Of a stretch of 64,000 nucleotides of DNA, positions 1-64,000 are shown one piece after another. The stretch comes from Marinobacter koreensis. GTDB lineage: Bacteria > Pseudomonadota > Gammaproteobacteria > Pseudomonadales > Oleiphilaceae. The number at the start of each line of letters is the position of its first letter. The stretch's first letter is position 1. The position numbers and the translations under genes are program-made. The DNA lies in NCBI RefSeq assembly GCF_023156285.1, contig NZ_JAKZAJ010000002.1:124001-188000 (forward strand), written 5' to 3'. Below the pieces are notes generated by a model. That model saw only the letters and a program-made list of their open reading frames with translations, was not told the origin of the DNA and did not search any database.

Positions 1-161
1 ACGGCTACACTACGATGACTGTTGCTGGTGCTGGTGAAACCACCACGCTTGAAGGGTTTTTCAACGAGGATGGCAGCCTTGGCGTATTCCGCACGACCTA
101 CGCCGAACAAGGGGGAGACCCATCTGAACTGGGCATTGCCTTACTGATTGAACTGCCCTGA
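1..161 (+). CDS. C-terminal end of an unidentified protein (5' end outside window)
   Basis: An open frame enters from the left edge and ends at the TGA at 159-161. It encodes about 52 residues finishing in ELGIALLIELP. The visible part is rich in Gly and Thr, with no cysteine and no motif I recognise. A strong terminator hairpin lies 20 bp downstream, which supports this being the true 3' end of a gene. Function unknown; it could be the last beta-strands of a secreted or periplasmic protein, but that is a guess. Confidence 0.55.
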   Translation, partial: GYTTMTVAGAGETTTLEGFFNEDGSLGVFRTTYAEQGGDPSELGIALLIELP

Positions 162-180
162 GTCGAATGCTTCTGATAAG

Positions 181-210
181 ACAGAAAGCCCGCATTGGCG
201 GGCTTTCTGT
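181..210 (+). terminator. Rho-independent terminator after the partial gene
   Basis: A perfect inverted repeat with 13-bp arms (181-193 and 198-210) and a 4-nt loop. The 5' arm carries AAAGCCCGC and the 3' arm GCGGGCTTT, so the T-run lies inside the arm. It separates the partial gene from the histidine kinase operon. Confidence 0.8.
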
Positions 211-311
211 AATTTCGGAAAACGGATAGATATCCGCCAGGAACACTACAAAAGATTAGGCCATCGAATCAGACGGAGCAGCCGGGGTTTGGACGTGGGA
301 GCAGTAAAGAA

Positions 312-2510
312 ATGATGGGACGCCAATGGCCGCCGTCCCGCATCCTGTCCGGGGGACTCACTCTCGGGCTTCTCCTGTTCCTGATTGCCCTCTATCTTTC
401 GATTCATGTGCCCTGGCTCGGCATCAGTACCGAGCCAGGTTCCCGGGGCGTTCGGATAACCGACGTGGCGTCGCAAGGCCCGCTTGCGGGGCACGCTCAT
501 CCCGGAGACGAAGTACTTTCATTGAGAACGGATCTGGGCGTGATTAACCTGGAGCCTGGTGATGCAATTGCCGAACCTGACGATGCGCCAACCTTCGACC
601 AATACAACCGTTTCTTCCAACGCCAGGAAATCATCTGGCAAGCCCTGAATCAGGATTCACTTACTCTCGAGATCGCCCCGTTGAGCGTTGGCGAGAGTGA
701 CTCGGCCCGAGAGTTGAGATCACGCTGGATTACCATCAGCCCCGCAGACTCCATACCCTCTACCGCACTTCCCACCATACTCTGGTATCAGCTTCTCTGC
801 GGCCTGACCATCCTTTGGCTCGGTGTCGCGGCGTGGGCCTATGCCCAGTCGGAAAGGGGACCTCTTTTCTACGCACTTGCCGGTCTGGGAATGGCCGTCG
901 GCGTTGTAGCCAGTGCGATCTACACCAGCCGCGAACTGGCACTGGCCCCGGACCTTTTCCTCACGCTGTCCAGAATCAATCAATTGGGCGCCATGATCTT
1001 TGCCGGCGCCGGCACAGCCCTGCTCTGGTATTATCCGACGCGGTTGGGGCGGTTCCGCTTTGAAGTCGTCATGGTGGTGGCCATCGCGTTGATCCTGATC
1101 TGCAACTGGACACAGGGGATCCAGAGCCTTGATGTTGTCGCCCGGTACACGCTGATCCTCTGGGCATCTCTGGATGTTGTGTTCGCGATCATGCAGTGGC
1201 GGAACACCCGGGTGGAACCCGTTGCCCGCGCCCGCCTCAAGTGGTTTGTCTACGCCTGGTTCGCCGGTATCATCGGCTATCTCAGCGCGGTTATCGTACC
1301 CCAGATTCTGGGTGAATCGTCACTGCTCAACCAGGAAATTGCCTGGGGACTGTTTGTGCTGTCCTACCTCGGCATCGCACTCGGCATTGTTCGGTTTCGG
1401 CTGTTTGACCTTGATAGGTGGATTCTGCTGGGCTGGTTCTGGTTTGCCTGTGGTATTTTCGTCGTGTTAATCGATGCGCTCCTTATCCTGTGGCTCGACG
1501 TCACTTCAGCCGCAAGTCTCATGATTACGCTCGCGGTCGCCGGATGGGTCTACTTCCCGCTACGTCAAGCCTTCCTGCATTTCTTCAAGCCCAAACCCCG
1601 CTTCCGTCACAAGCCGCAATTGCTTCCCCAGATGGTCCAGGGTGCATTCGATGCCAGCCAATCGTTGGAGCAGCAGTGGCATCAAGCCATGCTTGAAGCT
1701 TTCCAGCCTCTGCAACGGGATCTCCAGCAGGGCGCCATTGATCAGGCACGGGTGATCAATCATGGGCTCGGACTGGCGATCCCCCTCTTTGACGACTCGC
1801 ACCATCTCAGGCTTAGCTATGCCCAGCAGGGACATCGACTCTTCGACCCGTCCGATATTGAATTCGTCGACCAGTCCCACATGCTTTTCAGTTATGCAAA
1901 AGATTATCGACGCTCCTTCAAGACAGGCGTGATGACAGAACGGGCACGGGTCGCCCGCGACCTCCACGACGACGTTGGCGCTCGCCTCTTGTCGGTCATC
2001 TACCGCGCCGACGACGCTACGGTTGCCCAGCTGGCCCGGGACTGCCTGAAAGAGCTACGTGGGGTTATTCAGGGTTTGCAGAAGCAAACGGCCTCTCTGG
2101 AACAAAGCTTCCAGAGATGGCAGGGCGAACTGGGCGAGCGGTGCGACCTGTTTGGGCTGCAACTGACCATGAGACTGGGCCGTGCCGCAGCCCAGCAGAT
2201 TCTTACACCACGCACCGAACGTAACCTCGAACGCATTTTCCGGGAATTTCTGACCAATACACTGAAACACGCCAACGCCCGGCAAGTTTCTATCGCCATG
2301 GACTATCAGGACGATTTTCTAACCGTTGAATGCCGGGACGATGGGCAAGGTATCCGCTCCATTGATCTGGAACGGGCCATGGGGATCGGACTCTATGGCA
2401 TTCGTGAACGGTGCGAGGAACTCGATGGACAATTGGCCTGGTTCTGTCCGATCACCGGCGGTACCGGGCTGGCATTAAGGATCCCGTTAAACAAGGAATT
2501 TCAACCGTGA
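312..2510 (+). CDS. Membrane sensor histidine kinase, NarX/DesK-like (HisKA_3 type)
   Basis: A 732-residue kinase. An N-terminal transmembrane helix (about 13-33) is followed by an extracytoplasmic stretch (about 38-130) that resembles a PDZ fold (SRGVRITDV..., GDEVLSL). Several hydrophobic helices follow between about 153 and 420. The phosphoacceptor box is ARDLHDDVGARLL with the predicted phosphohistidine at 552. The ATPase domain has an N-box EFLTNTLKHA and a G-box GIGLYGIRERC. It should phosphorylate the response regulator whose GTG start overlaps its stop codon (GTGA). The ATG at 312 has GGAG about 10 nt upstream; a second ATG follows immediately. The signal sensed is unknown. Confidence 0.85.
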   Translation: MMGRQWPPSRILSGGLTLGLLLFLIALYLSIHVPWLGISTEPGSRGVRITDVASQGPLAGHAHPGDEVLSLRTDLGVINLEPGDAIAEPDDAPTFDQYNRFFQRQEIIWQALNQDSLTLEIAPLSVGESDSARELRSRWITISPADSIPSTALPTILWYQLLCGLTILWLGVAAWAYAQSERGPLFYALAGLGMAVGVVASAIYTSRELALAPDLFLTLSRINQLGAMIFAGAGTALLWYYPTRLGRFRFEVVMVVAIALILICNWTQGIQSLDVVARYTLILWASLDVVFAIMQWRNTRVEPVARARLKWFVYAWFAGIIGYLSAVIVPQILGESSLLNQEIAWGLFVLSYLGIALGIVRFRLFDLDRWILLGWFWFACGIFVVLIDALLILWLDVTSAASLMITLAVAGWVYFPLRQAFLHFFKPKPRFRHKPQLLPQMVQGAFDASQSLEQQWHQAMLEAFQPLQRDLQQGAIDQARVINHGLGLAIPLFDDSHHLRLSYAQQGHRLFDPSDIEFVDQSHMLFSYAKDYRRSFKTGVMTERARVARDLHDDVGARLLSVIYRADDATVAQLARDCLKELRGVIQGLQKQTASLEQSFQRWQGELGERCDLFGLQLTMRLGRAAAQQILTPRTERNLERIFREFLTNTLKHANARQVSIAMDYQDDFLTVECRDDGQGIRSIDLERAMGIGLYGIRERCEELDGQLAWFCPITGGTGLALRIPLNKEFQP

Positions 2511-3163
2511 AAAAAGTCTTGATACTGGAGGACCACCAGGATGCCCAGAAATGGCTGGGCCTTGCCGTAACCCTGGCTTTTCCGGGCATTGCCGTTCACT
2601 GTTGCGACCGACTTTCCCAGGCGATTGCTTTACTGGTGGAACTCAATCCGGACCTGTGCCTGGTTGACCTGAAACTCCCTGATGGATCTGGCGTGGATTT
2701 CATAACCCATTGCCGGCAGAATCACCCGGAAATACAACTGGTGGTTACCACGCTGTTTGATGACGACCAGCACCTGTTCCCGGCCATCAACGCAGGCGCC
2801 CAGGGTTATTTGCTCAAGGAAGAACCTCAAGAGGTGATTTCACAGGCTTTGCAGGGGCTCACCCATGGCACGCCGCCACTGTCCGGCCCCATCTCCCGAC
2901 GAATTCTCAACCATGTAAAGACAACGATAGCCCAACCGGAATCCACGGAGGAGAATGCGGACCTGTTTCTCAGCAAACGGGAGCAGGAAATGCTGACGGT
3001 CATCGCGAAAGGCTACAAGACGGCTGAAGCCGCTGAACTGCTGGGAGTGAGCTATCACACGGCAGCCCGACATGTAAAAAATATCTACAGCAAACTAGAC
3101 ATCAATAGTCGTGCCGAAGCCACGCAGCAAGCGCTCCGACTGGGACTCCTCAAGGATTCATAA
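2507..3163 (+). CDS. NarL/LuxR-family response regulator
   Basis: 218 residues from a GTG start that overlaps the kinase stop, which implies translational coupling. The receiver domain has the acidic pocket LILEDH and a phosphorylatable Asp54 in LVDLKLPDGSG. The conserved Thr and Lys lie in VVTTLFDDD and GYLLKEE. The C-terminal LuxR-type helix-turn-helix is clear: SKREQEMLTVIAKG, then AAELLGVSYHTAARHV. It is the cognate partner of the upstream kinase. A longer in-frame start at 2411 would lie inside the kinase gene and is not needed. Targets cannot be inferred from the sequence. Confidence 0.9.
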   Translation: MKKVLILEDHQDAQKWLGLAVTLAFPGIAVHCCDRLSQAIALLVELNPDLCLVDLKLPDGSGVDFITHCRQNHPEIQLVVTTLFDDDQHLFPAINAGAQGYLLKEEPQEVISQALQGLTHGTPPLSGPISRRILNHVKTTIAQPESTEENADLFLSKREQEMLTVIAKGYKTAEAAELLGVSYHTAARHVKNIYSKLDINSRAEATQQALRLGLLKDS

Positions 3164-3172
3164 CGCACACAA

Positions 3173-3198
3173 AAAGCCCCGCCGGGTGGCGGGGCTTT
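3173..3198. terminator. Bidirectional terminator between the regulator and isocitrate lyase
   Basis: Arms AAAGCCCCGCC (3173-3183) and GGCGGGGCTTT (3188-3198) with a 4-nt loop. It is flanked by an A-run on the left, so it can serve the plus-strand regulator and the convergent minus-strand aceA. Confidence 0.75.
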
Positions 3199-3255
3199 CG
3201 GGTATCGGTTCGGGACACACGGAGTGCCCCGACCAATGACAACCAAACCGTCGGC

Positions 3256-4848
3256 TTAGCCGAACTGGTTCATGGTGTTGTCCTTACCACCGGCCTTGAG
3301 CGCGGCGTCACCAGCGAAGAACTCTTTATGGTCATCACCGATGTTGGAACCGGCCATGTCCTGGTGCTTCACGGTTGCGATGCCCTGACGGATCTCCTTG
3401 CGCTGTACGCCAGCAACGTAGGCCAGCATGCCTTCGTCACCGAAGTAGCCCTTGGCCAGGTTGTCGGTAGACAGGGCCGCAGTGTGGTACGTCGGCAGGG
3501 TGATCAGGTGATGGAAGATACCCGCTTCGCGAGACGCATCACGCTGGAAGTTCTGACACCACTCGTCGGCCAGCTGGGCCAGCTCGGTGCTGTCGTACTC
3601 TTCGCTCATCAGCTTGTCGCGATCGTAGGCAGATACGTCCTTGCCTTCTTCCTTCCAGGCATCGAATACCTGCTGACGGAAGTTCAGGGTCCAGTTGAAG
3701 GACGGGCTGTTGTTGTAAACCAGCTTGGCATCGGGCACGACTTCACGGATGCGGTTAACCATGCCGGCGATCTGGCCAACGTGCGGCTTCTCGGTTTCGA
3801 TCCACAGCAGGTCAGCACCATTCTGCAGGCTGGTGATACAGTCCAGAACAACGCGGTCTTCGCCAGTGCCCGGACGGAACTGGAACAGGCCAGACGCCAG
3901 ACGCTTCGGCTTCATCAGCTTGCCGTTGGACTTGATGACAACGTCGCCGTTGTTGATCTCGGACGCGTCTTCGATGTAGTCGCCGTCGAGGAAGCTGTTG
4001 TACTGGTCGCCCAGGTCGCCCGGCTCGTCGGTAACGGCCAGTTTCTGGGTCAGGCCTGCGCCCAGGGAGTCGGTACGGGCAACGATCACACCGTCATCAA
4101 CACCCAGCTCCAGGAACGCCAGACGTACGGCGTTGATCTTGGACAGGAAGTCGGCGTGGGGAACGGTAACCTTGCCGTCCTGGTGACCGCATTGCTTCTC
4201 GTCAGAGACCTGGTTCTCGATCTGGATGCAGCAGGCACCCGCTTCGATCATCTTCTTGGCCAGCAGGTAGGTCGCTTCGGCGTTACCGAAACCAGCGTCG
4301 ATGTCGGCAATGATGGGGACAACGTGGGTTTCGTGGTTGTCGATCTGCTTGATCAGCTCTTCAGCCTTGGCGCTGTCGCCGGCGTTCTCAGCTTCTTCCA
4401 GGGCACGGAACAGGTGGTTCAGTTCCCAGGCGTCCGCCTGACGCAGGAAGGTGTACAGCTCTTCGATCAGGCTGGAAACCGCAGTCTTCTCATGCATGGA
4501 CTGGTCTGGCAGCGGGCCGAACTCGGAGCGCAGGGCCGCAACCATCCAGCCGGACAGGTACAGGTAGCGACGCTTGGTGGTACCGAAGTGCTTCTTGATG
4601 GACAGCAGCTTCTGCTGACCGATGAAGCCGTGCCAGCAACCCAGGGACTGGGTGTACTGAGACGTGTCCTTGTCGTAGTTCGCCATGTCTTCGCGCATGA
4701 TCTTGGCGGTGTACTTGGCGATGTCCAGACCAGTCTTGAACTTGTTCTGGGCGCGCATACGGGCCGCGTGCTTGGGATTGATGGCATTCCAGGTCGGGTT
4801 CTGCTTCAGGATGGAAGCAATCTGGTCAACGTCTTGTGCGTAGGGCAT
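3256..4848 (-). CDS. aceA: Isocitrate lyase
   Basis: Cleaves isocitrate to glyoxylate and succinate, the first step of the glyoxylate shunt, needed for growth on acetate, fatty acids or alkanes. The 530-residue length fits the long Pseudomonas/Acinetobacter isocitrate lyases rather than the shorter E. coli enzyme. The catalytic cysteine is in KQCGHQDGK near residue 220, and the metal/substrate region is VPIIADIDAGFGN. I start at MPYAQ because AAAGGA lies 8 nt upstream; an ATG 9 nt earlier would overlap that ribosome site, and the longest frame (to 4929) has no better signal. Single-gene unit with a terminator downstream. Confidence 0.95.
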   Translation of the reverse strand: MPYAQDVDQIASILKQNPTWNAINPKHAARMRAQNKFKTGLDIAKYTAKIMREDMANYDKDTSQYTQSLGCWHGFIGQQKLLSIKKHFGTTKRRYLYLSGWMVAALRSEFGPLPDQSMHEKTAVSSLIEELYTFLRQADAWELNHLFRALEEAENAGDSAKAEELIKQIDNHETHVVPIIADIDAGFGNAEATYLLAKKMIEAGACCIQIENQVSDEKQCGHQDGKVTVPHADFLSKINAVRLAFLELGVDDGVIVARTDSLGAGLTQKLAVTDEPGDLGDQYNSFLDGDYIEDASEINNGDVVIKSNGKLMKPKRLASGLFQFRPGTGEDRVVLDCITSLQNGADLLWIETEKPHVGQIAGMVNRIREVVPDAKLVYNNSPSFNWTLNFRQQVFDAWKEEGKDVSAYDRDKLMSEEYDSTELAQLADEWCQNFQRDASREAGIFHHLITLPTYHTAALSTDNLAKGYFGDEGMLAYVAGVQRKEIRQGIATVKHQDMAGSNIGDDHKEFFAGDAALKAGGKDNTMNQFG

Positions 4849-4974
4849 GGGTCTCATCCTTTCTACGTGGTTTTCTGATCTCGTGCGAAGAGGCTCTGAC
4901 ACCCCCTCCGAAGCCAATCGACTGCTCATTTTTTGAGCGGCGCGCTGACATTGACCGTTACTTTAGTGGTTTCG

Positions 4975-4994
4975 AATTTATAATTGAAATTTAT
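4975..4994. promoter_or_regulatory. AT-rich direct repeat upstream of aceA
   Basis: Two copies of AATTTAT (4975-4981 and 4988-4994) separated by 6 bp lie in a markedly AT-rich patch in the 189-bp gap between aceA and the DauA-type gene. The 13-bp period and the position 127-146 bp upstream of the aceA start suggest promoter or regulator binding. No specific regulator can be named. Confidence 0.3.
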
Positions 4995-5037
4995 ATGATG
5001 TATTTCCAGCATTTTCTCTATGAATGTATGATTGCGG

Positions 5038-6768
5038 TCAATCCCGCCCGGAACGGACGGCCTCAAGCGCCGCTTCCAGGCTGGGGAAAAAGCGGCTCAC
5101 ACCCGCCTCCGGAACCACCCCGGCTCGGGCCAGAGTCCGCAACGGCTGGAACTGGAGATCCGCAATCACCACCTGGGTGCCAGACTGGCGACAGGTCCCG
5201 ATCAGCTTGACCAGTGCCGCCAAACCACCGGCGTCAAGAATCGTGACGCCGTCCATGTAGAGCACGAACCCGCGGGAATGCCGGGACAGCTCCGCCAATT
5301 CGCCGAACACCCGATCCGCAGCGGCGAAGAACAGTGGCCCGTTGATCTTGAAGACCTGCCAGCCGTCGGGAAGGCTTGCCGAAACCACCCGGCGGTCATC
5401 GGTTACGTCGGTAATCCGGGTCATCCGGGCCATTTCCCGCATGAACAGAACCGAAGCCAGCAGCACGCCCGTGGTGATCGCAATGACCATGTCGAGGGCG
5501 ACCGTCAGCCCGAAACAGGTCAGAAATACGAGGATATCGCTGGAGGGCGCGGTTTTAAGCAGGTGAACCGCTTTGGGCGCCTCACTCATGTTCCAGGCCA
5601 CCATGACCAGCAGCGCCGCCATCGCGGGCATCGGTAAATAAGCCAGCACATCGGCGAGCAGCACCAGCGCCAGGAGTACCGCCAGTGCATGGATCATGGC
5701 GGCAACCGGAGACTCGGCGCCCGCCCGAAAATTGGCGGCGGAGCGTGCAATGGCCGCCGTCGCGGTAATACCACCGAACAGTGGGGTCAGGACATTGCCG
5801 ATGCCCTGTCCCAGCAGCTCGCTGTTGGCGCTGTGGCGCTTTCCCGTCATGCCATCCAGGACAACCGCACAGAGTAGCGATTCGATGGCGCCCAGCATGG
5901 CGATGGCAAAGGCGTCCGGAAGTAGCGCCCTGACCATGTCCCAGGACAGCCCCAGTGCCTGTCCGTCAGGGCCGGGCTGAAGCCAGGGCCACTGGAAGGC
6001 AGGAAGCACCGAGGGGATACCGGCGCCCCGGGTACCGTCGGCCAAAAGATAGGTGAACCGGGAACCAATGGTCTCGATGCTGGCGCCATGGGCATTCAGC
6101 CAGAATGCCAGCGCACTTCCGCCAAGCACCGCCGGCAGATGCGCCGGAATTGGCGTTCGCAGCCGGGGCCAGAGCAGCATGACGGCAAACGTGGTAGCGG
6201 CGACCAGCAGGCTCATGGCATCGAAGTCAGGAAAGGCATGGGCCAGCGTCGCCAGCTTGTCCCAGTAATGCTCCGGCAGGTCCGTTACCGGCAGGCCAAA
6301 GAAGTCCCGGACCTGGAGCGTGGCAATCACCACCGCAATGCCACCAGTGAACCCAAGAGTGACCGGCTCCGGGATGTACTCGATAAACCGCCCCAACCGC
6401 ATGGTCGCCATCAGAATCAGCAGCAAACCGGACATCAGCGTGGCCAGCAGTAGCCCACCCAGCCCGTATTTTTCCGCAATCGGATAGAGAATCACGACGA
6501 ACGCCGCGGTCGGGCCGGAGATACTGAACCGGCTGCCGCCCGTCAACGCAATTACAAAGCCGGCGATGATCGCGGTATAGAGACCGTACTGGGGTGCCAC
6601 GCCACTGGCAATGGCCAACGCCATGGAGAGAGGAATGGCAATAATGCCGACGGTGATGCCTGCCATGGCGTCGCGGAAAAAACGACGCCCGGAATAGCGC
6701 TCGCTCACACAGGCCTCGCGGAAGGCATGGGCGACGCGCAGAGAAAAAAGATGGGCTCGATGGGGCAT
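5038..6768 (-). CDS. dauA: SulP-family transporter, DauA-like, with STAS domain
   Basis: 576 residues. The transmembrane part closely follows the E. coli DauA (YchM) pattern, including AGITVGIIAIPLSMALAI, SGVAPQYGLYTA, GGSRFSISGPTAAFVVIL and LGAIESLLCAVVLDGMTG. About 10-12 membrane spans are followed by a C-terminal STAS domain (roughly residues 440-560: LPDGWQVFKINGPLFFAAA...VLYMDGVTILDAGG). DauA takes up C4-dicarboxylates such as succinate at acidic pH; related SulP proteins carry sulfate or bicarbonate, so the substrate here is inferred. Position next to aceA, whose product is succinate, is suggestive but not proof. Confidence 0.85.
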   Translation of the reverse strand: MPHRAHLFSLRVAHAFREACVSERYSGRRFFRDAMAGITVGIIAIPLSMALAIASGVAPQYGLYTAIIAGFVIALTGGSRFSISGPTAAFVVILYPIAEKYGLGGLLLATLMSGLLLILMATMRLGRFIEYIPEPVTLGFTGGIAVVIATLQVRDFFGLPVTDLPEHYWDKLATLAHAFPDFDAMSLLVAATTFAVMLLWPRLRTPIPAHLPAVLGGSALAFWLNAHGASIETIGSRFTYLLADGTRGAGIPSVLPAFQWPWLQPGPDGQALGLSWDMVRALLPDAFAIAMLGAIESLLCAVVLDGMTGKRHSANSELLGQGIGNVLTPLFGGITATAAIARSAANFRAGAESPVAAMIHALAVLLALVLLADVLAYLPMPAMAALLVMVAWNMSEAPKAVHLLKTAPSSDILVFLTCFGLTVALDMVIAITTGVLLASVLFMREMARMTRITDVTDDRRVVSASLPDGWQVFKINGPLFFAAADRVFGELAELSRHSRGFVLYMDGVTILDAGGLAALVKLIGTCRQSGTQVVIADLQFQPLRTLARAGVVPEAGVSRFFPSLEAALEAVRSGRD

Positions 6769-6830
6769 GATGGTAGACTCGCCAGAACTGCAACTATGTT
6801 TACATTACATGATCAGCCATTGTGTACTCA

Positions 6831-6849
6831 ATGTTAATATGATTAACAT
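6831..6849. promoter_or_regulatory. 19-bp palindrome in a divergent promoter region, candidate operator
   Basis: ATGTTAAT-ATG-ATTAACAT is a perfect inverted repeat with 8-bp arms and a 3-bp spacer. It lies between the divergent DauA-type gene and the ribbon-helix-helix gene, 44 bp before the latter. Symmetry and position fit an operator; an AT-rich promoter element is an alternative. Confidence 0.45.
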
Positions 6850-6892
6850 ATAGGACACACAAACCAACCAATCAGCCGGACCCAGACCACTC

Positions 6893-7075
6893 ATGGAAAA
6901 TCGCACCGCCCGACTCACATTGCTCATCGACCCGGAAAAGAAGGCCGTTTTCGAAGCCCTCTGCAAAGAGGAAGACGTCACTCCGTCCCAGAAAGTCCGG
7001 CAATTTATCCGGGAATACGTCGAAGCCAGGCTCGGGCCGGACTGGCGCGCCCAACAGGATCAGAAAACCGATTAG
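6893..7075 (+). CDS. Small ribbon-helix-helix (CopG/Arc-like) protein
   Basis: 60 residues. The N-terminal strand TARLTLLIDPEKKAVFEALC, then VTPSQKVRQFIREYVEARLG, matches the beta-strand plus two-helix plan of ribbon-helix-helix DNA-binding proteins. No toxin gene follows: the next gene, 17 bp on, encodes a ChaN lipoprotein, so this is probably an autonomous regulator rather than an antitoxin. A 19-bp palindrome just upstream is a plausible self-operator. Confidence 0.6.
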   Translation: MENRTARLTLLIDPEKKAVFEALCKEEDVTPSQKVRQFIREYVEARLGPDWRAQQDQKTD

Positions 7076-7092
7076 GCACACCGGCGTATACT

Positions 7093-8097
7093 ATGGCCAT
7101 GAAACGTTTCCGAATCGGTTTTACCTGTGCCCTTCTCTCGCTTACGGGATGTGCCGCCATGCAGCCTTCTGATTCCGCCATTCATCCGCCTGCCAGCCAA
7201 TACGACGCCGTCGTGGTGGACCCAGCATCCGGCGCCCCGATGACTGTAACGACACTGGCCGAGCGACTGGCCAATGTGGACGTTGTGGTGGTGGGCGAGT
7301 ATCACGGCCATCATGCCGCTCATCTGCTGGAAGCGCGACTTCAACAGGCACTCTACCGGCAGCACCCGAACCAGGTGCTGACCATGGAACAGTTCAACGT
7401 CGATCACCAGCGGGATCTGGACCGCTATCTGAACGACGAGAGCGGCGAGGCAGAAATGATTGAAGACGCCGCTGCGTGGGACAACTATCGGGCCTCCTAC
7501 CGCCCCCTGGTGGAATTTGCCCGGCAGCATGACATTCCGGTGGTTGCTGCAAACGCTCCGGCCACCATTGTCCGGTGCGTGGGCAGGCAGGGCCCCGGAT
7601 ACCTCGACAGCCTTCCCTCCGCCCAACGGCAGACGCTGCCGACCGATCCGTTCCTTGATACACCCGACTACCTGGACAAATTCGTCGAGGCCATCGGCGG
7701 CAGTCATGGCACGAAGAAGGCCAGCCTCTCAGACCGCATGATGAACACCTATCGCGCCCAGCTGCTTCGCGACAACACCATGGCCGCCTCCATACTTGGC
7801 GCTCTGCGCAGCCATCCGGGCGCGCAGATTCTCCACACCACCGGCACCTTCCACAGCGAAGACCGGCTGGGCACCGTGGCCCTTCTTCACCAGCGGGCCC
7901 CATCACTCGACATTGCCGTGATCACACCGGTGTTCTGGCCATTCGACGCAGAATCACCCCCCATCGCCGAGCATCGCAACGCGGGGGACTATCTGTACTT
8001 CATCCAGCCACTGCCGGAGGAATACAAGGACCCGGAGCGCGAGCGAGAGGCCATGCGGGCCCGGTTCGGCAAGTCCCCCACCAGCGACTGCGACTGA
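7093..8097 (+). CDS. ChaN-family lipoprotein (haem/iron-associated)
   Basis: 334 residues with a lipoprotein signal: a basic start (MAMKRFR), a hydrophobic core and a lipobox LTGC (Cys at about residue 20). The ChaN domain shows VVVVGEYHGHHAAHLLE, LTMEQFN and a late ILHTTGTFHSED segment. Family members bind haem and are linked to iron handling at the outer membrane. A second ATG lies 6 nt downstream of the first and either could be used. It may be co-transcribed with the ribbon-helix-helix gene 17 bp upstream. It ends exactly where the convergent macrodomain gene ends. Confidence 0.8.
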   Translation: MAMKRFRIGFTCALLSLTGCAAMQPSDSAIHPPASQYDAVVVDPASGAPMTVTTLAERLANVDVVVVGEYHGHHAAHLLEARLQQALYRQHPNQVLTMEQFNVDHQRDLDRYLNDESGEAEMIEDAAAWDNYRASYRPLVEFARQHDIPVVAANAPATIVRCVGRQGPGYLDSLPSAQRQTLPTDPFLDTPDYLDKFVEAIGGSHGTKKASLSDRMMNTYRAQLLRDNTMAASILGALRSHPGAQILHTTGTFHSEDRLGTVALLHQRAPSLDIAVITPVFWPFDAESPPIAEHRNAGDYLYFIQPLPEEYKDPEREREAMRARFGKSPTSDCD

Positions 8098-8625
8098 TTA
8101 CCCCGAATTTCCACCGGCGTTCAACGCATTCCGGAACACCGTCAGGTCGTGGTCACTGAACAACACCAGACGGACCCGGCGGACCGATGTCAGCTCTCTG
8201 GCCGTCGACTGGATCGTGGCCACGGCAATCCGGGCAGCCTCCTCGACCGGATAACCAAACACCCCGGTCGAAATCGCCGGAAATGCGATCGACGTCAGCC
8301 CCTTTTGATCCGCCAGCATCAGCGCGTTGCGATAGCAGTTGCCAAGCAGTTCAGCCGAGGGCTCATCGACGCCATACACCGGCCCGAGACAATGGATGAC
8401 GTAAGGATTGGGCAGGCCGTACCCACCGGTGATGACTGCCTGCCCGGGAGCGATGGGGGCGAGCGATTCACATTCGCGCGCCAGCTCTGGCCCGGCAGCC
8501 GAATGGATGGCCCCGGCCACGCCACTCCCGGGCATCAACCGTGCGTTGGCCGCATTGACGATGGATTCCATGTCCGGCTGACTGGCAATATCGCCCTGAA
8601 CACATTCAATGGTGAGATCCGCCAT
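8098..8625 (-). CDS. Macrodomain protein, ADP-ribose binding or O-acetyl-ADP-ribose deacetylase type
   Basis: 175 residues forming a single macro (A1pp) domain. The ligand loops are IVNAANARLMPGSGVAGAIH (about 23-42) and FPAISTGVFGYPVEEAA (about 115-131). The Asn-Ala-Asn and Gly-rich features fit the MacroD/YmdB group, which hydrolyses O-acetyl-ADP-ribose or removes ADP-ribose from proteins. The gene stands alone and is convergent with the ChaN gene, with no bases between the two stop codons. Confidence 0.9.
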   Translation of the reverse strand: MADLTIECVQGDIASQPDMESIVNAANARLMPGSGVAGAIHSAAGPELARECESLAPIAPGQAVITGGYGLPNPYVIHCLGPVYGVDEPSAELLGNCYRNALMLADQKGLTSIAFPAISTGVFGYPVEEAARIAVATIQSTARELTSVRRVRLVLFSDHDLTVFRNALNAGGNSG

Positions 8626-8720
8626 ACGCCCCCTCTTTCCTGAATGACAGGTTACCGGTACTCTTTCAGCTCTCAGGATAGCAGGCCAACCACGAAACCT
8701 GCCCGAACAGGGAGTCCTCC

Positions 8721-9431
8721 ATGAAAGCCGTTTCTGCCCTTATTCTCGGAGTCAGCACCATCATTGCCGCATCCCTGCTCGGAGACGGGTTGACCAACCT
8801 GCGCACCGGCGACCGGTTCGTGACGGTCAAGGGGGTTGCGGAACGGGAAGTACAGGCGGACCTGGCACTCTGGCCCATTCGCTTTGTTGCCACCGGCAAT
8901 ACGCTCGCCGAGGCACGGAACCGGGCGCGCGCCAGCCTGGACAGCATCCAGGCGTTCCTCAAACTTCAGGCCATTGATGCTGCCAACGTGGAACTGTTGA
9001 AGCTCGATGTCACCGACACCCGCGCGACACCTTACCCGGGAGCGGACTCGCCACAAAAGTTCATTATCAACCAGACGCTGATGGTGCGCAGCGAGGATAT
9101 CGCGCGAATCCGTCAGGCAGCGCAGAATGTCGGCGACCTGGTGGATTCCGGTGTCGTACTGTCTTCCGACTATGGCCCCTCCGGCCCCACCTACCTTTTC
9201 AACGGTCTGAACGACATCAAACCCGCGATGATTGCACAGGCCACGGCCTCCGCCCGTAAATCGGCCGAACAGTTCGCCCAGGACGCCGAGGCGGAGCTCG
9301 GGGGCCTGAGACGCGCCAATCAGGGCGTTTTCCAGATTCTGCCGCGGGACCAGGCGCCGGGCATCAGCGAAGGCCAGCAGCCAGTGAAGACCGTACGGGT
9401 GGTCTCCACCGTGGAATATTACCTTCAGTAA
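8721..9431 (+). CDS. SIMPL domain (DUF541) protein, periplasmic
   Basis: 236 residues. An N-terminal hydrophobic segment (about 4-22) is a signal anchor or uncleaved signal peptide. The rest matches the SIMPL/DUF541 family: VTVKGVAEREVQADLALWPI, a coiled helix of Ala/Arg residues, and a C-terminal strand TVRVVSTVEYYLQ. The family is widespread in proteobacterial periplasms and some members are linked to oxidative-stress resistance, but no reaction is established. Single-gene unit; GGAG lies 9 nt before the ATG. Confidence 0.8.
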   Translation: MKAVSALILGVSTIIAASLLGDGLTNLRTGDRFVTVKGVAEREVQADLALWPIRFVATGNTLAEARNRARASLDSIQAFLKLQAIDAANVELLKLDVTDTRATPYPGADSPQKFIINQTLMVRSEDIARIRQAAQNVGDLVDSGVVLSSDYGPSGPTYLFNGLNDIKPAMIAQATASARKSAEQFAQDAEAELGGLRRANQGVFQILPRDQAPGISEGQQPVKTVRVVSTVEYYLQ

Positions 9432-9442
9432 CGACGGTCCGC

Positions 9443-10510
9443 TTACTGGGTAGCGACCATTTCGTCCGTCACCTGGTATTCTCCGGCCAGCCAGCGCAGC
9501 ACCTCACTGGCTGCCGGATGATCGAAAGCATCGTAGGTGTGCTGCAGACTCTGACGTTTTTCATCACTGATCCGGTTCAGCCCGGCGTCTTCCAGCACCA
9601 ACAAATCCGCCAACAACTGATGAGCCAGGTCCTGGCCCAGCACCTCCACCGCCGCGTGCCGGAACGCCTGGCCGTATTGATAGTCTGGCCCCCGGCGATA
9701 GCTCTCTGCCAGGGTGAGCGCCGGTACCGCGGTGAGCGTGGGTTGCAACGCAGGATTGATAGCATGTCCGGCCAGGTAGGCCGCGTTCGCGGCTGGTCGC
9801 CCGGTGAAGGCCCGCAAGTGCAGATGACGGGACATCCGATCACCGTCGTTGACCGGATAATTGTCCCAGAGCAGGGGTTTGCGACCGAGAAGGTCACCGA
9901 CCCGCCGGAGATGGCCAGGGGTAATTTCCCGCGAGCACACTTCTTCCCCGGTCCAGAACACGTTAATGGCCGGATCCAGGGACTTCCCCAACGACGGAAG
10001 ATAGTCGCTCGGCCGTTCCCCGAACACCCGGTCCAGCACGGGATCGTCCGAGTAGTAACTGGGGCAGACACTGATCACGTCCACCTCGATCCGGTCCCGG
10101 ATCCAGTGCACGATATCGGCTTGCACCGCTGCGAGTCCGGGTGTGTCCGAGCGCATGTCGTCAAACAGGATGGCCAGTTCGTCAATATCCAGCCGCTCCA
10201 TCCAGGACAGCTTCCGGGCCAGAGCCTCCCGTGCGTCATCGTCAAAACGGTTGAATACCTCGTAAGGGCTTAGCCCGACCCCGAACCGGACACCCTGTTC
10301 CCGACAGAACCGGCCAAACGCCGCCAGCTCCGCGGTCTCGGCCGGGCCATGGGGTTCCTGCCAGCGCCGGCGCAGAAACGGATCCGCTTTGGGAGCGTAC
10401 AGATAGAAGTCATAACCGTGGGGGGCCAGCGTCGAAACCAGGCTCCGGCGCTCCTGCCACGTCCACAATGGCCCGTAAAATCCCTCGATGATACCCAGTG
10501 GCAGGGTCAT
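9443..10510 (-). CDS. GH84-like beta-N-acetylglucosaminidase (O-GlcNAcase family), cytoplasmic
   Basis: 355 residues. The start IIEGFYGPLWTWQERR and the phrase YDFYLYAPKADPFLRRRW are typical of glycoside hydrolase family 84. The catalytic Asp pair is in ILFDDMRSD (residues 117-118), as in substrate-assisted O-GlcNAcases. Later FWTGEEVCS and LWDNYPVND also match. No signal peptide is visible, so the enzyme should act in the cytosol. I start at 10510 because GGAGG lies 8 nt upstream. The natural substrate in bacteria is unclear; peptidoglycan-derived GlcNAc is one possibility. Confidence 0.8.
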   Translation of the reverse strand: MTLPLGIIEGFYGPLWTWQERRSLVSTLAPHGYDFYLYAPKADPFLRRRWQEPHGPAETAELAAFGRFCREQGVRFGVGLSPYEVFNRFDDDAREALARKLSWMERLDIDELAILFDDMRSDTPGLAAVQADIVHWIRDRIEVDVISVCPSYYSDDPVLDRVFGERPSDYLPSLGKSLDPAINVFWTGEEVCSREITPGHLRRVGDLLGRKPLLWDNYPVNDGDRMSRHLHLRAFTGRPAANAAYLAGHAINPALQPTLTAVPALTLAESYRRGPDYQYGQAFRHAAVEVLGQDLAHQLLADLLVLEDAGLNRISDEKRQSLQHTYDAFDHPAASEVLRWLAGEYQVTDEMVATQ

Positions 10511-10695
10511 GTCGCCGTCCTCCAACTCATGCATTACCCGACAGTCTATCCCGGCAAGGCCATTGCAGCCATGAAAGTGACCACTGGCGGAACCCGCCCG
10601 CTGATCTGGGTCAACCTGGCCATCGCTGCCAGGCCCCATAATCTTGACTAGACTCAGTTCAGAGAAAACAGACAACGACTGGCACAGGAGCATTT

Positions 10696-11154
10696 ATGGA
10701 AATCAGAACCTTCGAAGACCTCATCGACTGGACCCGACAACTCCACGCCCACCTCGCAAAATGCCTGCACGAATCCGCAGGGCAGAACAAGAATGAGCGC
10801 GCAAGCGCCCTGCTCGACTACCTCAGCAGCCATGAGAGCCTCCTGGAAAAGACGGTCGCCGAGTTTGAGCGGCAGGCAGATCCGAAGGCCATGAAAACAC
10901 GGCTTTACGACTATTCGAGCCACAAACCCATTGAGACCCATCGAACCTGTGATGCTCATTATGCCGATCTGGATTTTGACGGTATCGAACGGGAGGTCCT
11001 CGATTTCCACAAACAGGTCATGGATCTTTACGATGCCCTGATCGGCAAAGCGGAGATACGGGAGGCCAAGGCGCTCCTGGAGGATCTGAAGGCTCTGGAG
11101 CAACATGAAGCGATGCGGCTTTCGCGCCAGATTGGCCGTATGGAGGACGTCTGA
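10696..11154 (+). CDS. Conserved hypothetical helical protein, possibly ferritin-like or hemerythrin-like
   Basis: 152 residues, almost entirely predicted helix and strongly charged, with no membrane segment. His and Glu residues recur at helix positions (for example SSHESLLEKTVAEFE near 45-58, VLDFHKQVMDLYDAL near 101-115, ALEQHEAMRLSRQ near 133-145), which could form a four-helix metal-binding bundle. No full signature of ferritin or hemerythrin can be confirmed by eye. AGGAGC precedes the start. It is followed by an unrelated TRAP operon with its own promoter region. Confidence 0.5.
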   Translation: MEIRTFEDLIDWTRQLHAHLAKCLHESAGQNKNERASALLDYLSSHESLLEKTVAEFERQADPKAMKTRLYDYSSHKPIETHRTCDAHYADLDFDGIEREVLDFHKQVMDLYDALIGKAEIREAKALLEDLKALEQHEAMRLSRQIGRMEDV

Positions 11155-11211
11155 CGTCTGCGACAGATGTCATAAGACCTAAGTAGTAGAACAGCCGCAT
11201 TATCGTTTCGC

Positions 11212-11229
11212 TTGGGCGCAATAATTGCT
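11212..11229 (+). promoter_or_regulatory. Candidate sigma-54 promoter of the TRAP operon
   Basis: The string TTGGGCGCAATAATTGCT places GG and GC 10 nt apart, as in sigma-54 -24/-12 promoters, with a good -12 (TTGCT) and a weaker -24. It lies about 80 bp before dctP. Dicarboxylate TRAP operons in Pseudomonas are RpoN-dependent, which makes this plausible, but no enhancer-binding regulator gene is adjacent. Confidence 0.35.
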
Positions 11230-11309
11230 ACCTTGAACTAACATATGGAGTTGTTAGTCCCTACAGGGAAAGACAAGACTCACAAAAACGATAAGAGGAT
11301 TGAAGAGCA

Positions 11310-12386
11310 ATGAAGATCCGTTCTGTTCTTTCCGCGGCTGTGTTGGCTGTGGCAGCTACCTTTGCCAGCACACAGGCGCTCGCCCAGGATACCTACACCC
11401 TCCGCCTTGCAGAAACCTGGGGGCCGAACTTCCCCATTTTTGGCGACACCACCAAGCGCTTCGCCAAGCTCGCAGAGGAAATGTCTGACGGTCGTCTGCG
11501 CATTCGCATCGACTCGTCCAACAAGCACAAGGCCCCCTTCGGCATTTTCGACATGGTCAAGGCCGGCCAGTACGACATGGGCCACTCCGCCTCCTATTAC
11601 TGGAAAGGCAAGGTCCCCGAGACCCTGTTCTTCACCAGCATGCCCTTCGGTATGACCGCCGTCGAGCAGTACGCCTGGTTCTATGAAGGCGACGGCATGA
11701 AGCTCATGCAGGAAGTTTACGGTCCGCACAACCTGCTGTCCTTCCCGGGCGGTAACACCGGTGTGCAGATGGGCGGCTGGTTCCGCAAGGAAATCAAATC
11801 CCTGGACGACCTGCAGGGCCTCAAGATGCGGATTCCGGGCTTTGCCGGCGAAGTGTTCGCGAAAGTGGGCGTCAGCCCGACCAACATCCCGCCGGGAGAG
11901 CTTTACACCGCTCTTGAGCGCAACACCATCGACGCCGTCGAATGGGTTGGGCCGGCCCTGGACCTGCGTCTGGGCTTCCAGCAGATCGCTGACTACTACT
12001 ACACCGGCTGGCACGAGCCTGCGACCGAGCTGCAGTTCCTGATCAACAAGGACAGCTGGAACAAACTGCCGAAGGACCTTCAGGCCATCCTGAAGACCGC
12101 GATGCGCGTCTCTGCCTACGACATGCTGATCCAGTCTCAGGATGCCAACGCCAAGGCCTGGGCGACCATCAAGGAAAAATACCCCAACGTTCAGATCAAA
12201 CACTTCCCGGATAGCGTGTTCAAGGCCATGTACAAGGCCAACAACGAACTGCTGAAGGAAGTGGCTGCAAAGAGCGACCTGGCGGCCAAAATCATCAAGT
12301 CCCAGGAAGACTATCTGAAGCAGACCCGCGCTTACACCAATATCTCTGAACGTGCCTACCTCAACACCATGGCCGAAGTCGAGTAA
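11310..12386 (+). CDS. TRAP transporter solute-binding protein (DctP family, TakP-like)
   Basis: 358 residues with a Sec signal peptide cleaved near ASTQALA-QD (residue 25). The mature protein is a periplasmic DctP-type binding protein; PGGNTGVQMGGWFRKEI and ALERNTIDAVEWVGPALDL recall TakP, which binds 2-oxo acids such as pyruvate. Arg173 equivalents in LKMRIPGFAGEVF would clamp the substrate carboxylate. AGAGGATTGAAGAGCA precedes the ATG. It is the first gene of a P-Q-M operon. The ligand is likely a monocarboxylate or 2-oxo acid, by family resemblance only. Confidence 0.88.
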   Translation: MKIRSVLSAAVLAVAATFASTQALAQDTYTLRLAETWGPNFPIFGDTTKRFAKLAEEMSDGRLRIRIDSSNKHKAPFGIFDMVKAGQYDMGHSASYYWKGKVPETLFFTSMPFGMTAVEQYAWFYEGDGMKLMQEVYGPHNLLSFPGGNTGVQMGGWFRKEIKSLDDLQGLKMRIPGFAGEVFAKVGVSPTNIPPGELYTALERNTIDAVEWVGPALDLRLGFQQIADYYYTGWHEPATELQFLINKDSWNKLPKDLQAILKTAMRVSAYDMLIQSQDANAKAWATIKEKYPNVQIKHFPDSVFKAMYKANNELLKEVAAKSDLAAKIIKSQEDYLKQTRAYTNISERAYLNTMAEVE

Positions 12387-12405
12387 ACTATCGTCCGTTT
12401 CAGAG

Positions 12406-12436
12406 CCGGGATCGCTCAAGCAGTGATCCCGGTTTT
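12406..12436 (+). terminator. Hairpin between binding-protein and permease genes (partial terminator)
   Basis: CCGGGATC pairs with GATCCCGG across a loop and is followed by TTTT. Lying between dctP and dctQ, it would reduce read-through and leave the binding protein in excess of the permeases. Confidence 0.6.
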
Positions 12437-12490
12437 GTCGTTTATAGCAACTGAAAAGTCGCCAGTCCGCATGGCGGAGGATCATCAACA

Positions 12491-13036
12491 ATGAGGTGGA
12501 TTATCAAACTGGACGAGTGGCTTGCCACTGCGTCCAAGGTCTGTGGTTGGGTCGCCTGTGGGGCCATGATACTGATGGCCCTCAACGTGTTTTACGACGT
12601 TGTTGCACGCTACGCATTCAACTCGGTTTCAATCGGTTTGCAGGAGATGGAATGGCACCTTTATTCGGTTGTCTTCCTGCTTGGTATTCCCTACGCGTTG
12701 CGCACGGATGGCCACGTTCGCGTGGATGTGCTTTACACCAAATGGGGGCAGAAAACCAAGGCCTGGGTTAACCTGGTTGGGGCCATTATTTTTGTAATCC
12801 CCTTCGCCTACCTGATCGCCACTTACGGCTATGACTTCGCCCTGGACTCCTACAACATGGGAGAAGGCAGTGGCGACCCCGGCGGCCTGCCGTATCGCTG
12901 GATCATCAAATCCGTTATTCCCCTGACCGCGTTCTTCATCGGCACCGCTGGCCTGAACATGGTTACCTTTGCCATTCGAGTGCTGGCCGGCGACAAATCC
13001 TATGAAGTTGAACACAGCGCGGAGGGCCTGGCATGA
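12491..13036 (+). CDS. TRAP transporter small permease (DctQ)
   Basis: 181 residues with four predicted membrane helices (about 18-40, 53-75, 92-112, 140-162). The motif EMEWHLYSVVFLLGIPYALRTDGHVRVDV is the usual signature of the 4-TM TRAP subunit. It pairs with the large permease encoded next, whose ATG overlaps its stop codon (ATGA). GGAGG lies 11 nt before the start. Confidence 0.92.
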   Translation: MRWIIKLDEWLATASKVCGWVACGAMILMALNVFYDVVARYAFNSVSIGLQEMEWHLYSVVFLLGIPYALRTDGHVRVDVLYTKWGQKTKAWVNLVGAIIFVIPFAYLIATYGYDFALDSYNMGEGSGDPGGLPYRWIIKSVIPLTAFFIGTAGLNMVTFAIRVLAGDKSYEVEHSAEGLA

Positions 13037-14334
13037 CCGGTATTGTAATGTTCGGAGCGGCCCTGCTCCTGCTGATGGTCGGCTTTCCCGTCGCCTTTAC
13101 GTTTGGTGGCGTGGCCCTGTTCTTTGGCATCTATGCACAGGGTATGGATCTGTTTGCGTTCATGCCGTTCCGCATCATGAGCGTGATGCAGAACAAGGTT
13201 TTGATGGCGGTTCCCCTGTTTATCTTCATGGGCGTGGTGCTCCAGCGCACCAAACTGGCAGAACAACTGCTGACTTCCATGGGTCGCCTGTTTGGCGGGC
13301 TACCCGGCGGCCTTGCGATCTCCACCATTGTGGTCGGTGCCCTGCTGGCTGCCTCCACCGGCGTGGTGGGCGCCAGTGTCGTTGCCATGGGCCTGATCTC
13401 GCTGCCAGTCATGCTGGCCCACAAATACGACAAGCGCCTCAGCACCGGCGTTATCTGCGCCTCGGGCACACTCGGCCAGATTGTTCCTCCATCCATCATC
13501 CTGATCATCCTTGGGGATGTACTCGGCCTTCCCGTCGGTGACCTGTTCCGCGCGGCTGTCGGCCCTGGCGTTGTCCTCATTGGTCTCTACATCGCCTACA
13601 TCCTGATCATGACCCGGTTCAAACCGGAAACGGCGCCCGCCATGCCTGCGGATCACTCCCTGTCCCGAAAGCAGGAAATCGGCGCCGCACTGCTGGCGAT
13701 CATTCCGCCCCTCGCCCTGATCGTTGTCGTATTGGGCTCGATTTTCGCGGGCATCGCCACACCCACCGAATCCTCGGCCCTGGGCGGCGTTGGCGCGATT
13801 GTGCTTGCGATCATCTACCGGCAGTTTTCGTTCAAAATGGTGTGGAACGCGGCCAAGGATACCGTCAGCGTGACCGCCATGGTGTTCGCAATCCTGATCG
13901 GTGCCACTGCGTTCTCCATGGTGTTCAGTTACACCGGTGGCGATTACCTGCTGGAAGACTGGCTGCACATGCTTCCGGGAGACCATTGGGGCTTCATCAT
14001 CCTGTCGATGGTGGTCATCCTGATTCTGGGTTTCTTCATCGATTTCGTGGAGATCTCTTTTATCATCGTGCCCATCCTGTCACCGGTGGCCGAGGCCATG
14101 GGCGTCAACATGCTGTGGTTCGCGATTTTGATCGCCATGAACCTGCAAACCAGCTTCCTGACACCGCCTTTCGGGTTCGCACTCTTCTACCTGAAAGGTG
14201 TCGCGCCTCCGCAGGTAAAGACTATTGATATCTACAAGGGCATTATCCCCTTCATTCTCCTGCAGATCCTGGTACTGGCCATGATCATCATTTTCCCGGA
14301 ATGGTTCGGGATGACCGATCTGGCGACCTACTAG
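13033..14334 (+). CDS. TRAP transporter large permease (DctM)
   Basis: 433 residues with about 12 hydrophobic spans. Typical DctM phrases are visible: VPLFIFMGVVLQRTKLAEQLL, GGLAISTIVVGALLAASTGVVGASVVAMG, and GTLGQIVPPSIILIILGD. It forms the Na+-coupled channel that takes substrate from the periplasmic binding protein. Translation is probably coupled to dctQ by the 4-nt overlap. A strong terminator follows. Confidence 0.95.
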   Translation: MTGIVMFGAALLLLMVGFPVAFTFGGVALFFGIYAQGMDLFAFMPFRIMSVMQNKVLMAVPLFIFMGVVLQRTKLAEQLLTSMGRLFGGLPGGLAISTIVVGALLAASTGVVGASVVAMGLISLPVMLAHKYDKRLSTGVICASGTLGQIVPPSIILIILGDVLGLPVGDLFRAAVGPGVVLIGLYIAYILIMTRFKPETAPAMPADHSLSRKQEIGAALLAIIPPLALIVVVLGSIFAGIATPTESSALGGVGAIVLAIIYRQFSFKMVWNAAKDTVSVTAMVFAILIGATAFSMVFSYTGGDYLLEDWLHMLPGDHWGFIILSMVVILILGFFIDFVEISFIIVPILSPVAEAMGVNMLWFAILIAMNLQTSFLTPPFGFALFYLKGVAPPQVKTIDIYKGIIPFILLQILVLAMIIIFPEWFGMTDLATY

Positions 14335-14348
14335 TCACTGTGATCACC

Positions 14349-14376
14349 AAAGCCGGGCCCTGCGCCCGGCTTTTTT
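14349..14376 (+). terminator. Terminator of the TRAP operon
   Basis: AAGCCGGGC pairs with GCCCGGCTT around a short loop, followed by a run of six T. It ends the P-Q-M operon. Confidence 0.85.
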
Positions 14377-14520
14377 ATGCCCGCTCTCCAAACCTGACAT
14401 TTTGCCATCCTTTTCTATACTGAACGGAAAACTGGTGATTCCCAGCCAGGTTATCGGGATACGCCTGACCACGTTCGCGCCAGAAATTGATGCAACAACC
14501 GGCAAGGGAGAGCGGAATCC

Positions 14521-15834
14521 ATGACAGACAGTACGGTACGAAAGACCGATTCGACGGAACAGTCCCACAAAGCCCACGTTCTGACCCTGCCGCTGGAAAA
14601 CGCCCAGGCAGACCGGGAACCCCACAGTTATGAGCGCTGGCTGATTACCAAGCTCATGCGAATGGCAGGCTCGCCGCCCGTGACCTTCCGGCTGTGGAAC
14701 GGAGAGCTGATCGAACCGGAAGACCAGGAAGCGCAATTCGTCCTGACGCTGACCGATCACAAGGCACTGTATTCTCTGGTCGCCAATCCCAACCTGGCCT
14801 TTGGTGACCTTTATGCGGCCGGGCGACTCACGATCGACGGTGACCTGCCGGATCTGATGGAAACCCTGTACCGGGCCGTTCACAACGCCCGACAGAAATG
14901 GCCGAAATGGCTGGACGCACTCTGGAAGAACCACAATCCCAGGGCCACGGGCATCGCCGAAGCCAAGGAAAACATTCACCATCATTACGATCTCGGCAAC
15001 GAGTTCTACCAACTCTGGCTCGATCAGGCCGAAATGCAGTACACCTGCGCCTATTACGAGCAACCGGACCTGTCACTGGAACAGGCCCAACTGGCCAAGC
15101 TGGAACACGTCTGTCGCAAGCTTCGGCTGAAACCGGGCATGACGGTGGTTGAAGCCGGTTGCGGCTGGGGCGGTCTCGCCCGGTATATGGCTCGACATTA
15201 TGGCGTCACTGTCCACTCCTACAACATATCCCGGGAGCAGCTCACTTACGCCGAACAGGAAGCGAAGAAACAGGGCCTGGATCACCTGATCACCTATGTC
15301 GAAGACGATTACCGGAACATTGAAGGGCAATACGATGCCTTTGTTTCCGTGGGTATGCTCGAGCACGTCGGCAAAGAGAATTTCGAAGCATTATCCGAGC
15401 TGATCAAGCGCTCCCTCAAACCCGATGGCATCGCACTGCTGCACAGCATCGGGAGAAACCGCCCCATGCTCATGAACGCCTGGATTGAAAAACGGATTTT
15501 CCCCGGCGCCTACCCACCCAGCATCGGTGAGTTCATGGAAATCTGCGAGCATGGCGACTTCTCGGTGCTTGATGTCGAAAACCTGAGGTTGCACTACGCC
15601 CAGACCCTGACTCACTGGCTCGACCGGTTCAACGCCAGCGAAGACGAGGTCGCCGACATGTACGACGCGCACTTCACCCGGGCCTGGCGTCTCTACCTGG
15701 CAGGCTCCATTGCCGCGTTTCGCGCCGGTTCGCTCCAGCTCTTCCAGGTGGTGTTTACCCACGGCGACAACAATCAGCTGCCCCGCAGCCGGGCAGACCT
15801 GTACCAATCCACCGCGGCGCCGGAGGAGGCCTGA
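14521..15834 (+). CDS. Cyclopropane-fatty-acyl-phospholipid synthase family methyltransferase
   Basis: 437 residues, longer than the 382-residue E. coli enzyme. The N-terminal lipid-binding region precedes a Rossmann methyltransferase with SAM motif VVEAGCGWGGLARY (about 209-222). Residues known from the E. coli synthase are kept: the Cys in MQYTCAYY, the bicarbonate-binding Glu in GMLEHVGKEN, His in LLHSIG, and Tyr in LHYAQTL. It should transfer a methylene or methyl group from SAM to the double bond of membrane acyl chains. Its TGA overlaps the ATG of a flavin reductase, so the product may be modified further. Preceded by GGGAGAGCGG. Confidence 0.85.
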   Translation: MTDSTVRKTDSTEQSHKAHVLTLPLENAQADREPHSYERWLITKLMRMAGSPPVTFRLWNGELIEPEDQEAQFVLTLTDHKALYSLVANPNLAFGDLYAAGRLTIDGDLPDLMETLYRAVHNARQKWPKWLDALWKNHNPRATGIAEAKENIHHHYDLGNEFYQLWLDQAEMQYTCAYYEQPDLSLEQAQLAKLEHVCRKLRLKPGMTVVEAGCGWGGLARYMARHYGVTVHSYNISREQLTYAEQEAKKQGLDHLITYVEDDYRNIEGQYDAFVSVGMLEHVGKENFEALSELIKRSLKPDGIALLHSIGRNRPMLMNAWIEKRIFPGAYPPSIGEFMEICEHGDFSVLDVENLRLHYAQTLTHWLDRFNASEDEVADMYDAHFTRAWRLYLAGSIAAFRAGSLQLFQVVFTHGDNNQLPRSRADLYQSTAAPEEA

Positions 15835-17000
15835 TGGAGTACTACGACCTGATCATTGTCGGCGCGGGACCAGCGGGATCGACGCTGGCCAAAGCGCTGG
15901 AAGGCAGCAATAAGCGCATCCTGATCATCGACAAACAGACTTTCCCCCGGGACAAGACCTGTGCCGGCTGGGTAACGCCAAGCGTCCTGGACACCCTTCA
16001 GATCGATACTGAGGACTACCAGGTCGGTCGTACTCTCCAGCCGATCCGGCGCTTTCGCATCGGCATGATGGGACAACCTGCCGTGGAGAACAACCATGGG
16101 CAGGTGGTCAGCTATGGCATTCGCCGCTGTGAATTCGACGCGTATCTGCTGGATCGCGTCACCGCGCCAAAGCAACTGGGCACGCCGGTGAAATCGATTA
16201 TTCGCCGTGATGGCAACTGGGTGGTAAACGATACCTGGGAAGCCCCAATGATCGTCGGCGCCGGAGGCCACTTCTGCCCGGTTGCCCGGCTACTGGGGGA
16301 AGGGCCCGGCGGCCACGAGACCGTGGTCGCGGCCAAGGAAGTGGAATTCGAGATGACACCGGACCAGGCGGAACAGTGCAACGCCCGAGGTGATACGCCC
16401 GAACTCTGGTTCTGCCGGGACCTGAAAGGCTACGCGTGGGTTTTCAGGAAAGGCAACTACCTGAACATCGGTCTTGGCCGGGAGGACAACCACAAACTCA
16501 GCGATCACCTTGAGTCTTTCGTCGAGGAAATGAAAGACTCAGGGCGAATTCCGCCGGATCTCCCCGGTCGATTCAAGGGACACGCTTATCTGCTCTACAA
16601 TCATGCCGACCGTCCTCTCGTGGACGACGGCGTTCTGCTGATCGGTGATGCGGCCGGGCTGGCCTACACCCAGAGCGGAGAGGGTATCCGTCCAGCCATC
16701 GAATCGGCCCTGCTGGCAGCGCAAGTCATCAGTGATGCGACCGACTATTCCGCATCGTCGCTGGAAAGTTATGGCTCCGCCATCGCAGAACGATTCGGTA
16801 ACCGCGCGAATGAGGCACAGCACGGCTGGCAAATCCCTGATTGGGTCCGGATGCCACTGGCCAGTTCGCTGATGCGGTCGCACTGGTTCACCCGGAAAGT
16901 CGTGACCGAAAAATGGTTTCTGCACCAGGAGGTGCCACCACTGGAAATCACGGACAGCCCTGCTCTTAACCTGCAGCGGGGGACTGCCCAACATCCATAA
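15834..17000 (+). CDS. FAD-dependent oxidoreductase, geranylgeranyl-reductase-like
   Basis: 388 residues. The dinucleotide-binding motif IIVGAGPAGSTLAKAL lies at residues 7-22, followed by the family phrase DKTCAGWVTP and a second FAD motif VLLIGDAAGLAYTQSGEGI. This is the geranylgeranyl reductase branch of flavoproteins, which saturate or oxidise long hydrocarbon chains. The start codon overlaps the stop of the methyltransferase by one base (TGATG). A joint role in acyl-chain modification, comparable to the methyltransferase/flavoprotein pairs that make 10-methyl fatty acids in actinobacteria, is an inference. Confidence 0.75.
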   Translation: MEYYDLIIVGAGPAGSTLAKALEGSNKRILIIDKQTFPRDKTCAGWVTPSVLDTLQIDTEDYQVGRTLQPIRRFRIGMMGQPAVENNHGQVVSYGIRRCEFDAYLLDRVTAPKQLGTPVKSIIRRDGNWVVNDTWEAPMIVGAGGHFCPVARLLGEGPGGHETVVAAKEVEFEMTPDQAEQCNARGDTPELWFCRDLKGYAWVFRKGNYLNIGLGREDNHKLSDHLESFVEEMKDSGRIPPDLPGRFKGHAYLLYNHADRPLVDDGVLLIGDAAGLAYTQSGEGIRPAIESALLAAQVISDATDYSASSLESYGSAIAERFGNRANEAQHGWQIPDWVRMPLASSLMRSHWFTRKVVTEKWFLHQEVPPLEITDSPALNLQRGTAQHP

Positions 17001-17004
17001 AAAA

Positions 17005-17024
17005 GCCGGGGCTTACGCCCCGGC
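17005..17024 (-). terminator. Terminator between flavin reductase and porin
   Basis: Perfect repeat GCCGGGGC / GCCCCGGC with a 4-nt loop. On the minus strand it is followed by six T residues, so it mainly terminates the porin gene; it also lies right after the plus-strand flavoprotein. Confidence 0.8.
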
Positions 17025-17052
17025 AATGTCCTGATAACTCAAAGAAAGGGTA

Positions 17053-18087
17053 TTACATTGAAAACTTGTGCTCGAAACCAATGCCGAACGTTGTGTCGTC
17101 GATAGCGAGCGCTCCAGCGCCGGTATTGTCTGACTCAACCTTGGCGAAATAGCCAAAGACTTTGCTGGCCTTGGCCATTTTGTAATCCGCACCCACAGCC
17201 GTCAGTTTCACCTTGTCGTTGGTCAGGTCGGTATCAGTCACACCGTATTGCGCCTTCAGTTTCCAGCGATCCACTTTGAACGCACCACTGACAATGTAGG
17301 TCGTGTCCTTGTAATCGCCTCCATCAACGGCGGAATCAGAGTTCTCAGACTGCTGAATAAGGGCGCCAACTTCAAACTGGTCCATGTTCAGTTTGGCGGC
17401 CACGTGCATGGCATCAACCAGGGTATCGGCATCGCCAAGATCGAACAGGTTCGTCTTGATTTCCGAGTCATAGCCGACCGAGCCGTACAGCATGCCATTG
17501 TCAAAGACTACGGAACTGGAAATGCCGTCAGCCGGCGAATCACGACGCTCATTTCCAACCGTGGTTCCCTCACCGGGCACCATCGCGACGTTCACGGTCA
17601 CCGCGTTGGCCAGCTTCGGCGTGCTGTACTGGATGATATTGCTGATCCGCTCAGAACCACCAACGATTTTGTTGATGTCACCGCGCAGATCGCCAAACTG
17701 ATCGATCTCACCCTGTGATTTCTTGAACGGGCTGTCAAACTTGCCTGCAATCAACCGGCCCAGGGTCGCGTGTTCAAACCCGCCGAAAATGTTGCGCTGG
17801 GAAAAGGTTTGTTTGTCGCTTTCGCTGCCATTATTTCCGTCATCCACGGCCATCTGGAATTCCGCCTGATAGACCGCTTTCAGCTGGTCGACGTCCAGGT
17901 CCAGCGCGCCTTTGACCCCGATCCGGGAAGAGTTGCTTTCCAGTTTCCACTCATCGTTGGTGCCATCATCCTGGTTCTCATAGGAGACGTTCACCTTTCC
18001 GTAGACAGTCGGACCTTTATCAGCAAGCGCTACGGACGGCACGACAACCATGGAACCTACAGCCAGGGCCAGCAATTGCTTTTTCAT
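17053..18087 (-). CDS. Outer-membrane porin (Gram-negative porin family)
   Basis: 344 residues. Signal peptide MKKQLLALAVGSMVVVPSVALA is followed by DKGPTVYGKVNVSYENQ, the usual first strand of this trimeric porin family. Alternating hydrophobic strands and acidic loops (DDGTNDEWK, DDGNNGSESDK) continue to the end, as in a 16-strand barrel. The protein ends HKFSM rather than in the usual terminal Phe recognised by the Bam machinery; the Phe is third from the end. RBS AGAAAGATGA. It is separated from the Dps gene by 164 bp. Confidence 0.9.
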   Translation of the reverse strand: MKKQLLALAVGSMVVVPSVALADKGPTVYGKVNVSYENQDDGTNDEWKLESNSSRIGVKGALDLDVDQLKAVYQAEFQMAVDDGNNGSESDKQTFSQRNIFGGFEHATLGRLIAGKFDSPFKKSQGEIDQFGDLRGDINKIVGGSERISNIIQYSTPKLANAVTVNVAMVPGEGTTVGNERRDSPADGISSSVVFDNGMLYGSVGYDSEIKTNLFDLGDADTLVDAMHVAAKLNMDQFEVGALIQQSENSDSAVDGGDYKDTTYIVSGAFKVDRWKLKAQYGVTDTDLTNDKVKLTAVGADYKMAKASKVFGYFAKVESDNTGAGALAIDDTTFGIGFEHKFSM

Positions 18088-18203
18088 TCATCTTTCTCCA
18101 TCAGTGATCGAATATGATCGGTGGGTAACTGAGTGGGGAAAGAATGACGATTAATTATTTCAGATTGCTGACACCTTTATTTCAGTTATATGAACCGGTG
18201 AGA

Positions 18204-18231
18204 AGAAATGGCGGCTCTCGCCGCCATTTCT
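18204..18231. terminator. Hairpin between porin and Dps genes
   Basis: AGAAATGGCGG and CCGCCATTTCT form long arms around a short loop. On the minus strand the 3' side reads ATTTCTTC, a modest U-tract. It lies downstream of dps and about 115 bp upstream of the porin start. Confidence 0.6.
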
Positions 18232-18251
18232 GAACCATTCGGAGCTGGCCA

Positions 18252-18725
18252 TCACTGGCCCAGATAGCTCCGGTACATCCACACCAATTTCTCCTGCTGG
18301 GAAATGTAGTCGCTCATCAGGGCAATCGTGCCTTCATCTTCGGCATCGCCTGCAAGATTCAGCAGGTCACGCTGTTTACCAATCAGCTTGCCGAAACTCT
18401 CGACAATGTTCCCCACGGCTTCACGACCGTCCGACACATCCTTTCGCTCGGGAATCTCGGAATGTTCCATGTAAGTGCTGTAGGCATGGGCTGGACGGTG
18501 ACCAAGCGTCAGAACACGCTCCGCAATCTCATCGATCTTGAGCAGCAGATCGTCATAGAGTTCTTCGAATTTGGCATGCAATTCGAAGAAGTTTTCACCC
18601 TTGATATTCCAGTGATAGCCGCGGACGTTCATGTAAAAGATCTGGTAGTTGGACAGCAAGTCGTTCAGGGCGCCCGCAAGCTCCTGTGTTTTTGCCTGAT
18701 CCAGTCCAATGAAGTTCTTCGCCAT
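18252..18725 (-). CDS. dps: DNA-binding ferritin-like protein from starved cells (Dps)
   Basis: 157 residues. The dinuclear ferroxidase site of Dps dodecamers is intact: His38 in YHWNIKG, His50 in FFELHAKFEELYD, and Asp65 and Glu69 in KIDEIAERV. Dps oxidises Fe(II) with peroxide and shields DNA. The N-terminus MAKNFIGLDQAK is short with one early lysine, so DNA binding may be weak. GGAGG lies 6 nt before the ATG (rc of CGACCTCC). Single-gene unit. Confidence 0.93.
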   Translation of the reverse strand: MAKNFIGLDQAKTQELAGALNDLLSNYQIFYMNVRGYHWNIKGENFFELHAKFEELYDDLLLKIDEIAERVLTLGHRPAHAYSTYMEHSEIPERKDVSDGREAVGNIVESFGKLIGKQRDLLNLAGDAEDEGTIALMSDYISQQEKLVWMYRSYLGQ

Positions 18726-18884
18726 TTCGACCTCCTTGAGATTGACTCCAGAAAACTGACGTCATTATGGAAATCAATCCAGATTCCAGGAAGTAATATC
18801 AGATAATTCAGGCAATAGCACCAAGCTATTACAAACACATAATCATAAGATTATTGGCTATGGCAGTTTGAACACTCCAACATG

Positions 18885-20327
18885 TCAGCCTCCCGGCCCA
18901 CATTCCAGGCACCCCTCGGCAGGCGACGGCCCGATGGCAAGATTCCGGTTCAGGTCTTTAAGTGCGGTTCGGAGACCCTCCTCAATAACCGGATGATAAA
19001 ACGGCATATCCAGCATCTCGCTGACCGTCATACGTTTCTGAGCGCACCAGGCCAGAAGGTGACCGATATGCTCCGCTGCCGGGCCGAACATTTCGGCTCC
19101 CATGAACAGACCGCTGCCGTGTTCGCCATAGACCTTTAACAGGCCCCGGTTCTTGCCCACTACGCGGGCCCGGCCCTGCTCCGCAAAAGACACCTCCCCT
19201 ACGGCAAAGCATCCCTGGCATCGTTCTCGCACCTGGTCCACCGTCAGGCCGACCGTGGCTATCTGCGGGTCGGTAAACACGACCGCCAGCGGTGTACGCC
19301 TCAGTCCGGTACGCACATCCGGCCAGCGGGCGGCGTTGGTTCCGGCAATCCGCCCCTCATCGGCGGCTTCATGAAGCAGGGGTTTGTCATGGTTGGCGTC
19401 CCCGGCAATAAAGATGTGACTGTCGCCACACCGCAGTGTGTAGGGATCAAATATCGGCGAGCCGTTCGTATCAAGTTCGATATCCGCGTTCTGGATGTCG
19501 AGGTCGTCGACATTGGGGCGACGCCCCGTTGCAGCGAGCAGATACTCGAACGTTTCCGTAATAGTCTCGCCGTCGGAATCGCGGAACGTCACCCGCACCC
19601 CGGAGGCGTCGCGGGATACGCCACTGACCTCGGACGATGGATCCAGAGGAAACTCCTGATTGAACGTTTCCAGGGCACAGGCGCGGATCGCCTCGTCGCG
19701 TATGGGCCCCACCGGGCCGCCGACACCAAACATCCGGACCCGAACACCCAGCCGGCTCAGCGCCTGTCCCAATTCGAGCCCTATGACACCGGGACCAAAC
19801 ACGACCACCGATTCGGGCAGATCGGTCCAGTCGAAGATATCGTCATTGACCACAAGACGGTCTCCCGCCTCCCGAAGCATCTTCGGGATGTTCGGCCGGG
19901 CACCGGTCGCAATGACGATCCGGTCGGCAACAACCTCCACCGCGTCACCCACGATCAGACGATGGGGTGCGATGAACCGGGCATGCCCCATCAGCCGGTG
20001 TGATTCGGGAAAGGACTCCACGGTCTTGACCACCGACCCGGCAAACCGGTCGCGCTCCCGACGAACGCGATCCATGACAGCTCTGCCATCAATGGTCATG
20101 GCGTCTGCACGAATACCGAACGCTTCACCCTGACGCATGGCGTCGGCATGGTCAGCGGCGGCAATCAGCAGTTTGCTGGGCATACAGCCCACACGTGCAC
20201 AGGTGGTGCCATAGCGGTCACCTTCGATCAGAACCACCCGGTCGGTAAGCTTGCGTACGCTCTGATAGGCCACCATTCCCGCCGTGCCGGCTCCGATGAT
20301 CGCCACATCCACTTCTCGCTTTTCCAC
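18885..20327 (-). CDS. Dihydrolipoamide-dehydrogenase-like flavoprotein disulfide reductase
   Basis: 480 residues. The FAD motif AIIGAGTAGMVAYQ opens the protein; the redox disulfide is TTCARVGCMPSK (Cys43, Cys48), and the NAD motif is VVFGPGVIGLELGQAL. The C-terminal interface His-Glu dyad is kept in YHPVIEEGLRTAL. This fits class I pyridine nucleotide-disulfide oxidoreductases. It is not next to any 2-oxo acid dehydrogenase gene, so a housekeeping role as the E3 subunit is unlikely; mercuric-reductase-like or thiol/quinone reduction are alternatives. The tail carries an extra CLEC motif near the end, uncommon in lipoamide dehydrogenases. Confidence 0.8.
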   Translation of the reverse strand: MEKREVDVAIIGAGTAGMVAYQSVRKLTDRVVLIEGDRYGTTCARVGCMPSKLLIAAADHADAMRQGEAFGIRADAMTIDGRAVMDRVRRERDRFAGSVVKTVESFPESHRLMGHARFIAPHRLIVGDAVEVVADRIVIATGARPNIPKMLREAGDRLVVNDDIFDWTDLPESVVVFGPGVIGLELGQALSRLGVRVRMFGVGGPVGPIRDEAIRACALETFNQEFPLDPSSEVSGVSRDASGVRVTFRDSDGETITETFEYLLAATGRRPNVDDLDIQNADIELDTNGSPIFDPYTLRCGDSHIFIAGDANHDKPLLHEAADEGRIAGTNAARWPDVRTGLRRTPLAVVFTDPQIATVGLTVDQVRERCQGCFAVGEVSFAEQGRARVVGKNRGLLKVYGEHGSGLFMGAEMFGPAAEHIGHLLAWCAQKRMTVSEMLDMPFYHPVIEEGLRTALKDLNRNLAIGPSPAEGCLECGPGG

Positions 20328-20507
20328 CCTGCGCCTCCTGATCCGACGTATGGCCGGTTCACTGTAGAATGTTCCCTCGAGGATTCAGTATAGAGGTTCC
20401 GGCCCGGTTGTCGTAAAGCCGGGGTCGTTGAGGCGGGGCAGACAGCGGAGCTGAAATCACATACCCTTTGCTACTGCAACAGGAAAGCCCGACGCGGAGC
20501 CCATTCG

Positions 20508-21179
20508 ATGACCCAGTACTGGCCGGAATTTCTGACAATTGTCGTCGCCCATCTGCTGGCTGTCGTCAGCCCGGGGCCGGATTTTGCGGTCATGCTGCGC
20601 CAGGCATTGTGCCAGACACGGAGAAATGCACTGCTGAGCGCCGCGGGCGTGGGGGCCGGCATCCTGGTGCATGTGACCTATTCACTGCTGGGTATCGGCT
20701 GGCTGATCCAGCAATCGATCGTCCTGTTCACCGCACTGAAAATCGTCGGTGCCCTGTATCTCGGCTGGATTGCGATCCAGTGCCTGCGCGCCCGGGCCGG
20801 TAGCATCCACGTGGAAACCTCCTCCGGCCCCGAACAGTCCGCTCTGGCCGCCTTTCGACTGGGTTTTCTGACCAACGCACTGAATCCGAAAGCGACCCTG
20901 TTTTTCGTCGCGCTTTTTTCTGTCGTGATCAGCCCCGGAACACCACTGATGATTCAGGCCGGTTATGGGGTCTACATGGCCCTTGCCACCGGTGTCTGGT
21001 TCTCTCTGGTGGCGGTGTTCTTCACACTGCCTCGTGTACGCCAGGCCTTTGGCCGCTTCGGACACTGGCTCGACCGGATCATGGGCAGTCTGCTGCTCCT
21101 GCTGGCGGCCGAACTCCTGTTCTCTACAGTGACCGAATCAGAGCCTCTGTCTGCGACCACCCCAGGCACGGATCGGTAA
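20508..21179 (+). CDS. LysE/RhtB-family amino acid exporter
   Basis: 223 residues with about six membrane helices. The N-terminal signature HLLAVVSPGPDFAVMLRQAL is diagnostic of the LysE/RhtB family, and GFLTNALNPKATLFFVALF is the second conserved block. These proteins export amino acids or their derivatives (homoserine, threonine, lysine and others); the substrate cannot be read from sequence. Its last 56 bp overlap, on the opposite strand, the end of the DAHP synthase gene. Confidence 0.88.
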   Translation: MTQYWPEFLTIVVAHLLAVVSPGPDFAVMLRQALCQTRRNALLSAAGVGAGILVHVTYSLLGIGWLIQQSIVLFTALKIVGALYLGWIAIQCLRARAGSIHVETSSGPEQSALAAFRLGFLTNALNPKATLFFVALFSVVISPGTPLMIQAGYGVYMALATGVWFSLVAVFFTLPRVRQAFGRFGHWLDRIMGSLLLLLAAELLFSTVTESEPLSATTPGTDR

Positions 21180-22176
21180 TCGAGCAGCCATAGACCAGGT
21201 CAGGGCCATCGTTCTGACGCCCCGGCTCCAGGAAGCTTTCGAGCATCAGGCCTCGGATGTGGTCATTGCCGGCCAGGCGCTGGGCCATCACCTCCCGGGC
21301 AATGTCGATCTGGCGCTCGGCCTGTTTGCGGGCGTTATCGTGGCTGCAGTCCACCATCACGCTGGTCGACAGGCCCGCGGAGGTCAACTCATCCACGGTC
21401 CGGGCAATACTGTCGGCATCGTAGTTGGTGATCCCCCGGCCACCGCGGAGTACAAGATGGGTGTCCGGATTGCCCCGGGTCGAGATCATCACCGGAGCAC
21501 CGCTGGCCGAAACCCCCAGATGATGGTGCGGATGCCCCGCCGATTTCATGGCGTTGGTCGCCACCCCGATGCTGCCATCGGTGCCATTCTTGAATCCCAC
21601 CGGCATGGGCAGACCGCTGACCATTTCCCGGTGAACCTGGGATTCCGTCGTCCGTGCCCCGATCGCCGTCCAGCTGACAAGGTCACCCAGGTAGTCCATC
21701 ACCAGCGGACTCAGTGCTTCTGTGGCCAGCGGCAGGCCCAGACCCGCCAGCTCCAGCAACAGCAACCGGGAGCGCCGGAGTCCCTGCTCAATGTCACCCT
21801 GACCATTGCGCTCCGGATCGTAAAGCAACCCCTTCCAGCCAACCGTCGTTCGCGGCTTTTCAAGGTAGGCCCGCATCACGATCAGGCAACGGTCCTTGAC
21901 CTCGTCTGCCAGTGCCTTCAGTTTGCGGCCATACTCCAGGGCAGCCTGTTCGTCGTGGATGGAACAGGGCCCCATAACGATCAGCATCCGCGTGTCACGC
22001 CCCTGCAAAATGGCCCGGATGGCGTCCCGTTGGGCGCCTATCCGGGCCATCAGGTCCAGACTGGCAGGATATTCGCGGCGGAGCTGTTCAGGCGATGGCA
22101 ATGCCCTCTCCTTCCTGTGACAACTGGCCGCGGCGAGTCCCTCGTTCAGTGTTTCGGCGCTGACTGGCATGTTCAT
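21124..22176 (-). CDS. 3-deoxy-7-phosphoheptulonate (DAHP) synthase, AroAI-alpha type
   Basis: Condenses phosphoenolpyruvate and erythrose-4-phosphate, the first step of aromatic amino acid synthesis. 350 residues, the size of E. coli AroF/G/H. Conserved blocks: VMGPCSIHD (metal Cys), RAYLEKPRTTVGWKG, IGARTTESQVHRE, GFKNGTDGS, and VDCSHDNARKQ. The start at 22176 is preceded by GGGAA; an in-frame codon at 22209 would fall inside the attenuator. An aromatic leader gene and a terminator lie directly upstream, so expression should follow charged tRNA levels. Which isozyme (Phe-, Tyr- or Trp-inhibited) is not clear from sequence alone. Confidence 0.93.
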   Translation of the reverse strand: MNMPVSAETLNEGLAAASCHRKERALPSPEQLRREYPASLDLMARIGAQRDAIRAILQGRDTRMLIVMGPCSIHDEQAALEYGRKLKALADEVKDRCLIVMRAYLEKPRTTVGWKGLLYDPERNGQGDIEQGLRRSRLLLLELAGLGLPLATEALSPLVMDYLGDLVSWTAIGARTTESQVHREMVSGLPMPVGFKNGTDGSIGVATNAMKSAGHPHHHLGVSASGAPVMISTRGNPDTHLVLRGGRGITNYDADSIARTVDELTSAGLSTSVMVDCSHDNARKQAERQIDIAREVMAQRLAGNDHIRGLMLESFLEPGRQNDGPDLVYGCSITDPCLGWSQTEALIRSL

Positions 22177-22208
22177 AGCGTGGTTCCCGTTTCCCTGTAT
22201 CAGAATCA

Positions 22209-22246
22209 AAAAAGCCCCGGCTGGGCTACCAGTCGGGGCTTTTTGA
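22209..22246 (-). terminator. Attenuator terminator in front of DAHP synthase
   Basis: On the minus strand AGCCCCGACTGG pairs with CCAGCCGGGGCT (one mismatch, TAGC loop) and is followed by TTTTTT. It lies 33 bp before the DAHP synthase start and downstream of the leader peptide gene, the position expected of a transcription attenuator. Two further stems precede it: TCGGAC/GTCCGA at the leader stop codon and GGCAGCC/GGCTGCC. The segment CCGGGCCGCC right after the aromatic codons can also pair with GGCAGCCCGG (one mismatch), giving mutually exclusive folds. Confidence 0.85.
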
Positions 22247-22299
22247 GTCCGGTGGCAGCCTGGGTGTCTGCCGGGCTGCCTTCCTCGTTATGTTTCGGA

Positions 22300-22446
22300 C
22301 TAAGCGTCCGATAGGCGGCCCGGGTTCTGGCTAAAATAAAAGCCATAACCAAACCACCAAAAAAACACAGCAGCGACCGCCGCCGGCCTGATCGGGCCGA
22401 AAGCTTGCGAAAGATTGAATTGACAGGTCGCGCTCGAAATATTCAT
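22300..22446 (-). CDS. Aromatic-rich leader peptide of the DAHP synthase gene
   Basis: A 48-residue open frame (ATG at 22446, TAG at 22300) too short for standard gene calling. Residues 27-38 read VFFWWFGYGFYF: five Phe, two Trp and two Tyr in twelve codons. The N-terminal half is unremarkable (MNISSATCQFNLSQAF...). GGAGAG immediately precedes the ATG. Ribosome stalling at these codons when Phe, Tyr or Trp is scarce would keep the following RNA from forming the terminator at 22246-22209. The mixed composition suggests response to all three aromatic amino acids. It has no other expected function; the peptide itself is probably not used. Confidence 0.85.
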   Translation of the reverse strand: MNISSATCQFNLSQAFGPIRPAAVAAVFFWWFGYGFYFSQNPGRLSDA

Positions 22447-22453
22447 GCTCTCC

Positions 22454-22483
22454 ACTATATACCCCCGGTTTCAGGCTTGGCAA
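22454..22483 (-). promoter_or_regulatory. Candidate promoter of the aromatic leader
   Basis: On the minus strand TTGCCA (22483-22478) and TATAGT (22459-22454) are 18 nt apart, a good sigma-70 match. The start point would fall at or within a few bases of the leader ATG, implying an almost leaderless transcript. The divergent gene starting at 22529 shares this region. Confidence 0.5.
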
Positions 22484-22528
22484 CCTGCTGCCCAGACTTT
22501 TTGCAGACGTTCTTTACCCGGAGACCCC

Positions 22529-23326
22529 ATGAATCGAACCGCGTTCCCCCAATTGAGGCTTTTTCTGGTCCTGATAATGACGGTTCCTCTGTGGCTGGTG
22601 GCAACGAGCGCACAGGCGCAAACCGAAACCCGGGTCTATCAGCTGACTGCGCGTACCGGAGAAGACGTCGCTACACAGATTCGCGACCTTTACCAGGACA
22701 GTCAGATCACGGTAACAGCGAGGGGACAGCAACTGGTTGTCCGCGGCGAACCCAGACTGCTTGACGAGATCGGAACCCTGGTCCAGTCCCTGGATGTCGC
22801 CCCGGCGCAAATCCGGATCACGGTTCGAACCCGGGAAGACATCGGCGGCAAGCAGTCCGGCGGAGGCGTCAGCGGCAACGACAAATCGCTGCGCATCGAG
22901 GCGCAGAACAAGGTCATCTCTACGGCTAACCAGGCGGAGCGGACCGTCATCGTACAGGACGGCCAGACGGCCCAGATCACCTCCGGTCAGGTGCGGACTC
23001 TGCCCTTCGCCATCCGCGGCGGCCGGAACCCGGCCACCATCCTCGAACAGGTCAAGACGCATTCCGGTTTCCTGGTCAGCCCTCAGGTCATCTCGGACCA
23101 GACCGTTGAACTGAACATTGTGTCGTTCGAGGAGGATCCGGCCCAGATCCAGGGCTATGAAACCGAGGCCCTGCTGACGATTCGGCGTGTGGAACCCGGA
23201 CATTGGGTGTCGCTCGGAAGCGTCGGCACACACACTGAGACTGACAGCAGCAACATCACCTACACGGTGAAGAGCAATCAATCCCGAAGCCGCATCGTCG
23301 ACGTCAAGGTGGATATCCTCCGGTGA
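22529..23326 (+). CDS. Periplasmic secretin-N-domain-like (NolW-like) protein
   Basis: 265 residues with a Sec signal ending near TSAQA-QTETRVYQL (about residue 30). The mature N-terminus (RTGEDVATQIRDLYQDSQITVTARGQQLVVRG... LVQSLDVAPAQI) has the fold pattern of the secretin short domain found in GspD and PilQ. No beta-barrel secretin domain follows; the C-terminal part is instead a set of strands ending IVDVKVDIL. It is therefore not a channel, and its role is unknown. I start at the ATG preceded by CGGAGACCCC, not the upstream in-frame ATG. It is divergent from the aromatic leader. Confidence 0.65.
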   Translation: MNRTAFPQLRLFLVLIMTVPLWLVATSAQAQTETRVYQLTARTGEDVATQIRDLYQDSQITVTARGQQLVVRGEPRLLDEIGTLVQSLDVAPAQIRITVRTREDIGGKQSGGGVSGNDKSLRIEAQNKVISTANQAERTVIVQDGQTAQITSGQVRTLPFAIRGGRNPATILEQVKTHSGFLVSPQVISDQTVELNIVSFEEDPAQIQGYETEALLTIRRVEPGHWVSLGSVGTHTETDSSNITYTVKSNQSRSRIVDVKVDILR

Positions 23327-23462
23327 TTGACGACCCGACTAATCTCCTGCCTCCACGCTCTCGTAATTCTGTCACTTGAAGAAGTTACGATACCCGGCCA
23401 AAACAGTAACGAGAATTACTCACAAACGGGTGACAAACCGTCATCAGTTTTTATAGGATGCT

Positions 23463-23510
23463 ATGTTTCGTGAACTTCGTTTAATGATCGAACTCAACAG
23501 CCCCGCCTGA
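23463..23510 (+). CDS. Possible 15-codon leader open frame before the RND operon
   Basis: ATG at 23463 with AGGA 5 nt upstream, coding MFRELRLMIELNSPA, then TGA. The stop codon lies inside the 5' arm of the hairpin at 23505-23539. Spacing and ribosome site make translation plausible, but a peptide this short may be chance. Confidence 0.3.
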   Translation: MFRELRLMIELNSPA

Positions 23511-23539
23511 ACAGACCGTCCACACTGTTTTGTTCAGGC
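23505..23539 (+). promoter_or_regulatory. Hairpin in the 5' leader of the RND efflux operon
   Basis: GCCTGAACA (23505-23513) and TGTTCAGGC (23531-23539) pair perfectly over 9 bp, with extra ACAG/CTGT complementarity in the loop. It ends 35 bp before the adaptor start. It could be an RNA structure or a dyad operator for a TetR/MarR-type regulator; no T-run follows, so it is not a terminator. Confidence 0.5.
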
Positions 23540-23574
23540 ACACTCACATGGATACGGACTCCAGGATATTCATT

Positions 23575-24678
23575 ATGCGTACTGCCTCCCGCTTCGTGAT
23601 TGTCATCATTCTCCTTGGCGTCGTCCTTGGCGGCATTTTCGGGTACAAGTTCTACCAGTTCGGACAGATGAAGGAAAAGATGTCCCAACCTCAGCCGCCG
23701 ACCGCCATTTCCGCTACCGATGCAAAAGTCGAGCGCTGGACCCCCAGCATCAAAGCCGTAGGCAGTATTGAGGCGGTCAACGGCGTCCAGGTCGCCAACG
23801 AGGTCCCCGGGGTGATCCAGAGCATTGAATTCGAGTCCGGCGATACCGTCAAAGAGGGCGACATCCTGATCCGGCTGAATTCCGAGATCGACGAAGCCGC
23901 CCTGCGCACCCGTCGCGCCGAAGCCCAGCTCGCGCAACAGGAGTTCAAGCGGGTGTCCGACCTGCTCCCGAAGCGGGCGGTATCGCAGTCGCAGTACGAC
24001 GAGGCAAAGGCAAACTATGATGCCGCTCGCGCGAGGGTGAACGAGGCGGAAGCGCAGCTTGGCAAGAAGGTGATCCGGGCCCCGTTCGACGGCAGACTGG
24101 GGATCCGTACGGTGGATCAGGGTGAATACATTCCCACCGGCACCCCCATCGTTGAAGTCAACATGCTTGATCCGATCTACGTGGATTACACCCTCTCCGA
24201 GAAAAACCTGCCCCATGTCGCCACGGGCTATCCGGTGGTTGCGACAGTGGCCGCTGTTCCGGACATGGCCTTCAACGGCAAAGTCAGTGCGATCAACACC
24301 TCGGTGAATCCGCAGACCCGTACGGTCCGTATCCGCGCGACCCTGAGCAACCCGGACAATCTCCTCCGGCCCGGCATGTTCGCGACTATCCAGACTGAGC
24401 AACCCGACCAGGAAGAGGTTGTTACCGTGCCCCGCACCGCCATCTCCTACAACACTTACGGCGATTTCGTCTTTGCCGTCGAGAAGGACGACAACGGCGA
24501 TCTGGTGGTCAAGCGGCGCACCGTGACCACCGGCCAGACCCGGGACGGTCGCGTGGCGGTTCTGTCCGGACTGGAGGCTGGCGAGACCGTGGTTTCCAAA
24601 GGTCTGCTGAGACTCCGCGCCGGCCAGAAGGTCCAGATTCAGGAAGCAAAAGACAACACGCAGGGGGCGTCTGAGTAA
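23575..24678 (+). CDS. RND efflux periplasmic adaptor (membrane fusion protein)
   Basis: 367 residues from the ATG with AGGA 9 nt upstream. A membrane anchor (about 6-25) is followed by the lipoyl half-motif (VKAVGSIEAVNGVQV, GVIQSIEFESGDTVKEGDIL), a helical hairpin of Ala/Arg-rich repeats, the second lipoyl half (KKVIRAPFDGRLGIRTVDQGEYI) and beta-barrel (DYTLSEKNL, NPQTRTVRIRATL) domains. It links the inner-membrane pump to an outer-membrane channel, which is not encoded nearby, so a TolC elsewhere is likely. Its TAA overlaps the ATG of the pump. Confidence 0.9.
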   Translation: MRTASRFVIVIILLGVVLGGIFGYKFYQFGQMKEKMSQPQPPTAISATDAKVERWTPSIKAVGSIEAVNGVQVANEVPGVIQSIEFESGDTVKEGDILIRLNSEIDEAALRTRRAEAQLAQQEFKRVSDLLPKRAVSQSQYDEAKANYDAARARVNEAEAQLGKKVIRAPFDGRLGIRTVDQGEYIPTGTPIVEVNMLDPIYVDYTLSEKNLPHVATGYPVVATVAAVPDMAFNGKVSAINTSVNPQTRTVRIRATLSNPDNLLRPGMFATIQTEQPDQEEVVTVPRTAISYNTYGDFVFAVEKDDNGDLVVKRRTVTTGQTRDGRVAVLSGLEAGETVVSKGLLRLRAGQKVQIQEAKDNTQGASE

Positions 24679-27600
24679 TGCGGTTTACCGACATTTTCGT
24701 CCGCCGCCCCGTCCTTGCGACGGTGGTGAGCCTGCTGATCCTCCTGATCGGTGCACGGGCCGCCATGGAAATGGAGATCCGGCAGTATCCCGAACTGGAG
24801 AGTACAACCGTAACGGTTACCACGGCTTATCCGGGCGCCAGCTCTGACCTGATCAAGGGCTTTATCACCACGCCTCTGCAACAGGCCATTGCCGAAGCCA
24901 GCGGCATTGACTACCTGACCTCCACCAGTTCACAGGGGACGTCGAAGATTGAAGCGCACATGCAGCTCAACTACGACGCCAACGCTGCCCTGGCCGAGAT
25001 CCAGGCGAAGGTCGCCAGTCAACGCAACGTCCTGCCCGCTCAGGCCCAGGATCCGATCATTGAGTCGTCCACCGGCGATTCCACGGCATTGATGTACATT
25101 GCCTTCTACAGTGAAGAACTGGCGGTTCCCCAGATCACCGATTACCTGACCCGGGTGGTACAGCCCAAACTGCAGGCCCTGTCCGGGGTGGGCAAGGCCC
25201 GACTAATCGGCCGGCAGTTTGCCCTGCGGGTATGGCTCGATCCTGAGCGTCTGGCCGCGGTCAATCTCACGCCCACGGAAGTGGCCGCCAAGCTTCGCGC
25301 CAACAACTATCAGGCCGCGGTCGGCAACACCAAGGGCCAGTATGTCGAGGTCGCCATGACCAGCGACACCGATGTGGCTGATCCCGACAACTTCCGCAAC
25401 CTCGTGGTCAAGACCCAGGACGGCACCCAGATTCGCCTTCAGGACATTGCCCGGGTGGAACTGGGCTCGGAAAGCTACAACGAACTGGCCCTGTACAAGG
25501 GCAAGCCGGCCACCTATGTCGCCATCGAGCTGGCACCGGGTGCCAACCCACTGACCGTCGCCAATCTGGTCAAGGGCGCCCTGCCGGACATCGAAAGCCA
25601 GCTGCCCTCCGGACTGGATGTCCGTCTGGCCTATGACGCCTCGGACTTCATCCAGGATTCCATTGACGAAGTCATCAAGACCCTGGCCGAGGCATTGATC
25701 ATCGTCCTTGTGGTGGTGTTCCTGTGCCTGGGCTCGGTCCGCGCTTCGGTAGTACCCTCGGTCGCGGTTCCGCTGTCCCTGATCGGGGGCGCGTTCGTGA
25801 TGCTGATGTTCGGCTTCTCGCTGAACCTGCTCACACTGCTGTCGATGGTCCTGGCAATCGGCCTTGTGGTCGACGACGCCATCATCATCGTCGAGAACGT
25901 GCACCGACACATCGAAGAGGGTGAGTCGAAGTTCCAGGCCGCCCTCCACGGTGCCCGTGAAATGGCGACTCCGATCATTGCCATGACGACCACGCTGGTC
26001 GCGGTTTATGCGCCCATCGGCTTTATGGGCGGCCTGGTCGGTTCGCTGTTTACCGAATTCGCGTTTACGCTGGCCGGGACCGTGGTGATCTCGGGGATTG
26101 TCGCCCTGACCCTGTCCCCCATGCTGTCCGGCAAGGTGCTGAAACCCCATGGCAGCTCTGGCCGTTTCGAGCAGGTCGTCGAGCGCACCTTCAATGGTCT
26201 CTCCAGTGGTTATAAATCGGCACTCAGCTCGCTGATGCAGACCAAATCGGTCGTGTTCTTTTTCGCCGCCGTCGTGCTCGGTTCCATTTACTTCATGGTC
26301 AACATGAGCCAGAAGGAACTGGCACCCACGGAAGACCAGGGCATCCTGTTCTACCAGGGCCTGGGCCCACAGACCGCCACTCTGGATTACCTGCGGGAAA
26401 ACGGGGACGAGATCCAGCAACGTATGTCCAAACTGCCGGGGTACAACGAGGACTTCATGGTCATCGGCTTCACCGGCCCGAATGCGGTGTTCGGCGGTTA
26501 CAAGATGAAGCCCTGGAGTGAGCGGGATGTCAGTCAGTTCGAGGTCCAGCCCATTCTCAACGCCGAGCTGAAAAAGGTGACCGGCCTGCAGACGGCGGTG
26601 TTCCCGAGGCCCTCCCTCCCGGGTTCCGGCGGTGGTCTGCCGTTCCAGTTCGTGATTACCACAGGCAACAGCTATGACCAGCTGAACCAGGCGGCCGACC
26701 AACTGCTGGGCAAGGCCATGGGCAGCGGCAACTTCCTGTTCCTGCAGAAGTCCATCAACTTCGACAAACCGGTCACCCGGATCCATGTCGACCGCGACCG
26801 GGTCGCGGACCTCGGGCTGTCCATGCAGGACATTGGCCAGGCACTGGCCAGCATGCTGGGTGGGGGCTACATCAACCGCTTCAGCATGGAAGGCCGGTCG
26901 TACAAGGTGATTCCCCAGGTGGATCAGAAATTCCGTCTGGATGAACAGGCCCTGAACGACTACTACGTCCGCAGCGGCAATGGCGAACTGGTCCCGCTGG
27001 GAAGCGTGGTCAGCTTTAGCCGTGACGTCGAACCGTCGAACCGCACGCAGTTCAACCAGCTCAACTCGCTGACCCTTCAGGGCGTAGTCAAGCCGGGTGT
27101 CGCCATGGGCAGTGCCATGGATTACATGGAACAGGCAGCCAAAGACACGCTGCCCCAGGGGTATAGTTACGACTACACCGGCCAGACCCGCCAGCAGGCA
27201 AATCAGGGCAACGCCCTGATGGTGACCTTTTTCCTGTCCCTGCTGGTGATCTATCTGGTTCTGGCGGCACAGTTCGAGAGCTGGCGTGATCCCCTGATCA
27301 TTCTGGTCTCGGTCCCGATGTCAGTCGCAGGTGCCATGTCGTTCATCGTCCTGGGCTTCGCGTCCATGAACATCTATACCCAGGTGGGCCTGATTACGCT
27401 GATCGGCGTGGTGTCGAAAAACGGCATCCTGATCGTTGAATTTGCCAACCTCCTGCAGAAGCAGCGGGGGCTGAGCAAAGTCGAGGCGGTGATCGAGGCA
27501 GCAGCTATCCGGCTGCGCCCCATTATCATGACCTCGCTCGCACTGATCGTTGCCATGGTCCCGCTGTTGATTGCCATCGGCGCGGGTGCGGAAAGCCGGT

Positions 27601-27758
27601 TTGCCATCGGTCTGACGATCAGCGCCGGACTGGGCATCGGTACCCTGTTCACGCTCTTTGTATTGCCCGCGTTCTACATCCTGCTTGCCCGGGACCACAA
27701 CAAGGGCGGGGAGGAAGACTCCGAAGGCGGCAGTCAGACAGTGGCCACCAGCCACTGA
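24678..27758 (+). CDS. RND multidrug efflux pump, HAE-1 family
   Basis: 1026 residues, the usual length. The architecture is one N-terminal helix (FVRRPVLATVVSLLILLIG), a large periplasmic porter domain, a membrane bundle, a second porter domain and the last bundle. The proton relay is visible in LAIGLVVDDAIIIVENVHRH (Asp-Asp in helix 4) and a Lys in helix 10 (VVSKNGILIVEFAN). It exports hydrophobic compounds using the proton gradient. The start codon overlaps the adaptor stop (TAATG). The drug spectrum cannot be deduced. Confidence 0.95.
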   Translation: MRFTDIFVRRPVLATVVSLLILLIGARAAMEMEIRQYPELESTTVTVTTAYPGASSDLIKGFITTPLQQAIAEASGIDYLTSTSSQGTSKIEAHMQLNYDANAALAEIQAKVASQRNVLPAQAQDPIIESSTGDSTALMYIAFYSEELAVPQITDYLTRVVQPKLQALSGVGKARLIGRQFALRVWLDPERLAAVNLTPTEVAAKLRANNYQAAVGNTKGQYVEVAMTSDTDVADPDNFRNLVVKTQDGTQIRLQDIARVELGSESYNELALYKGKPATYVAIELAPGANPLTVANLVKGALPDIESQLPSGLDVRLAYDASDFIQDSIDEVIKTLAEALIIVLVVVFLCLGSVRASVVPSVAVPLSLIGGAFVMLMFGFSLNLLTLLSMVLAIGLVVDDAIIIVENVHRHIEEGESKFQAALHGAREMATPIIAMTTTLVAVYAPIGFMGGLVGSLFTEFAFTLAGTVVISGIVALTLSPMLSGKVLKPHGSSGRFEQVVERTFNGLSSGYKSALSSLMQTKSVVFFFAAVVLGSIYFMVNMSQKELAPTEDQGILFYQGLGPQTATLDYLRENGDEIQQRMSKLPGYNEDFMVIGFTGPNAVFGGYKMKPWSERDVSQFEVQPILNAELKKVTGLQTAVFPRPSLPGSGGGLPFQFVITTGNSYDQLNQAADQLLGKAMGSGNFLFLQKSINFDKPVTRIHVDRDRVADLGLSMQDIGQALASMLGGGYINRFSMEGRSYKVIPQVDQKFRLDEQALNDYYVRSGNGELVPLGSVVSFSRDVEPSNRTQFNQLNSLTLQGVVKPGVAMGSAMDYMEQAAKDTLPQGYSYDYTGQTRQQANQGNALMVTFFLSLLVIYLVLAAQFESWRDPLIILVSVPMSVAGAMSFIVLGFASMNIYTQVGLITLIGVVSKNGILIVEFANLLQKQRGLSKVEAVIEAAAIRLRPIIMTSLALIVAMVPLLIAIGAGAESRFAIGLTISAGLGIGTLFTLFVLPAFYILLARDHNKGGEEDSEGGSQTVATSH

Positions 27759-27776
27759 TCTAAACCCGTGCCAGGG

Positions 27777-27807
27777 AAAACCGGCCACTTCGGTGGCCGG
27801 TTTTTTT
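27777..27807 (+). terminator. Terminator of the RND operon
   Basis: AAAACCGGCCAC pairs with GTGGCCGGTTTT around a TTCG tetraloop, followed by further T residues. A strong intrinsic terminator. Confidence 0.9.
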
Positions 27808-27829
27808 ATTCCAGAAGGGGGGAACGGGG

Positions 27830-28774
27830 TCAGGCGAATGCGGAGGTGGTCTCGAGCAAGCTGCGACGCCACTGAACCGTCTGGCTGGGCAATTCGCCAA
27901 AATGCTCCCGGTACAGCGCTGCAAACCGACCCAGATGGGAGAACCCCTCATCGGCGGCGTACCAGGATATGTGGGGAATGTCACACTGGCAGTCCACCAG
28001 CCTGCGCCGGACCCGGATAAGCCGGCATCGCTGGTAGAACCGGTAGGGTGTCAACCCGGTCTCGCGGCGCATCAGGTAGTAGAGATTGCGTTCACTGACC
28101 CCGGAATGCCGGGCCAACTGGGGCAGATCGAACTCCCAGTCCGATTCCTGTTCAATCTTTTCAATCGCCCGTTGAAGACGTCGATCCAGGGTTGGCACAC
28201 AGCAAAGATCCACACCTTCCTCGCTCAACGAATTCCGCACCAGGCCATTGATCAGTTTGCGGGCACTCGCTACGGACTGAGCATGGGACCGGGCAAAGGC
28301 AACCTGGAACAGGAAGCGATCAAACAGGGCGCAGATGCGACTCCGGGATCCCCTTCGCCACTCCGTCTCAGCGTCCCCGGACCATTCACGGGGGATCACC
28401 AACGCTACCTGGGAGTCGGCACTCAGCTGAAACGTCAACGAACCCGGTGACCTGGCATCACCGGGCGCGAACGGAATCCCCTCGTCGGGCGACTGCATTC
28501 CGCCGTTCAGAATCCGAAGCCAGACCGGCTTAGAGGCATGCCAGCCATTCACGGTTATCGGCCTGGAAACCCGCATGCAAATCACGCTTCCAGCGGGTGA
28601 CTCCAATGATGACAGCGCTCCGACCGGCGTCGAAATATCCGGGCTTTGTGAAAGGCATTCAAGGGCAGGGATACCGCTAAGCCTGCGTAAGGCCTCTTGC
28701 CATTCCTCAAGCGAAGCCCGATTCAGCTTCAGATAGGCTTCAAGCTCCAGCTGTGTTGGATGCACCAATGGCAT
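27830..28774 (-). CDS. AraC-family transcriptional regulator
   Basis: 314 residues. The C-terminal third has the AraC double helix-turn-helix: LPQLARHSGVSERNLYYLMRRETG, then CRLIRVRRRLVD and HISWYAADEGFSHLGRFAALYREHFGELP. The N-terminal 200 residues are an effector domain of the AraC-binding-like type without clear ligand residues. It is convergent with the RND operon rather than divergent, so control of that pump is not evident from layout. The nearest minus-strand neighbour upstream is the GGDEF-EAL gene, 117 bp away. Confidence 0.85.
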   Translation of the reverse strand: MPLVHPTQLELEAYLKLNRASLEEWQEALRRLSGIPALECLSQSPDISTPVGALSSLESPAGSVICMRVSRPITVNGWHASKPVWLRILNGGMQSPDEGIPFAPGDARSPGSLTFQLSADSQVALVIPREWSGDAETEWRRGSRSRICALFDRFLFQVAFARSHAQSVASARKLINGLVRNSLSEEGVDLCCVPTLDRRLQRAIEKIEQESDWEFDLPQLARHSGVSERNLYYLMRRETGLTPYRFYQRCRLIRVRRRLVDCQCDIPHISWYAADEGFSHLGRFAALYREHFGELPSQTVQWRRSLLETTSAFA

Positions 28775-28891
28775 AGGGCTACAACGGTAAGAAATGGAGC
28801 CACCGTTTTAAGACATTCCCTGACAAAGCCCTAGTCAAATTTTGCAAAACCCTCTCAGACGCTGCGATTTCAGCCCGAGACTTGATGTCCG

Positions 28892-30562
28892 TCAATCCCC
28901 GGACAGCCACGCTCCAAACGCCGCCGGGCGCCCCAGATAGAACCCCTGCCCTCGCATGCAGCGTAATTCCCGGAGTTTTTCCAGCTGGGCCTCGTTCTCA
29001 ATGCCCTCGGCAACGACTTCCATATCGAGGGCATCGGCAATACCCAGAATGGCCGAGACGATACGGGAATCCCGGCTCTTTTCGCCGAGACGGCGGGTAA
29101 ACTGGCGGTCAATTTTCAGGACTTGCACCGGCAAGGTGTGCAGGTAAGCCAACGACGAATATCCCGTGCCGAAGTCATCGATCGCCACCACGACGCCCCG
29201 CTTCCGAAAGCCGGCCAGACGTGACAGCGAGCGGGGCGACAGATTCATCATGTGCGTTTCAGTGATCTCCAGCTCGGGCTGGCATCCAAGACGATTTAAC
29301 CGGTCAAAGAAAGGCGCAAGCAGAGCCTCGAGCCGGGAATCGTTGATCTGCCGGGGGGAAATATTGATGGCAATCCGGCATCCTTCGGGAAGCGACCTAT
29401 CCGGTACATTCGGCAGATCCTGTAACACGCAACGGATCAGGTGTTCGGTCAGCTCGTGGATCTGGCCCCGATTCTCCGCCAGGGGCACAAAATCCGCAGG
29501 TGAGACCGGACCAAATTCCGGATGACACCAGCGAAGCAGAGCCTCATATCCGGCTATCTTGCCGGTCATCAGATCCAGTTGCGGCTGAAACACCACACTG
29601 AACTCCTCGGGAGCGGTCTTCAGGGAAACCACCAGCGCCTCGGACAATTGCTGATGACGGCGCCCCTGCTCACTGTCGACCGCACTGTACATGCGATAGC
29701 AGGCCCGACCAGCGAGCTTGGCGCTGTACATGGCCCTGTCTGCATTCTGAAGCAACTCGGGACCGGTACGGCCATGATCGGGGAAAAGCGCCGCACCCAC
29801 CGAAGCCGACAGAAAATACTCCCGCTGATCGACCACCACCGGCGCCTGGAAGATCCGGACCATGCGGTCGCAGATGCTGGCGGGCGTATCCTGCCCATTG
29901 AGCTCAACAATGGCGGCAAATTCATCGCCGGACAACCGGGCAACCACATCCCCGTCCCGAAGGACGCTCCGCACGCACAGTGCAGCTTCTTGCAGGACCC
30001 GGTCACCGCACTCATGTCCGTAAAGGTCATTGATGGACTTGAAGAAATCCAGGTCTATGAACAGAACCGCGAATCCGGGGTAATCCGGATGATTCTGGGA
30101 AACCCGGGCGTTCAGGAACTCCTTGAACAGGGCCCGGTTCGGCAATTGGGTCAGCGGATCGTAATACGCCAGAGAAGCCAGGCGCTCATCATTCTCCGTG
30201 AGTTCGCCAATGTCCATGAAGACACCTGCAAACATTTGTGTGCCGGCAAAATTCACCGGGTAGATCGACAACCATTGGGGATAGACTTCGCCGTTCTTGC
30301 GCCGGTTCCAGATCAGCCCCTCCCAGCGACCGCGCTCCGACAGACCTTCCCACATACCACGGTAAAAACTCTCTGAGTGCAGGCCCGAACTGAGTACCGA
30401 CGGAGGCTTGCCCATCACGTCATCGCCGCCATAACCGGTAACCGACCGGAACCGCCGGTTCACGTAGATGATTCTCGGTTCTGGGGTCGCCAGCATGATG
30501 GCCCGGGGATGATTGTCTATCAAAGACTTGAAGTCTTGTTGTTGTAGTGCCTGCATCGTCAT
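28892..30562 (-). CDS. PAS-GGDEF-EAL cyclic-di-GMP signalling protein
   Basis: 556 residues. An N-terminal PAS domain (about 10-125: IIYVNRRFRSVTGY..., WEGLIWNRRKNGEVY) is followed by GGDEF (about 135-295) with motif ARLSGDEFAA, and EAL (about 315-556) with YEALLRW, AIDDFGTGYSSL and VVAEGIEN. The phosphodiesterase motifs look complete. The cyclase signature is SGDEF, a conservative change that some active cyclases carry. No membrane segments, so it is a soluble sensor. Start at 30562 chosen for GGAGG 6 nt upstream. Transcribed divergently from the Aer-like receptor gene. Confidence 0.9.
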   Translation of the reverse strand: MTMQALQQQDFKSLIDNHPRAIMLATPEPRIIYVNRRFRSVTGYGGDDVMGKPPSVLSSGLHSESFYRGMWEGLSERGRWEGLIWNRRKNGEVYPQWLSIYPVNFAGTQMFAGVFMDIGELTENDERLASLAYYDPLTQLPNRALFKEFLNARVSQNHPDYPGFAVLFIDLDFFKSINDLYGHECGDRVLQEAALCVRSVLRDGDVVARLSGDEFAAIVELNGQDTPASICDRMVRIFQAPVVVDQREYFLSASVGAALFPDHGRTGPELLQNADRAMYSAKLAGRACYRMYSAVDSEQGRRHQQLSEALVVSLKTAPEEFSVVFQPQLDLMTGKIAGYEALLRWCHPEFGPVSPADFVPLAENRGQIHELTEHLIRCVLQDLPNVPDRSLPEGCRIAINISPRQINDSRLEALLAPFFDRLNRLGCQPELEITETHMMNLSPRSLSRLAGFRKRGVVVAIDDFGTGYSSLAYLHTLPVQVLKIDRQFTRRLGEKSRDSRIVSAILGIADALDMEVVAEGIENEAQLEKLRELRCMRGQGFYLGRPAAFGAWLSGD

Positions 30563-30797
30563 TCGGATCCTCCGTCCTAATAGCCTGATCCATGGTCTGA
30601 CCAGTCCCCGGTTTATAAGCATAGGGCGGAAATGTCGCCAACCTAGCCACATATTGCAAAAGGCGGCGTTGTTCGACGAAAGCATGATGAAAAGTGACCA
30701 ATTGTCGCAAATTTGCAGTATCCGGATATCGCGTGGGCAATTGGGCGTCGATAGTGGGTGAAATAATTAGAAAAGCACGGCGCGTGCGGAGAAAACG

Positions 30798-32468
30798 ATG
30801 AGACGAAATGAGCCAGTCACCCAGAAGGAGCGGACCTACCCCGCTACCTATCATCTGATCACCACAACCGATATCAAGGGACGAATCACCGCCGCCAATG
30901 ACGAGTTCGCAGAGGTCGCCGGATACACCGTCGAGGAACTGGTCGGTCAGCCCCACAACCTGATTCGTCATCCGGACATGCCACCAGGCGCATTCGCGGA
31001 TCTCTGGGACACCATCAAATCGGGTGAATCCTGGCGGGGCATGGTCAAGAACCGGTGCAAGAACGGCGACCATTATTGGGTGGACGCCTTTGTGACTCCC
31101 ATCCGACAGCACGGCAAGATTGTCGAGTTCCAGTCTGTCCGGGTATGTCCGACCCGAGACCAGATCCGACGGGCAGAGAAGGTGTATCACAGCTGGAATC
31201 AGGGGAAGGTACCCCGTCGGTATCAGGCACTCAGCCCATCACTGACGTGGAAAATCGGCTGCCTTTACAGCATCCTGGCACTTGCCCTACCGGCGGTAGG
31301 ACTTACCGGTGGACTGTCGCTGGCCAGTGTAGCGGTACTAGAGGCATTGTTGTTTGCCGTTTTTGCAGTCCTGTTCACCCTGACCCGGCCCATGGTACAG
31401 AGCGCCCGGCTCGCCTGTTGCGACGCTCATCCGGCCATGCCCTGGATCTACACCGGCCGGCGGGATGAAGGCGCCTGGATCGAATTCGACCGACAGAAGC
31501 GGGATCACACCCTGAGGGCTGTCTCGGCGCGTATGCACGCCAACATCGGTCGCCTGCACGGGCGCAAGCAGAAGACCATGGAGTGGGTGAACCAGTCCGT
31601 GGAGAGCATTCGCCACCAGCAGGGGGATATCCAGGATATTACCCGGGCGTTCGAGGAGTTGTCGGTGAGCGTCGATCGGGTGAGCGAGCTGACAGCCCGC
31701 ACCCATGATGCCACCCGGGACGCTCGCGAGTCCGCCAGCCAGAGCGGCGAGCAGATGGGCCGGGTGAATCAGGCCCTCTCCGATCTGGCCGGTCGACTGA
31801 CACTGGCCAGGCAGCACGTGACCACCCTCGGAGAGAAAAGCGACGCCATCGGCCTGGTGCTGGACGTCATCTCCGACATTGCGGAACAGACCAACCTGCT
31901 GGCACTCAATGCTGCCATTGAAGCTGCCCGGGCGGGTGAGTCCGGACGGGGATTTGCCGTGGTCGCCGACGAGGTTCGCGGGCTGGCCCGGCGGACCCAC
32001 GACTCTACACGCAAGATCGAGGAAATGATCGATGCCCTGCAGAAGGAGACCCGAAGCGTTGCCGATGTGATCGCGGAAGGGACCCGGGCCTGCGAGGACA
32101 CCTCAAGTATCGCTGCAGAAGCCAATGCCAGCATTAACCATACCTTGCGGGACGTCGATGTCATCGCCAGCTGCACCCATGAAGTGGCCGGCGCCACCGA
32201 GCAGCAGTCCGCCCTGAGCCTGCAGGTGGGGCGTCAGGCCGAGCGCCTTCTGGAGATGGGCAACCAATCGGTCCAGAGTAGCGAAAGCGCCCATGAGGAA
32301 TCCGAACAATTGGGCCACAACGTGGACCAGGCTCAATTACTTACCAGCCATTTCCTGCAGATGCTGTGTGACAAACTGGTCCCTGTCAGCCAGGGAGCGC
32401 GAACCGGTCTGACGCCGGCGAAAGGCCCGGCGGGTGATGGCAAGCGGGCATTCCCCGAGCCGGCCTGA
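30798..32468 (+). CDS. Aer-like methyl-accepting chemotaxis/aerotaxis receptor
   Basis: 556 residues. The PAS domain (about 15-125: [39 protein letters not shown]...) is the redox-sensing, FAD-binding kind found in Aer. Two adjacent hydrophobic stretches (about 153-195) anchor it without a periplasmic domain. The C-terminal signalling hairpin tip is intact: [38 protein letters not shown]. It should pass redox or oxygen signals to CheW/CheA, which are not in this window. Neighbouring GGDEF-EAL suggests shared motility control, by context only. Confidence 0.9.
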
Positions 32469-32513
32469 TGCGGTAGTCTGGCGTTCCACAACGCCAAGAC
32501 ACGGGGAATTGTT

Positions 32514-32831
32514 CTGAATCTGACTCTGGAAACGCTGTTCTGGCTGCTCGTCGGCGGCTTTTCCGCCTGGTACTGGTGGCGCGCCAAGGCGATCAAGGAT
32601 TCGGTACTCCAGGCCGCTCGCCGGTACTGCAAAACCATGGACGTCATGTTGCTGGACGATGCCGTCTACCTCCGCGGGCTCTGGTTCAAGCGGGACAACC
32701 AGGGCCACCTTCGCGTCTGGCGACGCTTCCTGTTCGACTTTACGGCAACCGGTGAGGAACGTTACACCGGCCGGGTGATCATGCTGGGCGCCAGCATCAT
32801 CCACATGGAGCTGGAGCCCCACCGATTCTGA
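32514..32831 (+). CDS. DUF3301 family membrane protein, probably non-ATG start
   Basis: About 105 residues. One N-terminal membrane helix (LFWLLVGGFSAWYWW) is followed by the conserved AARRYC, LLDDAVYLRGLW, RVWRRFLFDFTATGEERY and the ending MELEPHRF of DUF3301. The only ATG in frame (32637) would remove the helix and the family N-terminus, so a start upstream is required. CTG at 32514 has GGGGA 6 nt upstream and is my choice; ATT at 32508 and CTG at 32520 are alternatives. Function of the family is unknown. Confidence 0.65.
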   Translation: MNLTLETLFWLLVGGFSAWYWWRAKAIKDSVLQAARRYCKTMDVMLLDDAVYLRGLWFKRDNQGHLRVWRRFLFDFTATGEERYTGRVIMLGASIIHMELEPHRF

Positions 32832-32908
32832 AACAGAAATGTCACATTCCTGAAGCATCCTGACGCCACGCAACTCTCTGTCTTGTCGATATTTTTCAGG
32901 AAGCACAC

Positions 32909-34219
32909 ATGATCAGGAAGAATCCCTCCCCACTGGCATGGCTCTTTGCCTGCCTCCTACTCAGCCACAGCGCATTCGCTGTCGATCTGGAAATCCAGGG
33001 CTCCAACACGGTCGGCGCGGCCCTCGCACCCATGCTGGTCACCGCCTATCTGGAGCAACGCACCGGGCACAAGGTCAGTGAAGAAGGCACCGGTAAGGAA
33101 AACGAGAAGCTCCTGACGGCAAAGGATGGCAACAGCCGGGTCAGCGTACTGGTCGCGGCCCATGGCTCCAGCACAGGATTCAAGGCCATGGCGGCCGGAC
33201 ACGCCGACATCTGGGCCGCGTCCCGCCCGGCGAAGGCGAAAGAAATCCAGAGCTTCAGTGACCGGGCGGATCTGACATCGATGGACAGCGAACACGTCAT
33301 CGCCATCGATGGCCTTGCGGTTCTGGTTAACCCGGCCAACCCCGTCAGCCAGCTGGGTATCGACACGCTCGGCAAAATCTTTTCCGGAGAGATCAGTAAC
33401 TGGTCTGAAGTGGGTGGACCAAACCGGAATATCCATATCTATGCCCGCGATGACCGTTCCGGTACCTGGGACACCTTCAAATCCCTGGTTCTGGGCAAAC
33501 GATACAGCCTCTCGAAAGCCGCCAAACGCTACGAATCCAACGACCGTCTCTCGGACGATGTCAGCCAGGATCCGGGCGGCATCGGCTTCGCTGGTCTGGC
33601 CTCGGTCAGGAACAGCAAGGTGCTTGCCATTTCCGATGGCAATGCACCGGCGCTCAAACCCAATCAGTTGACCGTGGCCAGTGAGGACTACCCCCTGGCA
33701 CGACGCCTGTTTATGTATACGCCGGGCTCCAGAGTCACGCCCATGGCCGCTGGACTGGTCGATTTCGCGTTGAGTACCGAGGGGCAGGCGATCGTTGCCA
33801 AATCCGGGTTCATTTCCCAGAACCCGATTGCCGTCAAACCCGACTTCGATGCCACCGTGCCTGATACCTTTCGCCGGCTCACCGCCCATTATCAGCGACT
33901 GACGGTAAACTTCCGCTTTTCCCGTGGACGCACCAAACTGGACAACAAGGCCATGCGGGATCTGCGACGGGTCAGGCAGTACCTTGAGCAACAAGGGCGA
34001 AGCGCCGACGACCTGATGCTGATCGGATTTGCCGATCGCCAGAGCAATGAACTGCGGGCCCAGCTCATCTCTGAATTACGCGCGCTGTCTGTCCGCAAGG
34101 CACTCAACGAGCTCAACGTCAAAGACGTGGCCTACACCGGGTACGGCCATTACATGCCCGTGGGGGGCACGGGCAGCCCCAGAAACGGACGCGTCGAGGT
34201 CTGGATTCGGTCCCGCTGA
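32909..34219 (+). CDS. Phosphate-binding-like (PstS) periplasmic protein fused to an OmpA C-terminal domain
   Basis: 436 residues. Signal peptide to about SHSAFA-VDLEIQG. Residues 25-300 match PstS-type solute-binding proteins: IQGSNTVGAALAPML, LVNPANPVSQLGIDTLGKIFSGEISNW and RDDRSGTWDTFKSLVL. Residues about 310-436 form an OmpA-like peptidoglycan-binding domain (DDLMLIGFADRQSNE, LSVRKALNEL, NGRVEVWI). The fusion would tether a ligand-binding protein to the cell wall. No pst permease genes are nearby, so sensing or capture, rather than ABC transport, is likely. The ligand could be phosphate or another oxyanion. Confidence 0.8.
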   Translation: MIRKNPSPLAWLFACLLLSHSAFAVDLEIQGSNTVGAALAPMLVTAYLEQRTGHKVSEEGTGKENEKLLTAKDGNSRVSVLVAAHGSSTGFKAMAAGHADIWAASRPAKAKEIQSFSDRADLTSMDSEHVIAIDGLAVLVNPANPVSQLGIDTLGKIFSGEISNWSEVGGPNRNIHIYARDDRSGTWDTFKSLVLGKRYSLSKAAKRYESNDRLSDDVSQDPGGIGFAGLASVRNSKVLAISDGNAPALKPNQLTVASEDYPLARRLFMYTPGSRVTPMAAGLVDFALSTEGQAIVAKSGFISQNPIAVKPDFDATVPDTFRRLTAHYQRLTVNFRFSRGRTKLDNKAMRDLRRVRQYLEQQGRSADDLMLIGFADRQSNELRAQLISELRALSVRKALNELNVKDVAYTGYGHYMPVGGTGSPRNGRVEVWIRSR

Positions 34220-34340
34220 CCCAACGTCTTCGACCAAGGTCGGGGGTGCGGCTGCGGCAAACACTTATCCGCACCCTCGTCACAGATATGTTTGGGTTTC
34301 CTATACTGTTCCTGTCAATTCCAACCAACAGACTGGGACA

Positions 34341-35636
34341 ATGGACATACAAACCGACCACCGTTTCGCGATCAACCTCAACGTACGGGGCATCCAGCCC
34401 TCCGCCACCCTCCGCATCAACGAGCTGAGCAACCAGCTTCGAGCCGAAGGCAAAGACATCATCAAACTCGGCCTGGGACAGTCCCCGTTCCCGGTCCCCG
34501 ATCGCGTGGTGGAAGCGCTCAAAGAGCACGCCCACGAAAAGGATTATCTTCCCGTCAGAGGCCTGAAAGGCCTGCGCGAAGCCATCGCCGGCTACATCAA
34601 TCGCAGTGAGCGCATGCGCTGCACCTGGGAAGATGTGCTGATCGGCCCGGGTTCCAAGGAGCTGCTGTTCATGCTGCAGCTGGCCTACTACGGCGACCTG
34701 CTGATTCCCCGCCCGAGCTGGGTATCCTATGCGCCCCAGGCCCGGATCATCGGCCGCTCTGTCCACTGGCTGCCCACCCACGCCGAGAACAACTGGCAGC
34801 TTACCGCAGAAGAGCTGGACATCATCTGCCGCGATGACCCGTCCCGTCCGCGGATCCTGATCCTGAACTATCCGTCCAACCCGACCGGCTGCACCTATAC
34901 CGACGACCAGCTGCTGGCCATTGCCAACGTCGCCCGCAAGTACAAGCTGATCCTGCTGTCGGACGAGATCTACGGCGAGGTGCATTTCGAAGGCAAGCAC
35001 AAATCGATTGCCCGTTACTATCCGGAAGGCACCATCATCAGCACGGGCCTGTCCAAGTGGGCCGGTGCCGGCGGCTGGCGTGTGGGCACCTTCATTTTCC
35101 CACCCGAGCTGCGGCCCCTGCAGGATGCCATGGCCATCATCGCCAGCGAGACCTACACGGCCACCAGCGCCCCCATCCAGCATGCGTCCATCACCGCCTT
35201 TAACGGCGGGGAAGACATCGACGAGTACCTCAACCAGTCACGGCGGGTGCTCAAGGTGGTTGGCGAGTACATGCACCAGCGTCTGACGGACATGGGCGCC
35301 GTGGTCCAGAAACCGCAGGGGGCGTTCTACGTATTCCCGGATTTCTCGAACTTCCGTGACAAGCTTGCACGCAAGGACATCATGACGTCGCAGTCCTTCT
35401 GCACCGCACTGCTGGAAAACACCGGGGTTGCCATCCTGCCGTCCAGCGACTTCGGATTTGTACCGGATCACCTGGGTGCCCGGCTGGCCTTTGTCGACTT
35501 CGATGGTGCGGCAGCCCTGAAACTTGCCGGCGGCGACTACGCCGACCAGGAACTGGGCGACAGCTTCGTCGAACAGGCCTGTCCGCGTCTGGTAGCGGCC
35601 ATGGACAAGATGGAGCGCTGGCTCAACAGCCTGTAA
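34341..35636 (+). CDS. Pyridoxal-phosphate aminotransferase, class I/II
   Basis: 431 residues. Fold-type I aminotransferase motifs are clear: LNYPSNPTGCTY (substrate/PLP Asn), LLSDEIYGEVHF (PLP Asp and Tyr) and the Schiff-base Lys in STGLSKWAGAGGWRVG. The C-terminal Arg region is LGARLAFVDFDG. Members of this group transaminate aspartate or aromatic and other amino acids; specificity is not obvious. I start at the ATG at 34341; the frame extends upstream into the end of the preceding gene with no ribosome site. The ribosome site before 34341 is poor (CTGGGACA). Confidence 0.8.
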   Translation: MDIQTDHRFAINLNVRGIQPSATLRINELSNQLRAEGKDIIKLGLGQSPFPVPDRVVEALKEHAHEKDYLPVRGLKGLREAIAGYINRSERMRCTWEDVLIGPGSKELLFMLQLAYYGDLLIPRPSWVSYAPQARIIGRSVHWLPTHAENNWQLTAEELDIICRDDPSRPRILILNYPSNPTGCTYTDDQLLAIANVARKYKLILLSDEIYGEVHFEGKHKSIARYYPEGTIISTGLSKWAGAGGWRVGTFIFPPELRPLQDAMAIIASETYTATSAPIQHASITAFNGGEDIDEYLNQSRRVLKVVGEYMHQRLTDMGAVVQKPQGAFYVFPDFSNFRDKLARKDIMTSQSFCTALLENTGVAILPSSDFGFVPDHLGARLAFVDFDGAAALKLAGGDYADQELGDSFVEQACPRLVAAMDKMERWLNSL

Positions 35637-35685
35637 CCCCTTCGTGTTAGACTGGCGCCCTCATTCGAGATCCCACGAGGGCGCC

Positions 35686-36510
35686 ATGTCTGATTCTGCA
35701 TCTCTTCACGACATTACCGACTTCGCCGAATCCCTGGCGCTGGAAGCCGGCGAGCTGATCCGCCGGGAGCGGGAGACCAACACCCTGCGCACGGATTACA
35801 AGCACCAGACCGAGCTGGTGACCCACGCCGATGTCATGGCGGACGAATTCATCACCGGCGCCATCCGCAAACGGTTTCCCCATCACCGAATCCTGTCCGA
35901 AGAAACCATGCCGGATCTCTCCCAGGCGGAACAGCTGGACACGCCGCTGTGGATCGTGGATCCGATTGATGGCACGGTGAATTACGCCTATGGTCACCCC
36001 CAGGTTGCCGTGTCGATTGCCTACGCCGAGAAAGGCGAGGTTCAGGCCGGTATCGTCCACGCCCCCTTCCCCGGCGAAACTTTCCGCGCCACCAAGGGGG
36101 AAGGCGCGACGCTCAATGGCCAGCCCATCCGGCACAGCGGCGCCACCGAACCACGACAGTCCCTGTTCGCCACCGGATTCCCCTACGACAAGGACAATCT
36201 CGAACCCCTGGTCCGTCGACTTGATGCCATGATTCACCAATGCCGCGACCTGCGTCGGATCGGCTCAGCCGCGCTGGACATCTGCTGGGTGGCCTGTGGC
36301 CGCCTGGACATCTACTACGAGAACGTCAGCCCCTGGGACTTTGCCGCAGCACGGCTGATTGCCAAGGAAGCCGGTGCCACGGCAGGCCATTTCGGAGACG
36401 TACCGGACAGTTACCCGGCCGACCTCTGGGGTCGCGACATCCTGATCTCCGCGCCCGCGGTCTGGGAGCCGGTTCGCTCCATTCTCCGGTCTGCTTCGGG
36501 GTATGACTGA
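35686..36510 (+). CDS. Inositol-monophosphatase-family phosphatase
   Basis: 274 residues. The two metal-binding motifs are present: LWIVDPIDGTVNYAYG (WxVDPIDGT) and the C-terminal WDFAAARLIAKEAGA, plus ILSEETMP for the Glu ligand. The fold splits phosphate from inositol-1-phosphate, nucleoside phosphates (CysQ) or fructose-1,6-bisphosphate; this protein is closest in pattern to SuhB/IMPase, but the substrate is uncertain. GAGG precedes the ATG by 5-6 nt. It lies 49 bp after the aminotransferase and may share its transcript. Confidence 0.85.
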   Translation: MSDSASLHDITDFAESLALEAGELIRRERETNTLRTDYKHQTELVTHADVMADEFITGAIRKRFPHHRILSEETMPDLSQAEQLDTPLWIVDPIDGTVNYAYGHPQVAVSIAYAEKGEVQAGIVHAPFPGETFRATKGEGATLNGQPIRHSGATEPRQSLFATGFPYDKDNLEPLVRRLDAMIHQCRDLRRIGSAALDICWVACGRLDIYYENVSPWDFAAARLIAKEAGATAGHFGDVPDSYPADLWGRDILISAPAVWEPVRSILRSASGYD

Positions 36511-36589
36511 AACTTCGGCCTCATGCCTGGCCTGCTCTCCCCAGCCTTCGTGCTTTGCGGGCTGGCCCGATGGGAGCATCCCTTTCCCG

Positions 36590-36627
36590 GAACCGCTACA
36601 AGCACATCCATGTGCTTGTAGCGGTTC
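36590..36627. repeat. Palindromic intergenic repeat with CATCCATG core
   Basis: Arms of 17 bp (GAACCGCTACAAGCACA and TGTGCTTGTAGCGGTTC) are perfect around TCCA. Looser complementarity (GATGGGA / TCCCACC) extends outward. It sits between the convergent IMPase-family and slmA genes. The core CATCCATG is shared with the larger palindrome in the trp operon, so it looks like a dispersed element. It may also act as a terminator. Confidence 0.7.
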
Positions 36628-36698
36628 TGTGCAGAGCAATCCCACCGTTCCCCTGCCCCCAAACTTTCAGGCTAGGCTCAGAGAAGCCCCTGCCCAAA

Positions 36699-37286
36699 TC
36701 AGCCCCAGACACTCTCGGAAACCAGCCCCCAGCTCTCCTCGAAATCCGTGGAGGGCAACCGGGAAAACGACGACCGGACGAACCGCTGGATGCGGCCTTC
36801 CAGAAACACCATAACGAAGTCGGCTCCCCGCGCTGCAGAGGTGCGCGGACGGAGGCCCTGGCGGATTTCGCCTTCTTTCAACGCCTGGCGAACCTGAGTC
36901 TCCAGACGTTCGAAGAACTGGGACGCGCGCTTTCGCAACGCCTCGTTTTCGCCCATCAGGGCATCACCGGTCAGCACACAGCACAAGCCCGGATTCCTTT
37001 CGGCAAACACCAACACGAGATGCACCAGTTGCTGCAACCGGGTACGCACGTCCTCCTGCTCCTGGAGGATCACCTGGCACCGCGAAAATACCGCATCTTC
37101 GGCGAACTCGATCAGCGCCTCGAACATTTTCCGTTTGCTGGGGAAATGGCGGTACAGGGCCGCCTCGGTGACACCCACATTTTTGGCGAGGCCGGCAGTG
37201 GTGATGCGGGCACCGGGATCGGTTTCCAGCAACGCCACCAGGGCCTGGAGGATTGCCTCTCGGCGACTCGGTTTCTGGTCGGTCAT
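36699..37286 (-). CDS. slmA: Nucleoid occlusion factor SlmA (TetR-like)
   Basis: 195 residues. The helix-turn-helix ITTAGLAKNVGVTEAALYRHFPSKRKMFEALIEFAED is almost the E. coli SlmA pattern, and AERNPGLCCVLTGDALMGEN and IQRFVRSSF also match. SlmA binds chromosomal sites and blocks FtsZ assembly over unsegregated DNA. A TetR repressor of local genes is the alternative, but the match is specific. It stands alone after thiG, with a hairpin between them. Confidence 0.9.
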   Translation of the reverse strand: MTDQKPSRREAILQALVALLETDPGARITTAGLAKNVGVTEAALYRHFPSKRKMFEALIEFAEDAVFSRCQVILQEQEDVRTRLQQLVHLVLVFAERNPGLCCVLTGDALMGENEALRKRASQFFERLETQVRQALKEGEIRQGLRPRTSAARGADFVMVFLEGRIQRFVRSSFSRLPSTDFEESWGLVSESVWG

Positions 37287-37319
37287 GACAGGACTACAGC
37301 GCTCTGATTATTTGTTATT

Positions 37320-37345
37320 AAAGCCGGCGTCTGGCGGCCGGCTTT
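37320..37345 (-). terminator. Terminator after thiG
   Basis: AAAGCCGGC and GCCGGCTTT pair around an 8-nt loop; on the minus strand the 3' side ends in TTTAATAA. It separates thiG from slmA. Confidence 0.65.
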
Positions 37346-37376
37346 TAATCATTATGGATAGGGATTGTGCCCGAGT

Positions 37377-38186
37377 TCAGAAGAAGGTGCCATCAATCGG
37401 GGATGACGCACTGGCATACAGTTTCTTGGGCATGCGGCCCGCGAGATAGGATTCACGACCCGATTCGATGGCCAGACGCATGGCATTGGCCATGCGGATC
37501 GGATCTTTGGCCTGGGCAATGGCGGTGTTCATCAGGACACCGTCGCACCCCAGTTCCATGGCAATGGTGGCATCCGATGCGGTTCCAACGCCGGCGTCCA
37601 CCAGAACCGGCACGCTGGCATTCTCGACGATCAGGCGGATGTTATAGCGGTTCTGGATCCCCAGACCCGACCCGATCGGCGCACCCAGCGGCATGATAGC
37701 GACGCAGCCCATGTCCTCCAGACGTTTGGCCAGGAGCGGGTCGTCGGAACAGTAGACCATCACTTTGAAGCCGTCAGCGATCAGCTCTTCCGCGGCGACC
37801 AGCGTTTCGGTCATATTCGGGTAGAGGGTTTTTTCTTCGCCAAGCACCTCCAGCTTCACCAGGTCGTGACCGTCCAGGAGTTCCCGGGCCAGTTTGCAGG
37901 TGCGTACTGCATCGCGGGCGGTATAGCAACCGGCGGTATTGGGCAGAATGGTGTAGGTTTCCGGTGAAATCACGTCCAACAGGTTGGGCTCATCCGGGTT
38001 CTGGCCCAGATTGGTCCGGCGCACGGCTACCGTCACGATCTCGGCACCACTGGCCTCGATCGCGTGGCCGGTTTCCATCAGATCCCGATATTTGCCGGTG
38101 CCGACCAGCAGTCTCGACTGGTAGACCTTTCCGGCAATTTCCAGGGGCTTGTCTTCGGGCAGTACAATTTCGGGGGTATCAGTCAT
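37377..38186 (-). CDS. thiG: Thiazole synthase ThiG
   Basis: 269 residues forming a TIM barrel. It builds the thiazole phosphate of thiamine from deoxyxylulose-5-phosphate, dehydroglycine and ThiS thiocarboxylate. The Schiff-base Lys is in [14 protein letters not shown], and the phosphate-binding loops are [35 protein letters not shown]. It follows thiS by 63 bp, the usual pairing. Good ribosome site GGAAA before the ATG. Confidence 0.95.
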
Positions 38187-38249
38187 AGGGTTTCCGAGCT
38201 GTTCTGTTCATCATCGGTTTATAGAAAGGTGCCGTCGCGCGTGCAGTCG

Positions 38250-38450
38250 TCAGCCACCGCCAATCGCATGCACCACCTCCACCCGGTCTCCATTATTGAG
38301 CTGAAATTCCGCATGGCGACTTCGCGGGACTATGTCCTCGTTCACCTCAACCGCAAGCCGCTTGCCAGAGAGCGCCAGGTGCTCGATCAGAATCGACACC
38401 GTGGCACCTTCCGGAAGCTGCATTGCATCGCCGTTCACATTGACCTGCAT
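38250..38450 (-). CDS. thiS: Sulfur carrier protein ThiS
   Basis: 66 residues with a ubiquitin-like fold. The essential C-terminal Gly-Gly is present (VHAIGGG; one further Gly than needed). ThiS carries sulfur as a C-terminal thiocarboxylate to ThiG. Its ribosome site GAGGTG is within the last codons of the DUF423 gene 7 bp upstream, so the two genes are coupled. Confidence 0.9.
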   Translation of the reverse strand: MQVNVNGDAMQLPEGATVSILIEHLALSGKRLAVEVNEDIVPRSRHAEFQLNNGDRVEVVHAIGGG

Positions 38451-38457
38451 AGTGCAC

Positions 38458-38880
38458 TCACACCTCTTCTTGCTTGGCTCGTTGCCGGACGCCCGCCGCC
38501 ATCAGCAGTGCCCAGCCAACCATAAAACAGAGACCGCCCATGGGCGTAACCGGACCCAACCAGTGCGCTCCAGTCAGCACCAGCAGATACAGGCTGCCGC
38601 AGAACAGCACGATGCCCGCCAGGAAAAACCCCGCAGCCCACCCTAACAAACGACGGGAAAGCCGACGACCGGCCAGCAGGTATACCAGCACCAGCGCGAG
38701 AGCGTGGTACATCTGATAGGTGACCCCGGTCTGAAAAACGTCCAGGGCTCGGTCGCTCACCATGGATCGAAGGCCATGGGCGCCGAAAGCACCGGCCATC
38801 ACGGCCAACAGCGCAAAACCGGCGCCGGTTACCAGTGGCCAGCGTAACAGCGGTTCCGTTCGGGCCTGCTCAACAGTCAC
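38458..38880 (-). CDS. DUF423 membrane protein (YgdD-like)
   Basis: 140 residues with four hydrophobic helices. The family phrases are AGAFGAHGL near residue 30, YQMYHALALVLVY and LFCGSLYLLVLTG, then GPVTPMGGLCFMVGWALL. Function is unknown. Its start codon lies inside the end of apaH (11-bp overlap) and its stop overlaps the thiS ribosome site, so it links the LPS/rRNA methylation genes with the thiamine genes. Confidence 0.85.
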   Translation of the reverse strand: MTVEQARTEPLLRWPLVTGAGFALLAVMAGAFGAHGLRSMVSDRALDVFQTGVTYQMYHALALVLVYLLAGRRLSRRLLGWAAGFFLAGIVLFCGSLYLLVLTGAHWLGPVTPMGGLCFMVGWALLMAAGVRQRAKQEEV

Positions 38881-39670
38881 AGTGAATTTTCTCCCCGCTA
38901 TCCAGATTCATCACCGTCAGCGCCCCGCCCCAGACACAACCGGTATCCAGGCCGATGAACCGATCGCTGCCGGTATTACCTTCCAGCGCCGCCCAATGGC
39001 CAAAAATCACGCGGACACGATCCGCCCGGGGGAAATGGAACCAGGGCTCGAACCCTTCTGGCGCATTGCCCGCCGATTCCTTGGTCGCCAGTTCCAGGGT
39101 GCCATCCCGGGCAATGAATCGCATTCGGGTGAAGTAGTTGGTGATCATCCGCCATCGGTCCATGCCTTCGAGCGATGGCGTCCAGCAGCCCGGCTCATTG
39201 CCGTACATGTGGGTGAAGTAATACTCCGCATCGTCGCTTCGGATCACCGTTTCCACTTCGCGGGCAAGCGCAACGGCCTCCCCTACGCTCCAGATGTGCG
39301 GCAGTCCGGCGTGTGCCATGAGCAGATCCCGACGCTCGTCGTAGACGCAGAAGTTCTGGCGTCGCAGCCATTCCACGAGGTCACCACAGTCGGGCGCTTC
39401 CAGTATCTCGTGCAATGTGTCCTTGCTCTTGGTGGCATGGCCGCCGAGCGCGACAGCCAGCAGATGCAGATCATGATTGCCGAGCACCACCTCGGCACTG
39501 GCACCAAGACTCTTAATGTAACGCAGGGTCTCAAGTGAGTCGGGGCCGCGGTTGATCAGGTCTCCGGCCACCCACAGACGGTCCCGGGAGGGCGAGAAGC
39601 TCACCCTGTCCAGGACATCCCTGAGACGATCATAACAACCCTGAATGTCTCCGATGGCGTAGTCAGTCAT
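38870..39670 (-). CDS. apaH: Bis(5'-nucleosyl)-tetraphosphatase, symmetrical
   Basis: Hydrolyses Ap4A to two ADP. 266 residues. Metallophosphatase motifs: GDIQGCYD at the N-terminus, [10 protein letters not shown] and GNHDLHLLA; the C-terminal FGHW and [10 protein letters not shown] are also typical of ApaH. I start at 39670, where the ATG overlaps the end of rsmA by 8 bp; a longer frame (to 39784) lies inside rsmA. In Pseudomonas and E. coli apaG sits between rsmA and apaH; it is absent here. Confidence 0.95.
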
Positions 39671-40487
39671 CACTGCCCTCATTACCGGATCCGGATGTCT
39701 GCTCGACCAGGAAATCCGCGATGCGAACGAACTCTTCCAGGCCAAGGTTTTCAGGCCGCAGACCATCATCAATACCGAGTCCACGCAACTGATCGGCCGT
39801 GATCAGCCCGGCCAGCCCCTTGCGCAGGGTCTTGCGACGAGCGTTAAAGGCCGTCCGGACAACCGCCTGCAGCGTGCCGAGATCCCTGGCCGGATGCGGC
39901 AGCGTGTCATGGGGCACCAGCCGGACAATGGCGGAGTCCACCTTGGGCGCCGGCTTGAAGGCGCCCGGACCCACTTCAAACAGGGGCTGAACCTTGCAGA
40001 AATACTGGGCCATGATACCCAGACGTCCGTAATGGCGATCCCCCGGCACAGCCGCCAGACGCTGAACCACCTCTTTCTGCAGCATGAAATGCATATCTTT
40101 CACGACACCCGCCTGCTCCAGCAGGTGGAAAATCAGCGGCGTCGAGATGTTGTAGGGCAGATTCCCGATGATGCGCAACGGAGTGCCGTCCATCAACTGG
40201 CTGAAATCAAACGTCAGCGCATCCGCCTCATGGATCCGGAACTCCGGGTAGTTGAAAAACTTGGTTCGCAGAACCGGTATCAGATCCCGGTCGAGTTCGA
40301 CCACCTGCAGCCGCGGATTCACCGCGAGAATTTCCTCGGTAAGCGCGCCCAGGCCGGGGCCGATTTCAACCAGGGCATCCTCCGGCTTTGGATTGATCGC
40401 GCGCACGATACGCTCGATCACACCGGGATCGTGCAGGAAATTCTGCCCAAAACGCTTTCTGGCCTGATGTCCGGTTTTCTGACTCAC
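39663..40487 (-). CDS. rsmA: 16S rRNA (adenine1518-N6/adenine1519-N6)-dimethyltransferase
   Basis: 274 residues. It dimethylates two adjacent adenines in the 3'-terminal helix of 16S rRNA late in 30S assembly. Landmarks: [10 protein letters not shown] near the start, the SAM motif [15 protein letters not shown] and the catalytic NLPYNIS. The basic C-terminus includes [12 protein letters not shown]. The start overlaps the end of pdxA by 4 bp, so the operon is tightly packed. Confidence 0.96.
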
Positions 40488-41494
40488 GATGACCTCTCTT
40501 GCCTGGCTGCCTTACGGCATCGGGCCATGTGCTCGCCGACCCGGATGGCCGTGTGAAGGCTGCCGGCATCCGCCGTACCGGTACCAGCCAGGTCCAGAGC
40601 GGTACCATGATCCACGGAAGTGCGGACAATCGGCAATCCAAGGGTGATGTTCACCGCACGACCAAAACCCTGGAACTTCAGCACCGGGAGGCCCTGGTCG
40701 TGATACATCGCCAACACGGCGTCGGCATTGTCCAGCCAGTGCGGCGTAAACAGCGTGTCCGCAGGCAAGGGGCCGGTGAGTTCAATGCCCTCGGCGCGGA
40801 GCCGGTCCAGCGTCGGCTCGATGACGTCGATTTCCTCATGCCCAAGGTGGCCGCCCTCCCCGGCATGGGGATTGAGTCCAGCGACAAGGATGCGCGGTTG
40901 TTCAATGCCAAAGAAGGTTTTCAGATCGGCGTTGAGTATCCGAATCACCTGAACCAGTCGCTCGGGTGTGATGGCATCGGCCACGTCTCTCAACGGCAAG
41001 TGGGTGGTTGCCAGTGCAACCCTTAGTTCCTCGGTGGCCAGCATCATGACCACCCGCTCCACCCCGCAGATGTCCTGCAGAAATTCGGTGTGGCCGCTGA
41101 ACGGGATGCCAGCCTCGTTAATCACGCCTTTGTGGACGGGCGCGGTGACCATGCCATCCACAACACCATCCAGGCAGGCCCGGGCGGCCGTCTCGAGGGT
41201 ATCGAGCACATAACGAGCGTTGGCCGGATCCGTCACACCCGGTTCCAGACCGGAGCAGCCTTCCACGGGCCATACCGAGAGCACACCGGGCTCGCAACGG
41301 ACGGCGTCACCGGGTTGCCAGGTCCGCAGCTCGATATCCAGCCCAAGGCACTTGGCCCGGGCCGTCAACAGGTCCGGGCTGGCCACCACCACAATGCCGG
41401 CCTGACGCGGTTCCAGCGCCAATTGCAGGCACAGTTCCGGACCAATACCGCCGGGTTCGCCGGCGGTCAATGCCAGAGTCACCGCACTGGTCAT
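40484..41494 (-). CDS. pdxA: 4-hydroxythreonine-4-phosphate dehydrogenase
   Basis: 336 residues. NAD-dependent oxidation in the DXP-dependent vitamin B6 pathway. The start [20 protein letters not shown], the metal-site His in [12 protein letters not shown] and FSGHTEFL, and the C-terminal [13 protein letters not shown] with [13 protein letters not shown] are all characteristic. It is between surA and rsmA, the order in Pseudomonas and E. coli. It overlaps the end of surA by 4 bp. Confidence 0.96.
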
Positions 41495-42837
41495 GACGAC
41501 TGGTCTGCCTCGCCTGTCGAGTTCTCATCCCGGGCATACTTGCCCTTGAACTCTACGAAGGCTTCGTCACGAATTTCCTGCAGCCATTTCTGCAGTTCGA
41601 TTTCGAACTTGCGACGGTAGATTGCCTGACGGGCATCGGACTCGCGCATTTCGCTGCTGACGTCCTTTTTCCGCTTGTCCAGCACCTGCAGGATGTGCCA
41701 ACCAAAGCGGGACTGGAACGGCCCCACCAGTTCGCCCAGGGGGGCATCGATCATGGCCTGTTCGAATGCAGGCACCATCTGCCCACGACTGACCCAGCCC
41801 AGGTTGCCGCCATCGGAACCGGAGACCGGGTCGTCCGAATACTCTTTCGCCAGTTTCTCGAAGTCAGCGCCGTCCTTCAGTTGCTGGTAGATGTCCCGGA
41901 TGCGGGCTTCCGCCTCGTCCTCGGTCCGGGCATCGGACGGACGGACCAGAATGTGCCGCACCTTGTACTGTTCGACCAGTTGCTTCTGCTTGCCGCCCCG
42001 CTTGTCCATCACCATCACCAGGTGAAAGCCGCTCTTGTTCTCCAGTACCCGGGAGGGTTCGCCAACGGGCAGTTTCGGCACAATGGGTGCCACCAGGGAC
42101 GGCAGCTGGCTTTCCGTCCGCCAGCCCATGTCGCCGCCATCAAGCGCGTTATTGGCATCCGACTCCGCGACAGCCACTTCACGGAAATCCCGGCCGTTCA
42201 CGATCTCCTGGCGCAGATTCTCAGCCTTTTTCCGGGCGGCCTCGACGGCCGCATCGTTGTCGGGATCATCCACCTGGATAAAGATGTAGGCCAGATGGTA
42301 TTCGGCACTGTCTGTGCCCTGGTTTTGCTTGGCCTCCAGGTAGTTTGACACTTCGCGATCGGTAACACGGACCCGGTTGCCGACCTGGCGCTGCTGAACC
42401 CGGCTGGTCAGCATCTGGTTGCGGATCTGTTCCCGGGCCTGTCGGTATGTAACACCCTCGGCGCCCAGCTGCTGCTCGAACTCTGACAGCGTCATGCCAT
42501 TCTGTTTGGCAATGTTGGTCATGGTGTCATTGAGCTCATTATCGCTGATCCGCATCCCCATCTTGTCGGCCATCTGCAGCTGGATGGATTCGGTCACCAG
42601 CTGATCCAGTACGCGGTTTTCCAGAACGTCCCGGGGCGGCAACCCGGTGCCCTGAGACTGCAACCGGTTCACGATGGTTTCAATCCTGGCATCAAGCTGA
42701 CTCTGAAGAATGACGTCATCGTCGACAATGGCCACTACCTGGTCGAGCAGCTTACGCTCGGCGTGGGCCGTCACAGACAGCATGACCATCAGCAGCAACA
42801 GGAAACTTCTTGCACCCTGGCGAAAGGTCGCCCTCAT
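41491..42837 (-). CDS. surA: Periplasmic chaperone / peptidyl-prolyl isomerase SurA
   Basis: 448 residues from the ATG with GAGGTG just upstream. Signal peptide to about [18 protein letters not shown] SurA_N domain is followed by two parvulin domains (about 190-290 and 300-400), with the repeated signatures [21 protein letters not shown] and [22 protein letters not shown]. It carries unfolded outer-membrane proteins to Bam, including the LptD encoded just upstream. The longer frame to 42981 overlaps lptD and is not supported. Confidence 0.95.
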
Positions 42838-42895
42838 AATCACCTCTTCATTAAATGGTGGCATGCACCGTTGGCATTCTTTGTCCGGCCCGGGC

Positions 42896-45301
42896 TCATG
42901 GAGTTCCGAAACGACGTTTTTCTCGTTCCTCATAACCGTAAATCGCTTCGGACAATCGTGTCGACGCACCGCCGCTGCCACCCAGTCCTTTCAGCTGGAT
43001 CTGGAACAGCAGGCGATTATCCAGTTGTTGATCTTCGGTAAAATAGCCCTGGTGGACGACTTGCACACTCCAGCAGCAATTGTTGTATTCGATTCCGGCC
43101 AGTGAGCCGACGGTGCGATCAAGCACCGAATCGTAGACCCAACGGCCAATCAGGCTAACACGGTCGGTGACCGGAAAAACCGCAGCCACATCCGACTGAT
43201 CCAGCGAATCCTTGCTGTAGGTATGGCCGATACTGGCCAGATACCGGTAATCCTCCGAATGGAAGGTCAACTGGCTCCGCCCCTCCTCCGTGCTCCCCGT
43301 TTTCGGGTCCCACAACCCTGATGAACGGATTTCCAGGGTATCCAGGGGATTGAGCACCACTTCACCCGCCAGCGGGGACTCGCTGCGGGTACTGCCGCCG
43401 GTGCCGAAGAGGGTCACCTCACGGTCGTCGAAGTAATGCACCTGCCCGATGCTGACCCTGGCCCGTTCCGCCCCGGTGACCAGATCGTTGATCCGGCTGG
43501 TCAGGGCGACGGTAATCTGATTGGTATCACCCACCCGGTCGCCGCCGCTGAACCGATTGGGCTCGAACAGCTGGTCGAACCGGAAGCGCTTGATGGCGGT
43601 GTCGAAGTCGGGAATATGGTTCTGGTCTTTCGGGGCGCCGGCCCAGGCGTAGTACAAACGGGGCTCCAGGCTCTGGTTGTAGGGCACCCCGAACAGCTCC
43701 GAGCGACGGTCGAAATACAGGCCGTTGTCCCACTCCGCCACCGGAACGGTGCGGTCAAAGCTGCCGTCTCCGAGCGAGTAATCGGTCAGGTCGTAGCGGG
43801 TGTAATTAACGCTCACGGATGGACGGGTAAAGCCCCAGGGCGCCCGCAAGGGCAGTGCCAGCTCGGGAATGGCCCGTAACCGCTGACCATTGGCCCGATC
43901 CAGACCGGTCAGGTTGGTGTTGTCCCGGTAGAAATTGGTGTACTGACTCTCAAGCCCCATTTCCAGCCCGCCAAAGTCCGCGGTGGCGCCATACAGCACC
44001 TCCGGCAACTGAGCATAGGGTTTGTTCACATCGGCAATATAATCGCTGATGGTCTGGTAATCGTTCAGGAAGGCATCGAAATACTGGCCGGCACTGCGGT
44101 ATCGAAAGCCACCGCGACGCCTGAGGTGCGTTGCCTGGCTGATGGAAAGGCTGCGATTCAGATCACTGAGATAGTCGTTATCGCTGACCACCGAAAAGTC
44201 GCCGTAGCCGGTCCAGCCATTGTCGAATCGGGCCCGGGTCGATGCATCCAGCGCCCAACGCTGGCCATTATCGCCGGGGTTGGCATCGGCATAGGCCTTA
44301 TCGTTGTCGATGTAGCCCAGCTGAAGCACGCTCTGTCCGTACTGGCTCAGGTATCGCCCCTCCACCTCGTTGAACAGGCCGCGGCCATGAATGTACTGGG
44401 GCGTGAGTGTCGCGTCGTAATTCGGCGCCAGGTTCAGATAGTACGGCAGTGCCAGAAATCCGCCGCTGCCCGCGCTCGATGAACCGAACTGTGGGTACAG
44501 GAAACCGGTCTTGCGGCGATCGTCGATGGGGAAGCTCACCCACGGCCAATAAAACACCGGGACGTCGAGCACTTCGAGCCGGACGTTCTTCGCGGTGCCA
44601 AAGCCCTCCGCCCGATCCAGGCGAATGTCCGAGGACACCAGGGCCCAGTCGTTTTGGCGGGGGCCACAGGTGGTCAACAACCCGTCCCGTATCAGGACTT
44701 CACTCTCGCTGACTCGGGAGAGGCTGTCGGCGTTACCCCGCATTTCCGGCCCGTGCAGCAGAAAGGTCGCAGCGTCAATATCGAAGCGCCCGCTGTCCAG
44801 GCTGTAGCGGGCGGTATCGCCGGTCAGAAGAAAGCCGTCCCCCCGACTCACCAGCGGACCCAGGATGGAGACTTCGCCCTGTGCCTGGTCGTACCGGGCT
44901 TCTTTACCGGTGACTTCGAAACGTCCCTGGCGAATACGCACGTCGCCGTCGAGACGCAGGGTACGGTCTATCTCGTATCGCGCATTCAGCCCGCTGGCTT
45001 CCAGCGGTGCGGAGGTGTCCGACTGATCGCTCCCGAATACTCCGGGCTGATCACTCCCGCCCGATGGCAGATACCCGCCATCACAGAACGCCGGCAACCG
45101 GCTCCGGACCGACTCCGGCAATTCGGCTTTCGGACGCCAGTCTATTTCCGCGGCGGAGGGAGCCGCTGCCTGCTGCGCCAGGACCGGCGCTTCCATCGCA
45201 AGAGTCCCCAATGCCACCACGACCACTCTGGCGGCCACGCATGTCCGGCTCACGGGTCGGCGGCCGGTCGGCAACATGGAACGGCAACGGGTGGATGGCA
45301 C
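42896..45301 (-). CDS. lptD: LPS-assembly protein LptD
   Basis: 801 residues from a GTG start (AGGA 11 nt upstream); an ATG 24 nt later lacks a ribosome site. Signal peptide near VLAQQAAAP. An OstA-type beta-jellyroll (about 95-220: IDRTLRLDGDVRIRQGRFEVTGKEARY) precedes the large C-terminal barrel (LSQYGQSVLQLGYI..., FDDREVTLFGTG, ending GYEEREKRRFGTP). The disulfide-forming Cys pair is near the C-terminus, in EYNNCCWSVQVV. It inserts LPS in the outer leaflet with LptE. First gene of the lptD-surA-pdxA-rsmA-apaH run. Confidence 0.93.
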   Translation of the reverse strand: MPSTRCRSMLPTGRRPVSRTCVAARVVVVALGTLAMEAPVLAQQAAAPSAAEIDWRPKAELPESVRSRLPAFCDGGYLPSGGSDQPGVFGSDQSDTSAPLEASGLNARYEIDRTLRLDGDVRIRQGRFEVTGKEARYDQAQGEVSILGPLVSRGDGFLLTGDTARYSLDSGRFDIDAATFLLHGPEMRGNADSLSRVSESEVLIRDGLLTTCGPRQNDWALVSSDIRLDRAEGFGTAKNVRLEVLDVPVFYWPWVSFPIDDRRKTGFLYPQFGSSSAGSGGFLALPYYLNLAPNYDATLTPQYIHGRGLFNEVEGRYLSQYGQSVLQLGYIDNDKAYADANPGDNGQRWALDASTRARFDNGWTGYGDFSVVSDNDYLSDLNRSLSISQATHLRRRGGFRYRSAGQYFDAFLNDYQTISDYIADVNKPYAQLPEVLYGATADFGGLEMGLESQYTNFYRDNTNLTGLDRANGQRLRAIPELALPLRAPWGFTRPSVSVNYTRYDLTDYSLGDGSFDRTVPVAEWDNGLYFDRRSELFGVPYNQSLEPRLYYAWAGAPKDQNHIPDFDTAIKRFRFDQLFEPNRFSGGDRVGDTNQITVALTSRINDLVTGAERARVSIGQVHYFDDREVTLFGTGGSTRSESPLAGEVVLNPLDTLEIRSSGLWDPKTGSTEEGRSQLTFHSEDYRYLASIGHTYSKDSLDQSDVAAVFPVTDRVSLIGRWVYDSVLDRTVGSLAGIEYNNCCWSVQVVHQGYFTEDQQLDNRLLFQIQLKGLGGSGGASTRLSEAIYGYEEREKRRFGTP

Positions 45302-45421
45302 GACGGCAGGATTCCTGTTCCGGTTGATGGGCGATCGGATGCTGAATTCGAGCCGCCTAGTTTACACGTGCCCCCCGACCTTGTTAACGCCAACGCCGCT
45401 GTAAAACGGATTTACCCGCTT

Positions 45422-45427
45422 TATACT
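45422..45427 (+). promoter_or_regulatory. Candidate -10 element of the amgK-murU operon
   Basis: TATACT, matching the -10 consensus at five of six positions, lies about 56 bp before amgK in the 181-bp divergent region with lptD. A convincing -35 was not found (TGTAAA 16 nt upstream is weak). Confidence 0.35.
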
Positions 45428-45482
45428 CCTCTGCTAACTTTCGCTTGAAGAACAAACTACATCGGGAACGACCAGACCGTTT

Positions 45483-47206
<1,724 letters not shown>

Positions 47207-47210
47207 CGCA

Positions 47211-47969
47211 ATGGCCGGCAACCCCAGCCATCCGGCCTTGCCGGCCCGGATGGAAGCCACTTTCTCAACCCTGCTCAACCGACTGACGGACTGCAACCAT
47301 CAGGCCACCGGCTTTCTCGAACAGACGCCACTGCCCGGCTGGAGTCGTCGCTGCCTGTTTTTCTGCCTCGGCTATGTGGCCCGTGCCGACGGTCGGGTAA
47401 CCGAAGCCGATATTGCATACGCAGAGGGACTGATCCGGGCTCTGGGACTGTCGGCGCGACAGCGACGGAAAGCCATCAAACAATTTCAGGACGGCAAAAC
47501 CAGGAAATCGCTGCCGCACCTGACCGGGGTACCCATCCGGCTTTTCAGCCGGCTCTGGCCAAAACCGGCGCTCACCCTTGCGGTGTGCCTGTGCCATGCT
47601 GCCCAACTCAAAGGGCCACCCGGCAAGCCCCGCCGCTATCGCTGCGAAGATGCCATTGACCGTCTCGGACTGCCTGTCGGCGTTTGCGACGACATCCTGG
47701 AAAGTTATGCCCGCAAGGTCTGGATACGTCCGACAGACATCCCGGCCAAACCGGAAACCTATGAGGACGCCTGTCGAATTCTGGGCGTGACCCGCCGGGA
47801 TTCTCAGGCCACCATCAAGCGGGCCTACCGAAAGAAAGTCTCCGAGTGCCACCCGGACAAACTGGCCCAGCAACGACTGTCGCCCAGAGAGCTGAGCCTC
47901 GCCAAGGAGCAGTTACTGCGTTACCAGCAGGCCTGGGAATTGATCCGGCGGCGCCAGCGCCCGCTCTGA
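47211..47969 (+). CDS. DnaJ-domain protein, DjlA-like (TerB plus J domain)
   Basis: 252 residues. The first part (about 45-140: CLGYVARADGRVTEADIAYAEGLIRALG) matches the TerB-like region seen in DjlA, and the C-terminus is a J domain with YEDACRILGVTRRDS...YRKKVSECHPDKLAQQ, including the HPD motif. There is no obvious N-terminal membrane anchor as in E. coli DjlA. It should stimulate DnaK ATPase. GGAGG lies 10 nt upstream. The gene is 4 bp after murU and likely in the same operon. Confidence 0.75.
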   Translation: MAGNPSHPALPARMEATFSTLLNRLTDCNHQATGFLEQTPLPGWSRRCLFFCLGYVARADGRVTEADIAYAEGLIRALGLSARQRRKAIKQFQDGKTRKSLPHLTGVPIRLFSRLWPKPALTLAVCLCHAAQLKGPPGKPRRYRCEDAIDRLGLPVGVCDDILESYARKVWIRPTDIPAKPETYEDACRILGVTRRDSQATIKRAYRKKVSECHPDKLAQQRLSPRELSLAKEQLLRYQQAWELIRRRQRPL

Positions 47970-47977
47970 GCCCGCAA

Positions 47978-48910
47978 TCACGGAAGCTGCCTGGCCAGCC
48001 AGGCCAGAATACGATTCGCGACCGCATGCGCCGAAGCTTCACCAGGCGGAGAGGCCATGGCAACCGGCTGCAGGGAATAACCGGGAAAGCCGGACTTCCG
48101 GACCGAGACCGAGCGGACGCGGGCCTCGCCCATCCTCTCCGCCGGAGATAGCTCAAGCACGGACAGCCCGGCGGCCCCGGAAAGGGTCTCTGGCAATACC
48201 GATGCATCCGTCGGATAAAAATCCGGGGCCACCCACACCAGCGCAGACGTGCCGGGCTGGGCAACCGCCTGTTCCAGGGCATGGCCGGCGCCATAGCCGA
48301 CCCCAACCAGCACCGGCCGGCTGTACCCCTCATCGGATGCAAACGTGAGAGCCGCGATCAGGGCCTGAAGGACTCGGGTGCGATACGCGGCAACGGCATC
48401 GTCCGGTGATTTGCCCTTCATCACATCGATCATGACCGATCCTTTCCCCGACTTGGCCGGATCGGCATCGCCCGGGGCCTTTCCCGGTTCCTCGAGCAGG
48501 CGCTCCAGACCGGAAGCCGGCGCCTCAAGCCCAAGTGAAACAACCGCCCAACCGCTGTCAGACAGCCGCTTACCAAGGCCCTGGGCAAACTCGCTCGCGG
48601 CACCCTGGCCGGCATCCGAGAGCAGCACAATCGCGCCTTTGGCCGGCACTGTCTGGGCGGCAAAATACAACGCAGGCACCTGCCCGCCATCTTCAAGGTC
48701 AAGCCCGCGATACCGGTCCGGGAACTCACCGGCCAATCCAACCTCTCCCGAGCCGGCATGGGCGACCGCTCTGAGTTGAGACTGGGCGGACTGACTCTGG
48801 GGCTGGGCCGGCGATTCCGACGACTGGGCCTGGGCCGTCACCACCCATAACAGCCCGACGATCCAACCAACCCAAACGGAAACTAGCGGTTTGCGATGAA
48901 TTCTAGGCAC
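47978..48910 (-). CDS. DUF3530 family secreted protein, alpha/beta-hydrolase-like
   Basis: 310 residues. A signal sequence ends near [11 protein letters not shown], then a Gln/Ser-rich linker. The core has a hydrolase-like topology: [44 protein letters not shown] (a nucleophile-elbow-like GYGAGH with Tyr/Gly in place of Ser) and [11 protein letters not shown]. The expected catalytic Ser is not obvious, so activity is doubtful. It is convergent with the DjlA-like gene (8 bp between) and divergent from rpe. Confidence 0.7.
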
Positions 48911-48995
48911 GAATCCTGACTCTTTGGCGGCGAAAAGGACAATTCAAACTGGTAGACTAGCATCCTCCAAACCGACCCGCATTGAGAGAGACAGC

Positions 48996-49679
48996 ATGAA
49001 TCCGTACCTGATTGCCCCATCCATCCTGTCGGCTGATTTTGCCCGGTTGGGCGAGGAAGTCGACAATGTGCTGGCCGCAGGCGCCGACATCGTCCACTTC
49101 GACGTGATGGACAATCACTACGTGCCGAACCTGACCATCGGTCCCATGGTGTGTGAGGCCCTGCGCAAACATGGCGTCACCGCCCCGATTGACGTACACC
49201 TGATGGTATCGCCGGTGGACGACCTGATCCGCATGTTCATTGACGCGGGAGCCAGCTACATCACGTTCCATCCGGAGGCCTCCAACCACATCGATCGATC
49301 GCTGCAACTGATCCGCGAAGGTGGCTGCAAGGCAGGGCTGGTGTTCAATCCGGCGACTCCGCTGAGCTACATGGATTACGTGATGGACAAACTGGACATG
49401 GTTCTGCTGATGTCCGTCAACCCGGGTTTCGGTGGCCAGAAATTCATTCACGGCACCCTGGATAAACTCCGTGAGGCCCGCAAGCGGATTGATGCCAGCA
49501 ACTACAACATCCGCCTCGAGATTGACGGTGGCGTCAAAGTCGACAATATCCGGGAGATCGCCGAGGCGGGCGCCGATACCTTTGTGGCCGGGTCCGCGAT
49601 CTTCAACACCGACGACTATACGGCCACCATCAATGCCATGCGCACGGAGCTCGAGCAGGCCCGAAAGGTGATTGGCTGA
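48996..49679 (+). CDS. rpe: Ribulose-phosphate 3-epimerase
   Basis: 227 residues, TIM barrel. Interconverts ribulose-5-phosphate and xylulose-5-phosphate. Signatures: [36 protein letters not shown] (catalytic Asp and metal His), HLMVSP and [13 protein letters not shown], then [12 protein letters not shown]. The TGA overlaps the gph ATG. The gene order rpe-gph-trpE is the same as in Pseudomonas. GAGAGAGACAGC precedes the start. Confidence 0.96.
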
Positions 49680-50368
49680 TGAGTCTGAAAGGGTTGTTCA
49701 ATGCCCGCTGGCCGGGCGTTGCCCTGTTCGACCTCGACGGCACGCTCGTGGACAGCGCCCCGGACCTGGCGGCCGCAGTCGACCAGATGCTGGAGCACCT
49801 GGGCCGCTCGCCGGCCGGCATCGACAGGGTACGGAACTGGGTCGGCAATGGCGCCGCCATCCTGATCCGCCGGGCCCTGGCGGGCCAGACTGACTGGGAG
49901 CCCGCCCGGCCAGCGGACGACGCGCTATTCAAGGATGCGCTGACGATTTTCTACCACCACTACGGCCTTATCAACGGTCGCTATTCCCGGGTGTATCCCG
50001 GTGTCGAGGACTGCCTCACGCACCTCAGGCAGCAGGGATGCCGTCTGGCCGTCGTGACCAACAAGCCGGAACAGTTCGTGGCTCCCCTACTCGAGCAGAT
50101 GGGACTCGATCACTGGTTTGATTTGAGCATTGGTGGCGATACCCTGCCGGTCAAGAAACCGGATCCGGCACCACTGATTCATGCCATGGAACAGCTCGGG
50201 GGTACCAAGGGAACCTCGGTGATGGTGGGAGACTCCGCCGCCGACGTCAATGCCGCCATCGCTGCCGGCATTCCCTGCGTGGCCGTGCGATATGGCTACA
50301 ACTTCGGCAGCCCGGTGGACAGTCTCGGAGCGGACGCAGTTGTTGATTCGCTTGCCGAGCTTTTGTAA
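49679..50368 (+). CDS. gph: Phosphoglycolate phosphatase
   Basis: 229 residues of the HAD superfamily. Motif I is VALFDLDGTLVDSAPDLAAAV, motif II is in LAVVTNKPEQ, the Lys is in PVKKPDPAPLIHAM, and motif IV is MVGDSAADVNAA. It removes 2-phosphoglycolate formed in oxidative DNA-damage repair. Translational coupling to rpe by the overlapping TGATG. It is followed by the trp leader. Confidence 0.93.
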   Translation: MSLKGLFNARWPGVALFDLDGTLVDSAPDLAAAVDQMLEHLGRSPAGIDRVRNWVGNGAAILIRRALAGQTDWEPARPADDALFKDALTIFYHHYGLINGRYSRVYPGVEDCLTHLRQQGCRLAVVTNKPEQFVAPLLEQMGLDHWFDLSIGGDTLPVKKPDPAPLIHAMEQLGGTKGTSVMVGDSAADVNAAIAAGIPCVAVRYGYNFGSPVDSLGADAVVDSLAELL

Positions 50369-50382
50369 TCTCGCAAGGACGT

Positions 50383-50388
50383 TATAGT
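50383..50388 (+). promoter_or_regulatory. Candidate -10 element of the trp leader
   Basis: TATAGT lies 34 bp before the trpL start; TATAGTG is also the -10 candidate of the DAHP synthase leader. A -35 at standard spacing is not clear (TTGTAA is only 14 nt upstream). Confidence 0.4.
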
Positions 50389-50416
50389 GAACACTTCTGA
50401 TCGGGAGATTCCTGCC

Positions 50417-50497
50417 GTGCAGGGACTGAATCTGACTGCAGCGCGAGGCGTACTGACAACCCGCGCAACACGATGGTGGCGATGGCGCACTGGCTGA
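50417..50497 (+). CDS. trpL: trp operon leader peptide
   Basis: 26 residues from a GTG start (GGGAG 9 nt upstream) to the TGA at 50495-50497. It ends ATRWWRWRTG: three Trp codons, two adjacent, in a short frame directly before trpE. Such a run is the hallmark of ribosome-mediated Trp attenuation. The position, 106 bp before trpE, is typical. The downstream hairpins are described separately; no U-run terminator is seen. Confidence 0.82.
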   Translation: MQGLNLTAARGVLTTRATRWWRWRTG

Positions 50498-50544
50498 CCG
50501 GCCCGGCGGCGGACCGCTTCGTGCGTGTCGACGCCGCAACACCT

Positions 50545-50571
50545 GACGCAATGGCAACCGGCGATTGCGTC
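50545..50571 (+). promoter_or_regulatory. Terminal hairpin of the trp leader region
   Basis: GACGCAAT and ATTGCGTC pair perfectly over 8 bp with an 11-nt loop, 32 bp before trpE. It is followed by CTCATGCAG, with no T-run, so intrinsic termination would be poor. Upstream GCGGCG/CGCCGC stems provide possible competing structures. Confidence 0.55.
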
Positions 50572-50603
50572 CTCATGCAGATCAGATTTCAGGAAACCCA
50601 GAC

Positions 50604-52091
50604 ATGACACCCGAGCAATTCTTCGAGCTCGCCCAAGCCGGCTTTAACCGTATTCCTGTGTACCGTGAAGTCCTGGCGGACCTGGACACCCCACTGAGCA
50701 CCTACCTCAAACTCGCCAGCGGCCCCTATTCCTACCTCTTCGAATCGGTCCAGGGTGGCGAAAAGTGGGGGCGTTATTCCATCATCGGCCTCCCGAGCCG
50801 GGAAGTCCTGAAGGTGTTCGATCACCGCATCGAAGTCAGCCGGGACGGCGCCGTCGTGGAGCAGAAAGACGTCGAGGACCCGCTCGCGTTTGTGGACGAG
50901 TACCAGAAGCGTTTCAATGCCCCGGACCTTCCGGAGCTGCCCCGTTTCAACGGTGGCCTGGTCGGCTATTTCGGGTATGACACGGTGCGTTACATCGAGA
51001 AACGCCTGCGCCGTTCCTGTCCGCCGGACCAGATCGGCACGCCCGACATTCTGCTGATGGTGTCGGACGAGATCGTGGTGTTCGACAACCTTCGGGGCAA
51101 GCTCCACCTCATCGTTCACGTGGACCCGAGCAATGAGGGAGCCTACGACCAGGCTCAGCAGCGGATCGACGAACTGGAAAGCCGCCTGCACCGTCAGACC
51201 GCCAATGCGCCGAGAACACCCGAGCACCTGCGCGGAAAGAGTGTTGATGAAAGCGACTTCGTGTCCGGCTTTACCCAGGAACGCTTCGAAGCCGCCGTCG
51301 ACCGGATCAAGGAATACGTGCTGGATGGCGATGTCATGCAGACCGTTATTTCCCAGCGGATGTCGATTCCGTTCGAGGCTCCGCCCCTGAACCTCTACCG
51401 CTCATTGCGGGTCCTGAACCCCTCGCCCTACATGTATTTCCTGGATCTGGAGGATTTTCACATTGTCGGTTCCTCGCCGGAAATCCTGGCCCGGGTGGAA
51501 GACGAGGAGGTAACGGTGCGCCCCATCGCCGGCACCCGGAAACGGGGTGCCACGGACGCCGAAGACCGGGCCCTGGAGTCGGAGCTGCTGGCGGATCCGA
51601 AAGAGATTGCCGAACACCTGATGCTGATCGACCTGGGACGCAATGACGCCGGCCGGGTATCGGAGACGGGTACGGTCCGGGTCACCGACAAGATGATTGT
51701 CGAACGCTATTCCCATGTCATGCACATCGTTTCCAACGTGACTGGCCGGCTGAAAGAGAACACCAGTTGCCTGGATGTCCTGCGCGCCACCCTGCCCGCA
51801 GGCACGCTCAGTGGCGCACCCAAGATCCGCGCCATGGAAATCATCGACGAACTGGAGCCCGTGAAACGGGGCGTCTACGGCGGTGCCGTGGGCTATCTCT
51901 CATTCAACGGCAACATGGATACCGCCATTGCGATCCGCACTGCCGTGATCAAGGACAACACCCTGCACATACAGGCGGGTGCCGGCGTCGTTGCCGACTC
52001 GATCCCGCGTCTCGAGTGGAAGGAAACCATGAACAAGGGCCGAGCCATCTTCCGGGCCGTGGCCATGACCTACAACGACTACGACCACTGA
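50604..52091 (+). CDS. trpE: Anthranilate synthase component I
   Basis: 495 residues. Makes anthranilate from chorismate with the amidotransferase TrpG. The chorismate-binding half contains [37 protein letters not shown] and [25 protein letters not shown]. The feedback-site region near [12 protein letters not shown] (LLES-type motif as LFES) suggests Trp inhibition. AGGAAA precedes the ATG; the extra codons upstream lie in the leader hairpin. Confidence 0.95.
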
Positions 52092-52107
52092 GGCGGAGGG
52101 AAACAGT

Positions 52108-52689
52108 ATGCTCCTGATGATCGATAACTACGATTCCTTCACCTACAACGTGGTGCAATACCTCAGCGAACTGGGGGCCGACGTCCGGGTCTTCCGTAAC
52201 GACGAGATCACCGTTGAAGAGATTGAAGCCCTCCAGCCCGAACGCCTGGTGATCTCACCCGGTCCGTGTACCCCCAACGAGGCCGGCATTTCCATGGCGG
52301 CGATCCGGCATTTCGCCGGCAAGCTCCCGATCCTGGGCATCTGCCTCGGGCACCAGGCCATTGGCCAGGTCTTCGGGGGTAACATCGTTCGCGCGGGCCA
52401 CGTCATGCACGGCAAGGTGTCACCGGTGTACCACAAGGATACGGGGGTGTTCCGGGGCCTGAGCAATCCGCTTCAGGCCACCCGGTACCATAGTCTGGTG
52501 ATCGAGCAGGACACACTGCCGGATTGTCTGGAGGTGACGGCCTGGACCCGGAATAACGATGGTTCGGTCGAGGAAATCATGGGCGTGCGCCATAAAACGC
52601 TGACCATCGAAGGCGTTCAGTTCCATCCCGAATCCATCATGACCGAACAGGGACACGAGCTGCTGCGCAACTTCCTGCGAACACAATAA
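52108..52689 (+). CDS. trpG: Anthranilate synthase component II (glutamine amidotransferase)
   Basis: 193 residues. Class I amidotransferase with catalytic triad: Cys in [12 protein letters not shown], and His-Glu in [24 protein letters not shown] forms the oxyanion loop. The start [14 protein letters not shown] is typical. It also may serve PabB in folate synthesis. GGAGGG lies 7 nt upstream; 16 bp after trpE. Confidence 0.95.
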
Positions 52690-52705
52690 AAGAGGCCGAT
52701 TTTCC

Positions 52706-53734
52706 ATGGACATGAAACAAGCACTGAACCGCATTGCCTCCAATCTGGACCTTTCCCGGGAGGAGATGAAGGAGGTCATGCGCATTGTCATGAATGGCGA
52801 AGCCACGGATGCCCAGATCGGCGCGTTTTTGATGGGGCTGCGCCTGAAGAGTGAAACCATTGACGAGATCACTGGCGCCACCGAGGTGATGCGGGAACTG
52901 GCCACCTCCGTCACCGTCAATGCTGAACCGCTGGTGGACATCGTCGGGACCGGTGGCGACGGCGCCAATCTGTTCAACGTGTCATCGGCCGCGTCGTTCG
53001 TGGTCGCGGCCGCCGGCGGCTACGTCGCCAAACACGGCAACCGCGCGGTGTCTTCGAAGAGCGGCAGCGCCGATCTTCTGGAGAAAGTGGGCATCAACCT
53101 GGACATGAAACCGGAGGAAGTCGCGCGCTGCGTTGAGCAGATCGGCGTCGGCTTCATGTTTGCCCCGGCCCACCATGGCGCAATGAAGCATGCCATCGGC
53201 CCACGCCGGGAGCTCGGTTGCCGGACAATTTTCAACATTCTCGGCCCGATGACGAACCCGGCCGGCGTGAAGCGCCAGCTGATCGGCGTCTTCACCCGGG
53301 AACTGTGCCGGCCCATGGCAGAAGTCCTTCATCGTCTGGGTGCCGAGCACATCATGGTGGTTCATTCCAAGGACGGCCTGGATGAGATCAGTCTCGCCAG
53401 TTCGACCCATGTGGCGGAACTCAAGGACGGTGAAATCAGCGAATACGACATCACGCCGGAAGATCTTGGCATCAAGAGCCAGTCGCTGGTGGGCCTGACC
53501 GTCGAAACGTCCGACGAATCACTGACCCTGATCAAGGCCGCCTTCGGCCGGACCCATGACGAGATTACCGAGAAGGCCCGGGATATGATTGCATTGAACG
53601 CCGGGGCGGCGATTTATGTTGCCGGTCTGGCCCGCAACGCCAAAGAAGGCGTGGATATGGCACTCGACGCCATGGGCTCCGGGCTGGCGGCGGGCAAAAT
53701 GTCCGAGCTGGCCGATTTTTCTCAATGCTTTTGA
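52706..53734 (+). CDS. trpD: Anthranilate phosphoribosyltransferase
   Basis: 342 residues. Adds phosphoribose to anthranilate. Conserved loops: [38 protein letters not shown] and [16 protein letters not shown]. The C-terminal half has [13 protein letters not shown] and [13 protein letters not shown]. 16 bp after trpG with AGAGG as ribosome site. A large palindrome follows before trpC. Confidence 0.95.
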
Positions 53735-53769
53735 CCTGATAATCCCTGCCAGCATCGCGGCAGGACGAA

Positions 53770-53875
53770 CCGGCGGGGCTGGACTTTCCAAAACACGCCC
53801 GTGAATACGTCCCTGTAGGGCTTGTCTGCAGCCATCCATGGCTGCAGACAGTTTTGGAAAGCCCAGCCCCGCCGG
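53770..53875. repeat. Large two-tier palindrome between trpD and trpC
   Basis: Outer arms (53770-53794 and 53851-53875) match at 24 of 25 positions: CCGGCGGGGCTGG-CTTTCCAAAAC against its complement. An inner perfect repeat with 13-bp arms (53823-53850) has the centre CATCCATG. The loop also holds CCCTGTAGGG. This is not coding and has the form of a REP-like intergenic element. It could reduce read-through into trpC or stabilise the upstream mRNA. Confidence 0.8.
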
Positions 53876-53909
53876 CTCTCGCATACTCTGTATCTGTAGC
53901 AGGCCCTTA

Positions 53910-54731
53910 ATGACCAACAGACATCTGGACAAGACCCCCACCATCCTGCGGAAAATCGTGGACCGGAAGTGGGAAGAAATTGATGAGCGGAAGCGGACCG
54001 TTTCCATCGACGATCTGAAAGCCATGGCTGGCGACCAGCCAGCGGCGCGTGGCTTTGCGGAGGCCCTTCGCACCCGGATCGAAGCAGGAAAGCCGGCGGT
54101 TATTGCCGAGATCAAGAAAGCCTCTCCAAGCAAAGGCATTCTGCGCGATCCGTTCGAACCGGAAGCAATTGCCGAGAGCTACGAGCAAGGTGGTGCGGCT
54201 TGTCTGTCCGTGCTCACCGACAGGGACTTTTTCCAGGGGCATGAGGACTACCTGAAGGCCGCACGAGCAGCCTGCAGTCTGCCGGTCATCCGCAAGGACT
54301 TCATGGTGGCGCCCTACCAGGTTTACGAGAGCCGGGCCATCGGTGCCGACTGCATCCTGCTGATCGCGGCGTGTCTGACCAAAGACCAGATGCAGGAACT
54401 CGAAGGTATTGCCCACGAAATCGGTCTGGATGCACTGGTCGAGGTGCACGACGGCGAGGAACTGGATGACGCGCTGACGCTCACCACACCACTGGTAGGC
54501 ATCAACAACCGGAACCTGCACACCTTTGACGTGTCACTGGACACCACGTTCAGCCTGCACGAACGGATCTCCGCCGACCGACTGACCATTACCGAGAGCG
54601 GCATCATGACGCGAGCGGATGTGGAAGCCATGACTTCCCGTGGGATTTACGGCTTCCTGGTGGGCGAATCCTTCATGAGATCAGATGATCCGGGATATAA
54701 GTTGCAAGAAATGTTTTTCCCGGCGGGCTAA
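53910..54731 (+). CDS. trpC: Indole-3-glycerol phosphate synthase
   Basis: 273 residues. A single-domain enzyme (not fused to TrpF). Landmarks: [14 protein letters not shown] at the start, [17 protein letters not shown] (catalytic Lys), [43 protein letters not shown] and ITESGI. It closes the indole ring. The ATG at 53910 has only a weak AGG before it, and the repeat upstream separates it from trpD by 175 bp, so expression may differ. trpF, trpB and trpA are not in this window. Confidence 0.94.
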
Positions 54732-54745
54732 CGAGAAAGTTCAAA

Positions 54746-54775
54746 CAGTCTGGCGGGGGCACCCCTGCCAGACTG
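54746..54775. terminator. Hairpin after trpC, shared with convergent DUF4202 gene
   Basis: CAGTCTGGC and GCCAGACTG form perfect arms with further GGGG/CCCC pairing inside. There is no T-run on either side, so termination efficiency is uncertain. Confidence 0.5.
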
Positions 54776-54779
54776 TGCA

Positions 54780-55388
54780 CTAAGTCAACGCCTCGCCGAG
54801 CAGGGTTTGTAAGTGTTCCGGCAACTGCCCCGCCAGCTTCAGCGCCGCCTCATGCCCTCGCGGTGACATCTTGCCCCAGGTACGGCGTACGATTCGCAGC
54901 CACTTTTCCCGATCATAGTCCGGCTTTTCCTCGTAGAAACGGGAGAAGTAACGCTCCAGGAAAACCAGGCACGCCACGTCCTCGAGGAGCTGGGTGTCCG
55001 GATCCTTCCGCAATTCCCGTTTGGTCAGAATGGTTTCCACCCGGGCGCACTCATCAGGTTCATAACCGCACTCGGCCATGATCTCAGCAGTACGCCGGCC
55101 GTGCATGCGTCCACAAGCCTGACGCCATTCATAGTAGCCTTTCCGGCCTTCCGGATAGTCACTCCGGGGAAGCCGCCAGCGTTCAATGTGCTGGGCCCGG
55201 CAGGCAATCTGCATACGCTCGGAGGGAGCTTCCTCAAGGGCAAACAGCCAGCGGGTCATATGGAGGCTGTAGGCATACTCACGAGGCAGCGATTGACCGT
55301 CCACCACCTCCGCATGAGGATCCCGCCGATTGGCACCGTCAATCCCGTCGAGCACGCATTCGAGGCGCCCGGCACTCTGTACTGTCAT
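54780..55388 (-). CDS. DUF4202 family protein
   Basis: 202 residues, all soluble. The family pattern is visible: DGIDGANRRDPHAEV near the N-terminus, EYAYSLHMTRWLFAL, IACRAQHIERWRLPRSDYP, LTKRELRKDPDTQLLEDVACLVFLERYF and WGKMSPRGHEAAL. The recurring His residues (SLHMT, AQHIERW) and Glu-Asp (LLEDVACL) resemble an HD-like metal site, but activity is not known. It is convergent with trpC and divergent from the diguanylate cyclase gene. Confidence 0.75.
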   Translation of the reverse strand: MTVQSAGRLECVLDGIDGANRRDPHAEVVDGQSLPREYAYSLHMTRWLFALEEAPSERMQIACRAQHIERWRLPRSDYPEGRKGYYEWRQACGRMHGRRTAEIMAECGYEPDECARVETILTKRELRKDPDTQLLEDVACLVFLERYFSRFYEEKPDYDREKWLRIVRRTWGKMSPRGHEAALKLAGQLPEHLQTLLGEALT

Positions 55389-55523
55389 CCCTATCTCCAG
55401 TGTGTCGCATTTGTAGGTATATATCCCGAGCGATATACCCCTTATGACCAGTTGTAATCAAAAGCAGTGTCGCAGGATAATTCGTAAAAGCATCCATTCA
55501 GTTTCACAAGCTCTTTACCCGAC

Positions 55524-56657
55524 ATGCTATTCACCAAGCCCGACATTCCCCGCGAGTGGCAACCAGCCTACCGAGAATACCGACAGCGGCTGGAAGCGCT
55601 ACTGGCCATATTGGGTGCCTGGCTTATCCTGTTCACCATGCTCGCCTATCAACTGAGCTACAGCATTCGGGGGGTCGCCACACCGGAACTTTGGTCCCTC
55701 GAATATCTGGTCCGGATACCAGTGTATGCCAGTCTGTTGCTGACCTTCCTGAGCCACTACGCTGGCTGGCCCCGGTGGCAACCCAAAACCCTGATCCGGG
55801 CAATGAGTGTGTCACTGATGAGCATGATCCTCATCCTGTTTTTCATCTACTTCTACTGGAAACGGGAGGGCCTTCACCAGATATCCGATGGCCTGATGAT
55901 CAGCCTGTTCGGAGTCACGCTCATGGCCACGCGGGGCCTGAGGGATTGGATGATACAGATCGCCCTGCCATTGACCCTGTTTGCAGCCGGCGCCTTTATG
56001 CTCGATGTGCCGCTTCGAGGCCTGATGCCGTTCCTGTTCGGGCCAACGATCATGCTGGTCATCGGCTTTCTGACCAGTGAGGCATTACGGAACCTGTCAA
56101 TCAATCAGTTTCTGACCAAACAGTCACTTCGGCAACTCGCCACGACCGATCAGCTCACGGGCCTGATGAACCGTCACGCGTTCCTGCCCCTGATTCGCCA
56201 TGAGATGAATCGGAGCCGACGGAGCAAGCGCCACTCCCTGAGCGTCATTCTCGCAGACCTGGACCACTTCAAGCATATCAATGACCGCTACGGTCACGAT
56301 GTCGGAGACCAGGTTTTGCGTGAAACCACGGTTCGCGTGACAGCCTCGCTTCGTCAGCAGGATGTCGTATGCCGCTGGGGCGGCGAGGAGATCTTGATCA
56401 TGCTGCCCGAGACAACGGCAGACAATGCCCTGAACGTCGCCGACAAAATCCGGCTTGCCATGGCAGACGCCCCGATTACCACGAACAGGGGCCAGATCCA
56501 CCAGACGATCAGCCTGGGCGTTGCCCGCTTCCATGGCGAACAACACCCGGAAAATCTGATCAACAGAGCCGACGAGGCGCTTTACCTGGCCAAGGACACC
56601 GGTCGGAATCGCGCGGTTCTGGCGCCCCCCTCCAGGTCAATCACCGCCTCGGACTAA
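55524..56657 (+). CDS. Membrane diguanylate cyclase (GGDEF)
   Basis: 377 residues. About six hydrophobic helices (roughly residues 25-195) resemble a 6-TM sensor. The C-terminal GGDEF domain (about 210-368) has the GTP-binding DQLTGLMNRHAF and ILADLDHFKHINDRYGHDVGD, and an active-site WGGEEILIML. The signature is GGEEI instead of GGEEF; the last residue is not catalytic, so activity is probably kept. No I-site RxxD is obvious before the active site (SLRQQDVV has R-QQD, which would fit). It makes cyclic-di-GMP. Confidence 0.85.
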   Translation: MLFTKPDIPREWQPAYREYRQRLEALLAILGAWLILFTMLAYQLSYSIRGVATPELWSLEYLVRIPVYASLLLTFLSHYAGWPRWQPKTLIRAMSVSLMSMILILFFIYFYWKREGLHQISDGLMISLFGVTLMATRGLRDWMIQIALPLTLFAAGAFMLDVPLRGLMPFLFGPTIMLVIGFLTSEALRNLSINQFLTKQSLRQLATTDQLTGLMNRHAFLPLIRHEMNRSRRSKRHSLSVILADLDHFKHINDRYGHDVGDQVLRETTVRVTASLRQQDVVCRWGGEEILIMLPETTADNALNVADKIRLAMADAPITTNRGQIHQTISLGVARFHGEQHPENLINRADEALYLAKDTGRNRAVLAPPSRSITASD

Positions 56658-56665
56658 TCGGAGTG

Positions 56666-57283
56666 TCAGGCTCTTGCTGACGGGCGCTCCTTGATCCGAT
56701 CGTACCAGGCCTGCAGGTGAGTCTGCTCCGGCTTGATGCGAACATTAACCACCTTGGCAAACGCTACCGTCGTGAACGCGTTGATATCCGCAGCGGTGAA
56801 CTGGTCACAACAGATAAACTCTTTCCCTTCCAGGTGCTTATCGAGGAAATGCATGAATTTCTCGATACTCTGGCCGCATTCCTCGCCCCATTCCTTGATC
56901 GGATTCATGCGATCCTTGAAATAGCCTGTCGTGTGCTGGAAGCACATCCCCGTGGGCATGAAAAAATACAGCTCGATCCAACGCAACCACTGCTCGATCA
57001 GAGTCTTTTCCAGGGGTGTCTCACCCAGTAATTTCGGCGTGTCCGGATAGCTTTCCTCGAAATACCGGCAAATCGCCATGGTTTCAGCGATACAGGTACC
57101 ATCATCGAGTTCCATGACCGGCACCTTTTTCATGGGATTGCGGGCAACGAACTCCGGGGTCAGGTTTTCCCCTTTCTGCAAGTCAATCTCGATGAACTCG
57201 GCCTTGTCCAGCAGCCCTTTTTCGGCCATGAACATCCGCACTCGACGGGGATTGGGAGCCGTCTTGGTTTCAAAGATTTTCAT
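56666..57283 (-). CDS. Glutathione S-transferase family protein
   Basis: 205 residues. The thioredoxin-like N-terminal half holds KTAPNPRRVRMFMAEKG and KVPVMELDDGTCIAETMAICRYFEE (cis-Pro and the glutathione-binding Glu-Thr). The C-terminal helical half ends FTAADINAFTTVAFAKVV. The usual catalytic Ser/Cys/Tyr after the first strand is replaced here by KTAPNPR, similar to some bacterial GSTs with a Ser/Asn-based site. AAGGAG lies 8 nt before the ATG. The gene follows the alpha/beta hydrolase on the same strand. Confidence 0.85.
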   Translation of the reverse strand: MKIFETKTAPNPRRVRMFMAEKGLLDKAEFIEIDLQKGENLTPEFVARNPMKKVPVMELDDGTCIAETMAICRYFEESYPDTPKLLGETPLEKTLIEQWLRWIELYFFMPTGMCFQHTTGYFKDRMNPIKEWGEECGQSIEKFMHFLDKHLEGKEFICCDQFTAADINAFTTVAFAKVVNVRIKPEQTHLQAWYDRIKERPSARA

Positions 57284-57377
57284 TGTTTTTAACTCCTTCC
57301 GGACATCAGGTGGGCCCTTGCAGGACAGCAAGGAAACCCAAAGCCTGACCGGAAAAAAGAGTTGCGTCAAGCAACCG

Positions 57378-58115
57378 TTAAGAGTCTGGCAACCAGGTGT
57401 CCAGCTGCTTCAGGATCCAGTCTGGATCGTCGAGAGGCAGGTCGTGACCAGCATCCGGGTGAACCTTCAGGGTCCACTGCCAGCGCGACTCGATCTCTGC
57501 ACTGCAACGCCAGTTCACAATGCGGTCTCCCTCGCTCGCCAGCAGTAACGCGTCTGGCACAGGCCTGGATCCGGCCGGCGTGTAACGGGCAGCCGCCTTG
57601 AGCTGACGGAAGGCGTTACCAGTACTCACCGGTCGCTGGCGCTGGATGCTGTACCATCGTTTCGCCAGTTCCAGCGGTACCGGTCTGTTAGAGGTCAGGC
57701 GCAGGATATCCCGCTCGCGATCAAACAATTCCCTGCGAGCCAGCAAGCGCAGAATGTTGGGCCAGACGCCGGGCCGCATGCGGTGCCAGGGTGGACTGAA
57801 TCCGGAGCTGGTGTTGATGAGAACCAGATGCTGTATTTCTCCGGGGGCCGCGTGTTGTGCCCAATCCAGCGCAACCATCCCCCCCATGGACAGCGCCAGG
57901 ATACTGAAAGGACGGGGCATGTGCGCAACGCTCCGGCAAACCTGACGGCGAATGTCCGGGATCGCATCGGGGCTGGGCTCCCGGAAATGGACCCCGGTGC
58001 CGGGCAGGTCGACGGTATGGAACCGGTGTTCCGGGAACGCGGTTCCGAGCCGCTGCGGGAAGTCGCCCCAGTGGGCCTGCTCCCGCGTCAGACCGCGCAA
58101 CAGAATCCAGTCCAT
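57378..58115 (-). CDS. Alpha/beta hydrolase
   Basis: 245 residues. The nucleophile elbow is LALSMGGMVAL (Ser in SMGG), and the acid and His are likely in SEGDRIVN and DAGHDLPLDDPDW. It lacks a signal peptide. The pattern is similar to esterases such as BioH, but biotin genes are absent. Its start is 1 bp from the stop of the M14 peptidase gene, so the two are co-transcribed. Confidence 0.8.
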   Translation of the reverse strand: MDWILLRGLTREQAHWGDFPQRLGTAFPEHRFHTVDLPGTGVHFREPSPDAIPDIRRQVCRSVAHMPRPFSILALSMGGMVALDWAQHAAPGEIQHLVLINTSSGFSPPWHRMRPGVWPNILRLLARRELFDRERDILRLTSNRPVPLELAKRWYSIQRQRPVSTGNAFRQLKAAARYTPAGSRPVPDALLLASEGDRIVNWRCSAEIESRWQWTLKVHPDAGHDLPLDDPDWILKQLDTWLPDS

Positions 58116-58116
58116 A

Positions 58117-59217
58117 CTAGTTCGTATCCCGATACCAGTGCATGATGGCCGCCTCCCTCAGCATGGACTCCGCTGCCGGATCCGGCAACCAGTGCCGGTG
58201 GCTTGCCGCCGCATGCAGCAGAAAATCGATCCAGGCGAGATGGCTACGCAGGACTCGGCGGTGACGATGGGGAACCAGTGGATTGAAGAACCCATCCAGG
58301 CGGAAAAGCTGCCTGGGCCGCTTACGTATCCAGCGCCAGGACCCCATTTCCAGGGTCAGTGGAAGGAAAACGCCACTGCTGTCCCGATTGATCTGCTTGT
58401 AGAAATAGTCCCAGAGATCGCCGTGGGTCAGATAATGGCGGGACTGCGGCTCAAAGCGGTAATCGTGGTTGGGATAGGCCTGTTCCCAGATCAGTTTCAG
58501 GGCCATGACCGATGCGATCCCGCGCATGGGCCGGCGACGGTAGGCGTAGGGGAACCAGATCTGGTCCTGCCAGCCAAAGCCGCTGTGGCAGTCGAGCGCC
58601 ACACTGAATGGCCGGTCCGGCAGGAGTTCCTGAATGACCGACTCCAGGGTGAGGTTTTCGACTTCCATCCCGCGTTCCGGCGTTCCCGTATACCAGGGAA
58701 GGTGTCGCGACATCCGCTGCCCACCCAGCAGGAACGTGCTTCGCTCCTGTGCCTTGATCGGTGCATTCCGCATCAGGTCAACACCGTTCGGGTTACTGCG
58801 CTGGTTCAGGTACATTCCCCCCGGATTGAGGATAGGCAGCACGGTGATATGGATATCTTCGAGCAGCCGGAGCAGGGACTGGTCCCAGCCCATCCGGCTG
58901 ATCAGGGTCGTCAGCCATGCAATCACCACCTGGGTCCCGATCCGTTCAAGTCCATGAACACCTCCAACCAGCAGAACCGCCGGCGCATCCTTCCGCTCAG
59001 AACCAATGTCGACCCGATAGATCGGCAGGGACATATCCCCCACGCTGGCATAGTCTGGAACCCGCGTTGTAACGCTCTCCGGGGCCTCCGCAAGAAGACG
59101 CTCTAGGTCCACGAGTTCGGGCAGGAACGTGCGCAAACGAGCCCGTTGCTGCCGGTCGCGACGAGCCTGTTCCGCAGGGATCACCCGATGGGGGGTGAGA
59201 TTCCGTAATTCCGTCAT
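58117..59217 (-). CDS. M14-family zinc carboxypeptidase-like protein
   Basis: 366 residues. Zinc ligands of the M14/AstE-AspA class appear as GGVHGLERIG (His, Glu), and a third His in VALDCHSGFG. The later LTLEMGSWRW supplies a likely catalytic Glu. It is cytoplasmic (no signal). Family members cut C-terminal residues from peptides, or deacylate aspartate or succinylglutamate. The start at 59217 has GGAGGT 4 nt upstream. The downstream hydrolase and GST genes are on the same strand and may form one operon. Confidence 0.75.
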   Translation of the reverse strand: MTELRNLTPHRVIPAEQARRDRQQRARLRTFLPELVDLERLLAEAPESVTTRVPDYASVGDMSLPIYRVDIGSERKDAPAVLLVGGVHGLERIGTQVVIAWLTTLISRMGWDQSLLRLLEDIHITVLPILNPGGMYLNQRSNPNGVDLMRNAPIKAQERSTFLLGGQRMSRHLPWYTGTPERGMEVENLTLESVIQELLPDRPFSVALDCHSGFGWQDQIWFPYAYRRRPMRGIASVMALKLIWEQAYPNHDYRFEPQSRHYLTHGDLWDYFYKQINRDSSGVFLPLTLEMGSWRWIRKRPRQLFRLDGFFNPLVPHRHRRVLRSHLAWIDFLLHAAASHRHWLPDPAAESMLREAAIMHWYRDTN

Positions 59218-59496
59218 GAGCACCTCCGGTCGACAAGCGGCAGAGGCTATCAACGAATTGCTACAAAGCGCTGACACCGACATTAAATCTGCCCATTGAA
59301 ACGACGGATTTCGGAGAAAACCTTGAACGAATCTTCATTATCCTTATCCTTAGAGGTCAATGCTTTCGGAAACTGTCGTTTTGAACAACGCACTCGAAGC
59401 CTTGTCGTATGCCCTCACTTTCGATCCGTCAGGATCGCATGTCCGTACTTTTCTGAAACTTTTCAATACCTCACCAACCGAACAGGAGAAGTGATC
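59218..59496. other. 279-bp divergent region, M14 gene / betaine operon
   Basis: No gene visible. It contains a small stem, CGATCC-GTCA-GGATCG, near 59424-59437 and a pyrimidine-rich stretch before the betaine-binding protein gene. An AGGAGAAG ribosome site starts at 59484. Promoters for both directions must lie here, but none stands out. Confidence 0.4.
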
Positions 59497-60468
59497 ATGA
59501 AAAAGTTTACTTCCGCGGCCCTGCTGTGCGCAGCCGCCCTTCCCGGATTCGCCCAGGCCAGTGACTGTGGCGAAGTCTCAATCACCGAGATGAACTGGGC
59601 CTCAGCAGCCGTCGTCACATCGACCGCAAAATTCCTCATGGAACAGGGTTACGGCTGTAAAGTTTCTGTCGTGCCGTCTGATACCGTGCCTGCGGTAACC
59701 TCCGTCGCCGAGAACGGCGAGCCGGACATCGTTACCGAGCTCTGGCTGAATTCTGCCGGTGAGGCCTACACGCGTCTTGAAGATCAGGGCAAGGTCGAGC
59801 GACTGGGCAAGGTCCTGGATCCGGGCGGTGTCGAAGGCTGGTGGATTCCGACCTATCTGGCCGAGGAACATCCCGAGCTTAAAACCATTGAAGGCGTGAT
59901 GGCGCACCCTGAGTGGGTCGGCGGCACGTTCAACAACTGCCCGGACGGCTGGGGTTGCCGGGTCGTCAATGACAACCTGATCCGTGCCCTGGATCTGGAA
60001 TCCTCTGGCCTCAAGGTCTTCAACCACGGCTCCGGCGAAACCCTCGCCACGTCCATGGCTTCAGCAGTCCAGGACCACAAACCCTGGTTCGGCTACTACT
60101 GGGGACCGACCGTACCGCTGGGCAAGTACGACATGACCCGCGTCAAAATCGGCGACGTCAAGCCTAAGGTCCACAAGGCGAACCAGACCCCGGACAATCC
60201 GAACCCGGGCGTGTCCGACTTCCCGGCGGCCCCCGTGCTGACCTCCGTCACCACCACCTTCAAGGACCAGCATCCTGAGGTGGCTGACATGCTGAGCAAG
60301 ATGACCTTCAAGACCGATACCATGAGCAAGGTGCTGGCCTGGAAGAGCACCAACAATGCGTCCGCCGAAGAAGCGACCGTCTACTTCCTGAGCAACTACC
60401 CGGATGTCTGGTCAGACTGGCTGAACGATTCTGCCCGAAAGAATCTGTCCAGCCTGCTCAACAAGTAA
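59497..60468 (+). CDS. Glycine-betaine/choline ABC transporter substrate-binding protein
   Basis: 323 residues. Signal peptide to about GFAQA-SDCGEVS. The ligand cage of aromatic residues expected for quaternary amines is visible: ITEMNWASAAV, TELWLNSAGEAY, EGWWIPTYL and KPWFGYYWGP. This is the OpuAC/ProX class. The first gene of a binding protein-permease-ATPase operon for osmoprotectants, useful in a marine setting. Betaine versus choline versus proline-betaine cannot be resolved. Confidence 0.9.
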   Translation: MKKFTSAALLCAAALPGFAQASDCGEVSITEMNWASAAVVTSTAKFLMEQGYGCKVSVVPSDTVPAVTSVAENGEPDIVTELWLNSAGEAYTRLEDQGKVERLGKVLDPGGVEGWWIPTYLAEEHPELKTIEGVMAHPEWVGGTFNNCPDGWGCRVVNDNLIRALDLESSGLKVFNHGSGETLATSMASAVQDHKPWFGYYWGPTVPLGKYDMTRVKIGDVKPKVHKANQTPDNPNPGVSDFPAAPVLTSVTTTFKDQHPEVADMLSKMTFKTDTMSKVLAWKSTNNASAEEATVYFLSNYPDVWSDWLNDSARKNLSSLLNK

Positions 60469-60488
60469 CGAGCCAACCCTCCCAGCCA

Positions 60489-60513
60489 GGGCGGCGGCTG
60501 CCGGCCGCCGCCC
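60489..60513 (+). terminator. GC-rich hairpin between betaine-binding protein and permease genes
   Basis: GGGCGGCGGC pairs with GCCGCCGCCC around a short loop and is followed by TTTAA. Probably a partial terminator that lowers permease expression relative to the binding protein. Confidence 0.6.
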
Positions 60514-60578
60514 TTTAACCTATCCATCGATCGTTCGCTCCTCGTCCGGTTGATGGTTCGACGGGAATCAGAACAATC

Positions 60579-61616
60579 ATGGCTACCTACGATTTCGTAT
60601 TTTCCGCCCTGGGACTGGAAAAGTGGTGTTCCGAGGGCCAGAGCAGTGCGCCGCTGTCCATGGCGCAACTGCTGTCCAAAGCCAAAGGTGGAGACGGTAC
60701 GGAAGCCATTTCCATCTGGGACCTGCCGTTTCCTTCCCTGGATGCGTTGCACAAGTCCTGTTCAGCCTGGCCTCAGTCCCGGGATCTGACCAAGGGCCTC
60801 GAGGACGGGTTTCTCCAGATCAAGGACAATCTCAGCCTGGTGCTTGATCCGATTACCCAACCGCTGAGCTGGTCGCTGGATGGCGCCCTCTACGCGATGC
60901 TGCACACACCCTGGTGGATCGTTATTCCGGTCCTGCTCGCTGTGGTCTTTTTGGTCACCAAATCATGGAAGCTGGTGTCTTTCGTTGCCGGCAGCATCAT
61001 CCTCCTTGCTTTCATCGACTATTACGATTACGCGATGCAGACACTGTCGATTATTTTCGTCTGCGCCTTCCTGTGTGTACTGGTGGGGGTCCCGATAGGG
61101 ATAGCCATGTCCCGAAGCGATGTCATGCAACGCATGACCATACCGATACTGGACATGCTGCAGACGCTTCCACCGTTTGTTTACCTGATTCCGCTGATCT
61201 TCCTGTTCAGCGTCACCGAATCCAAGCTTTACGGGATTGCCATCATTCTCTATGCCATCGTTCCGGTCATCCGCCTGACGAACCTGGGCATCCGACTCGT
61301 GGACAAAGAAGTCATCGAAGCCGCCGATGCATTCGGCATGACGCCCTGGCAAAAGCTTTACAAGGTGCAGATTCCCCTTGCCCTCCCCAACATCATGGCG
61401 GGCGTAAACCAGACGATCATGATGAGTCTGGCCATGGTAGTGATCGCCTCGCTGGTTTCAGCGCCTGGCCTGGGCGTGCTCGTGCTCAAAGGCATCCGGA
61501 ATCTGGAACTGGGCGTTGGCCTGGTGTCCGGTCTCGGCATCGTGATTCTGGCGGTTATCCTTGATCGGGTTACCAAAGCTTCCCTGGCGCGTATCAACGC
61601 GGCACAGAAACAGTGA
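60579..61616 (+). CDS. Glycine-betaine ABC transporter permease (ProW-like)
   Basis: 345 residues. A soluble, possibly cytoplasmic N-terminal segment of about 110 residues (Ser/Trp-rich) precedes about six membrane helices. The permease signature EAADAFGMTPWQKLYKVQIPLALPNIMAGVNQTIM (EAA loop) is intact. The pattern LSMARSDV / PILDMLQTLPPFVYLIP is typical of ProW/OpuAB. It is 110 bp after the binding protein and 9 bp before the ATPase. Confidence 0.9.
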   Translation: MATYDFVFSALGLEKWCSEGQSSAPLSMAQLLSKAKGGDGTEAISIWDLPFPSLDALHKSCSAWPQSRDLTKGLEDGFLQIKDNLSLVLDPITQPLSWSLDGALYAMLHTPWWIVIPVLLAVVFLVTKSWKLVSFVAGSIILLAFIDYYDYAMQTLSIIFVCAFLCVLVGVPIGIAMSRSDVMQRMTIPILDMLQTLPPFVYLIPLIFLFSVTESKLYGIAIILYAIVPVIRLTNLGIRLVDKEVIEAADAFGMTPWQKLYKVQIPLALPNIMAGVNQTIMMSLAMVVIASLVSAPGLGVLVLKGIRNLELGVGLVSGLGIVILAVILDRVTKASLARINAAQKQ

Positions 61617-61625
61617 GGACGCCCC

Positions 61626-62684
61626 GTGACTTCTGATGTAAAGATTTCCATCAAGAATCTGTACAAGATCTTCGGCCCGGAGCCTGACGTTGCCCTGGAG
61701 TATGTCCGCAAGGGAATGGGTAAGGCCGAGTTACTGGAAAAACACAACCATGTGCTCGGTCTTCGGGACATCAACGTAGACATGCAAGAGGGCGAGATCA
61801 CCGTCATCATGGGCTTGTCCGGTTCGGGCAAGTCCACACTGATCCGCCACCTGAACCGGTTGATTGAACCCACTTCTGGCGAGATCTGGGTGGATGGTGA
61901 GGATGTCCTTTCCTTCAACGAAACCCGACTGCGTCAACTTCGGCGCAAACACATGTCCATGGTGTTCCAGAAGTTCGCGTTGCTGCCGCATCGCACCGTT
62001 CTGGAGAATGCCGGTATGGCCATGGACGTCAGCGGAGTTTCCACCGCGGACTTCGAGGATGAGGCCCGAAAATGGCTCGCCCGGGTAGGACTGGAAGGCA
62101 ACGAGAACCAGTATCCACACCAGCTGTCCGGCGGCATGCAGCAACGGGTCGGTATCGCCCGCGCGCTGGTGTCGAACTCGCCGATCATGCTGATGGACGA
62201 AGCCTTTTCGGCCTTGGACCCGTTGATCCGTTCTGACATGCAGGACCTCCTGCTCGAACTCCAGAAGGAACTCCAGAAAACCATCGTGTTCATCACCCAC
62301 GATCTGGACGAAGCCCTCAAACTCGCGGACCACCTTGTGATTCTCAAGGACGGGGAAGTCGTACAGCAGGGCGACCCTCAGGACATCCTCCTGAATCCCG
62401 GCGATCCCTACATTGTGGATTTCATTTCTGACATTAACCGGGCCCGGGTACTGCGTGTCCGATCGGTGATGAAAGAGCCCAGTGGCGAGGCACAGGACTA
62501 TGCCGGAGACATTTCCGAGAAAGACAACCTCGAGTCCGTGCTGTCTCTTTCCGAAGGCGACACCAACCTGACATACCGGGTTGTCCGGGATGGCAAAACC
62601 GTTGGCGATCTGAGCATGAAAGAACTGACCAGAGCCCTTGTGCCCACTGCGGCTGCTTCGGAAGAACGCCAGAAAGGCCGATAA
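61626..62684 (+). CDS. Glycine-betaine ABC transporter ATP-binding protein (ProV-like)
   Basis: 352 residues from a GTG start. Walker A GLSGSGKST, Q-loop VFQKFALLPHRT, signature LSGGMQQRVGIARAL, Walker B IMLMDEAFSAL and switch His in FITHDLDEA. The N-terminal helix and FGPEPDVALEYVRKGMGKAE insertion are typical of ProV/OpuAA. The C-terminal part (about 265-352) resembles a degenerate regulatory CBS region; only one motif is discernible. It powers the betaine importer. Confidence 0.93.
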   Translation: MTSDVKISIKNLYKIFGPEPDVALEYVRKGMGKAELLEKHNHVLGLRDINVDMQEGEITVIMGLSGSGKSTLIRHLNRLIEPTSGEIWVDGEDVLSFNETRLRQLRRKHMSMVFQKFALLPHRTVLENAGMAMDVSGVSTADFEDEARKWLARVGLEGNENQYPHQLSGGMQQRVGIARALVSNSPIMLMDEAFSALDPLIRSDMQDLLLELQKELQKTIVFITHDLDEALKLADHLVILKDGEVVQQGDPQDILLNPGDPYIVDFISDINRARVLRVRSVMKEPSGEAQDYAGDISEKDNLESVLSLSEGDTNLTYRVVRDGKTVGDLSMKELTRALVPTAAASEERQKGR

Positions 62685-62707
62685 ACGCAAAGCAGGTTAC
62701 AAAGTTC

Positions 62708-62745
62708 CTCCGGGCGGCTATGCTTGAAGTATTCGCCGCCCGGAG
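62708..62745. repeat. Inverted repeat after the betaine ATPase gene
   Basis: CTCCGGGCGGC and GCCGCCCGGAG are perfect 11-bp arms with a 16-nt loop. No T-run follows. It could be a weak terminator of the ABC operon, 22 bp before the next gene. Confidence 0.55.
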
Positions 62746-62766
62746 TGTGGCTTCTGGTTCCTGCTC

Positions 62767-63612
62767 ATGTTCAAACCACTGGTTCTGTTTCTGCTTTTGC
62801 TGTGCACTGCCTGTTCGCCCGACGATCCACCAGCTGCGGTGCCCGAAGGGCTGACGTCTGATGCTGTTCCCGCCGCTCAACCATCCTCCCCCGACACGCC
62901 CGAATCTGTCGTTGTTCTGGCTGCGGACCCCTGGTGTCCCCACAACTGCGTAGCTGGCTCTGAACAGGAAGGCTACATGGTCGACATTGCCAGAGAAGCC
63001 TTTGCCAGGGTTGGCCTGACCGTCCAATACGTCAACATGAGTTGGGCCCGCGCCCTGTACCAGGCTGAAGCTGGCGAAATCGATGGAGTGATCGGAGCAT
63101 TTCCCGGCGATGCACCCGGCTTTTTGTTCCCGGAGAAGCCGGCTGGCCATTCGCGCACAGAGCTATTCACCCACCCTGACAGTACCTGGGTGTACAGCGG
63201 CATTGATTCCCTCCGGAATCAGACGCTACTGGCAATCAATGGTTACTCCTATTCCCCGGAACTGGACGCCTACATCGCCGCTCACCTGGACGATCCGGAA
63301 CGGGTACTGGTTCTGTCCGGGCCGTCACCCTTGAGTCGTGCGATTCAACTGATCTGGGAACGCCGGACCGACGTGTTTCCAGAGGACCGCGAAGTGATGA
63401 ACTGGGCCCAGAGGGAGCACCCGTCCCAGGGACGGCTCAGAAGCGCTGCACGGATCTACGAATCACCGATATATATTGCATTCTCCCCCCAGACGCCAAC
63501 CGGTAAGAAGCGGGCGGAGCAGCTCTCCGAAGGTATTCGCGCCCTCGAGGCTTCCGGGCGGATCGGGCAGATCATGGCCCGTTACGGAATTGATCCTCCC
63601 GAGTTCCGATGA
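62767..63612 (+). CDS. Solute-binding lipoprotein (SBP_bac_3 family)
   Basis: 281 residues. Lipobox LCTAC (Cys about residue 16) then a Pro/Ala/Ser linker. The core is a family 3 amino-acid-type binding fold: DIAREAFARVGLTVQYVNMSWARALYQAEAGEIDGVIG and ALEASGRIGQIMARYGI. A Cys pair in ADPWCPHNC may form a disulfide. There is no permease nearby, so it is probably a sensor or scavenger. Its end overlaps the convergent META-domain gene by 31 bp. Confidence 0.7.
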   Translation: MFKPLVLFLLLLCTACSPDDPPAAVPEGLTSDAVPAAQPSSPDTPESVVVLAADPWCPHNCVAGSEQEGYMVDIAREAFARVGLTVQYVNMSWARALYQAEAGEIDGVIGAFPGDAPGFLFPEKPAGHSRTELFTHPDSTWVYSGIDSLRNQTLLAINGYSYSPELDAYIAAHLDDPERVLVLSGPSPLSRAIQLIWERRTDVFPEDREVMNWAQREHPSQGRLRSAARIYESPIYIAFSPQTPTGKKRAEQLSEGIRALEASGRIGQIMARYGIDPPEFR

Positions 63613-64000
63613 GCAACAATGGTTCGACCATCCAGCGTCAGCAGATTCAATTCCCCGTGCTTTCCGATACGGAAGGCTTTGATCTGACCGAGCAATTTCA
63701 GGAAACGCTCCTCCTGTTTCATCAGCGAAGGCGCACAGGCCATGCGGGTTGACGCAATCGAGTCAACATCAAGCCCTTCGCCGGTCAAACGATAGGTTCC
63801 GGCATAACGGTTACAGGATGCAGCCCCCACCACACGTTGGCCATCGAGAAACCGGACAGTCATCTGCGATAGTTCCATGACCGCCAGGCCATCCACCGTT
63901 TCAACAACCCACTCTACGCCACGCAGCAGGCGAACGGGATCGCCCCCGCATCCCTGATAGACGTCACCATTGATCGTCAGCCGTGCCTGTGCCGGATACT
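63582..64000 (-). CDS. META-domain (HslJ-like) protein, 5' end outside window
   Basis: The minus-strand frame is open from 64000 to the TAA at 63582-63584, about 138 residues. The META signature is present: VEWVVETVDGLAVM, VVGAASCNRYAGTYRLTGEGL and STRMACAPSLMKQEERFLKLL. Upstream residues YQGCGGDP suggest a second, Cys-containing domain, as in many putative lipoproteins of this family. It is probably a periplasmic or outer-membrane stress protein. The N-terminus is missing, so localisation cannot be decided. Confidence 0.8.
   Translation of the reverse strand, partial: YPAQARLTINGDVYQGCGGDPVRLLRGVEWVVETVDGLAVMELSQMTVRFLDGQRVVGAASCNRYAGTYRLTGEGLDVDSIASTRMACAPSLMKQEERFLKLLGQIKAFRIGKHGELNLLTLDGRTIVAHRNSGGSIP

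Follow-up and report, generated by a model that had tools for sequence, protein, structure and literature searches.

The DNA analysed here, a stretch of 64 kb from Marinobacter koreensis to which we refer as the window, encodes on its minus strand a class I DAHP synthase (3-deoxy-7-phosphoheptulonate synthase, AroFGH type; 21124-22176, start ATG at 22176). The protein scores over the cut-offs of NCBIfam TIGR00034 (aroFGH; 428.8 bits) and Pfam PF00793 (253.9 bits), and by this enzyme the closest named genome among the best 80 of 279 confirmed DAHP synthase loci is that of Marinobacter santoriniensis, at 98% identity. Upstream of the gene, on the same strand, are found an intrinsic terminator, a short leader ORF and a sigma-70-type promoter. 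The divergent neighbor on the plus strand (22529-23323, about 265 amino acids) matches Secretin_N over the cut-off and Secretin below it. A second DAHP synthase paralogue in the same genome (contig C3:526141-527124, upstream stretch L125) is 54% identical and has no such leader.

The leader ORF, MNISSATCQFNLSQAFGPIRPAAVAAVFFWWFGYGFYFSQNPGRLSDA (22300-22446, minus strand), spans 48 codons from the ATG at 22446 to a TAG at 22302-22300. Its codons 27-38, VFFWWFGYGFYF (22333-22368, minus strand), hold nine aromatic residues in twelve codons (five Phe, two Trp and two Tyr), and in all these respects the frame was found just as the first-pass annotation had claimed. In the six frames of the 64 kb, nine aromatic residues occur in two of 97,090 stop-free 12-codon stretches, and the VFFWWFGYGFYF locus is the only place in the window with at least seven; in ten mononucleotide shuffles of the window, none of 857,140 such stretches exceeded seven. 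No family model matched the leaders over its cut-off. The promoter (22454-22483, minus strand) combines the -35 hexamer TTGCCA (22483-22478) with the -10 hexamer TATAGT (22459-22454), and from their position transcription is expected to start at about 22447, adjoining the AUG. The terminator, GCCCCGACTGG-TAGC-CCAGCCGGGGC-TTTTTT (22208-22239, minus strand), lies between the leader ORF and DAHP synthase and consists of a stem (22239-22229/22224-22214), a loop (22228-22225) and a T-run (22213-22208); it had previously been placed at 22246-22209, and is present with these adjusted borders.

From the aromatic run to the terminator, five segments on the minus strand make up a switch that the first-pass annotation did not contain. 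Segment 1, GGTGGTTTGG (22349-22358), lies within the codons W W F G and pairs with segment 2, CCGGGCCGCC (22314-22323), which starts just past the aromatic run, covers the codons P G R and part of L, and can pair with segment 1 or segment 3. Segment 3, GGCAGCCCGG (22271-22280), pairs with segment 2 or 4, and segment 4, GGCTGCCA (22253-22260), with segment 3 or 5. Segment 5, TGGTAGCC (22224-22231), the antiterminator partner of segment 4, is composed of the end of the terminator's 5' arm, the loop and the first base of the 3' arm. One state combines 1:2 and 3:4 with the terminator, the other 2:3 with 4:5, and the 4:5 pairing and the terminator are mutually exclusive. We also considered a scheme of the trp type, in which segment 2 would pair straight to the terminator arm, and gave it up when inspection by eye revealed no complementarity between the two.

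Partition-function calculations on RNA reaching up to segment 5 were used to examine this choice. With a ribosome placed on the aromatic codons, 2:3 forms with a probability of 0.85-0.88 and 4:5 with 0.94-0.97, while 3:4 is reduced to 0.02-0.04; covering segment 2 instead raises 3:4 to 0.86-0.87 and lowers 4:5 to 0.05-0.06. RNA ending at the terminator's 5' arm shows no switch in its folding, which appears once the terminator tip is included. When segment 1 is left free and the terminator is incomplete, 4:5 still stands at 0.88-0.89 and 1:2 at only 0.14-0.29, so that masking segment 1 adds little at equilibrium, and for an untranslated leader early termination is not predicted while the 3' arm is still missing. 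With that arm complete, the terminator state prevails in the calculation at every ribosome position, and 4:5 falls to 0.00; hence the choice between 4:5 and the terminator must be kinetic.

How well is this anatomy conserved? All of the best 80 of 279 confirmed DAHP synthase loci are labelled Marinobacter, and in 79 of these 80 the leader is intact and in frame with its aromatic run. The remaining locus, L040, lies on a contig that begins 26 nt upstream of the gene and was excluded from all leader counts; the 80 Marinobacter leaders counted in the following are therefore these 79 loci and the window. The usual peptide is close to MKTTHATCQLNVLQAFG...AAVAAVFFWWFGYGFYFSQSPGRP and varies in length by whole codons (GYGYF, WWFFG), with 44 or 45 codons in 77 of the 80 leaders from this best-80 set. 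In the consensus of the 80-row alignment of the same set, of which 27 rows were inspected, the terminator and the pairing stretches are nearly invariant; in L027, L048, L050 and L061 the terminator was not placed. The alignment of orthologues that the first-pass annotation had suggested as a check thus bears it out with respect to both the aromatic run and the terminator. Its two short stems after the ORF fared unequally. The second (22280-22274/22260-22254) is conserved and forms one arm of the switch, whereas the first, the stem TCGGAC/GTCCGA (22311-22295) that surrounds the leader stop codon, is peculiar to the window and, in weaker form, L001 among the 27 aligned rows inspected. Likewise, the last three codons of the window frame (S D A) are shared with L001 alone among the best 80 of 279 loci. 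Since both features are confined to the window and L001, we place them outside the common machine.

The promoter is part of the conserved arrangement. All 80 Marinobacter leaders have their best -10-like hexamer (TATATT, TATAGT or TATGAT, with five of six matches) ending 6-7 nt upstream of the ATG, and the -35 element resembles TTGCCA or TTGCAA, with a spacer of 18 in 77 of the 80. A Shine-Dalgarno-like motif occurs in one of the 80 leaders, that of the window itself, where it is positioned before the expected start of the mRNA. To judge from this spacing, the Marinobacter leader mRNA is probably leaderless.

Leaders of this kind extend beyond Marinobacter. Reading 25 further DAHP synthase loci of the order (L100-L124) revealed an aromatic leader in 15 and none in 10; nine of the 15 are the same genes as loci of the Rfam family P15 discussed below. 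One of these loci, L119, has a far shorter run, GWWFTYFKS, with a terminator tip, GGCAGC, complementary to an upstream GCTGCC, and is perhaps a minimal or independent version of the attenuator. Among 28 new class-wide loci (L193-L220) we found one leader of the P15 type (L193) and one of a different, Tyr-rich kind (L209); four more had five or six aromatic residues in ten codons and looked like chance frames. The leader-like frame of L209, MRPTYFSYYRYYRYTYFM, lies before a DAHP synthase gene in another gammaproteobacterial family, is rich in Tyr and Phe, and has no Trp. As a control, we inspected the upstream regions of 20 other DAHP synthase genes, 18 of them second copies in leader-bearing genomes including that of the window, and found such a leader in none. 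For 12 of the 20 the gene piece was too short for tblastn anchoring, and the entire stretch was scanned instead. Sense-strand aromatic stretches do occur in two control regions: L131, with six in ten codons inside an open frame of 142 codons, and L140, with five in ten within 26 codons that lack an ATG.

The Rfam family RF00627, Pseudomonas sRNA P15, provides a link to a previously catalogued element. The window scores 23.8 bits against this model, below its gathering score of 70, and a search of 19 relatives, including the window's own genome, gave no match; no Marinobacter genome matched among those searched. The Marinobacter version appears too diverged for the model, and the link is accordingly made through the sub-threshold match together with the shared position. 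Matches were found in 14 of 194 sampled genomes of the order, with DAHP synthase at all 14 loci, and in 41 of 59 genomes of the family of G105 and 37 of 46 of the family of G091. Among the 81 distinct P15 places listed, 62 loci were retrieved, and DAHP synthase was found at every one. In each of these 62 loci an aromatic leader containing F, W and Y is the 5'-most dense ATG frame (at least five aromatics in ten codons). A pattern-based count gave all three residues in 61 of 61 loci, a figure that is partly circular, given that the pattern itself demands Y and W; the locus left out of that set, L187, has a leader that reads GFWF and so missed the pattern. In the 61 pattern-recognised loci the distance from the leader stop to the gene downstream is 99-338 nt. 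GGAG-like motifs precede the ATG of P15-type leaders (read by eye, uncounted).

The window element shares with P15 its place before DAHP synthase, its aromatic leader and the order of its segments and terminator, and we regard it as the syntenic counterpart of P15 and not as a filed member. It differs from the Rfam entry in that the consensus structure of RF00627 shows the terminator without the 2:3/4:5 alternative, and Rfam files P15 as an sRNA gene. A second small ORF, rich in Tyr and Arg and with an RF(S/T/N) motif, mostly as WRF (e.g., MNTTYYRYYRNSDWRFSSALRATQRALPRTLR), is found downstream of the attenuator in 40 of the 61 P15-type loci; all 40 belong to the 48 loci whose leader and gene are over 190 nt apart. 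Examples between the terminator and DAHP synthase are L081-L087, L089 and L145-L160, with similar frames in L079 and L104; no terminator was noticed after this ORF, and no family model matched it over the cut-off.

To what extent do the pairings hold up across lineages? In a duplex-energy test on 22 leaders (three from Marinobacter and 19 others; L066, with its differing terminator, was left out), the energy of each leader's duplex with its own partner segment was compared with that of duplexes with the partners of other leaders, a permutation in which additive effects of base composition cancel. For 4:5 the own partner gave -17.66 kcal/mol against -15.05 for the others, and for 2:3 -22.49 against -19.76, with 0 of 5000 permutations as extreme in either case; the own partner was the single best in just three of 22 leaders for 4:5 and one of 22 for 2:3, with mean ranks of 6.7 and 6.6. 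Because many of the 22 leaders are related, the test was rerun on thinned sets. With 14 less related leaders, 0 of 20000 permutations matched the value for 4:5 and one of 20000 that for 2:3; with the ten leaders left after removal of the P15 core group, the numbers were 8 and 6 of 20000, respectively. The complementarity of 2:3 and of 4:5 is thus lineage-specific across the 22 leaders.

In all 22 leaders the terminator tip pairs more with upstream RNA once segment 2 is freed (one a tie to two decimals); the mean is 0.77 with segment 2 free, against 0.37 under masking and 0.59 for shuffled leader tails. Tip pairing lies above that of the shuffled tails in 20 of the 22; L104 and L119 do not exceed the shuffles, and L120, L093 and L094 show almost no contrast on freeing segment 2. 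An antiterminator that excludes the terminator therefore exists and is conserved, with these five leaders as exceptions.

A further comparison used an alignment of 41 P15-type leaders, some trimmed, picked by eye for variety from 52 references, a list that excludes L093 and identical cores. Here, 94.6% of cells in the 2:3 plus 4:5 state are paired, and the covariation of 0.118 stands against 0.070 in shuffled controls (0 of 500 as high) and at most 0.047 in slid versions, values to be read with the pairing columns set by eye and with the fact that kinship alone can exceed such shuffles. Two of five measures for this state are weak, the doubly changed pairs being reached by 24 of 500 shuffles and the further pair types by 119 of 500. 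The state with 1:2, 3:4 and the terminator is paired in 91.0% of cells, with a covariation of 0.056 (0.038 in shuffles, 0 of 500 as high), and its further pair types were reached by 160 of 500 shuffles. The pairs, named by alignment column, that often fail among the 41 leaders are 68:114, a 4:5 pair (15 failures), 52:66 (12), 4:32 (17) and 5:31 (15).

The marks of an attenuator, namely a short ORF with codons for the end products, a terminator before the gene and a conserved antiterminator, are found together at this locus. We propose that it is very probably a ribosome-mediated transcription attenuator of DAHP synthase that senses phenylalanine, tyrosine and tryptophan together, and that it works as follows. 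RNA polymerase would start at or next to the leader AUG, with a ribosome following. A shortage of any one of the three charged tRNAs would stall the ribosome on FFWWFGYGFYF, where it would occupy segment 1 without reaching segment 2; 2:3 would then pair and leave segment 4 to pair with the nascent terminator tip, segment 5. With 4:5 formed, the terminator would not arise and DAHP synthase would be transcribed. When aromatic amino acids are plentiful, the ribosome would reach the stop codon and cover segment 2, allowing 3:4 and the terminator to form and releasing a short RNA of about 240 nt. Ribosome-mediated attenuation had been suggested for this locus in the first-pass annotation, and the leader kept in 79 of the best 80 of 279 loci, the terminator, and the conserved, mutually exclusive antiterminator all support that reading.

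Does the ribosome respond to all three amino acids? It is conceivable that the attenuator is real yet effectively senses a single aromatic amino acid, with the other codons kept by RNA pairing or carried along as passengers. RNA pairing may hold the codons W W F G in place, since segment 1 sits in them, and Phe is the commonest aromatic residue across Marinobacter leaders; moreover, the accessible part of PMC11802643 reports that the aroR leader of Corynebacterium glutamicum has Phe-Tyr-Phe and is nevertheless without response to Tyr availability. The location of the W codons within segment 1 also means that part of their conservation in Marinobacter may stem from the RNA, and selection on the RNA and on the amino acid are inseparable there. 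The wider sample argues for joint sensing: codons for F, W and Y occur together in 80 of 80 Marinobacter leaders (from the best 80 of 279 loci), in every one of the 62 P15-type leaders and in all ten divergent leaders chosen by aromatic density, with the position of W varying among the last, and F and Y are equally frequent (156 each) in the last 20 residues of 61 P15-type leaders. We therefore regard a single sensed amino acid as unlikely, if well worth keeping in mind, and consider that all three probably count. No TrpR was found in ten Marinobacter genomes by a search in which the E. coli control was positive; the presence of trpR, on which regulation of DAHP synthase of the E. coli type would depend, was thus not observed in these ten.

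The short RNA expected from termination might itself be a regulator acting in trans, as the Rfam name implies. Released RNA of this kind is anticipated by our model, Livny et al. had detected P15 among the sRNAs of P. aeruginosa, according to the accessible part of PMC2375449, a study that did not itself recover P15, and attenuator-derived RNAs can act in trans, as described for rnTrpL of Sinorhizobium meliloti in the available text of PMC7298713. Yet the occurrence of DAHP synthase at 62 of 62 loci, the in-frame aromatic ORF and the lineage-covarying pairings are all explained by a switch in cis, and we consider a small RNA made for action in trans very unlikely. All 62 loci have an aromatic leader and, downstream of it, DAHP synthase; the RNA filed as 'sRNA P15' is accordingly most plausibly the transcript that the attenuator of this leader releases upon termination.

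The N-terminal part of the Marinobacter peptide raises a different question. The block Cys-Gln-Leu-Asn-Val is strongly conserved at a distance from the aromatic codons. In arrest of the TnaC kind, the nascent peptide itself helps the ribosome to sense a free aromatic amino acid, and a conserved block of this sort would fit such a mechanism. That mechanism would have the wrong sign, since ribosomes stalled by an excess would turn the enzyme on; furthermore, the block is not seen in the P15-type leaders inspected, and its invariance extends to synonymous sites (TGT in 79 of 80, CAA in 80 of 80 and AAT in 76 of 80), which points to DNA or RNA. We judge arrest by the nascent peptide to be highly improbable. 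The corresponding block CTGTCAATTGAATGTT (22428-22411, codons 7-12) is almost invariant in Marinobacter, with a variant in the window. It was considered as an operator and is single-copy in eight of 14 genomes, all of them Marinobacter (eight of the ten Marinobacter searched); placement of the copy at the leader by coordinates was made for that of G005 only. Finally, a metabolite riboswitch, suggested by a structured 5' region with a terminator at its end and guessed for P15 from synteny (PMC2527527, as far as its accessible text goes), can be set aside as having next to no likelihood, since an Rfam scan of 20000-25000 with E up to 5 returned no riboswitch family (TPP or other) and the aromatic ORF, which shares sequence with segments 1 and 2, is kept as a reading frame.

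The ribosome-mediated attenuator that we favor has well-known relatives. In trpL, pheL and hisL of enterobacteria the position of the ribosome chooses between alternative hairpins, and the enterobacterial his attenuator has the order A:B, C:D and E:F against B:C and D:E, which is the order found in the window leader. Unlike these systems, the window leader combines three amino acids at the common first step, the counterpart of segment E is mostly terminator loop, and initiation in Marinobacter is predicted to be leaderless. At a DAHP synthase gene, the aroR leader of the aroF operon of Corynebacterium glutamicum was reportedly described by Neshat et al. in 2014. As presented in the accessible portion of PMC11802643, aroR is a leader-peptide attenuator that responds to Phe and not to Tyr. 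It resembles the present case in its attenuation before a DAHP synthase gene by stalling on aromatic codons, and differs in its Phe-Tyr-Phe run and its phylum, where here Phe, Trp and Tyr are kept (a comparison by description and not by sequence). Likewise, the uORFC-13-1 motif upstream of aroF in Acholeplasma, proposed as an attenuator from its sequence (PMC8632094, in the part available), has an upstream ORF with one or more Phe codons and a terminator beside a DAHP synthase gene; it belongs to a distant host group, and only at least one Phe codon is given for it. For aroF of E. coli attenuation has also been hypothesised, and a listing gives it for Shewanella, in the accessible passages of PMC8632094 and PMC2659441, and the main text of a survey of premature terminators (PMC2965389) contains neither aroF nor DAHP. 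In the portion of the open-licence PMC literature that was covered, we found neither P15 nor this leader described as an aromatic attenuator.

The first-pass annotation had called a leader sensing all three aromatic amino acids at the common first step unusual. This holds for the joint retention of Phe, Trp and Tyr codons and not for leader attenuation of a DAHP synthase as such, which is already on record for Corynebacterium and proposed in Acholeplasma. Because attenuation by a DAHP synthase leader is known from aroR, the element is a widespread instance of a known mechanism, ribosome-mediated attenuation, with an uncommon target and with all three aromatic codons kept.

A bolder reading can be built on these comparisons. 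The attenuator RNA of S. meliloti, rnTrpL, begins at the leader-peptide AUG, as would the Marinobacter RNA; there, Trp is the only amino acid involved, trpE(G) is the target and functions in trans have been demonstrated for rnTrpL and the peptide peTrpL, according to the available text of PMC7298713. We speculate, with considerable doubt, that the leader forms a joint OR gate of tRNA-Phe, tRNA-Trp and tRNA-Tyr charging across much of the Pseudomonadales, replacing repression of the TrpR type, and that in addition the leaderless Marinobacter RNA with its near-invariant N-terminal codons acts in trans in the manner of rnTrpL/peTrpL.

What would the attenuator mean for these bacteria? Rfam P15 would be recast from an sRNA into the terminated product of a cis-acting attenuator and would gain an explicit antiterminator, which a model of the terminated state leaves out. 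DAHP synthase is a usual target in strains engineered for aromatics, and removal of the attenuator would therefore be an obvious lever in such hosts. The model offers a testable account of control at the first step of aromatic synthesis in bacteria whose sampled Marinobacter members are without TrpR.
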